Source: Eremomyces bilateralis CBS 781.70 (Eukaryota; Ascomycota; Dothideomycetes; Eremomycetales; Eremomycetaceae). From it: a stretch of DNA of 44,512 bases. A program made the translations under genes and the position numbers. Positions 1 to 44,512 of this stretch are shown here, one piece after another; position 1 is the stretch's first letter, and each line of letters starts with the position of its first letter. The notes beneath the pieces are model-generated. The model was not told where the DNA came from and did no database searches. It saw only the letters and a program-made list of their open reading frames with translations. The stretch is taken from the NCBI RefSeq assembly GCF_010015585.1, contig NW_022985083.1:1-44512 (forward strand), given 5' to 3'.

Positions 1-1791
1 CACTCACACACCACGCTGCATGATAAGGAGGCCCTGTACAGCGAGTTCTCCAAAGTGGATTCCAAGATTCGAATTATGGTCGCAACTGAGTCACTGGGAA
101 CGGGAGTGGACCTCTCGAATGTCATACGTGTCGTCCAATATGGATTCCCCTTGGAGCGGCTTTTAAGCGTTCTCATCCAACGGTTTGGTCGTGCAGCTAG
201 AATGGCCAGCATCAAGGGGGAGGCTGTCTTCCTGGTGGAAAGCTGGGCTGTAGGCGACAGGGTTTCATCAACAAGAGCGGCGTTCTCCAGAAGCCGGAAG
301 CAGTCGTCTTTAAGACAGCTTTCTTATACGAGCCAGCTAGCTCAGTCATGCCCCGTCGAGCCAGAAGCGGAGAGTGATGTTCCAGACCACGAAGCGGATG
401 TTGCTGTAGACGCCATTGACTATGGCGTCCCAGAAGACCAGCGCAAACGCAAAACACAGAGAGAGCGCCGGACAGAGCTGTACAATGACTGCCCAGCACT
501 ATACAATTTTGTCAATCGATCCAATTGCCTACGCCGAATCCTGATGGATTGGCTGCAAGAGAGTTTGTCAGATCCCGCATCTAAGTTGCCTCCTCCTAGA
601 CCGGACGAATGTTGTAACGCCTGCAACCCTGGCCTGACGCGGACGGTGCCTTTCCCGTGGGACATTGCTCCCAGTCTTCGGAAACCCCACGCTGGGACAG
701 CACCAGGTGCATTTTATGACCGCCTAGCCCTCTGGGGAGACAATGTTGTTAACTCGGCGCATCAGACGGCGAAGCCCGAACTTTCCGTGAAGCTATTTAC
801 TCAGAAGAGTGAGTGGATATCATTATCGACAGAATATGCCTACATCCATACAGCCGCTGAGTTGGAGGAGTTTGTGAAATCGACCTGGTTGAAAGACCAT
901 TCCGATGAACTCTTTAAGGAGTTTAATAATATCAAGTCCTACGTCGTGAGGAACTGGCCTGGAGGTAGCAGGCTAGAAACGTCACGGACGTCAGGAGCTG
1001 CAGGCCCAGTGCAGATTTCCCTTGATTATCAAGAAGTCTACAAGGGTCCAGAAGGGAGAGAGACTCACAAGGGGCAATCTTCAGTCGCGATTGAGCATCC
1101 CACTCAGCCAGAGAAACCTGTGTCCTTCTTGCGTAAGAGCGATGATTATATTTCCTCATTGGAGAAACTCATTGCTCGCGCGAGAGAGAATACAGCATTA
1201 TGCTCTCCATGTTCACCTGACCGAGCGTTGTCAGAAAGACAGCCTATGATTATTGCCGAGCAACAGTTTCGACAAAGTTCGTTGCTCGAGAGACAAGGTC
1301 CCCCTGCCACGAAGCAGATGTCCCAACAAGGAGAGCCTCAGGAAAGAAGAGTATCGACCGAAGTAAAGACTCTAATAACTCCCGATCAAGGACGAAGAGC
1401 ATCATTTTTGCGTGACCGAGAAGAGTACGCTTCCTCGCTAGAACGAATCACTGCCAACGCAAGAGAGATATCAGCCTCGTGCTCTCCTTATCTAGCTACC
1501 CAATCAGTGCCGATAGTGGTAGCAGATTCGTCATTAACATCCATTAGGTCGGTTACATCGACAAACGTAGATTGCTCCTCTGGCATATCTAGTGTTTTCG
1601 AAGACAGTGAGAATGGTTTGTCCAGCGTAAGTGGTGGCAATCAGTCGTCGAAACGTCCCGCACCGAGTGAAGGAGAAGGAGAAATGATAAAGCGGGTCGC
1701 TCTCAGCGTTTTAGACTCTAATATAAGGCGAAGTCCTCGCAGTGAAAAAGAGAAGAATAGGCGTTATTACCACGGAGAGCGGATATTATAG
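1..1791 (+). CDS. RecQ-like DNA helicase, C-terminal part (5' end outside window)
   Basis: The frame is open from base 1 to the stop at 1791 (596 residues), so the true start lies upstream. Residues about 34-70 carry the end of a superfamily 2 helicase core: VATESLGTGVDLSNV resembles motif V, and QRFGRAAR is motif VI (Q-x-x-G-R-x-x-R) with its arginine finger. A zinc-binding-like block follows, with NCLRRILMDW and DECCNACNPG, as in RecQ proteins. The last 350 residues are polar and low in complexity, and hold two copies of a motif of the form SFLR-x4-Y-x-SSLE. The family unwinds DNA using ATP; many fungal genomes hold numerous RecQ-like copies in repeats. It runs convergent to the DUF6589 gene with 81 bases between stops. 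The substrate and the start are unknown. Confidence 0.8.
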   Translation, partial: HSHTTLHDKEALYSEFSKVDSKIRIMVATESLGTGVDLSNVIRVVQYGFPLERLLSVLIQRFGRAARMASIKGEAVFLVESWAVGDRVSSTRAAFSRSRKQSSLRQLSYTSQLAQSCPVEPEAESDVPDHEADVAVDAIDYGVPEDQRKRKTQRERRTELYNDCPALYNFVNRSNCLRRILMDWLQESLSDPASKLPPPRPDECCNACNPGLTRTVPFPWDIAPSLRKPHAGTAPGAFYDRLALWGDNVVNSAHQTAKPELSVKLFTQKSEWISLSTEYAYIHTAAELEEFVKSTWLKDHSDELFKEFNNIKSYVVRNWPGGSRLETSRTSGAAGPVQISLDYQEVYKGPEGRETHKGQSSVAIEHPTQPEKPVSFLRKSDDYISSLEKLIARARENTALCSPCSPDRALSERQPMIIAEQQFRQSSLLERQGPPATKQMSQQGEPQERRVSTEVKTLITPDQGRRASFLRDREEYASSLERITANAREISASCSPYLATQSVPIVVADSSLTSIRSVTSTNVDCSSGISSVFEDSENGLSSVSGGNQSSKRPAPSEGEGEMIKRVALSVLDSNIRRSPRSEKEKNRRYYHGERIL

Positions 1792-1872
1792 ATGGACTAC
1801 TCCGACTCGATATCCGAAGGTAAGCCCCATTCGTGGGCTTCATCTCTATCTTCCAAGGGCTGGTGACGTAGG

Positions 1873-4537
1873 TTAGCACAAGACTGAATACTCTACTAGA
1901 ACAAAACATACTAGTATCGCCATCATGTCGTTATCGGGATCCAGATCAGCCGTCGCTCCTCCTGTCTCGTAAGGTGGCACTATTATTTGATCTTCGTCTC
2001 TCATGACCTTGGCGTTAAATATTTCTAGCTTCTTTGTCGCCACCCTTTCGAGCCCGATCGTATGTATGTCCGGCGCTTGATGTCTGGCTTTCCTACCGCC
2101 TCTGTAAAATTTAATCGAATCGCACGCCAATTCAAATGCCAGTATATGAATATCATCCACTGGAGAGGGCACGGAATGCTTGGAGCTTTCCTTCCGCGCA
2201 AATGCTTTCTCTATCGTCTTGCGTAGGAAAACAGTGTATTCTGCTGTTAACGAGGTAGTCTTAAACAGTGCATCTAATCCGAAAGTCGACGTTCGACGGG
2301 CCCAAAGCTCTCTTTTCAGCTCCAGGTTCAGATATTCAAGGCTACGATCGACTTCTTGCCAAGTGTCCCGACAGCCATGTGGATTAACGAGGCTATTCGA
2401 GAGTATTGCGCGCCGAAGCTCCTTATCACAAGCTTTGGTGCTGGTGAGCCGTTTTAGATAGAGCATTTCGAATGCGTAGTTTGATTGTCCAGTCCCCTCG
2501 AAGTAAAAGCAACAGACACCAATGACTCGGTCGATGAGTCCTATATCTCCGTTTTTGATGCCGTACTTCAAGGTCTTGTACACAACCATTTGTTGAAGGT
2601 ATCGAGCATGACTGAGGAACTCCTCATCGACTGTATTGTTGGCATGCTTCTCCTTTGATGGTCGCCAGGCTTCCGGCCCAAATGCGGATCTGCGAACATC
2701 CTCCACTAGGTCCATGAAGCCTCTAGTATTCATGTTCTGAATTGCCTTGTCAACCTCCTCTTGATCGGAGGTATCGATGCCGTACTGCTCGAGGCGAGTA
2801 TAAAGTAGTCCAATAACTCGAGCGTCGAAACTGTGAAGCACCAGCTCTTCTAGAACCTGAAAAGCTGCACGGTCCGCTGGAATATTCTTTCGTCCCCAGA
2901 AGTTGATGTTGTGATAGAGAGTTGAAGCGTCCTGTTGCTCCATGTTTCCGTAATGTGTCTTTTGCATGAGCCATAGAAAATTCATGCGCAGGTGAAAGAG
3001 AGCAGCGACTCCTATCAGCCAGTCTTTTCTATCATACGATATAGACGCGTCGACTTGCTCAGCCTGCATAGATCGGATGAGTGAAGAGGTTTTTTGATCG
3101 CCAAACGCCAAGAACAGACGGTTGTCGAATTCTTTACTATCTAGTTGGAATTGGCGCTTGTAGATGCTCTCTATAACCTCGTAGGAGCCATCTAGAGTAC
3201 CTTCGTTGAAGAGAATCGGACCGAGCGTCTTGCTATCTGTCTTTCGAAGCTCAAGTAACTCGACGGTTGGCATAGCCGGGAATGGGATGTCGGAATTAGA
3301 GAAGATAGATTTGACCGATTTTGGATATGCTGTCCGAATCGCCTCCGCTATGAAGTAGCTGTCAATCTTGGAGGCAGTCTCGTCGTATATGGCGGCGCCG
3401 GGAGAGTAGAAAAGGTCCTCTATTGAAAGTGGAGTCTCACGGTGTAGCATCGATTTCCTTAATCCACCTGGAGGAATGTCGGCGCCTCTGAAAACTTTCC
3501 CCGTTGTTACCGAGCGCATTTCTGCATGGTTTGAAATGAGCTGGTGCTTAACACCTTCTCGATAGTCGAAATTATCGTAGACAACACAGGCGTTCAGCAG
3601 CTGGCCGTATCGACGGACCGTCCCCTACGTACGGTTAGTTGAAATCCATTCCGAGGGACGGTGACGATGCCTTCGCTTGTTCTGCCACGGTTTCAAGATG
3701 TCTGTGGACTGCCTTGTAGCCTTCACAAACCCCAAATTGGTGAAAAAGGTCGAGGACCCGACGTTTCACGCCATTGGAGTGTAGAAAGGCACCAAATACG
3801 CGGGGAAACTTGTTGCTCCCTTCCGACGCCCGAGAATAGCAGAGGATCGACGTGATTATCGCAGTCCTGTGGTTAAATTTAGAAGGATCTCGTGGTGGTC
3901 GATCTTTCCTCTCTATCTTGGGCGCCATAAGACCGTCGAGCAGTCCACATAGAAGAGGAGCATGAGTGTTAACTTGCTCATACATCCAGCCGAACCGCAA
4001 GTCGTCGAGTATGCACTCGTAGTCCTCTGGTTTCTGGCCATCTTCAGACTGGCCATCTTCAGACCGCCCCTCCCGCCCAATACTGGCCTGTAGAGACTTT
4101 TCTCGTTCGCGGTGGACCTGGTAGGCACTAAACATACCTCCGGCTTCTTCCAGCGCTTTCATTTCTTTTCTTAGTGCCTTCACGGTGACAATTCCTCCCA
4201 CACCAGACGCAGGATGTTGTCGTATTGCGTCTAGCACCTCTGGTTGAGTGTATATCGCGTCTACAAGGCGTTTGGCACGCGTCGCAGGTCGATCTCCGTA
4301 GCCGTCACCACCTTGAGTTGTTACATACACTCGGATGAACTCGGCAAGCGTCAAGTGGTGTGTTTGGGACATGTATTTGCATATGTCGTTCACTCGCTTT
4401 TCTGACGTCCATACTCGAGATCTGGCGCGTCTACGATGGACATCGGCAGTCGAAGCAGTAGTTCGTGGCTGTTCTCTGCTCTCTAGAGGCGTTGGGTTCA
4501 GTCGTACGCTGCGCCGAGAGGAGGTTCGATCTGACAT
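1873..4537 (-). CDS. DUF6589-family protein, two exons
   Basis: Two open frames on the minus strand form one gene. Exon 1 starts at ATG 4537 and runs to about 3650. Exon 2 runs from about 3624, after a CTAAC branch-like site and a TAG acceptor at 3625-3627, to the stop at 1873. Exon 2 opens with the family-like stretch VVYDNFDYREG, then MRSVTTGKVF and IPPGGL, and later HLRMNFLWLMQKTHYG. The protein is about 870 residues. I recognise it as DUF6589, a family of unknown function that is multi-copy in fungi and often found near transposons. Exon 1 aligns with the decayed copy at 20.6-21.6 kb (shared APK, SILC, LHS-x-GVKR). The exact donor site is unresolved. No signal peptide or membrane helix is evident. 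Confidence 0.72.
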
Positions 4538-4719
4538 CGTCCAAAATTCACTGGGTTATCAAGAAACGATAGAGGATTCGATTGAACGAGTCAATTTTAC
4601 TGTGCGATAGCTCGTTGTGGAGGAAAACGAGGTTGATGTGATTAAATTGCTCTCATACAAACGATCTCGATTCAGGCCAAAAATCAATGACAGAATCCTC
4701 AGGCTATTTGGTCGAGGAC

Positions 4720-4890
4720 CATACCAATTAGGTATAGCGCGGTTCGTTGCCTCAGGCACGACCACAATGGCCTGAGCTTGCTGAGGTAAGCTATTTGTTC
4801 GAGGAGCACATGTGACTTACCGATTAGGTATAGTCCGCTCCGGTGCCTTGGCACGACCACAAATAGCCTGAGCTTGCTGAGGTAAGATCA
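4720..4890. repeat. Imperfect tandem duplication with a TTAGGTATAG motif
   Basis: Two similar units lie side by side. The first (about 4724-4788) and second (about 4821-4885) share ATTAGGTATAG, then GGCACGACCACAA, then GCCTGAGCTTGCTGAGGTAAG. A third relative lies near 34.08 kb, with CCAATTAGGTATAGC followed by a GCCT-x-AGGCAC block. The units sit between the DUF6589 start and the left hAT end. They may belong to the edge of an unidentified repeat family. Confidence 0.6.
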
Positions 4891-4943
4891 AGGCGATCAA
4901 CCGCAAGCCTGGCTTAGTAGTACAGAGCTTCCATCGATAATTT

Positions 4944-5010
4944 TTATCGGGTAATCTGATACGATAATCGGTATCGCCGATACCGATTATCCTGTAATAT
5001 TACCCGATAA
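4944..5010. repeat. Nested perfect inverted repeats in the hAT left subterminal region
   Basis: The inner arms 4963-4976 and 4978-4991 (GATAATCGGTATCG and its complement) match over 14 bases with a one-base loop. The outer arms 4944-4955 and 4999-5010 (TTATCGGGTAAT and its complement) match over 12 bases. Together they could fold into a hairpin of about 67 bases. Related GATACCCGATAATCG motifs occur near 7458-7475, so these are probably transposase-binding subterminal repeats. Confidence 0.75.
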
Positions 5011-5097
5011 TTCCTTAGCGCCCTGCCGCCCACCAAATGCTTCAAGTGATAGAAATCATAGAATATTATTTACGTCTCAATCACCACGTACAGCATA

Positions 5098-7254
5098 ATG
5101 AGCTCTATATTCGATTTATCTAGTGTTTCAAATTCTCTTGAGTCTGAAAATTCAACCATTACCACCAATTCGCGCAAGAAATCCTCTCCGATCCATAAGC
5201 ATACTCGAGAGCCAAAAGACGGTGAACCAGCGTACGACAAGAACGGACATCTCCTATATTATTGCAACTACTGCACTACTACAGCGAAGAGTTCAACAGC
5301 TGGGCTTCGGCTACATCTTCAAAAAGAGCATGATATCGAGTCTCCTACGGGTATACGTCGTGCGGCAAAAATCGCTGGAGAGGAGGCAGTTGTTGAGCTA
5401 TACCAAGCTATTCTAGCAAAGGGAGGGGGCACTACGGAGATCGATACAGAGGTTCTAGAACAGGTTATCAATCAGGAAGTTCTAAAGAAAGCTATTCTGG
5501 ACTTAGTGATCGTACGACGGCTCCCCTTCTCGATTGTTCAATGGCCCGAATTCCATGCTTTCTGCTCCGCACTCAACCGGGAATCAAATACCTTTATTCC
5601 TACGTCCCCCTCTACTGTCTCAAAATGGATCACGGATTCCTTTCCGGAGGCACAAGATATCGTACGAAAAGTACTTCAATCTGCCAAAACAAAGATCCAC
5701 CTTGCTGTCGATGTCTGGACCTCTCCGAATCGACATCTTTTGCTTGCAATCTGCGCTAGCTTTGTGGACGACCAGGACCATCTCAAGAATACTTTGATTG
5801 CTCTTCGTACGATACATGACCACAGCGGCAAGGGACAGTTTGACGTCTTACTTCCTGTACTAGACGACTATGGAATTACCCAGAGTGTCGGTGCTCTTGT
5901 TGGCGACAATGCAACAACAAACGATACTCTTTGTCACGAGATAAGCCAGCATCTTTCTCTCGAGTATAAGATTTCGTGGAGTGCCACACAACAACGGATT
6001 CGCTGCCAGGGCCACATTCTCAATCTCGTCGTCCAAGCGTTTCTTTTTTCAAAAGAAGACGACGAGGATATCATGAAATCGTACGATAAAGAAGATGAAG
6101 AAGGGGAAGAATTAGGAGAGAAGGAGAAGAAGGATCGAGCGAATAATATTCGGAACAGAATGGGAGTAATGGGAAAACTCCATAATATTGTCGTACACAG
6201 CCGAGAATCAGGAGGTCGGATGAAAGAGCTTGTTAGGCTTATTGGGAGATCAATTCCTCTTGATAATCGTACGAGATGGAATAGCTGGTTTCGGATGTTC
6301 GAGGTGGCGCTTTCCGATTCTGTACGACCAGGACTTCAAAAGTATATGGAAATGTACCATGAACAGGGCTCAATTGACAAAAAGGATCTAATCAGTACTG
6401 AAGGTTGGATACAACTCCGTACGATTTGCTCATTTCTTGAAGTTTTCGATGGGGCAACTCTTTTCTTACAAGGAGACGAAGTCACGCTTGAACGGGTTCT
6501 GGAAAGTATGGACATTCTTGAAGGTTTCTTTGAAAAGACTCTGGTAAGTCGTACGATCCAAAGAAGTATTCTTTTATTAATTCTTTAGGACGAGATGAAG
6601 CAGGATAAAGCTTTGAAGCAAATTTTTACTCGAGTTCAATCTTCCTTTACAAAGTTTAAGGACTATTCCGCGAAGCTAGGGGGATCTCCATACTATGCCG
6701 CAGCGCGAATTCTCCACCCAGAGAGGCGTACGACATGGTTACAAGATAAGAACGGAGAGATTTCAACGGCGTCGCAGCAAACCCTATGGAAAGTGAAGCA
6801 ACTCTGGGGGAAATGGCGCAAAGAAATACTACCTTCAGTTGTTGCAGCAAGGTCATCCGATAAAGAAAGAGCTGGACAGTCAATTACTCAGCCGGACGAC
6901 AGAAAGCTCGATTCGTTTCAGAAGCTTCGCCGCGATTACCAGGACAGACAGCTTCGCCCACAGAGCCAGGATGAGCTTGAGAATTTCCTTGCGGAAACAC
7001 CGTCGTACGGTATCTCTAGACCATCAATCAAGTGGTGGACAGACGAAGTTCAACAACAGAGATGGCCACGGCTCTCACTCTTTGCTATTGAAATCCTTTC
7101 AATACCAGCGATGAGCGATAAGCCAGAGAGAATCTTCTCAGGCGGACGACGTAGAGTAGGATGGGAGCGCGCATCAACGAGTCCAGGGATGATTGAGAAG
7201 ACGGAGTGTATGAAGGATTGGAAGAGCCAGGGCATTTTAAAGGTAAAATTCTAG
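5098..7254 (+). CDS. hAT transposase with BED-type zinc finger
   Basis: Exons are 5098-6543 and 6589-7254. The 45-base intron (GTAAGT...TTTAG) holds the stop that would otherwise end the first frame, and the join is in phase, giving 703 residues. A BED-like finger lies at residues 56-78 (C56, C59, H73, H78). Acidic residues expected in the catalytic core include D205 (AVDVW) and D270 (VGDNATTND), followed by an RWNSW block. An acidic, lysine-rich stretch lies near residues 325-350. The C-terminus carries the hAT dimerisation signature: IEILSIPAMSDKPERIFS, then C and W residues. It would cut and join the element ends. The coding region is unusually rich in the palindrome CGTACG. Confidence 0.9.
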
Positions 7255-7500
7255 AAGAACAGATTTCCTTATCGTACGATAGTGTTTATTTAACTTAGAC
7301 TAGCATAAAGAAGAGAAGGTTTAATTCGATTATTTTCTATTTTCTATTCATAATTATAAATATCACGACGATTGTGAGGGCTGGGGTTTAAAATAACGAT
7401 ACATGCGTAAACTATCGGGTATTATTAGATAATCGGTGTCAGGAAGCCCCGATACCCGATAATCGTATCAAACCTATCAGAGCTATCGGTGGAAGCACTG

Positions 7501-8285
7501 CAAGTTAGTAGTTAGTACTTTAACTTAGATCTAAAACGGATGGGGAATTAATCGCACACTGAAGCCTTATGAACATCGTATCTAAATAATACTGGGAAGC
7601 TTATTCTGTATGGGTATGTATAGGCAGCCTAGGATTAATGAATCCCTTCGCATTTGAACTCCCATCAATACATCAGCCACCTTCAGTCAATTCTGATATT
7701 ATATGAATAACATTGAGTGCTACTGAACTTGCCCCCAAAAAACGGCAGTATTTTAATGCCGTATTTGAAGGGGTTTTGGCTTGGTGGAAACTCGCTCGTT
7801 TCATTGCCGTCGTTGCCGGCATTGCCCAAAAGCATTTTCTTAGGAGACGTTTGCGATTTGGTGGATCTATGGACTCGCGGAAAGTGGGTCTATAGTTAGT
7901 AGTTTGACGTTAAATGATGGTGTTGCTAAATCCCTGGGATATAGGGCTATAAACAGACTAACCCCATATCTATGGATATGAGGAAAATAAAGCATTCGGC
8001 ATTCCAGCGCCAGTCATCCTCTCATGATGTAAACCCTTCGCCTTCGTAGTCGATAGCAACCCTCTGTCTATAGGATTCTGGGTAACGGGCTATAGGGAAT
8101 CGATGCAAGGGCTGAAGTCTCATATAGACGGACCCGAATTACGTCTCGGGTGGATAAGCGAGTGCAAATAAGCCCTTTTCGTACTAGGTCACGTTTCCGG
8201 GGTATCGAGGGGCTTCTGAGCATAAATGATATGACTAGAGTGCGGTCAGTAACGGCCAAAACCGCCGGACGAACGGTGAGACTGA
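7501..8285. other. Intergenic stretch with no supported gene
   Basis: This lies between the right hAT end and the 3' end of the methyltransferase gene. Short frames near 7713-7899 show no family features. It begins with the candidate target-site repeat of the hAT element and otherwise appears unstructured. Confidence 0.5.
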
Positions 8286-9803
8286 CTACTTGTGGTAAAA
8301 GTACGTCGTCTTCATGTCCTCACGGAACTTCGCGTTCAGCACATCCACTTCCTTCGGATCCCAGCCCCGGAATGCCGTCAAGAGCCGCATGCTCATCGCA
8401 GCGGCCCCCTCGCGCATGGTAGTTCCGTAGTACTGGCCAACCAAACTCTTCTTCTTGTCTTTAGGCCAGCTGCCGGAGGGCACTTCGAAAACATGATTTT
8501 CCAACTTGGTGAAACCTGTAGATTTGCAGATGTCCGGGATGATGAGGGCGGGAGTTGGCGTCGCGCCATAGTAATCTCCGCATGTTTCCATCACCACATC
8601 GTGCCAGGCTTTGACGGCATTGTCGGGCAGCTTTCCTAGTTCGCCGGAGGGGGAGTAAGGACGGACGTCCCAGTCCTTGAACTCAACCCAACCACCAGGA
8701 TTGAGTTGTCTGTTAAGGTCAACTTAAATACATGGGTGCTTAGATGCGAGGGGGGGCACCGGATAGATGTTACGGGGAGAGTTACCGAAAGCACTGTTTA
8801 ATGAGCTTAGACCAATCATGGATGGAGCCGGCCAGGTATCGACAATGGACGAAATCGAATTGGCCGCGGAAATTCCATTCGTCCTCGACGTCATCGATCT
8901 CGAATTGCACATTTGGTGGGACCCTCGTCACGTTAGATGGCACTACTTGAAATTGTCAGTTAGACGCACCAGGAAGGTTGTCTTGGGCTGAGGTCGACTC
9001 CGGTAACCTGGAATATGAGTTAATAGGTAAACTAAGCATGCATTGGGGAGGGCCTATACCTTCGCACTTGGATACTTGTCACCTATTCAGGTAAGAATTA
9101 GAAGCACTCAAGACAATCTGTTCTGTACAGTCCCTTCTCACCCATATCAATTGCCCAGATTCCTGTTCCAGTTCCCACGTCGAGGATTGCTCCCGGATTC
9201 TCGCCAATCGGTGCGAGGTGAAGCTCGCCGTTCAGATGGAGTAGAGCAATATGATGATGAATATCCAGCCGGTCTAGCTCGTCATCGTCATCTGGCATGA
9301 TATATTCTGGTTCAAATCAATCAAAAGAAAGGATCATCTACTGGCAATGGTGGTCGCCTACTGCCCGACTTGTATGAGTGGTATCGGCGACCATTTTCAA
9401 ATGTGTGTTCTAGAATCGAAGACGCAAGCGAGGTGGTCTCGCTTGCTCTACGATGAAAATGTCAGTACTTCTATTGAGAGGACAGTCTGCCGGAATAGCG
9501 GACTGTGCTGAGGGCGGCTCGTAGCCTTACCCGTCGTCTCCGATCGCAGAGTCTACCTATATTCAAAATCAGAAACACATTACAACTTCGACTCGTACAA
9601 ATGGAGAGTTCAAACGCAGAAATATCGACCAATGGATGCAACCAATAATGTTGGGAAACAACAATAGCGTCGCAGATCAAAGCGATGTTGCATACCTCGG
9701 TGCCAACCTCAACGGCTACAACGTCAGCAGCCTCTTCGATGGTAGCGGTTGGCCGATCTGCCGGGGCCGCCGGAGAAGGCGATTTAGATACGGCTTCAGT
9801 CAT
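8286..9803 (-). CDS. LaeA-like SAM-dependent methyltransferase, eight exons
   Basis: The minus-strand model uses exons 9803-9696, 9556-9531, 9447-9362, 9306-9142, 9082-9060, 9007-8970, 8923-8786 and 8709-8286. All junctions are GT-AG and the frame closes exactly at 335 residues. The SAM motif I is ILDVGTGTGIW at residues 114-124. NGRRYHSYK and MPDDDDELDRLD precede it, GVDLSPRQPSW and PPNVQFEIDD follow, then NPGGWVEF. This order is that of fungal TAM/LaeA-like class I methyltransferases, which include regulators and small-molecule O- or N-methyltransferases; the substrate cannot be told. It is divergent from the neighbouring P450, suggesting shared control. Exons of 26, 38 and 23 bases are notably small. 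The related gene at 41.5 kb has only two exons. Confidence 0.87.
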
Positions 9804-10248
9804 GGTAGGCGCAAGACTCGCAAGAGATATATCGGATGGATTGACTTGCGGGAGAGAGCGGGAGAGGGTCAAGATAGAGAGAGATACGCGGGGCCCTATT
9901 TTTATAGAGGAGGCGAGGGTAACGAAGGATCATCATGCGGACCAATGACGACCAAGGTCATGGTCGGCTCCATTAGTCTGACGCTAAGCTCAAGGGAATG
10001 GGCGGGCTGCTGCGGGGAGAAAATAGTGCAGAAGCTTATGTACTGTGGTTTGTTGCTAGCGAGTAAGGTATCTAGCTCATATCGCCGATGTTGACTCAAG
10101 TGCTATGGGGCGACTGGTGACTGGTGATGATTGGAGGGAGGTTTGGGGGGCTCCGAGGAGCGGATGGGATCATGGGAGTGATAAAGCACGAAAAGTCGCA
10201 TTTCCGAATCCATCTGTGGCTCCCCTTTTTTTTTCGTGTAACCACAGC
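9804..10248. promoter_or_regulatory. Shared intergenic region of divergent methyltransferase and P450
   Basis: 445 bases separate the two start codons of head-to-head genes. The stretch is purine-rich on the plus strand near 9848-9925 and has a run of nine T at 10226-10234 close to the P450 start. No particular operator is assigned. The layout implies a bidirectional promoter. Confidence 0.55.
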
Positions 10249-12039
10249 ATGGATGCACTTCCAGGTCTCCCTGATGGGCTGCTCGCTCGCCTGGCTTTGC
10301 TTGCTACTGTCGCCCTTGTGTCGTCCTGTGTCTGGAGTTACTTAAGGTCACCACTCCGCCATGTCCCCGGCCCGTTTTTCGCCCGTATCTCCGATCTGTG
10401 GCGGGTCGGGAGCTGGTGGACGGGCCATGCGCAACTGACGCTGATCCAACTGCACCGCCGCTTCGGGTCTGCTGTACGGCTGGGACCGAATATGATCAGT
10501 TTGAGCGATTCGAACTTGATCAACGTCGTCTACTCCAGTAAGACGCCATGGATCAAGGTGAGCATCGAAAACGATGCCTGAAGCACCTCGTGCCAAGCAA
10601 AATTGAATCTCCGAATGATCGCTGAGTAACTATTGTATAGAGCGATATGTATGCATCGAACGATGTTGTCGTCGATGGCGTCGTCACCTCCAATCTCTTC
10701 AACACGACGGATCAAGCGTGGCACACCAAGATGGTGAAGCCATTGCGCAACATTGGCACCGTTACCAAAACGCTCGCCTTCGAGCCGGCCGTGGACGAGA
10801 CGATCGAGATTTTCTGCTCCAAGCTAGACCAAATGGCGAGCGAAGGCGTCGTAGTTCCAATGGAGAAATGGTTGCTTTGGTGTAATATGCATCGCTCGTG
10901 CAGTAGAATGACGAAAGTACTTACGCCGACCCATTAGTTGCATACGACTGCCTCCATAAGCTCACCTTTGGCTATCATCGCGGCTATCTCGAGACAGGTA
11001 GCGATGTCGGGAATTTCATCAAAGACGCATATGGCGGTTTGATCTACTTTGGCTTGGTATCGTTCCCCCTTCTTCGGACGAGAATACGGCACTGACAGTT
11101 CTCCAGTGCGTGAACATGCCCTTGCTTGACCGTTTCCTGATGAAGAACCCTTTGATGAAGCCGTTTCTCGGTCCCCCGCCCTTCCTCTGGGCCTTCCAAC
11201 AAGCCTACGCTGACGTGGCCGAACGCAAGCGAAAGCACGAGGCTGAAGGCACGTCCCCCGGGTCCTCGGACTTCCTCGATCTCTTCCTCGGGGCGCGAGA
11301 TTCATTCCCCGATATCGTCAGCAACGACGACGTGGTGGTGAATTATCTCTTCGTGAACCTAGTGGCCGGGTCGGACAACACGGGGATTTCCTTGGCTGCG
11401 ATCGTCTACCATGTCTACCGCAACCCGCGGATTCTCGAGAAGCTCCGGAATGAATTGGAGGTCGAGAAGGTCAATGGTACGCTTCCTGCCTCGTATCGTG
11501 ACACAAGCCGCCTTCCATACCTTGATGCCGTCGTGCATGAGGGTTTGAGAATTCATCCTCCTATCGGACTGCCCCTCGAACGTGTCGTTCCCGCTAGTGG
11601 TTGGCAGATGCCGGACGGTGGCCCATTTATCCCGGCAGGCACGAAAGTTGGGATGAACTCATGGGTGAGCAATCGAGACGAGAAGACATTCGGTCCTGAG
11701 GATGTGGACGAATTTGTGCCGGAGCGGTGGATGCCGAGAAACGGAGAGTCGGACGAAGCGTGGAAGGGGAGGTTGGGCCGGATGAAGAGCTTGATGCTCA
11801 CATTTGGTTTTGGGACTCGGATTTGTACCGGAAAGAGTGTCGCCATGATGGAGTTGTATAAGGTCGTGGGAACTTTAGTCGGAAAATATGATGTGAGTCC
11901 CTTGTTCCTCCTCTGATAGATGGATTTCACTAATGATGTGGCACCGTAGATGACTTTTATGACACCCGAGTGGAAGATGGAGAATATATGGTTTGTGTTT
12001 CCATCAGGATTCGATGTCAAGATACAGCAAAGAAGATAA
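10249..12039 (+). CDS. Cytochrome P450, pisatin-demethylase-like
   Basis: Exons are 10249-10557, 10641-10881, 10938-11056, 11107-11892 and 11950-12039. All introns are GT-AG and the frame closes at 514 residues, the usual length. The N-terminus has a membrane anchor (about residues 10-27), then a proline hinge (HVPGPFFARI). The I-helix oxygen-binding motif AGSDNT is at 310-315, the K-helix EGLR at 368-371, PERW at 428-431, and the haem loop FGFGTRICTG at 456-465 with C463 as thiolate ligand. Such enzymes are ER-bound monooxygenases needing a P450 reductase. The general look matches fungal CYPs annotated as pisatin-demethylase-like; the substrate is unknown. The upstream in-frame ATG at 10105 would precede the anchor and is not favoured. 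Confidence 0.9.
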
Positions 12040-14639
12040 GAGCACGATTGTTGATGTCAGCTGGTCTTTGGAGTGTGGAGCTTCGCCCTAGTTTGTTGCT
12101 CTGCCATCGTCCTTATGGCTGAAAGTGTGAGGGTTGAAAGTGATAATATATGTATTATTATCAGTCTCGAAAGTTGAAGTGGCAAAGGAGATTGATAAGA
12201 ACGCTACGGTGCTAAGCTGGTTGGCAATATAATTTTGTTCTGTAGTACGGAGTACTCCGTATGGAGTACTGCAATAGAGCTTAGTACCTAAAGAGGTTAG
12301 CACGGCGGTCAAACTATTAGCGGGGGGCTGGCGGCACGTGTCACCTCAGCTGATCATTGGAGAGGTTTTGCAACCTCGAAAACCATTTTACAACTCGATT
12401 TACAACTCCACAGAAAAAGCGGTTAATATCTCTATATAAGGTTAGCGTATAAACTATTTGATAATATTAAGCCTAAGGCAACGAGGCAACAAAACGCTGT
12501 AGAAGTTGTGAAAAATAATTTCAAGGCATCAACATTTTGGCCTAAAGCATCAAAATCTTCGGTTCCGGCCAATCAAACTTCACCAAAGTTCGTTAGCGCA
12601 TTTACAACCAGTTGTAACTCGATTACAACTCAAGATCGGATGAATTGACATACCAGTACGTCCGGTAGCTACCTTGCCGGAAAAGACATCGCATCCATCT
12701 CCTCGGACATTAAGAGGGTTGTCACCGAAACTCAGTGAGTTTGATGAAAGAGGAAGGTCCACCTCGACTTCCCACAAAAAACACGGGAAACTGGGACCCA
12801 CATACGGGCCGTTCCCTGACAGGTACAGAGCGCAAACAGTTTTCGTCGCAGATCCACAAACAGCAATAACACCGACCAAGCACCAACATCACAACCACGG
12901 GACTGTACCTCATCGTGGTGGTTGGGTCTAGTAGCCTCTCGAAGGGTGAAGCTAAGACAGTCTCAACGATCGATCACGACGTTGAAATACAGCCTATCTA
13001 CACCCGGTTACCGAAATACTCTTCCCCTAAGCGAGGACTGTTATCCGCTCGAAAAGAACCACGAACCACGGCTATCGTAGCCCACGGACAAGCAAGAAAT
13101 TGATCACAAAGATACGGCTGTGGAGGAAAGGGGATACCGACCACCGACATATAGTGGCGTAACGGACGGAGATAGGGGTTTTACGGAGCATAGTTCTCGA
13201 TCGTGACCTCCCCGTCGCGCCTCTATGCCTAAGGGAACGAGCTCGTTGGATGAAGGGTTTTAGATCGCTTTTAACGCTTAGTCAGGACCTACCGCAAGTA
13301 GGAGATCTCCTAGTTAGGTTTTTCCCCCCGTGAGTCTCACGAGACCCAGACGGTCTGGGGCCTGCGGAATCGCCACGACGAGATGGTTTTCAGCCCCCAA
13401 GGATGGCACGTATGGAACTCAGCTTGGTGAACGGTGGTAGGGATGTATATCGCGTAGTATATGTGCTTTTGCAACGTTTTAGTACTGTATACGAGGATAG
13501 ACTGCTGCCAGAGCCTCTGGCTGAGCACCCAGCAGTCGGAGCTAGTGCGCCCATATCGGCCTTTGCTAAGTAGGATCTAGAATATGTATTCAGGGGAATG
13601 ATACAGGAGCAATGAGGCAGGGCCTAATTCAGGGGTAATGGGTCGGGGAATGATACAGAAGCAATCGGTTGGGGAGTTGTACGACCGTAAGGGAGATAGA
13701 GAAACGATTGGAGATGTCAAATTCCATTTCCCAAGCACCAGGAGGAGCCAAGGATTCGTAATTGACCAGGGACCGTGACACTTCATTCCAGGTCGATTAG
13801 CCCGTCGATAGACTTTGCATCTATTTAATAACGTATCGATCCTACTGTTGAGTGATAGCGAGAGAAGAGACAAACTCGTTACCATGAATGGGACCCTCTG
13901 AATTGCAATAAGAATCGGAGCACCTGAATGTGTTTGTCGAAAACGGGATTGTGACCCTTTCAACCACTAAAGACCTCCGCAAGTTTCGTCGAAACTAACA
14001 ATTTGGTCGATACTCTGGTGGCGGAAAGAAGTAATAGACCTTGGTAAACTCAACACGAACACATATATAGCTGCCTTCTAGATCAGAGTGTCTTGCGCGT
14101 CTAACTCTTATTGGGTCCTAGCCTAGCCTTGTGTTAGGATCTCAACTCATACCAGTGAAGATCAATATGATTACAATATAGCCCCAAAGGGATCAAGCAG
14201 AGGATACTGAAGTGTGCGAAGTATGTATTTCTTAAACCAGATTTTCGATCTTTTCGAGGCGATCCGCTTGCGGTTCTCTTCCTCATTAACCGAATGATCT
14301 GCCGGAAGCTCCATTTAGCATATGTGGCTTAGAGTAAGACTGGAAGGCAGCTCTAGAGCCAGGAGAGATGTACAGCAGAGTTTACTCATTTATCAGAATT
14401 CAGAGTAATATGGTACAGACGCAAGGCGAAATTATCAGGTGAATGTATGAATGTTACTTTGCCGAAACATTAACTAACCTATTTTCCCCGCCGTTCCCAG
14501 AAACGCCATCATGCGATGAGACCGTAGTCCAGCGATCCAACGCTGAGCTTGCGTCGGCTGTGTGTGTAAGCAAAATCTAAGTCATACATAATATAACAAA
14601 TCCGAAAACGCTTTCCGCCAATGGTAACTTTTGAGTCCA
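12040..14639. other. Long intergenic region, no convincing gene
   Basis: Frames of up to 128 codons occur (for example minus 13577-13963) but show no family features. There are repeated short motifs, such as TTTACAACTC at 12393-12407 and GATTACAACTC near 12619-12629, and GGGGAATGATACAG at 13596 and 13638. Some of this may be old repeat sequence, but no boundaries or coding domain could be recognised. Confidence 0.45.
12246..12261. repeat. Perfect 16-base palindrome TACGGAGTACTCCGTA
   Basis: The sequence equals its own reverse complement and is followed by a further partial copy (ATGGAGTACT). It lies 200 bases past the P450 stop. Its role is unknown; it could be a repeat-derived motif or a protein site. 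Confidence 0.6.
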
Positions 14640-16764
14640 TTACGTTCTACCCACATTGTGGAAGGAGTTGTATAAGCTGCCTTTGTTGACTCCCCAGTAC
14701 CCCTTGCCCCTGAGTCCGAAGAAACCGTTCCATGCTTGAAGTGACTCCGGACGAGTACGCAAGTTCCATTTCACGTAATCGAAGACGTATGCTGTCTGCT
14801 GCTTGAACTTTGACAGGAGAGTATCGGATATATAACGCTGAGACGTACACGGGCTTGGAGGATACCTCATGTCATGCAACCCGTTGAAAAAAGGGTCGCA
14901 TATTGTCCCGCTAAACGACAGGGCCGAATACACGAAGTCCGCGTCTCTATCTTGAGTCCACTGTTGGTCTTTCTGTGCCTTTGCAAAAACGTCCTCAAGT
15001 AGTTTCAGCGACCAATGGCACGCAACAAGACTTAGAGCAAAATGTTGCGTGGGGTTCAAGGACATTTCTGGTGCCACGTAGAAAGCTCGTCGGTCGGGAA
15101 GGTGATGTTTGCCAACATATTTTCGAAATATGGACATGCGGAATCCCAGTGGAATTTCAACCTCAACATCGTGAGGTCCGGCAGTCTGATTCTGCTTTGA
15201 GCCGTTTGCCAGAACAGGGAATCGTTCCAGCCCTTGAATAGCAATTGTCCGGAGCAGTCCTGACAAGCGTGTTTGTGCATTACTAGGGGACTTTCTCGGT
15301 CTATATTCCCACCCTTGTAGCTCTGCAATCGTGAGGATTGCTTCGTCAAGAGTTCCCAATAGCGTATTGTTGTAATCAACTGATAAAGGATATACTTAGT
15401 CGCAGATCAGATCGAGGTTTAAGGAGGCCTACCGAAAACTAGCAGTGGGTTGAGCATGACAAGTTCGCTGACATAGCAACCGGCCCAGTGTACCTTCCTG
15501 ATAGACTGCTGGCGTCTTTGGAGGTACGGTCTACAGCGGTCGCATGGGAAGCCATTGTAGCACTACCAAGACCGTGTTAGCATCCGCAGCCGATGAAATA
15601 GGGCATACACGTACTGGTTGCTTGTCATGTTTGCACCGAGCACACTTGGTAGCATTTTTCAATTTTCCGCTAGTAACAGCTACACTGTGATGCTCACTTG
15701 TGTACCCGGAAATTTGCCATTCTGTGCAATTATTCGCGTATGCAACGCTCGTCTTTGCTTTCTTCGTTGATGCTGTTGATTGAAGGGGCTCATCCCCAGG
15801 CAAGACACCGCCGGTCCCTTTCGTATTCAGTAGATTGGATGATTCTTCTTGGAATGACGCCTGAGATGGATGTGAGGGATTTGATACATGCCACGAAAAG
15901 CCAGAAGTCGGATGCGACCTCTTTAATCGTTGATGTGATGATTTAGTCTCCGCTGCACAGCTGTCTAAAGACCGAATATCTGAGACTGGGGTGAATGATT
16001 GAGTCACATCGATTCCAGCAGGAGAATAAACGCCAGACCATGAGCCTGATATCTCAATGGTTCGGTCATTTGGTATCAACCCTTGGTCGGATACGTAATT
16101 AGCCAAAGCGCAAGATTGGAACGCTTCGTCAAAATCAGCAGTCGACAAAGTGACGCGTGGCGATGCTGGTATAGAATGAACTGGTAATTGATCCATATCC
16201 TGTGTTGGCATCGTCTCTTCTAGGCCGTAGCTGAGCGCTGTACTATTCTTCAAGGGCGATGAGACGGTCAAGGACATCTGCATGCTTCCATTAATTGCCA
16301 GAAGTTCTTGGCCCCCGGCATCGATCGTACGATCACTCATCGCCTCGGAAACCATGCTTAAGCGCATCGGGCTACTGGTTGTATGCCCGTCCGGGCACTT
16401 TAAAGCTCTGTTTCCGCAATGAGATTCTGCATGAGGAGCGTGTGAGATTGATGGCAAATCCACTGCCGTCATTGCGGCTGCGCTGGAGGCGATATTTGCC
16501 TCGGAATCTTGATACACTTCCGGTTCGCTGGCTGCTTGGTTAGCCACAATATCAGAGACCCAGGCTTCATTGAAAAAAGAAGGCTCCCTATTGGAGTGTC
16601 AGTGGATACATCAAATACGCTTTTCATATTCAACTCAAACCATACTCAAGTAGGGGTGGCTGCACCTGGGGATACCAAGGTGTAAGAGCGCTTTCGTCGT
16701 TGGAGGTTGACTCCGCATCGTATAGGGTGAGTTCCAGGAGGTGCTCGCAGGAGTTCATGGTCAT
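14640..16764 (-). CDS. Zinc-cluster-containing fungal regulator, four exons
   Basis: Exons on the minus strand are 16764-16646, 16587-15615, 15562-15433 and 15379-14640. All introns are GT-AG and the frame closes at 653 residues. The first 340 residues are serine-rich and look disordered. Cysteines C355, C358, C365, C371 and C374 give C-x2-C-x6-C-x5-C-x2-C, close to a Zn(II)2Cys6 cluster, with a sixth possible ligand about 19 residues on (WAGCY). An intron falls exactly before C365. The C-terminal 250 residues (DEAILTIAELQGWEY, then an alpha-helical region) resemble the second half of fungal proteins with a mid-protein cluster. It is probably a nuclear DNA-binding regulator. The targets are unknown. 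A second ATG at 16758 is possible. Confidence 0.75.
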
Positions 16765-17423
16765 CACTGTAGCTTATAGTTGAGGAAATAAAACAGACTC
16801 TCGTGACCTGAAGGGAGCAAATTTCAAACTCCGACAGAAAAGAGACTCGGTGAATTTACAGTTGACTTGCAAAGCTGCGTGAATGACAACACTGCAACTG
16901 GTGCGAGTGAAAAATTCCAATAATGGAAATCCGATAGAGAAGTTGAGCCGCAATTAGCAAGTTTGCATGGGATAAAGTCGATAAATTCGAATCCGAGTTA
17001 GGGATAGCGCGTGTTTCAATGCGTTTGTTGCTTTCCCTCGCATTGGACCAATCATATGGTCCAGGCCATCTAATCTACGCATTTGCCAGAGAATGTGTCG
17101 TCAGCACTACCCAATCTCTTTACCTCCATGTCCTGTATGCATGCAACTGCTCCTGCAGGACAAAATTACGGGCTCCAGAAATCGATGTATCGACTTTAGT
17201 GATTAGAGCCAAGAACGACCGTTTGTTTGTGGTTGTAAAAGCGAACTGCTATCAAACCCTCACTGTCAGTGATCGTCCGGTAGAGGACTATGACTCAGGT
17301 GGCTGAGTTATTTTGGAATTTTTGGACGGCAAAGATGATTTCTCTGCCCCGCGCATCGATCTTGAACTGGAGAAATGAAGCGAAAGGCCATGCCACAAGG
17401 ATATTGCCAAGCCACCTGAGAGT
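16765..17423. other. Upstream region of the regulator gene
   Basis: This spans the start of the regulator and the 3' end of the small gene beyond. The plus-strand frame 17019-17306 has no recognisable domain. In the frame of the small gene, reading continues past its stop at 17424 down to about 17292, with protein-like content (KIDARGREIIFAVQKF), so the gene may once have been longer. Confidence 0.4.
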
Positions 17424-17941
17424 TCATACAGCACACCCTTCAGCGGAGTAAAAGATAGTTCTGGTAGAATTCGTCCTTTTAGGTTCGGGGCGGACAACAA
17501 GCCCATCAAAGTTATGTTCAGCACCAAGACTCTTCTGGTAGAATGGATTGAAACGTGAGAACGACTGCACATCGTTAATCCCTCTGGCAACAATAGCCAA
17601 TGGCATCGATCCTCTGACATGCGCAACGATTGAAAGACTGGAGGTCTCGTAGAGGGTATCAGCATAGATACCAGTCATTGGCACATCGACCAATACGCGG
17701 CGTACGAGCGTCCCGGGGCCGCTAAAAAGAGATTCGGGTTAGATAGTCTGAGCCGAACTGCAACAAGGTAAGATGATTCGTTCTGGGCTTATGTACTGGA
17801 GGAGCTGTCGTTCGATGATTTCAGTCCCAATTCGGAATCGAAACTTGCATTGGGAATGAACACACCTCCCCAACTGTCACCCCTCCTATTCCCACACAAT
17901 TCCCCATGCTTATTCGGATCCTTTATCAAAACGTAACTCAT
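17424..17941 (-). pseudogene. Uncertain small gene, probable relic
   Basis: An ATG at 17941 opens MSYVLIKDPNKHGELCGN and stays open for 50 codons. A GT donor at 17796 and a CTAAC plus TTTTTAG acceptor at about 17720 suggest an intron. The following exon reads SGPGTLVRRVLVDVPMTG and onward to the stop at 17424. The most natural donor and acceptor do not keep the frame (one base out), and protein-like reading continues past the stop. Either the exon model is wrong or the gene is broken. No family is recognised. Confidence 0.4.
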
Positions 17942-18011
17942 TTCACAACAAAACTAAAACAATTGTCAACTTCTTAGCGACTGCAACATCTCACCCAAAC
18001 GTTGTGCAAAC

Positions 18012-18149
18012 ATGGTTCAAAATTCAGATACGTTGTCCAAAGGAGAGTGTATCCAACTAATCGCCGTTCTTCTGATTGCCATATATGGCCCAGTTGGATG
18101 GTGGCTATCATATATGCAGAATAGACGCGGTGAGGCCATCTATATGTGA
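18012..18149 (+). CDS. Small open frame with one predicted membrane helix
   Basis: A 45-residue frame starts at ATG 18012. After a polar N-terminus (MVQNSDTLSKGE) comes a hydrophobic stretch, LIAVLLIAIYGPVGWWLSY, then a basic tail (QNRRGEA), which fits a single-helix membrane peptide. It is divergent from the uncertain gene at 17941. No family is recognised, and at this length a chance frame is possible. Confidence 0.3.
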   Translation: MVQNSDTLSKGECIQLIAVLLIAIYGPVGWWLSYMQNRRGEAIYM

Positions 18150-19041
18150 GACAGTGCTTCTTAATAGTCAACTAATATTCTCAAGCTCGTGAACATGGAC
18201 GCCCCGATACTCCAAATGAACAAGCATAGACTTAGCTGTCAACGAGAACGATATTGGAATTGGAACGAACAAAAGATGGTTCCGAAAAAACTTTAGTATG
18301 GTATTTCTCTCAATGCGATAGGATATGTGAAACCGGGATGAAAAGCTAACTTCGAAGCGAACATAGTTTATGTGTAATGGGCGGTGTTCACCCCGTCAAG
18401 GTTTCACAATGCAATACTGGGACAGCGTACTATACTCGCTCTTCTTTCGGGTCTGAATATAGGAGCGACAATTCGAAAAACTGAATGAAACATCTCACCT
18501 GTTGGAGCATGTTCTCTCAAATCAAGATATCGGTTCATTGCCAGTCAACATGAATTTCGTCTCACACAAGGCTGAATCATGCGATCGTCTCCATGATACT
18601 TAGTGGGCTGAAGAAGCGTTGAAAGGCATTGCGCAGAAAATGAAGCAGGAATGCTGATAGCAATTCAAACTTTTGCGAACAACTCATGCGATGTCGTCTG
18701 ATTTAAAGCGGTGCTAGTAGGCAAACATGGTAAGCGGACCATTATTGTTTGCCTCTTTTCCAGCCCAATTACTACGGACTACTTGAGAGCCCCGACACTA
18801 GTGCTGTGGGACGCTTGAGCCTCAAGTAGTGTGGTCGATAATAGCTGCCAATGTGCCATAACTCGGGTTAGCAATTTTGGTCCTCACATTATTGGCAGGT
18901 TGCAAGTGCGCTACCAGTTCTTACGCAAATTAGATGAAGAAATTAATATCTTATCTTTATTTTATAGGCTGGTGAGATTTTCCCACCAGGTTTTGAGATT
19001 TGGCAGCTGAGATTTGTCCCCCCTTTATTTGTCCCCTGCGC
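18150..19041. other. Intergenic region with a 10-base inverted repeat
   Basis: No gene is supported. ACTACTTGAG at 18778-18787 pairs with CTCAAGTAGT at 18821-18830 around a 33-base loop. The stretch ends at the TA target site of the pogo-type element. Confidence 0.45.
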
Positions 19042-19043
19042 TA

Positions 19044-20551
19044 ACGTATTCCACAAGCGAGCCGCCACCTCAACCAGAAAACGCGACACTCGGTCTACAA
19101 ACAACAATGTCTCAATCAATTGATGCTCAATCTATTCAAAAAGAGGGTCGTTTATCTTTAGCTATACACGCTACCGATCAAGGCCAAATTCAGAACAATC
19201 TACAAGCTGCAGCTATATTCAACGTCCCTAGAACAACTCTTAGAGATCGACGCGCTGGAATCCTTTCACGACGCGACTGTACGCCCAATTCAAGAAAACT
19301 TACGGATCTAGAGGAGAGTGTTATTATTCGACATATCTTGGACCTAGATTCGCGAGGATTTGGGCCCCGGTTGGGTGGTGTTGAAGATATGGCCAATAAG
19401 CTACTTGCTGCTCGGGATAGCGGACGCGTCGGCGTCAATTGGGCCTCAAACTTTGTTAAGAGGACACCTGGGCTCAAAATGCGCTTCAATCGACGGTTAG
19501 ACTACCAGAGGGCCCAGAATGAGGACCCAGAGATTATGAAGGGCTGGTTTGAGCTCGTACGCAATACTATCGCCAAGTACAGCATCCATGAGGACGATAT
19601 CTATAACATGGCGTCTCTTAATCATTGATGGGCATGAGAGCCATAACTCGCTTCAATTCCAGGAATTCTGTAAAGAGAAGAACATTATTACACTTTGTAT
19701 GCCTCCGCACGCGTCCCACATTCTCCAGCCGCTTGATGTGGGTTGTTTTGGGCCACTGAAGAAGGCGTACGGGTATCAGATCGAGGGCTTGATACGGAAC
19801 TCTATCAACCATATCACCAAACTCGAGTTCCTACCAGCATTCAAAGCCGCACACGAAGCCGCTCTTACGAAGAAAAATATCCGTGGGGCCTTCCGAGGCT
19901 CAGGGCTAGTTCCGTACGATCCAGAAGCAGTGATTTCGAAGCTCGACGTCAGACCAAGGACTCCGACTCCAGCCGCTGAGGATGCTCAATGGGAGACGAA
20001 AACACCAAGCAACGCTATTGAATTGACGGCTCAATCGAAGCTAATTCAAGGCCGTATTACGAACCATCAAAATAGCTCGCCTACGCCAATCAATGAGGCG
20101 CTTGATCAGTTCGTCAAGGGCGCCCAGGCAATGGTCCATTCGCTCACGATTCTGAAGGGCGAAAACGAGACTCTTCGAAAGGCAAACAAGCTCGCAACGC
20201 AACGAAGACAACGAAAAAAAAGCGGATTCAGGAGCGAGGGTCTTTGACTATTGGGGAGGGGGAGGATTTAATTAATCATTCCGCCATTGAGTCCCAAATT
20301 TCTCAAGAAATACGTCAAAGTCGTACCCTACAGGATGGGGCTACGCCGCGTCGAAGGCGATGTGGACGCTGTCGTGAGGTAGGACATCGTATTGAAACAT
20401 GTCCTCTAGGTCGGCAAGATACTGTAGAATAGACTGGATATTATAAATAATTGATTTTATTTGGCGTTGTAGAGAAATCTGTACTTGAAGTGGTTTGGTA
20501 TAGGTTGAGGTGGCGGCTCGCTTGTAATGGCGGCTCGCTTGTGGAATACGT
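19044..20551 (+). mobile_element. Pogo/Fot-type DNA transposon, internally deleted
   Basis: The ends carry ACGTATTCCACAAGCGAG (19044 inward, continuing CCGCC) and its complement ending at 20550/20551. TA lies directly outside the left end (19042-19043); on the right, TA overlaps the last TIR base (20551-20552). Within the right end GGCGGCTCGCTTGT is present twice (about 20511-20524 and 20530-20543). The body encodes a CENP-B/pogo-type transposase lacking most of its catalytic domain. At about 1.5 kb it is shorter than complete members, which fits internal deletion. The same 18-base terminus bounds the MITE at 43.6 kb. Confidence 0.85.
19107..20432 (+). pseudogene. Pogo-type transposase relic (HTH, part of DDE domain, zinc knuckle)
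   Basis: The N-terminal half reads as a psq/CENP-B-type helix-turn-helix protein: AIFNVPRTTLRDRRAG, then a CENP-B-like segment with GVNWASNFVKRTPGL. It reaches KYSIHEDDIYNM, which in the family leads to the first catalytic aspartate. There the sequence jumps straight to RLLIIDGHESH, which holds the second catalytic aspartate, so roughly 100 codons of the core are missing and the frame changes. The rest (CMPPHASHILQPLDVGCFGPLKKAYG) is typical. A second frame change falls at an eight-A run (20214-20221), before a CCHC-like knuckle (CGRCREVGHRIETCP). It cannot make active transposase, although its ends could still be mobilised in trans. Confidence 0.85.
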
Positions 20552-20574
20552 AACTAATACTTCGATTACCTTAT

Positions 20575-21595
20575 ACCTACCTGATTTTGGACATGGCCAT
20601 TTTGATTCCCGGGGGCTAGGAAGACATCGCTGGCGGATATTGTCGCTTGGGGATTAAGCATATCCTGCTGCAATCCGTCGGGTGGCATCTCAATGCCTTG
20701 AATGGCCTGGCCTGTTGTCACCGAATGGAAAGTATTTTGATGATCGACTCGCTGCTCTTTAATGCCCTCTGAAAAACTCGAAATTGTCGTATGCAGTTAC
20801 GGATGCGCCGCTCTATCCCATGCATTTCACCTGCGCCGCGGAACGGTCTGGCTGTTCTTTGATGACTTTGATGATGGTACCGTAACTGGTGATGAAGCCT
20901 AGACGACTGAGGAGTTCAATTTGCTCGCGTTTAACACCTTTGGAATGAAGGTAGATGCCGAGAGTCGTCTGGAAACCTGTATGACTGTTTTTCCGCTGGG
21001 AAAAACAGAGAATTGACATGATTGCTACGATTCGAGAAACCGGCTCTTTTTGGGCCGTATAATATTGCTGAGCTTTAGGTGCCATGATGTCCCTAATAAG
21101 CTGCAGCAACAAAGGCGCCTCTTCCTGTATTGTGTGCAGGATTTTATCCATACCCAGTGCGTCAAACCCACCACTCTTGGAAGCCGGATCGTATTTGTTA
21201 AATAGGGCCAGATCTCCTAGCCTTTCTACCTCTCTTCGTAACTCATTGTTGCCCAGATCCAAGATCTCAATAATAGACTGCCTGCCACCATCCCACTGTT
21301 GATCTACATCGCCAAAGTAGGACTTCAGAACTTCCGGATCTTTATATGCAGCTGCAGCAAAGGCAGCCTTCCGGCGAGTATTGTTAGAACCATCGGAGAA
21401 AGCTAACGTCTTGACGAAGTCGGAAACTCCCCAGCGGAATTCGTTGCGCATGAAATTGCACACCATATTAAGTTTTTCGACATCGGAGCGGGGCGATCGT
21501 CGACGGCCGCTGCGGCCAGGTGGCGGTAACAATGAAGATGGAGCAGATACGTTATCTTCTGCTACAGTCGAAGGAGATGAACCTTTGGAAACCAT
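20575..21595 (-). pseudogene. Decayed, truncated second DUF6589 copy
   Basis: The minus frame starting at ATG 21595 encodes 260 residues. It aligns with exon 1 of the DUF6589 gene at 4.5 kb, with shared APK, I-x-SILC-x-S, LHSKGVKR and an LSRLGF/FHQFG block. Beyond 20813, pieces equivalent to exon 2 follow in shifted frames: AYDNFEF, then HSVTTGQ, IEMPPDGL and SASDVFLAPG, ending near 20581. Similarity stops about 30 bases from the pogo terminus, and the remaining 480 or so residues are not found on the other side of that element. It appears to be a truncated relic with several disruptions. Confidence 0.75.
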
Positions 21596-22470
21596 ATTCA
21601 GAGATCAGCTGTCCGAGAGTTCTACGTCAGTTTAGCAAGCATATACGAATCAATAGGCAGAAGGAACTCACTCTCTTCCGTCCTTAAGGTTCGCTGTTAG
21701 TTATTAAATTATTCTTGCATCTTCAATATCAATGCTGTAACTTACTACTATTACTCAGGATTCTTTATGACTACTTAGCCACCTCGCCTTATGAGATCGG
21801 GGATTTAGGAATATGTTTGGTTGTCGACTTGGACGCGCTGTTTGGCTTCGTGTTTTGATGTCGATTTCGAGACGAGTTCGGAGATGAGCTTGGAGGGGCA
21901 ATTTGCATGCCACGAACGTCAACGCCGCCAAAAGTTTTCAAATTTGGCCCAGGCCCTTCGTGTGGGTGACCCATTTTGGGTTAGCGCCTTGGCGTCCTAC
22001 CGAAGGGCCTGAGAGCCTGAGGTAACGTTTTTCGGCTGGATACTCTGATGCCTTAACGCCTCAACGCCTCACCAGCACTGCACGCTGCTGCTGTGCTGCA
22101 CGTGGAGGCGTCACACATGCAGACACGGACCGGGGCCGGGCAAACCTCCCGCAAATCCCCGCTCCGTTCTCCGGACATTCCCCCCGATGATCAATGGGGT
22201 ATGAAGTCTGGATTTCCAACCCATCTGGACCTGATCATCCATTTTCCTCTTCCTTCATTCCCCGGTCCCATTTGATTTCTATTCTTTCCAGCCTCGGACC
22301 CTCGGTACCTTCACGTTTCCATCTGAAAACTTGTCAGAGTCCTTCCTGTATTCGTATCACCATGAAGTTCCGTTGATCTGGTAAGCTCGCGATTGCGGGG
22401 ACCCCGAGCGTTCGGATTCGACTGGACGGCTTTCGTGGACTTAAGATTTCGATATAGACGGATTACAACC
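21596..22470. other. Intergenic region between DUF6589 relic and adenylate kinase
   Basis: No gene is supported. The part near 22261-22440 is C- and T-rich, as in fungal promoters and leaders, and would hold the promoter and 5' leader of the adenylate kinase gene. GCCT/AGGC-rich short repeats occur near 21985-22080. Confidence 0.45.
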
Positions 22471-23325
22471 ATGACATTGCGACGTGCTGCACGTGTGATC
22501 CTTGTGGGAGCGCCGGGCGTCGGGAAAGGAACGCAGACAGAGCGATTGATGAAGCGCTTCCCGCAACTGTCGGCGATAAGCTCAGGAGACTTGTTGCGAG
22601 ACAATGTACGAAATCGGACACCATTGGGTATGACTTCCAGGAGATGTTGAGCGCAGAGGAAGCAAAAGAGCTGACCAATCGCAGGTATCGCGGCCGAATC
22701 CAAGATGAAATCCGGCGCTCTAGTACCCGATTCCATGATCCTACGACTCATCATCAATGAGCTCAAGAGCCGCGGTTGGTTGGAGCAAGAGAACATCATG
22801 CCCTACACCCTCAACTCCTCCGCCTCAACCGAAGCATTCCCCTCCGGTGACAGCTTGGAAGAAGACTTCCTCTCCTCCATGGGAACGGAATCGTTCCGCT
22901 TCTCCGACTCCCCCTCGGCGTCTTTCATCCTCGATGGCTTCCCCCGGACCGCCGGCCAAGCTCGACAGGTCGACGATCTGATCCCGATCAACCTCGTCGT
23001 CAACATCTATACGCCCCCGGAGATCGTCATCGAACGGATCAGCAGTCGATGGGTCCATGCGCCGTCGGGTCGGGTCTACAACACCACGTTCAACGCTCCG
23101 AAAGTCCCTGGGAGGGATGATATCACCGGCGAGCCGCTGACGCGCCGCGATGACGACAATCCAGAAATCTGGAACGCTCGACTGAAGAGCTTTGAGAAGT
23201 TGAGCCTTCCGTTGTTGGAGCACTACGACCGGATGGGCGTGCTATGGACCGTGGAGGGGAACAGCAGTGATGAAATTACTCCTCGGATAATCAAGGAGTT
23301 TGCGAGACGCTTTACCGCCGACTAG
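22471..23325 (+). CDS. Adenylate kinase, mitochondrial GTP:AMP phosphotransferase type
   Basis: Exons are 22471-22627 and 22685-23325. The 57-base intron is GT-AG and the frame closes at 265 residues. The P-loop GAPGVGKGT is at residues 13-21, followed by SSGDLLR (AMP-binding region), ILDGFPRT at 134-141, and the LID segment RWVHAPSGRVYNTTFNAPKV with DDITGEPLTRRDDD. These are the hallmarks of AK3/Adk2-like kinases, which regenerate ADP/GDP from AMP in the mitochondrial matrix; the basic N-terminus (TLRRAARV) fits internal targeting. Between residues about 88 and 130 there is a serine- and acid-rich insert not present in short family members. Upstream in-frame TTG codons are not used as the start. 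Confidence 0.9.
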
Positions 23326-23602
23326 AGCTGACGATGGCAAGGATCAGGGATCTGCCGTTGAATTCGGTGACGGTGTATATAAAGCGGTGTGCAATGGCGT
23401 TCGGGGTGGTACGGATGGGTCCTTCATCAGGGCCTTCGGATTATGGGCGGCGGCAAGCACTCTTTGACAGTCTTATATGTATGACTGACTAGTGTAGAAT
23501 CACTCTACTATGTTCTTATGTCACTCTGGCGGGTCCTACAACCTGACTCGAGCATGACGAAAAACAATATTATTATTCTTATTCCTGAAGATTCGCTATA
23601 CC

Positions 23603-24778
23603 TTAGATACAGCTTTTCGTCTGACCAGTCCCTGTTGTGAATTGAGGTAGAAGCTTGTCGTCCTGATATCTCTTGAACCATTTGGACAGCATGTCATCCG
23701 AATACATATACTCATCGAATCCTGCCCTTCGTACCTTGATGCAACTCATTGCACTGGATGTGCCGGCAGTCCTGCCAAATATAAAGTCCGCAAACTGGCC
23801 GCTCTGACCCAAGAACTCCTCAATTCCGGGACTGATGAGACCATGGTCTTTACGAATGCTGTCCCACTCATCTTTCCACTCCTGCGTCTGAATTGCCTCT
23901 GCAAAAGTGATATCCCTATCCTCCCCCACCTCCATCCCGAAGCACTGCGCAATGAACGCCCACTCATGCCTCATCGAGAAGAACTCGCCGTTCGTCAGAT
24001 TATACGTCTGATTCCCCATCGGCACCTCCTTTCGATCCCCTCCCACCACCCTCCCCTTCCCAATCCACTCACAACACCTCGCCATCAAATCCGTATCTGT
24101 CGCCTCCACCATCCCCTCTCCTCCCCCCGGATAATGCAACCTCTCCCCCCTCCCCCGCAAAATCGCCGCATACACCCCCAACACCGCCAACAAATTCATC
24201 GCGCCCCCCACCGCCTCCCCAATCACCAACGCCGGCCTCAGCACCGTATAGCACAACTCCCTCCCCCGCCGCCTCCCCTCCAGCTCGCAAAACTCCGCCA
24301 ACCAATCCTGCTGCGCCCAATAAAAATTCACCACCCCCCGCTCCTCATCGCGGTCCTCCCGCGACCCCGGCCGTACCGCCCCCACATGCACCCCATATGC
24401 CTTCGGCCCCTGCAAGATCGTCACGCGCTCCAGCGCCCCGCTCACCTTCGCCACCGCCTCCACGGTGTTCTGCAGCATGAGCGCGTTGCGGTCGACGTGG
24501 GTTTGCTGGAGCCAGCCGGCGGCGAGGGAGGGCTCTTCGTGGAGGGCGGCGAAGACGAGGTGGGTGATGGGGGGCTGGGACGGGGGGATGGCGGAGAGGG
24601 CTGCGATGATGGAGGGGGGGGAGGTGAGGTCGCAAGGATGCCATGTGGTGGAGGGGTGGAAGGGGGGACGGCGGGAGAGAGAGGTGGTGGGGTGGGAGGG
24701 GAGATTGGAGAAGTGTTCGGTGAGGGCGCGGCCGACGAGTCCGGTGGCGCCGGTGATGAGGGTGTGAGGGGTGGACAT
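23603..24778 (-). CDS. PRISE/SirQ-like short-chain reductase
   Basis: A single-exon frame of 391 residues starts at ATG 24778. The Rossmann motif TGATGLVG is at residues 9-16. LQGPKAYGVH and NFYWAQQDWL match positions that hold the catalytic lysine and tyrosine in progesterone-5-beta-reductase/iridoid synthase-like (PRISE) enzymes. FADFIFGR and EYMYSDDML near the end are also typical. The family reduces enones with NAD(P)H; fungal members such as SirQ sit in secondary-metabolite clusters. No partner biosynthetic genes adjoin it here. Codon use changes sharply mid-gene: the coding strand is C-rich before about 24470 and G-rich after. Long frames on the opposite strand are shadows of this bias. 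Confidence 0.88.
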   Translation of the reverse strand: MSTPHTLITGATGLVGRALTEHFSNLPSHPTTSLSRRPPFHPSTTWHPCDLTSPPSIIAALSAIPPSQPPITHLVFAALHEEPSLAAGWLQQTHVDRNALMLQNTVEAVAKVSGALERVTILQGPKAYGVHVGAVRPGSREDRDEERGVVNFYWAQQDWLAEFCELEGRRRGRELCYTVLRPALVIGEAVGGAMNLLAVLGVYAAILRGRGERLHYPGGGEGMVEATDTDLMARCCEWIGKGRVVGGDRKEVPMGNQTYNLTNGEFFSMRHEWAFIAQCFGMEVGEDRDITFAEAIQTQEWKDEWDSIRKDHGLISPGIEEFLGQSGQFADFIFGRTAGTSSAMSCIKVRRAGFDEYMYSDDMLSKWFKRYQDDKLLPQFTTGTGQTKSCI

Positions 24779-26320
24779 CCTGACGGCTGGGGGAGACTTG
24801 GTTGGATTGAATAGAAGGAGATGATGGACTTGGGCTTGTTATGGATTGACTTGGATGTAGTATTAAAGGACTGTTCTTAGGAGAATATCTGAACTGGTAA
24901 CTCGTATACATATGCAACACAAACCCGAGTTTACCTGCAGCCGTAACCGCGGGGAAGAGGGGTTGGGATCGCTGCTTATTGAACGTCATCATTGAATTGA
25001 AGGGGAAATGATCTGATATGCTGATGTCATTGATGTGTATCAAGATATCAACATACCACACGCACCTGTCCTTACCAATTGTCAGTTTGTCACTGTCTAC
25101 ATGCGTGGCTTGGAATGATGAAAAACATGAATGCAAAGTTAGTGCGGACCGAGGGAGAAGGTGACCCAGCTTAGTAATGGCGGCTGGGCGAGATAGGGGA
25201 AAAAGGGGCGGGATTCAGCCTGCTCGACTTCAATATCATCAGTATCTTCATTGTTCTGGTATATTGGACGGCAGGTGGATATTGCCTTATAGCAAAATGC
25301 TTGATATCCGGGCATTGTACCAGCTCCTCTCTGAATGACTGTTTCTTATCGGAACAAACCTCGCAACAACGCGAACGCCAAAGCCAATAGCGGCATGATT
25401 CTCTTTGAACGCCTTTACTGCTTTATCTGGTCCCCATTTCATTGCGTTGTAACTGAAGATTTTATACTTTCTATGTTGTTCAAGTCTTGCATATATCTAG
25501 AGCTGAAGTTGCCAGTGCCGGATTGTCCCAGTCCTGCTTAAATATCTCTTTCACTGAACTATCGTTTCTCTGAGTTGACCTTCATTTCTTCCTAGTTCAA
25601 GGAAACTCATTTTTTGGGGTAAATTTGTCCTAGTGCAATGGCGTTTAGTAAGTCAATTTCGCCGTATGAAATCCTTTCCCATTTGAATTACGGCCGCATC
25701 CAACCCTACAGTCCCAACTGCACGAGGACATACCAACTACGCGGAGCTGTCAACCCGCGATTGTACTGCATCTATTCTGAGGCTTCCAATCCGAGTTCTA
25801 CAACAACAGATTCATCGAGGTATGATGACTACCCTGAGATGGCGACTCCAAGAAGTAGCATGACACCTTAGGCTAATACCACTGGAATTCCTCCAAGCCA
25901 CCCCGAAATCACCAACAACAGCACCCGGCAATTTACGGCAAAAGGCGTCCATAACTACTCGGCAACGGCTATGTGCTGAGGCAGACTAGCGATATGAAGG
26001 GTTATTAAGTCGGGTTGGCTGTGGTGTAGGAATGTCAGATGCTATGGTTTAGTACGAGTAGACGGCTGTGATATCCACAAGGTCCACTAACGTATCATGA
26101 CAGTGCCGGATCTGGAAACCATGTGGTTGGATGGAAACCTAAGTTAGAAGCTCCTTGAACTATTCAAGATTGTAAAAGAGAGTGATGGATATCGATTCTG
26201 AACTAAAGAAGTGATGTAGAACTAGCTGCTAGCAGTACAGGCGGTGTTCTCTGATGGTTTGAACCTATGCAGGACCAGTTAAAACTAAGATAACTACTGG
26301 TACTGGTATATGATAATCCA
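24779..26320. other. Long intergenic region with one weak small frame
   Basis: No strong gene is present. A 77-codon frame starts at ATG 25638 (MAFSKSISPYEILSHLNYG) and ends at 25871. It has several tyrosines, no recognised domain, and a GTAAGT at codon 4 that could be a donor. The promoter of the reductase gene presumably lies at 24779-25000. Confidence 0.4.
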
Positions 26321-26821
26321 TCACACAACCTCCCAAAGCGGATCGGGGTTCTCGTCCATTTCATCGTCCATCTCCTCGTTCGGCTCCTTATCCGGTGTCT
26401 TGAATTCCGTATCCATCTTCACATCCTGGCTTTCCCGAAGAGGTAGTTCCAATTTCTGTCTCTTCAGAGACTCAACAGAACGCCCAATACGGCTAACCTG
26501 CACATCAACACGGCAAACCTGCGCATTGATACGGCTAACTTGCGCATTCATAGTACGCCTCATCTGTGTATCGACATTACGCTCAATCTGCGCATCACGA
26601 TCTCGCCAATTCTGAGCATGCCTCTGCTCAGACTGCTCTTCCTCAATACGGTCAACCTGCGCTTTTAGCCGCCCAACCTGCGCTTCGATACGCCCAACCC
26701 GCACCTCCATCTGGTCAAGAACCTTGAGCGATGACTGTTGAGTGTCGACCAATTTCTTGAGAATCTCTTTGATTCCAGAGCTCTTTGGCTGCTGATTCTG
26801 TTTATCGGTGGATGTCTGCAT
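26321..26821 (-). CDS. Heptad-repeat coiled-coil protein
   Basis: The frame starts at ATG 26821 and gives 166 residues. After a polar N-terminus, residues about 40-60 and 92-116 repeat the heptads RIEAQVG, RLKAQVD and QVSRINA, QVCRVDV, with a hydrophobic residue at regular spacing, as in a parallel coiled coil. The tail is strongly acidic (PNEEMDDEMDENPD). The heptads match a 21-base DNA repeat, so the gene probably grew by unit duplication. No family function is known to me; a structural or scaffold role is an inference. Confidence 0.6.
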   Translation of the reverse strand: MQTSTDKQNQQPKSSGIKEILKKLVDTQQSSLKVLDQMEVRVGRIEAQVGRLKAQVDRIEEEQSEQRHAQNWRDRDAQIERNVDTQMRRTMNAQVSRINAQVCRVDVQVSRIGRSVESLKRQKLELPLRESQDVKMDTEFKTPDKEPNEEMDDEMDENPDPLWEVV

Positions 26822-27578
26822 CGTGAGGAGTTACCGAGTCGTAGTCTAGTCTCAGATATTGGCAAGTTACTCGGGAATAAAGGTTTATCAAGGACGTACA
26901 GCTAGGGGAGAAGCTATTGTTAGAGCGGCAGCAGTTGCTTGTGCAGTCGTGGTCGCCTGAGTTCAATGCGGAGTGAGGTTGCTCCTTAGGAAAGAGGCAG
27001 ATAAGTGCACTGGGGGAATTATTCAGTGGTGAGTTGTTTTGATTTGTTCCAGTTAAGACACTGTAAGTGTTGAGTGACTGCGAGGCCTCGAAAGGTCCGA
27101 TTTATGGCTGGGGCCTGAGATAGACTCCATACTGATTAGAGGCTGGGAAAGTAACCAAAAGACCGCAGCGTGTCGATACAATAGTTTGGGAGGTTAGCGA
27201 TGGATTACCGGAAGTGAAGGTAGAAATGGTTCCTATGAATGAGTCAATGAGGCCAAGTTCGGTAGGGAACCAGAAGAACACAAGGTCTGGGGAAAGGGTC
27301 CGTAGGTATCAACTTCGCTTACTTTGGTAGAGTACCAACATATTGGCATTTTGCAATCCTAACAGTAATAGCACCATGTTCAGCGCTGTACTACGTACTG
27401 ACAAGACATTAGACCCTACCGTATATTACTTAGGACACCGGACCGGTACTAGTACTGGTACTCCCTTTGGTCCTGTAGTCCTGTGACTCCCTCTTCATGC
27501 AGGCTGTGGGTGGGCGTGAAGCATGCTATACCACGAAATAACCCCCCCATCCGGGGCGGATTAGTCAATATCTTCCAG
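26822..27578. other. Intergenic region
   Basis: No gene is seen. A palindrome-like stretch, ACCGGTACTAGTACTGGT, lies at about 27442-27459. The start-proximal part would hold the promoter of the heptad-repeat gene. Confidence 0.45.
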
Positions 27579-28094
27579 CTAGCAATTCATGGGGGTCACA
27601 TTCTCCTGTGCAACCCTATTAGGCCCAAAACTCAACATAAGCGACATCGTTGAATTTACCGCAGGCGTTCCGCATTCAGGATTCATTGGCATTTCGTGCT
27701 TATGCTGAGTCATCGTGGGTGCATCCTGTGGGGATGTTTCTGGTATGCCATCCGTCGCTGATTTCGGCTGGATGACCGCCGATTCGGGTCCGCTGAGAGC
27801 AGGGTTTTGCTTCAACTTCTTATACTTGTAAGGAAAGAATAGCACTCCGGCGATAGCGAAGAGGGGCGCGCGGAACGCGCAAATTTCGATGCCCACCATG
27901 GCGCCTGTTGAAAGTCTCTTACCGCCAGATATTAGTCCAAGTGTTTGGAGCTTGATGTGGTACGGCCACCTGGCGTTGGGCAGCTCGTATACTGGCCTGG
28001 TCATACGCCAGGCGAATAGTAGCTCGACAAGAACGCGCATCTCTGTGTAAAAGTTGTCCGACGGGCAGCAGGTGCTCGTTGCGTAGCCCTGCAT
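27579..28094 (-). CDS. Hypothetical protein with one hydrophobic segment
   Basis: The frame from ATG 28094 (MQGYATSTCCPSDNFYTEMR) gives 171 residues. A stretch near residues 75-100 (AMVGIEICAFRAPLFAIAGVLFF) could span a membrane and is followed by basic YKYKKLK. The tail is rich in proline, serine and methionine. The reading frame is open a little upstream without an ATG, so an upstream exon may exist. I recognise no family. Confidence 0.45.
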   Translation of the reverse strand: MQGYATSTCCPSDNFYTEMRVLVELLFAWRMTRPVYELPNARWPYHIKLQTLGLISGGKRLSTGAMVGIEICAFRAPLFAIAGVLFFPYKYKKLKQNPALSGPESAVIQPKSATDGIPETSPQDAPTMTQHKHEMPMNPECGTPAVNSTMSLMLSFGPNRVAQENVTPMNC

Positions 28095-29356
28095 ATGGCA
28101 ACGCCAGATGGTATCGAGGCTATACACAGATGTCTGGAAGTCCCATAGAAAGCTTTTTGGCAGTAACGGGCATAGGTTATGGTATATAGTTACGTGGGGA
28201 TGGTGATATCCACGGTGCTCTGGGTGAATTCAATGGTTATTGTTGCATAGTGAGGAGAAGGATTTATGAAGCGGCTATGACTTAAGACGGACAGGGACAG
28301 TGTTTGCAATTGAGAGCCAAGATTGTGCGACTCAAACTGGAATTGCTCATAGTCTCGGCTTCTAAAGTAGAGTGAAAGGCTGACCCGTACAATCGGCAAG
28401 CTTCTACTTCATGTAGCGCTCACCGCCAGCGAACCCGAAACGAAGCAACTAGGATAGGCATCGTGAACACAAGGCTTGTTCAATCAGGCAATTGATTGTA
28501 CAGTGGTACACCGACCGGGCGGTGAAGAGGCAAAAGTCAAAACGCCAGGATGCAGCAGCCCCGGGTGTAGGGGAAAAACAAATGGAAGATCTGAATATTA
28601 CGAGAAAATTTTGAGCTACATCCCCGTAGGCGTTCCCCCAATGCCAAATTCTATTCGGTATAGAGGGGTTGACGGAAGGAAATGTCGAGGTCAAGAACTC
28701 TGGATTATGAAAGTCACTACAACCAATAGCAAACGACTCCTATAACTGATTGAGAATGAAACTAAAAAAGAGATGACAGGGAGTCTGGTTTTGAGCAAAG
28801 GAGCAATCTGGAATGTTACTAAAATTCGTTCAGTCGATCTGATCTGATTTTGATGATTGGGTAATTGGTCAATATCAATGCCGAGCGATGAACCAGCCAG
28901 CACGATGATATCGAGACAATGTTGTAGTACCGTACATGAAATATGGAGATAAAATCTAAAAGAGGAAATGAAAATGAAACGAAGTTTGACGAAAACCGCC
29001 AATTGGCCCCTAGTTCTATGTTGAATGCCGCTAGCCTCCCGACACTGTGGATCACGTGAACCTTAACCTCAGTCCTATCTTGACAGGTCCAAAGCCGGTG
29101 CATGAAACTGATTTTCGAGGCATAGAGTACCCGACAAGAGTGGGCTCTTGAGAATGGTGAAGATAGAGATCTATACTATGGTTTGTATGTCAATGGCGTG
29201 CTCCCAGATATGCACCGCAACCAACGATGCGCCTATCTTCGATCGACGATGAACCCAGCGATTTCAGCCGAAGCCTCGGGCTAATACTTCATGGATGCTA
29301 ATGCTGGCATTCATGACTTCCGAAGCCGGTCAACTGAACAATAGGAGTCGTTAAAC
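28095..29356. other. Intergenic region
   Basis: Short frames on both strands overlap each other and lack domain features. No gene is supported. The last 250 bases would hold the promoter of the ABM-fold gene. Confidence 0.45.
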
Positions 29357-30036
29357 ATGGCAGTCTGGTCTCAATACGTTGTTGTCGTCTTCGAAACGAG
29401 GAGCACAGAGTATCGGGATGCCGTCATTGATCTTCTTGCGAAGATCGTGAGCAACACTAAAGCAACGGAGCCAGGAGCATTGAAGTACTGCGTCGCGGTT
29501 CCTAGGGATCCTTCGGACGACCGAAAGATCTATTGTATCGAAGAGTGAGCGTCCATGGAAAGTTGGAAACAGAGTCCGAATCGCTTGCTGACACACATGT
29601 TAGATATGCCAGCCAAGCTGCAAACGACATACACATGGCCTCCGCGCCCGTCCAAGCTCTATTTAAATACCTCTCGGAAACGCCAACCGCCCTTGCGGGT
29701 GCGCCGACCGTCATGACCATGTCTCCACTCGCGGCCTTCACTCGACCCGAGATCGCCTCGTACAACGACCCAGCGATCAGCTTCATCGAGCTAGGATCCG
29801 GGAAAGATGTGGATATGATAGCCGTGGCAGCTCAGCAGGTAGCTATCGAATCGCGAGGAGACCCGAGATTGCTATGTACGGCGGCTTTGCGCGATATAAA
29901 CAAGCCGGTGGTTAGGCTGTTCAGGGTTGGGAGAAAAGGAGACGGCTCGGAGGAGAGCGATGGGTCGAATGTGCCATTGAGGGCTGTTTCTGGCTACTTG
30001 TGGAAGGACACGGCGCAAGAGCAGCAGTTATGGTAG
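29357..30036 (+). CDS. ABM-fold protein, two tandem domains likely
   Basis: Exons are 29357-29544 and 29604-30036. The 59-base intron is GT-AG and the frame closes at 206 residues. The start WSQYVVVVFETRSTEYRDAVIDLL, then GALKYCVAVPRD and IYCIEEYASQAANDIHMASAPVQAL, follows the strand-helix order of antibiotic-biosynthesis-monooxygenase (dimeric alpha/beta barrel) proteins. The second half (AIAVAAQQVAIESRGDPRLLCTAALRD) looks like a second, weaker copy. Fungal members are often small cytosolic proteins with no metal or cofactor; some act on aromatic polyketides. A catalytic role here is not proven. Confidence 0.72.
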
Positions 30037-30699
30037 AGAACTCGGAGATATGCCAAATATCAGCGTCAATGTAAGTCCTAGCTGCCTCGTGATTCCGAGC
30101 TAGAAAATGATGCCGATTACATTTGACTGTTCTGTATTTCTATTTTCATGGATTTTTGTACTGTTCATGAAAACCATAGTGACTTCTGACTCCCCAATAG
30201 AATCGTGGCCTGACAAGTTTTATTACGGTGATCTCCATTCGAAGCAGAACATCATATGAAGCGCAGACATGGAGAAAGACTAATAATAGACGAAAGTGAT
30301 CGTGTGCATATGATGGGATTAACAGTTACTGGTGTCTAAAATCATGGAAAGATCGATCAGCCATGACTACTTCGATAAGGTCGGATTCACACCGTCTCTC
30401 CAATATTTCCACCTTTAATTTGTGTTAACGCACTAGACTTTGAGCAAAACATTTCATTTTCCTGATTATTTATACATGGCTACTTCCCATCACCTCTTCC
30501 TATTACTTCTTCCTTTTCCTTTTTCCCATCACTGCCACACACTTACACACATCGCTTTTAAGCGTTGAATCTCGCCGCACTATCACTTAATTCTATCTCG
30601 TTCAAGCGCTATCGCTTTTGACTCTTCTATCAACCACTTTAACTTCCTTAACCGCTGTTCCTTCTGATCACTGCGGACGGCAAACACCAGGTGTGGAGC
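30037..30699. promoter_or_regulatory. Upstream region with a pyrimidine-rich leader
   Basis: The stretch 30480-30670, just before the coiled-coil gene start, is strongly C/T-rich on the coding strand (for example repeated CTTCC and TTTCC). This is typical of core promoters and leaders of well-expressed fungal genes. No other gene is seen. Confidence 0.5.
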
Positions 30700-32191
30700 A
30701 TGTCAGACCAACGAGGATCACAGGCGTCAGGGTCCTCGCGTAGCGTCCGACGCAAGTCTTACTTCTTCGCTGAGCCTGCGGAAGATCTGACTGTTAGGAA
30801 TGAGAACACACCTAGCAAACAGAAGAAGATTCATATAACTCCTCCGCAGCGCAAAGCTTCCATATCCACTCCTCCATTCAACCCTACGGCGGCGCAATTT
30901 GTGCCTAAACCAGTCGCTGGATCCGAGAAGAATAAGACGGCTCCTAGAAATGAAAATGTTAATGGTGCGAATTCTAATGGTTTGGCGGAACCACAGGGTA
31001 TGTTAACTTAATACTTATATATGGAATTGTCAGGTTTCCAGGTTTCTTTACTGCAATATCCTCGGCACAATCACAGGAACACTACTGACAGGACTGATAA
31101 AGGCACCACCAACAAATCCACGGCTGCTGCTGACCCGATGCTCTCCACTGCCCTGGTACCTCGCAGCATAACAAATACTGCTGGTGCGGAAGGGAACACC
31201 CCCAGAGCTAAAGCAGTTGAAAAGATGAAAGACATTCGAATGGCTGATCTATTCAGCATAGTTCTCGCGCACGAGACGGCTAAACGGGAGAACGACCAGC
31301 TCAAACGCTCCCTCGACCTGGTCGAAGAAGCGGGTGAGCAACTGGCGCAGAAGTGTGCGGATCTAATCATGGAAAGGGATCACCTAAAGGAACTCAGCGA
31401 GGGTGCGGACGAAAGGTACAGAGCTTACGCTAAACGTGAGTTTGCGGACGCTGCGCATTTGCGCGACTTAATCGAGGACCTCGATCAGGAGAAATCCAAG
31501 TTGATAGAGGACAACGAGGATCTAGAAGGGGAGATCAAGAAGGTTACAAACCAGGTAGTATGGGCCTTGTCATTTTATAAGATGCAGCACGCTGACTATC
31601 TAATAGCTGAATGGTTGTATTACCCATCAGTCCGCACTTGGCCATGTGGAGAACAATCTTCGAGAGCAGCTTACTTCCTTCTGGGAAGAAAACACGAACC
31701 TAAAGCAGGAACTCTCTGCCCTTAAAGAGAGCCTCACCCTAGCGACGGAGAGGCCGAACCCTGCGCCGATCGACTCTAAGGAGTACCAAGACCTAGCACG
31801 GAACCTGAACGAGGAGAGGATCCGACGCCAGAATGTCGAACACACGGTCAATAAGCTCACAGCCGAGCTCAACAATGAGAAGGAAACCGGCCTAACGAGC
31901 GAGGAAGCTGGGCAGCTGCGCAGAGAGCTCGGCGAGAGGGCCTGGGAACTTGACGAGCTACAGGAGGACTTGGACAAGTTGAAAGAAACATTGCGGACCG
32001 CCGAGAGGGTGTTCCGCAAGGTCAGCGAGCATTCCACGGTTCGCGCTGAGTCGCTAGGGGGGTTGTCGAAGACGCTTGTGGAGGAGAAAGGGAAAGTGGT
32101 GCTGCTGAAGGATCGGTCGAACCAGATGGCGGACGTTATCAATACGGTTCTTCAAGAGACCGCTACGTCGCAGATGGGTTCGAAACAGTAA
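30700..32191 (+). CDS. Coiled-coil protein, three exons
   Basis: Exons are 30700-30997, 31034-31554 and 31607-32191, closing in frame at 467 residues. The first intron is only 36 bases and was chosen because it alone keeps phase; the second (52 bases) is conventional. The first 150 residues are basic and disordered (SVRRKSYFFAEP, SKQKKIHITPPQRK). From residue about 155 almost all the rest is long coiled coil (AKRENDQLKRSLDLVEEAGEQ, EELDQEK-type heptads, LRRELGERAWELDELQEDLD). No motor or enzymatic domain is seen. It may be a cytoskeletal, septal or nuclear scaffold protein, but this is not shown. Confidence 0.75.
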
Positions 32192-32632
32192 CTAGAGCAT
32201 GATCTCGAGCATGGAGTGGTTTATAGGTGGTCGGGGTCTATTAGTCAGTATAGATGCTGACGACGGGTAGATCGATGAAAACGCGAAGTATATAGGGGGA
32301 GCATGGATACGAAAGATTATTGGCATCGGGAAAGGCCTTTTCTAGGTCTCCGTGAACTGCACGGATTTCAGTGAATCGCAGTTCAGTGAGGCTGTTACAG
32401 GATGTGGAAAAGAGCCGCAGCGAACGGTTACACACAATGTGAACTACCAAGGCAGATAGCAATTCAAAATATCATCCAAATTGAGAGGACAGAGTCTATT
32501 ACAATCTAGTACATATATATACAGGAACAAGTATAAGCATATCTAGAAAATGGCCGTGATTCATCTGGCGATAAAGATCTCTCACACTAAGCCGAAGTCC
32601 CAGTGTTCCCAGTGTTCGCCGGCCTGGCGGAA
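32192..32632. other. Convergent intergenic region
   Basis: This lies between the 3' ends of the coiled-coil gene and the pirin gene. It is AT-rich near 32490-32560 (TACATATATATACAGG). No gene is seen; it should contain both polyadenylation regions. Confidence 0.45.
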
Positions 32633-33766
32633 TCAGTGCTCCATGCGCTTCCCAATCTCGCTTCCCCAATTTTTCGCCCTCTCAAACCCATTGGCGTGCG
32701 ACTGATAATCCTCCATCGCCTGATACACCTCCTCCCGCGATGTGACGACGAACGGCCCGTATTGCACGATCGGCTGATCGAGCGGCATGCCTGCCACCAC
32801 GATGAACCTCGCCGTCTCGCCCTCCGCCGTGCTCGCCAGGATCTCATCTCCCTCCGGCTTGAACACCGCAATATCGAACTTCTTGACCTCCCTCCCCTCC
32901 GTATCCGCGCCGAACTTCGCCGCTCCGTCCATCAGATACACAAACGCCGTCCACCCATCCGGCACCTCCTGCTCGAACTTCGCGCCCGCCTGCATCTCCA
33001 CATCGAGGAACCACACTGGCGTATACGCCAACTCCTTCGCGCTCTCCGTCCCGTAACTCCGCCCACTAATCACCTTCACCTTCACCCTCCCCCCATCCGC
33101 CTCCACTCGCGGCACCTCCGCCGCTCTTAAATCGCGATACCGCGGCTCACACCCCTTCAATTCCTCCGGCAAATCCACCCACAGCTGCATCCCCTCATTC
33201 TCCTCCTTCGCCGGCATCTCCGCATGCACGATGCCCCTCCCCGCCGTCATGAACTGCAGATCCCCTGGCTCCAACCGCCCCCTGTTCCCCGCAAAGTCCT
33301 CGTGGTCGACACCACCGGAGATGAGGTAGGTGATGGTTTCTTGGCCGCGGTGCGGGTGATCGGGGAACCCGGCGTCGGCGGAGATGCGGAAGTGGTCGAG
33401 CATGAGGAACGGGGTGAGGTTGCGGAGGGAGGGGGTGCCAATGGTGCGGCGGACGCGGGCGCCGGCACCTTCGGGTTGGTCGCGGGAGGGGAGGATGCGG
33501 GAGAGGGTGCGGGGGGTGTGGGTGCATGTGTGGTTGGGGGGGATGACGGGGAAGCCGACGAAGGGGGCGGAGGGGGTGGGTTTGGATGTCATGGTGGAGG
33601 GGTTGATGATTTTGATAAGGTTTGGTTTGGGAAGGTTGCGGAATGCGGAGAGGAAATTGATACCCAGTTGGGCGGCTTTCTTGGTTAGTGGAGCCGTGAT
33701 GGATGGATTGTAGATGGCGATTGCTATGATGCAGAAAAGGGTGGGCAAAAGCCGGCGAGAGAACAT
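32633..33766 (-). CDS. Pirin-family protein
   Basis: A single-exon frame of 377 residues starts at ATG 33766. The cupin metal-site pattern of pirins is present: H137 and H139 in FPDHPHRGQET, then H181 and E183 in GIVHAEMP. GTPSLRNLTPFLMLDHF and LEPGDLQFMTAGRG are also typical. Pirins bind iron and act as redox-sensing cofactors or quercetinase-like dioxygenases. The first 58 residues are hydrophobic and basic and come before a second ATG (MTSKPTPSAPF), so a targeting segment or an internal start are both possible. The coding strand switches from C-rich to G-rich near 33310. Confidence 0.9.
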   Translation of the reverse strand: MFSRRLLPTLFCIIAIAIYNPSITAPLTKKAAQLGINFLSAFRNLPKPNLIKIINPSTMTSKPTPSAPFVGFPVIPPNHTCTHTPRTLSRILPSRDQPEGAGARVRRTIGTPSLRNLTPFLMLDHFRISADAGFPDHPHRGQETITYLISGGVDHEDFAGNRGRLEPGDLQFMTAGRGIVHAEMPAKEENEGMQLWVDLPEELKGCEPRYRDLRAAEVPRVEADGGRVKVKVISGRSYGTESAKELAYTPVWFLDVEMQAGAKFEQEVPDGWTAFVYLMDGAAKFGADTEGREVKKFDIAVFKPEGDEILASTAEGETARFIVVAGMPLDQPIVQYGPFVVTSREEVYQAMEDYQSHANGFERAKNWGSEIGKRMEH

Positions 33767-33916
33767 GGAGTGGTTCTTATATAGACTCGGAGTCGATGGT
33801 GAGAAGGAAGAAAACTCTGCTCATTGTGATCATGTTGCAAACCCTACATTTAAGAAGCGATGCTTTGAAGCTGCTTACTATGTAACTAGATCAGTCATCA
33901 GATAATTGTTGATATC

Positions 33917-34118
33917 GCGGAATGGATTCCGCCCTGGCTGGAGCCAGACACTTAGTCACGGAATGTGATTCCACGGTGGCGCGGTTAGGGCACGCCGTTC
34001 TCATAAAGTCTTCATGAAATCTAACCCGATTTAGCCCTAGCGCTCATAAATGCTCTCATAAATACTAGCCCAATTAGGTATAGCATTACCCAAATGTGAG
34101 TGCCTGAGGCACTCACAT
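33917..34118. repeat. Cluster of short perfect hairpins, relative of the 4.7 kb repeat
   Basis: Four inverted repeats lie within 200 bases: GCGGAAT/ATTCCGC at 33917-33932, CTGGCT/AGCCAG at 33934-33947, GGAAT/ATTCC at 33960-33972, and a 12-base pair of arms ATGTGAGTGCCT/AGGCACTCACAT at 34094-34118 with a one-base loop. CCAATTAGGTATAGC at about 34070-34084 matches the repeat at 4.72 kb. No coding capacity is seen. Confidence 0.55.
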
Positions 34119-34972
34119 CGGTATTTGTGGATTCTACCCATTCGTAAAGCTCTCTCCAACTGTATATAGTCTTGTAATCAACATTTACATCACTTAAATA
34201 ACCAAACCATAGCAGGAATGGACGTGTATATACATAGCTTCAATCCTCAATTCTTCATAAAGAAGGCGGGTTACATGATGAGTCAGCAACGCACGGGCCC
34301 ATTACCGCCACCTTTTATGAGATTCCTCCGTAATTCATCATTTAATCCAGATGCGCTCATTTGGACTGCCCTAGGTAGAATCGCAGCAATTGGAATGACG
34401 AAATATCACGTGCCTTATATTATAAAATTGTGCCTTGGCAGGTCTTCAGGCAACAAAGGTGACAACTAAGACGATCTAATGCCGTCATGGTACACCAAAA
34501 ACCGGATGAACAACTCCTCGATTCCAACTAATGCAAATCGGCAATGATAGTAACCCTGAATCCATCCGGGGCAGCCGGGGATGTCGGGTCCCTTGGAGAT
34601 AATCTTCAGCCCTGCCCTGTTCTGTTTGGATGACCCTGGACTCCTGGAGAGGGTCTGATTTCACTGGGAAAACGCCAACGCCACGATTGGCCACCCTCAC
34701 TAATATCCAGGACCAGGATGGGATGAGTAAACTGGTGCTAAGCAACGAGGTCATCACCGTAAGGAACCCAGATTATTACTTGTTCGTCCCTACATACTCA
34801 CGATATGATATCTAATTTCTATTTTACTCCTTATTTGCCTTCACCTGGCGTATTCACGCCGTATAGGAAAGTGTCGCTTTTGGTTACAAGTTGTCAGTTG
34901 AGTCTTAATGTCAATTTGACGGATTAATACACCCGAGGATCCTGTACGGAGCGACCGACTCGAGTTTCCAAG
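34119..34972. other. Intergenic region with a weak small frame
   Basis: An 83-codon frame starts at ATG 34218 (MDVYIHSFNPQFFIKKAG) and ends at 34469, without a recognised domain. The 170 bases before 34973 would contain the promoter of the DUF2985 gene. Confidence 0.4.
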
Positions 34973-37330
34973 ATGAATCCTACACATCAGGTCAACTCTG
35001 ACCCCAACCACCCGGACGAAGTGCAGACCACGACCTTTTCTCCCTCAACCACGACAACTACCGGCCCTGATGGGACTGTCACCCAGATATACCATGACGA
35101 CCCGACATCTACGACGTCGCCGTCACGCAACACCCCATCGCAGCATGTCTCACCCATGCCGTCTGCTCAGCAGACCCCTCCGCAAGTCGACTCCCACGCC
35201 CTGCGACCACCTCCTCACTCTCGCGATTTCGCCACCGTTCCTCAGTCGAATCTCCTTCAACCCGAACCCGCTCGTCCACAGCGAAGTCGCCGACCAAGTA
35301 TCCGAATCCGACGCATGGAATCCGGAGCAAGCTTGAACCGACAGCCTTCCAACACCGCACAGACGCCGGCTCAATCGGTTGCGCAACTGGAGCACATACC
35401 CAGCGATGGAAGCGGCGGTCGAATAAGAAGTCGGTCGGAGCCACAGCGGCCGTCGATGGAGCTAATTGGGGGTCCTCGGAACATTGCGCCTGCGATGGAG
35501 TGCCTGCGCGAAGAAGAACCACATACCTCGCAGCCTCATCCTGCCTATGTGCCCGAGTATGGGATACATCGAACGCAGACGGCCCCCGATTTTCAGGACG
35601 ATTGGGCACAACGGGAGGGAATCCCGCCTGAGAATCTCCATGCCGCTCGCCATGCAAATCAACATTGGGGGGGTATTCGGAGCGCGACGCGAGGGTTTTT
35701 CGGGGGGTTCAATCGGAGACCACAGGTTGATTACCCGGATAATGCGGTAAATGAGAATAGTGTGCAACTTGGCGAGTATGGGCCCGAGATCGTCGATTAC
35801 CTTGACGTTGTTGGTATGAGCACGGTTCGAAATCCCTGATCATACCCAAGATTAACTAAACATTCAGATCCGGAGGTGTCCACCTTGACCACGCTTACAA
35901 ACGTGCAAAACTCCCTTTTCGTTCCCGATTTGGGTGGCTGGCTTAATCGAAGACCAACATATACCGTCACTCGGCCGGCCCCGGGGCCTCCTTACCAGGA
36001 ACCAGAACCCGAGGGTCTACCGACAATATCGACAGAAGATATCTCAAAAATGACAACCGCCGAACGGACACAGACCCGCGATACCATCAGCTCGACACTC
36101 ACGGACTCGCGGTATGCTGTCCTTCCCCACGGCATGTCGCTCGACGGCTGGGGTCCTGGCGAGAAGGAGGAACTGAACGACCACGTGAGACACATGCTGC
36201 ATTCACGACGATCAAGACTCAAGCGGTCGATGAAAGGATTCGGCCAATATGTTAAACGGCCACTGGGGTTCCTCGTCACGCTGTATGCGACGCTCATCAC
36301 CCTCTTTGGACTCGCATGGGTGCTCTTCTTAATCGGTTGGATCTACCTTGGCGATCGCCAACTCTACGTCGTCCACATCATCGACAGCGTGCTCGTCGCG
36401 CTCTTCGCCGTAGTCGGCGATGGCCTCGCGCCCTTCCGCGCCGTCGACACTTACCACATGATCTTCATCGCCAAATACGGCCACAAAACATGGGAGCTAC
36501 GGAACAAGCGCGGGCTCCCCGAGCTTAAAAACAAAAACGATTTCCCCACCCGGCAGATCGGCGAGCCGAAGCCCGAACCCAAACCCATCGACCCGAACGA
36601 CGATGCCGCTATCGCCGACCAGAAGTTCAAGGAGCAACGCCACTGCGACGAGCGTGAGAAGCCCGTCGAGGAAGCCGAATCCACGCCGCGCCGCGACTCT
36701 GACACCGACGTCGAAAACGACGCGGCGTCCATTAAAACCGACCTGTCGTCGTGGGAATACACAGTGCTCACACCTAAAGAACAGCAGCGGCTCTCACACC
36801 ACCAGAAAAAGTTCGCGCGCTCCCACACGTTCTACAAGCCGCACGAAACACCCACGCACTACGCGTTCCCGCTCCGCTACCTCATCGCAATCGTCGTCCT
36901 TCTCGACTGCCACTCCCTCCTCCAAATCTCGCTCGGCGCCTGCACGTGGGGGATCTACTACAAAGTGCGGCCGGTCGCGATCACCACGGTGATCCTCTGC
37001 TTCAGCATCGCGTGCAACATCACGGCGGGGGTGCTGATCTCCATAGGGGATCGGAAAACGCGGAAGAAGGACGTGCGGGAGCTACTGAAGCGGCAGAAGT
37101 TGACGGGGGAGGCGGTGAAGGTGATTGAGAAGAAGAAGGAAAAGGAGAGGAGGAGGGGGGAGAGTATGGATGTGGAGAGGCGGGGAAAGAGTTTGGATTT
37201 TGGGAGAAGGGGGAAGAGTGTGGAGGTAGGGAGGAGGGGCAAGAGTATGGATGTGCGGAGGAAGGGGGAGATGAGTTGGGACGTTGAAAAAAGCGATGGG
37301 GAGAGGGTGGGTGCTTATGAGGGAACATGA
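34973..37330 (+). CDS. DUF2985 integral membrane protein, two exons
   Basis: Exons are 34973-35813 and 35868-37330. The 54-base intron is GT-AG and the frame closes at 767 residues. The first 300 residues are disordered and rich in serine, proline and arginine. The family core begins at HVRHMLHSRRSRLKRSMKGFGQYVKRPLGF. Membrane helices follow: TLYATLITLFGLAWVLFLIGW, IIDSVLVALFAVVGDGL, then after an acidic loop YLIAIVVLLDCHSLLQISLG and VAITTVILCFSIACNITAGVL. This is the DUF2985 layout, a fungal membrane family of unknown function. The C-terminus bears a run of nine-residue repeats. The coding strand is C-rich to about 36980 and G-rich after it. Confidence 0.88.
37148..37275 (+). repeat. 27-base tandem repeats in the DUF2985 C-terminus
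   Basis: The codons spell successive nine-residue units of the form RRGKS-x-D/E-x-x: RRGESMDVE, RRGKSLDFG, RRGKSVEVG, RRGKSMDVR, then a diverged unit. The units are basic-serine motifs and could serve as kinase sites. The copy number is likely to vary between strains. Confidence 0.75.
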
Positions 37331-37930
37331 TGGAAATGGTTTGGGAAAGTTTGAGATGATTCGTACAGATGGTCTGGTATTTAGCGTGATTGGATACCAT
37401 TTGTAGATAAGACTGAGCGGGCTAGGTAACATATGTCTGAGAATCTCCTGGAACCATACGGTCCCGGTCCTGGTCGTTCGCCCCCTAAGCACCGTGATGA
37501 AGCTCATCTTTCAGTTCTCCTTCTCATCAAATGTGTGTCGGGGGAATCCTGCCCTCTTTCTGTCAAGAAATCTACAAGGTCCTAATCCTCTGTCGCGGAG
37601 ATGACCCAACTATGCCAGCAGCGATTGACACCTGCAGGCTGTATGGGCACGTACCTACTTGTTTCCGCCTCAAAAGTTTCATTTGATTCATAGCAGTTTT
37701 GTCCAGCTCAATGTTCATGTTATTTATTCCTCGGAGTTCGGTTTCTTCCACCGGGTTTCCCGCCCACAGTTGTTCGCGTTGGCCCTAACAAGTAACAACA
37801 GACATCCAGCGATTGACTACTCCTCTCCAGCTTCCCCCTCCCAAAAGACTAAGTGCGGACCTCTTGCTATGGATGTGTTTCTCAGCCGAGCACCAAGTTT
37901 GTAATATCGCAAACGAGAGGGCTTGAAATC
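37331..37930. other. Intergenic region
   Basis: No gene is supported. The frame leading into 37931 is open back to a GTG at 37853 but has no ATG there. Confidence 0.45.
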
Positions 37931-38498
37931 ATGACGTGGAGAAAACCGGAAGTCGAGCTAAGAAATGAGAAACAGTCAGTTCTGGAGGAAGTGAATCGAA
38001 CTCAACAGGCGTGCAGCGACCTGGGGGCACAACTAGAGCTAGAGATCGAGAAACCATCTTCGATTTCTTTGGGTACCGGTGTAATAGCTAAGACCGAGTC
38101 AACTGGGCTTGGTACGTACCCTTTCCGGCCCAGGCTTTGAGACGATTAATCTAATATCTAGCGAACTAGTTCGCGTCGTTGGAAGGGAAAGTGTTCCACC
38201 CTCCTATCTCACTCCCAGAATAGAGAGCACATTCTCAAGCAGCTCGCGGAGGCATCAGGCCGGTTGGAAAAACCATCTAGTTTGCAATTTCATTGCGATT
38301 CTCCATGGCGTATTCCATGCCGCGGTATGGAATGACATCTTCCCTTATGTATTCGGAACGTGGCCTCGAAGGGTTTCTCTCTGTCTGGTCGCTGTTTGGG
38401 CAGCCGTTGGCACGATGGTTTTACTCGCCGGTCGCTTGCCTAATACGGGCAGTAACAAGACAGAGGACGTGGAGGCTTCTTTGCAGCAGCTGGAATAG
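37931..38498 (+). CDS. Small protein with coiled coil and two membrane helices
   Basis: Exons are 37931-38115 and 38162-38498. The intron (GTACCC...ATCTAG, 46 bases) keeps phase and gives 173 residues. The N-terminal third is a charged helix (WRKPEVELRNEKQSVLEEVNR). Two hydrophobic stretches follow: HLVCNFIAILHGVFHAAVW and SLCLVAVWAAVGTMVLLAG, with a basic turn between. No family is recognised. The layout suggests a membrane-anchored coiled coil; expression is unproven. Confidence 0.5.
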
Positions 38499-38820
38499 GA
38501 TGGCAACCAGGCGTCTACGTGTTCGGTATCGTAGTCTCAACTTTCTCCTCTAAGGGGGTATAAACAAATAATACAGTGATTCCCGGCCGTCTCATCACTC
38601 CGTGGGTGGAGTCCTGATAAGACTGATATATTAGGGGCATGGATGGCAGTCCCATATGGGGTTGCTCGACAATTTCGTTTCAGTAGAAGCATTCCTCAGT
38701 TTTAAGAAACTACCAGCCGCGGCGTACAGGAATCCACAGTGGAGCCAATATATTGCACACACTATGGTACATATCTACTTATGAGAAATATCCTCCTCCT
38801 CACCTGCGTCATGTCTTATG
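38499..38820. other. Intergenic region between convergent genes
   Basis: No gene is seen between the small membrane protein and the P450 stop. Confidence 0.45.
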
Positions 38821-40733
38821 CTAACCACTGGTCGTGCCGTCCCGTTCGACTAGCGACAACTTCACATACAGTGGCGGCTTCATCCACAGGAAGTAGACCT
38901 TCTGCTGGTTCCACAGTTCGCTCTCTGGAAGCAGCGTGAGGTCGAAGTTCCAGATCATGCGGGCGAGGATCAGCTTCATCTCGAGATATGCAAGACTAGA
39001 AACGCGGTCAGATTCATTCGGAGGAGATTCACATTGGAAGTGGAAAACGCGGATTGGATGCAGACGTGACCAGAGAGCCCCTTGTTTGTTGGCGTCGTCC
39101 AGAAATAGCACTATGGAAACCAGAAAAACGACTTACTTTTGCCCGATACAGTTCCGCGGCCCATAGCTAAACGGCTGCAGTACATCGAAGCGATCGTCTT
39201 TATATTTCTCATCCCCGAGAAACCGCTCCGGTACAAAATCGTCCGGGTCCCGGAAATTTCGGTCGGAGTGGTATGCGGCCCTGTCGACCAGTCATGTCAG
39301 TTAGACGAAGCCATGGAAAAGAAAGGAAGAGCGGATGGGAACCAAAGGGGATTCAGAACGCACCAGGGCGCGACGCTGACCAGAGTGCCGCCCGGAACCC
39401 ATTGCCCTTCGATATAATCGCCGGCGCCTGGGACGACTCGCTGCATCGACGTCGGAACCGGCGGATAGATGCGCAGCGCCTCGTCCAAGACCGCGAGCAG
39501 ATATCGGCACTTATTAACACGGTCATATCCGATCTCCTTCTCCTCCTTAAACGTCCCGCGAATCTCTTCGACCAGCCGCCGATACGCACGCGGTGTCTTT
39601 AGCAGATAGTAAAAGCACCCTGTCAGTAACGTTGCGGTCGTCTCGCTACCGGCAACGATTAACACTTCCGAAGTCGCCTCCATCTCTTTAACCGACAGCC
39701 CATCCCCGTCTTTCATCGTCGCAATAATATGGCCCATGAAATCCGGCCGCTGCGTTTCCATCGCTATACGCTTCTGGACCTTAGCCGCCGTCAGCGCCCA
39801 ATGATAGTCCCGGCTCCTCCGCATCTTTGGGGGTATCAAGACGTTCATTAGGTCGAGAGCGCCTGGGATGAAGCGCAGCACCTGAACGTAGACGAAGGTT
39901 TTGAGGAAGTCGAATGTCAGCTGGATCCAGGGGTGCATCTGGACGTTTTCGAGGCAGCCGAAGGGCTCGCCGTACGCGAGGTCGCCGATCACGTCGAAAG
40001 TGATGAAGTTCATCCAGTCGGTCAGATTGGTGGATTTCTGGCCGACGCGATCTTTAAGGCGGTCAATAAGCAGGTCGACATAGCGTGTGATAAGCGGTTC
40101 CTGGCCACGGAGACTCTTCTCGCTGAACGACGGGTTCAGCAGACGTCGGATTTTCGAATGGATTGGGATGGTAGGCGCATTAATGATGCTCCACGCTCGT
40201 CCGGGCTGCGAGGCATATTGCACGGGATCCTGAGAGGGTCAGTCGGGGTCCCAGATATAAACTACAGCCACCATGGCGCATATATGGTGCTCACCTTCGG
40301 CATCTGGCTGTGCGTCTTACCGGGCCGGTGCCCGTATATCTCTCGCCAGGCACCTCCCGTGATGTAGCTCAACGCGTCCGGGCCAATGCGCACAACAGGT
40401 CCATACTTCCCGTGCAGCGCGGCGTAGTCAAACTGCTGGTCGCCATGGAGAGCCGCATACAGGTTTGGAAAGGGCGTCGCGCTTCGAAGCTTCGGACCGG
40501 GAAACTTTGCAAGGGGATGGAGGTACGCATTGTACACGAAGAGACCAATGTAGTAAAACAAGCCCTGCCATATCTCGTTACTAAAGAAGTGGAAGGACAG
40601 AAGGAATGATAATGCTTCTATTCATTGTCCAGAGTCGAACTGTTCACTGAAAGGACCTAATAGAACGTACCGTAGCAACCCCGACCAACACCAAACTGCT
40701 CGGCCGCGGAATGCGATCCAATAGTTCCGTCAT
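38821..40733 (-). CDS. Cytochrome P450, isotrichodermin C-15 hydroxylase-like (CYP65 type)
   Basis: Confident minus exons are 40617-40295, 40229-39364, 39280-39137 and 38995-38821, all with GT-AG introns in phase. A short first exon from ATG 40733 ([13 protein letters not shown]) is likely, but its donor near 40666-40670 is uncertain: the best GTACGT site is out of phase. After the anchor ([35 protein letters not shown]) come [11 protein letters not shown], the I-helix VAGSETTA, the K-helix EALR, PERF, and the haem loop [12 protein letters not shown]. This series marks the CYP65-like clan of fungal secondary metabolism. The length would be about 520 residues. The downstream methyltransferase lies on the same strand 718 bases upstream of the start. 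Confidence 0.88.
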
Positions 40734-41450
40734 TTTACTCCCATCATCAAGATGAATCCGCTCTGATGAGCTGCTAAGAAATCCAACAGTCTTTTGGAAT
40801 ACGTACATGTACGGAATACTACTTCTCTTATTAATCTTCTGTAGTCCGTACGTACCCTGCCCCGCCTCCCAAGCATCCTGCTTAGCAGCATTTCCTTGGA
40901 CGTCCTCAACGAATGGTTGGCTTCCAAGAGAATACTAGCAATGAGCACCACATGTCGCACTAGGTGTGCTCGGTTACCTGGATATGACCCCATCCGAGAC
41001 TTAGCGTAGATTTTGCAAGCCTACCATTTGGCCGCAAGCTTCGTTCCCCATGCGGCGAACCGTACCCGAATTAACTACAGCATGACCCTGACTCGACTTT
41101 GAGTCTGTGGAGTGTGAATGCGCCATGCAGTGAATCAGTTCAATTCTACTTTCGGATCGCAGTGTGTCAATTAGCCAAATCGGAACATTATGGACATGAA
41201 TCCTAGCTTAGCGCCGAGACCAACCAATCAATGTATATACGAAACAGGTACGGAAAGGGAGATAGCCCTAATATGAATCAGGAAACGAAAAGGGGGAAAG
41301 GACTGGCTGGAGAAGTCGGGATAGGAAATGAGGCCGTCCATGAATCAACAATCACAGATCTTCTATGGCAGTTTCTTCAGTCCCTTCAGCGGCCAAGGAG
41401 ATAGGCAGTTTTGATATCCAATAAGACCGTAACACTAACCCAGGGTTCTT
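40734..41450. promoter_or_regulatory. P450 upstream region and methyltransferase 3' end
   Basis: 717 bases separate the P450 start from the methyltransferase stop. CGTACATGTACG (40802-40813) is a perfect 12-base palindrome about 70 bases upstream of the P450 start. Otherwise nothing is recognised. Confidence 0.5.
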
Positions 41451-42509
41451 CTACTCCGGCTTCTTGCCATGGACAAAGTAGAACAGGCTGTAGAAGTGAT
41501 TTTTGGGATCCCGAAGCTCTGCGATGACCTTTGCAACGAAGACCTTGCATTCCAATTCGGTCCAGCCGAGCCCTTTGCCGATGAAACCAAGGGTGTATGG
41601 CTCGACGCCAGAAATGCAGTTCTCGCCCTGAAAGCGGCCAATCTCCTTGAGCCTTTTGCTCTTTGACCAGACGCCGATGGGAACCTACCCGGATTAGCTG
41701 AATGTGTAGGAGATAGCAGGAGAGAGATGACAAAAATTCCATGACATAACGCGTACCTTCATCATCTCACACGTAACGTCGACGAAGCCGGCGTTGATCA
41801 TGCGGTCCTTGATGAGGTGGGCACAGCTCACCTCCCTCCCAAATTGTCTAGCAGCGTCGTTACATAGGCGGACGAACTCCATAGTACTAACCGCGCGCTC
41901 GACCGTGTCGTCGTCGGACTGTGCCTGCGCCTCGGCCTCATGAAACTCCAGCCACCCGCCAGGCTTGAGGTTGTTGAAGGACTGACGGATGAGTCTGTCC
42001 CAGTCCCCGATGGCACCGCTGAGGCCGCGGCCGTGGATCAGGTCGAAGGCCTCATCAGCCGGATAGACCCAGTCGCTCTCCGCATCGTCGACGTAGAACC
42101 TTACGTTGGGCGGGATCCAGGTAGGCTGGATAGGGCTGAGGTCGGTACCGATCACCTGGGCGTTGGGGTACTCATCGCCGACGTCAATCGCCCAGATGCC
42201 GGTGCCAGTGCCAATGTCTAGCACGCGCTTGTTCTCGGGGTCAATAGGCGCCTGAAAGAGCTTGCCACCGAGAAGCAGACGGAACAGATGGTGACCTAGG
42301 TCGAGGCGATCCTGCTCCTCTGGATCGTTGGGTAGCACGTACTGGCCCTTGCGATAAGCGTGGTAGCGGCGGCCGTTCTCGTAGACGTAGTCGATTACGG
42401 AGGAGGCGAGCGAGGCACTAGCAGTCGAGGTGCCGTCCTCGAAGGCAGAGTCGCTAACGAAGGATCCAGCATTACTATCCACTTCGATTGCGGGAAGAGT
42501 ATCGGCCAT
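41451..42509 (-). CDS. LaeA-like SAM-dependent methyltransferase, two exons
   Basis: Exons on the minus strand are 42509-41757 and 41684-41451. The 72-base intron is GT-AG and the frame closes at 328 residues. ENGRRYHAYRKGQYVLPND leads to EEQDRLDLGHH, then SAM motif I VLDIGTGTGIW at residues 96-106, GTDLSPIQPTWIPPNV, and LKPGGWLEFHE. The C-terminus ends KNHFYSLFYFVHGKKPE, as in many fungal TAM methyltransferases. The frame is open far upstream of ATG 42509, but the upstream part is low in family similarity. It resembles the methyltransferase at 8.3 kb in motif order, yet has one intron instead of seven. Confidence 0.88.
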
Positions 42510-42777
42510 TGCTAAAATGCTAAGGCGGAGCGAGCCGTGAAGAGATGGGCGGTGTGGAGACTGTGGGTTACTTGACTGGGAGGGGGGTTGTGGGGACTTT
42601 TTATAGTGTTCAACGCTAACATTGTTCGTTACCGGCAGTATGGTTCTATGGTGCCATAGTGCAGTGCACAGACAGCCAAGTATGTTCAAGTACGGAATAG
42701 GGAGATCTATATACGGTTTAGCCTGGCATATTACAGTAAGCAGGATCTCTAGCACGCGGACCGCCCGTGACGGGGGC
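42510..42777. promoter_or_regulatory. Upstream region of the second methyltransferase
   Basis: The stretch ends at the edge of the pogo relic. CTATGGTGCCATAG at 42645-42658 is a perfect palindrome. No gene is seen. Confidence 0.4.
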
Positions 42778-42975
42778 GGCTACTACTCGTGGCGGAGGCC
42801 CTGGTAGGGGGGGAGTATTAAGCATAGGGAGGGGGTTGCCAAAATTGGCGATTGGGGGGCTAACGGGTGTGGCGGTGCCCAAAATTGGCGGGGGGGATGC
42901 TAGAACTGGTGGAGAAAGACCTAACGTAGGCGGGGGTTGCCCAGCTGAGGCGGCCGTTAAGGCGCATGCAGCCGG
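42778..42975 (-). repeat. Degenerate GC-rich tandem repeat 3' of the pogo relic
   Basis: On the minus strand this reads as repeated PP-x-LG / PPV units (PPPTLGLSPPV, PPPILGTATPVSPP) in a frame different from the transposase tail. The 12-base palindrome GCCAAAATTGGC occurs at about 42838-42849, with a near copy at about 42880-42891. It may be the end of the transposon or a separate minisatellite. Confidence 0.45.
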
Positions 42976-43021
42976 GAGGGTCCCCGTCACAGGCGGTCGA
43001 TAGCCTCGAGACTCTGTTTCA

Positions 43022-44512
43022 TCACCAAAGCTGTATCCGTGGTCCTTGGACCCCACCCACACCGAATACGATATTTTCATTATAAACCATATTTTCAATT
43101 TCAATATCAAAGACGTATTGCTCGAATTCTGGCAACGCATTAAAATTAAAACCCACATTCTCCTTCTCCACGGGTAATTCCTGTATGGGAGATGCTCCCT
43201 TCTCTTTTTCCCGGCCCCATACCCGCTGTGCCTTCCTAATCTTGGCCTTTCGCTCCTCCTCACCCTGCGCATCGATATGTCTCTTCGCCTGCCGGACATC
43301 CAAGGCACCCGTCTGGCTAAGGCGCATTTTTACATGCCGCCGGGTCTTTGGCTTTTTTCCTTGCTTTTGGCGGCGCTGGATATCCGAAACTACGACCTGA
43401 AGCTCCTCCAGGAGCTCAACCGCCCGGATATTGGCCTGGGTCGCTTGGCGGATGCGACGTTGGTACTTCCGGCTCGAAAGTAGGGCCTCGGGCGTATTTA
43501 CGATCTTCATCTGTCTCCGGCGTGCCGTTCGAATAGTATTGGGTGGAGATACGCTTGGAGGGGGCGTAATACTTGAGGTTGGTGGAGAAGAAGACCCATT
43601 GTATATTTGAAGATCAGGGCCGTCATCCATCTGATTATGAAGTAACGTATTCCACAAGCGAGTGGCCCATACAAGCGAGTGGCCCAGCTCATTTTACTAG
43701 TAAATTCGACAAAATTCGATATCAATATCTCAACAACCACTGGGTAATATAGTCTGAAAACTTAGAATTAGGTTTTCCTATCGATTTCTAGCTTATTATT
43801 AGAATCTTAGAGCTTTATCTTTTATAGTTATAAAGATATAGAGATTTGGTCTCTAAATCTTGCCAAGAAGTAGGTATCTCTATACCTGTAAAAGCTAGGG
43901 CTTTAATATTTCAATAGTAAGCTAGAAATGGCTAGGAAAACCTAACTCTAAGTTTTCAGACTATATTATCCAGTGGTTGTTGAGATATTGATATCGAATT
44001 TTGTCGAATTTACTAGTAAAATGAGCTGGGCCACTCGCTTGTATGGGCCACTCGCTTGTGGAATACGTTATTGGTATAATCTTCTCGGGATCTATCAGCC
44101 AAAGACCCCTCTCTTTAAAGGAATTTCGAACCGTACGTGGTTTGAGGGCGTTTTCGCGAATCTGAGGCATCTCATCGAGGAAGGGAATAATATCAACGGC
44201 ATGGCAAAATTCGATGAAATCGTTCGTAAGATGGACCCATGGTTATCCATAAGAAAAGCCGTTTCCCGCATAGGGTAACGCGGTGCTGCGTATGCCGGTG
44301 GAAATGTTGAATCCAATCGAAGGCAATTAGATCGTTTGACCAGCCAGAGGTTGAGGTATTGATCCGGTAATCGTCTGGAATACGAGGACTGTCGTACCAC
44401 CGTTCAAGATGGTTCTTACCCTTAAGGACAAAATAGGGCGGAAGAACGAAGCCATCGGCGGCAATACACTCGATATCGGTAACCGATTCGCCTGTCTCCG
44501 TACTCGAACTAC
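43022..44512 (-). pseudogene. Pogo-type DDE transposase relic, split by a MITE, 5' end outside window
   Basis: From the right edge the minus strand reads AADGFVLPPYFVLKGKNHLERWYD and SGWSNDLIAFDWIQHF, the core of a fungal DDE (pogo/CENP-B) transposase. The aspartate motif LMDNHGS appears in another frame, and IRENALKPRTVRNSFKERGLW in a third. Between these the usual 40-80 residues (HILQPLD region) are missing, so there is an internal deletion as well as frame changes. The C-terminal part (43657-43022: SSPPTSSITPPPSVSPP, then a basic helical region QRRQKQGKKPKTRRHVK) lies beyond the MITE. Without the MITE and one TA, reading passes straight through the insertion point (EKIIP to LHNQMDDG). Confidence 0.8.
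43645..44068. mobile_element. 424-base foldback MITE of the pogo/Fot type
   Basis: Terminal repeats begin ACGTATTCCACAAGCGAG and extend inward about 170 bases per arm with only a few mismatches (for example GGGTAA against GGATAA). TA is duplicated at 43643-43644 and 44069-44070. Within each arm ACAAGCGAGTGGCCCA is present twice. It has no coding capacity of its own. The 18-base terminus is identical to that of the pogo-type element at 19.0 kb, so that family probably supplied the transposase. The near-identical arms and intact target site suggest a recent insertion, into the transposase relic. Confidence 0.93.

Follow-up and report, generated by a model that had tools for sequence, protein, structure and literature searches.

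Convergent RecQ-family helicase and DUF6589 genes as the very probable coding content of a terminal-inverted-repeat DNA transposon family in Eremomyces bilateralis

The window analysed here, that is, the whole stretch of 44,512 nucleotides from position 1 of contig NW_022985083.1 of Eremomyces bilateralis CBS 781.70 (assembly GCF_010015585.1), opens with two genes facing each other. On the forward strand, positions 1..1791 hold the C-terminal 596 codons and the stop of a RecQ-family helicase, an open frame (1-1788) whose 5' side is truncated by the contig start, which contains a Helicase_C domain (E 2.3e-10) and is 99.8% identical to the full frame found on contig C35. This full-length relative has 946 codons with DEAD and Helicase_C domains, and finds its best solved-structure matches in RECQ1 and WRN (~1e-16); its score with the RecQ family model, 118.7 bits, is under the model cut-off of 219.8. 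On the reverse strand lies a gene whose main exon, at 1873..3624 (open frame at 1876-3624), matches DUF6589 (PF20231, E 9.5e-68) and encodes a probable transposase with residues D17, D176 and E386 invariant in the alignment; an upstream exon with the start codon occupies 3638..4537 and is an open frame having homologous frames in other lineages of the pair. The convergent arrangement pointed out in an earlier note on this DNA is borne out by the frames and domain matches, the two stop codons ending at 1791 and 1873 with 81 bases between them.

Beyond the DUF6589 gene two element ends are nested. The inner terminus, TTACCTCAGCAAGCTCAG, is recognised by the terminal pattern at 4772..4789 (reverse strand) and is followed at 4790..4797 by GCTATTTG, one copy of the 8-bp duplication of the inner element, identified by a junction that is the same as that of contig C20 and by comparison of a filled with an empty site (see below). 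By their shared boundaries, the 96 bp at 4790..4885 (reverse strand) belong to another element of this type, the outer one, and form its end, with the terminus at 4885. The flank of this outer terminus, GATCAAGG at 4886..4893, is the presumed outer duplication copy, for which a search for a partner end gave 0 matches. The window copy thus starts beyond the contig start and has the nested junction on its other side. Immediately beyond the outer terminus the window contains a hAT transposon (4922-7504, Dimer_Tnp_hAT) flanked on both sides by TTAGTAGT (4914-4921 and 7505-7512), its frame being broken near 6588.

The presence elsewhere in the window of a decayed DUF6589 copy lacking a helicase, which had also been remarked upon, was confirmed by tblastn: the copy lies at 20608..21478 on the reverse strand (start of the C exon at 20608-20775, N part at 20816-21478), and no helicase match was found beside it by the same method. 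A terminus, TTACCTCAGGCTCTCAGG, matches the terminal pattern at 22008..22025 (reverse strand) on the DUF6589 side of this second element, whose other end was not found within the window. Tc5/pogo-like frames (19011-20247; HTH_Tnp_Tc5 weak, DDE_1 9.8e-19) adjoin the decayed copy.

Throughout the 26.6 Mb genome a profile search yielded 18 PF20231 matches, and the helicase fragment of the window gave 21 match rows at 16 loci. At 14 of these 16 loci a convergent PF20231 match is present; of the remaining two, C50 has a DNA match to the beginning of the gene and then runs out of contig, and C6 consists of N at the corresponding place. Wherever both families were matched, 14 loci in total, the genes converge. 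Since in two cases (C44/C35 and C20/C50) the halves of a single insertion count as separate loci, the distinct helicase loci number at most 14. Conversely, four of the 18 PF20231 matches (C12, C3, C24 and C5) have no helicase match in this search or in the next one, three of them being fragments. A search with the helicase of one divergent lineage (lineage C, defined below) returned 46 match rows, including fragments without a PF20231 match, and many helicase fragments of this sort sit in internally deleted copies bounded by element ends of the A/B or C type (see below). The pairing of helicase and DUF6589 is far from chance. One row of the lineage C search, with 23% identity (C15:595737-596183), falls in a frame of 592 codons that is not near any of the termini found and is possibly the host's own RecQ.

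The pairs were sorted into four lineages: A (the window copy, C20, C35, C44 and C50), B (C28, C37, the end of C29, the end of C7 and, more distantly, C26:193172), C (the start of C29, the start of C7, C26:172418 and C6) and C1 (two copies on the contig of this name). Protein identity between lineages A and C is 32% for DUF6589 and 28% for the helicase, and the convergent gene order, being kept at such a distance, must be old. The A copies compared with the window copy, and the B copies among themselves, are 99.8-99.98% identical, which indicates that the element has been mobile recently.

DNA identity between copies breaks off at sharp points, beyond which the flanks are unrelated, and both ends of the element open with inverted copies of a motif holding two CTCAG-like words, namely TTACCTCAGCAAGCTCAG in lineages A and B, TTATCTCAGYTKGGRCTCAG in lineage C and TAGYCTYAGATACCYCAG in lineage C1. 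The A/B-type terminus has 80 hits in the genome at up to two mismatches versus 0 in the control, the C-type terminus 47 at up to one mismatch versus 1, and the C1-type terminus 6 at up to two mismatches versus 2. The copy at C26:193172-199187 has perfect terminal inverted repeats (TIRs) of 25 bp, as is characteristic of class II transposons. The complete element measures ~6.0-6.7 kb, and an exact 8-bp duplication flanks C26:193172-199187 (6016 bp), C26:172418-179075 (6658 bp) and C6:1165607-1171995 (6389 bp, with a stretch of N). A further 28 of the 33 end pairs considered delimit shorter copies, from 130 to 3277 bp, many of which have the same ends and neither gene intact; five copies of ~2 kb (C3, C4, C15, C27 and C50, the last split by an insertion) retain fragments related to both genes.

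These 33 end pairs are facing pairs chosen from the hits of the terminal patterns, the other hits being unpaired, at contig ends or unread; of the 39 pairings listed, copies with nested termini are represented by their outer pair, which leaves six alternative pairings, none matching at 8 of 8, outside the 33. An exact 8-bp target-site duplication was found at 22 of the 33 pairs and a match at 7 of 8 positions at three more, whereas 1056 mismatched flank pairings used as a control gave no exact match and a single one at 7 of 8 or better. Eight pairs have no 8-bp duplication; in one of these (C5) the flanks agree over 9 bp, and in no case do they agree over the whole of 6, 7 or 10. In the C1 lineage one copy agrees at 7 of 8 positions, its counterpart at 3. 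The duplication characteristic of TIR transposons is therefore present at a fixed length, and the duplicated words have no strong consensus. Four short copies (C3:1252090-1252872, C14:369577-370359, C22:162936-163718 and C40:12459-13826) have two nested termini ~92 bases apart at one end and, like the window copy, a duplication belonging to the outer terminus. Two other copies, C5:1113972 and C8:974267, have an identical 15-base left flank, the right flank of the latter being its reverse complement, and are perhaps insertions into another inverted repeat.

Duplications of 8 bp are also made by hAT transposons; however, a domain search detected no hAT dimerisation domain in either protein (DUF6589 is the one domain of the DUF6589 protein) and the termini differ, so that hAT was dropped as a candidate for want of its domain.

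Many copies lie at contig ends, and an amplification of subtelomeric RecQ genes by recombination between chromosome ends was at first the favoured explanation; RecQ genes at chromosome ends, known as telomere-linked helicases, do occur as multi-copy families in fungi, according to PMC4522978. When the 8-bp flanks of 40 element ends were compared (a comparison made without shuffled control, for which arithmetic predicts ~0.01 chance matches), ten pairs emerged. Two of them (C26 and C6) were already among the 33 and one, C17-C50, repeats a flank common to C17, the contig of the window, and C20, while seven are further end pairs with a common 8-bp flank across or near contig ends: C44/C35, C37/C35, C29/C37, C7/C11, C3/C38 and, twice, C20/C50. 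Insofar as contig ends pair by 8-bp duplications, the breaks of the assembly fall inside the repeat. Furthermore, copies lie deep within contigs C1 and C26, duplications are found at internal sites, and (TTAGGG)3, the one telomere repeat unit searched for, is absent from the assembly. Unlike the telomere-linked helicases, the element described here has TIRs, target-site duplications and a DUF6589 partner. The subtelomeric explanation was dropped upon the pairing of the flanks and the internal copies, and its probability is now close to nil. The transposon is itself a cause of breaks in this assembly, and the shared flanks tell which contigs adjoin (C44/C35, C37/C35, C29/C37, C7/C11, C3/C38 and C50/C20).

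The C20/C50 junction also provides an empty site. Here an A element has landed within another transposon of this type: CAAATAGC occurs once and unbroken in the uninterrupted elements at C28, C37, C29, C7 and C26, and is split at C20 and C50, where it is found on both sides of the insertion. A plain segmental duplication was rejected on the grounds of this empty site and of the 8-bp duplications. With C20/C50 the window copy shares both the inner junction (terminus 4789) and the 96-bp outer end (terminus 4885), but its outer flank differs; either the two nested elements moved together, or one site received two independent insertions.

Taken together, the neighbouring genes at 14 of 16 helicase loci, common ends, differing flanks, 8-bp duplications and a filled and an empty site uphold the premise of the earlier note that the two genes form a mobile unit; adjacency at no more than chance frequency and a lack of shared boundaries, the outcomes named there as adverse, are not what is seen inside this genome. 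We conclude that the two genes very probably make up the coding part of TIR DNA transposons that form one family and measure ~6.0-6.7 kb when complete, DUF6589 being most likely the transposase, putatively of the DDE type, and RecQ an accessory protein.

In the complete copy at C26:193172-199187 only ~245 and 446 bases lie outside the open frames of the two genes, which leaves no space for another transposase. Compared with this copy, lineage A yields dN/dS ratios of 0.137 over 573 codons of the DUF6589 C exon, 0.259 over 279 codons of the N exon and 0.157 over 600 helicase codons, and lineage B yields 0.149 over 569 codons of the DUF6589 C exon. Within lineage C the values are 0.189 over 611 codons of the DUF6589 C exon, where differences are very few, and 0.403 over 690 helicase codons. 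Between lineages, both genes are thus under purifying selection (dN/dS 0.14-0.26). Synonymous divergence between the window exons and C26:193172-199187 is uneven along the element (0.41 for the DUF6589 C exon, 0.77 for the N exon and 0.85 for the helicase), as if lineages had swapped pieces.

The alternative in which the two genes are passengers, moved by a transposase encoded elsewhere in the genome, would account for the copies that have the same ends and duplications without both genes intact, a situation equally expected of the non-autonomous copies of any transposon. Against it, four lineages with differing ends retain the same two genes, both under purifying selection, and the complete element has no other coding space; this alternative is accordingly considered improbable. 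The lack of coding space for another enzyme and the purifying selection make DUF6589 most likely the transposase of the element, and DUF6589 probably fulfils this role. Its invariant residues D17 (VYDNF), D176 (FGDQKT) and E386 (YxxEM), chosen by eye in an alignment of five sequences, would suit a candidate DDE triad with a long insertion. A single-sequence model of the window DUF6589 protein reached a mean pLDDT of 35.4, and the DUF6589 profile found 0 matches in the PDB, neither showing an RNase H fold. Relatives were also sought in viral contigs (3, 5 and 127 pattern matches, 0 relatives by tblastn), in prokaryote contigs (62 pattern matches, 0 relatives) and in plasmids and phages (no match). 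As to the mechanism, the DUF6589 protein would recognise the CTCAG words at the ends and join the ends of the element to the target at positions staggered by 8 bp; the helicase, judging from its family, may unwind or process DNA during transposition or the subsequent repair.

A RecQ helicase beside a transposase is also described for KolobokH, so far found only in fungi, in PMC9587614, where RecQ lies downstream of the transposase and a C/DxxH motif stands between the second D and the last E. In the element described here the genes are instead convergent and, if D176 and E386 are taken as catalytic, C/DxxH is absent at the invariant H211, three residues before which two alignments (A1 and A2) have A or G. 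The duplications of Kolobok are TTAA, as opposed to 8 bp without consensus. KolobokH was dropped on the duplications and the motif, and that the element belongs to it is very improbable.

The classification that must be weighed most seriously is that of a lineage of AcademH, reportedly defined by Kojima in 2020 (Mob DNA 11:15), in which case DUF6589 would be the Academ transposase and RecQ the AcademH helicase; the mechanism would be the same and the difference one of classification only. According to papers that cite this work, AcademH carries a helicase and occurs in animals and fungi (PMC10045372, PMC10799480), at low copy number in Basidiomycota, Ascomycota and Mucoromycota (PMC10799480), a RecQ helicase is mentioned in Academ (PMC3627910), and the Academ elements of bivalves are described with a mean length of 5565 bp, near the 6.0-6.7 kb seen here. 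Like AcademH, then, the present DNA transposon combines TIRs with a helicase gene, here of the RecQ family, and resides in an ascomycete. In contrast, duplications of 9 or 10 bp are described for AcademH in PMC10045372, as opposed to 22 of 33 at exactly 8 bp, one at 9 and none at 10. Since, according to the same source, the length of the duplication varies among Academ lineages, AcademH stays the main alternative classification, and the chances for and against it appear evenly balanced. The element is a RecQ-carrying TIR DNA transposon and not a proven member of AcademH.

It follows that the adjective "undescribed", applied to the unit in the earlier note, stands in part: helicase-bearing TIR transposons such as AcademH and KolobokH have been published, whereas no mention of DUF6589 by name was found in the main texts of the literature searched. 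In the same literature PF20231 retrieved only an unrelated nanophotonics match, IPR046496 nothing, and RecQ in combination with an 8-bp target-site duplication no match. With the 8-bp duplications, the double-CTCAG ends and the tail-to-tail RecQ partner, it is conceivable, and we propose it tentatively as the less probable outcome, that DUF6589 represents the catalytic domain in a separate superfamily of transposases. If this were true, a Pfam family of unknown function would be a transposase family, and many of its genomic copies would be transposons; a role as transposase would in itself give this family a function. Finally, recently moved RecQ-carrying copies with exact ends offer a way to test why some transposons carry RecQ helicases.
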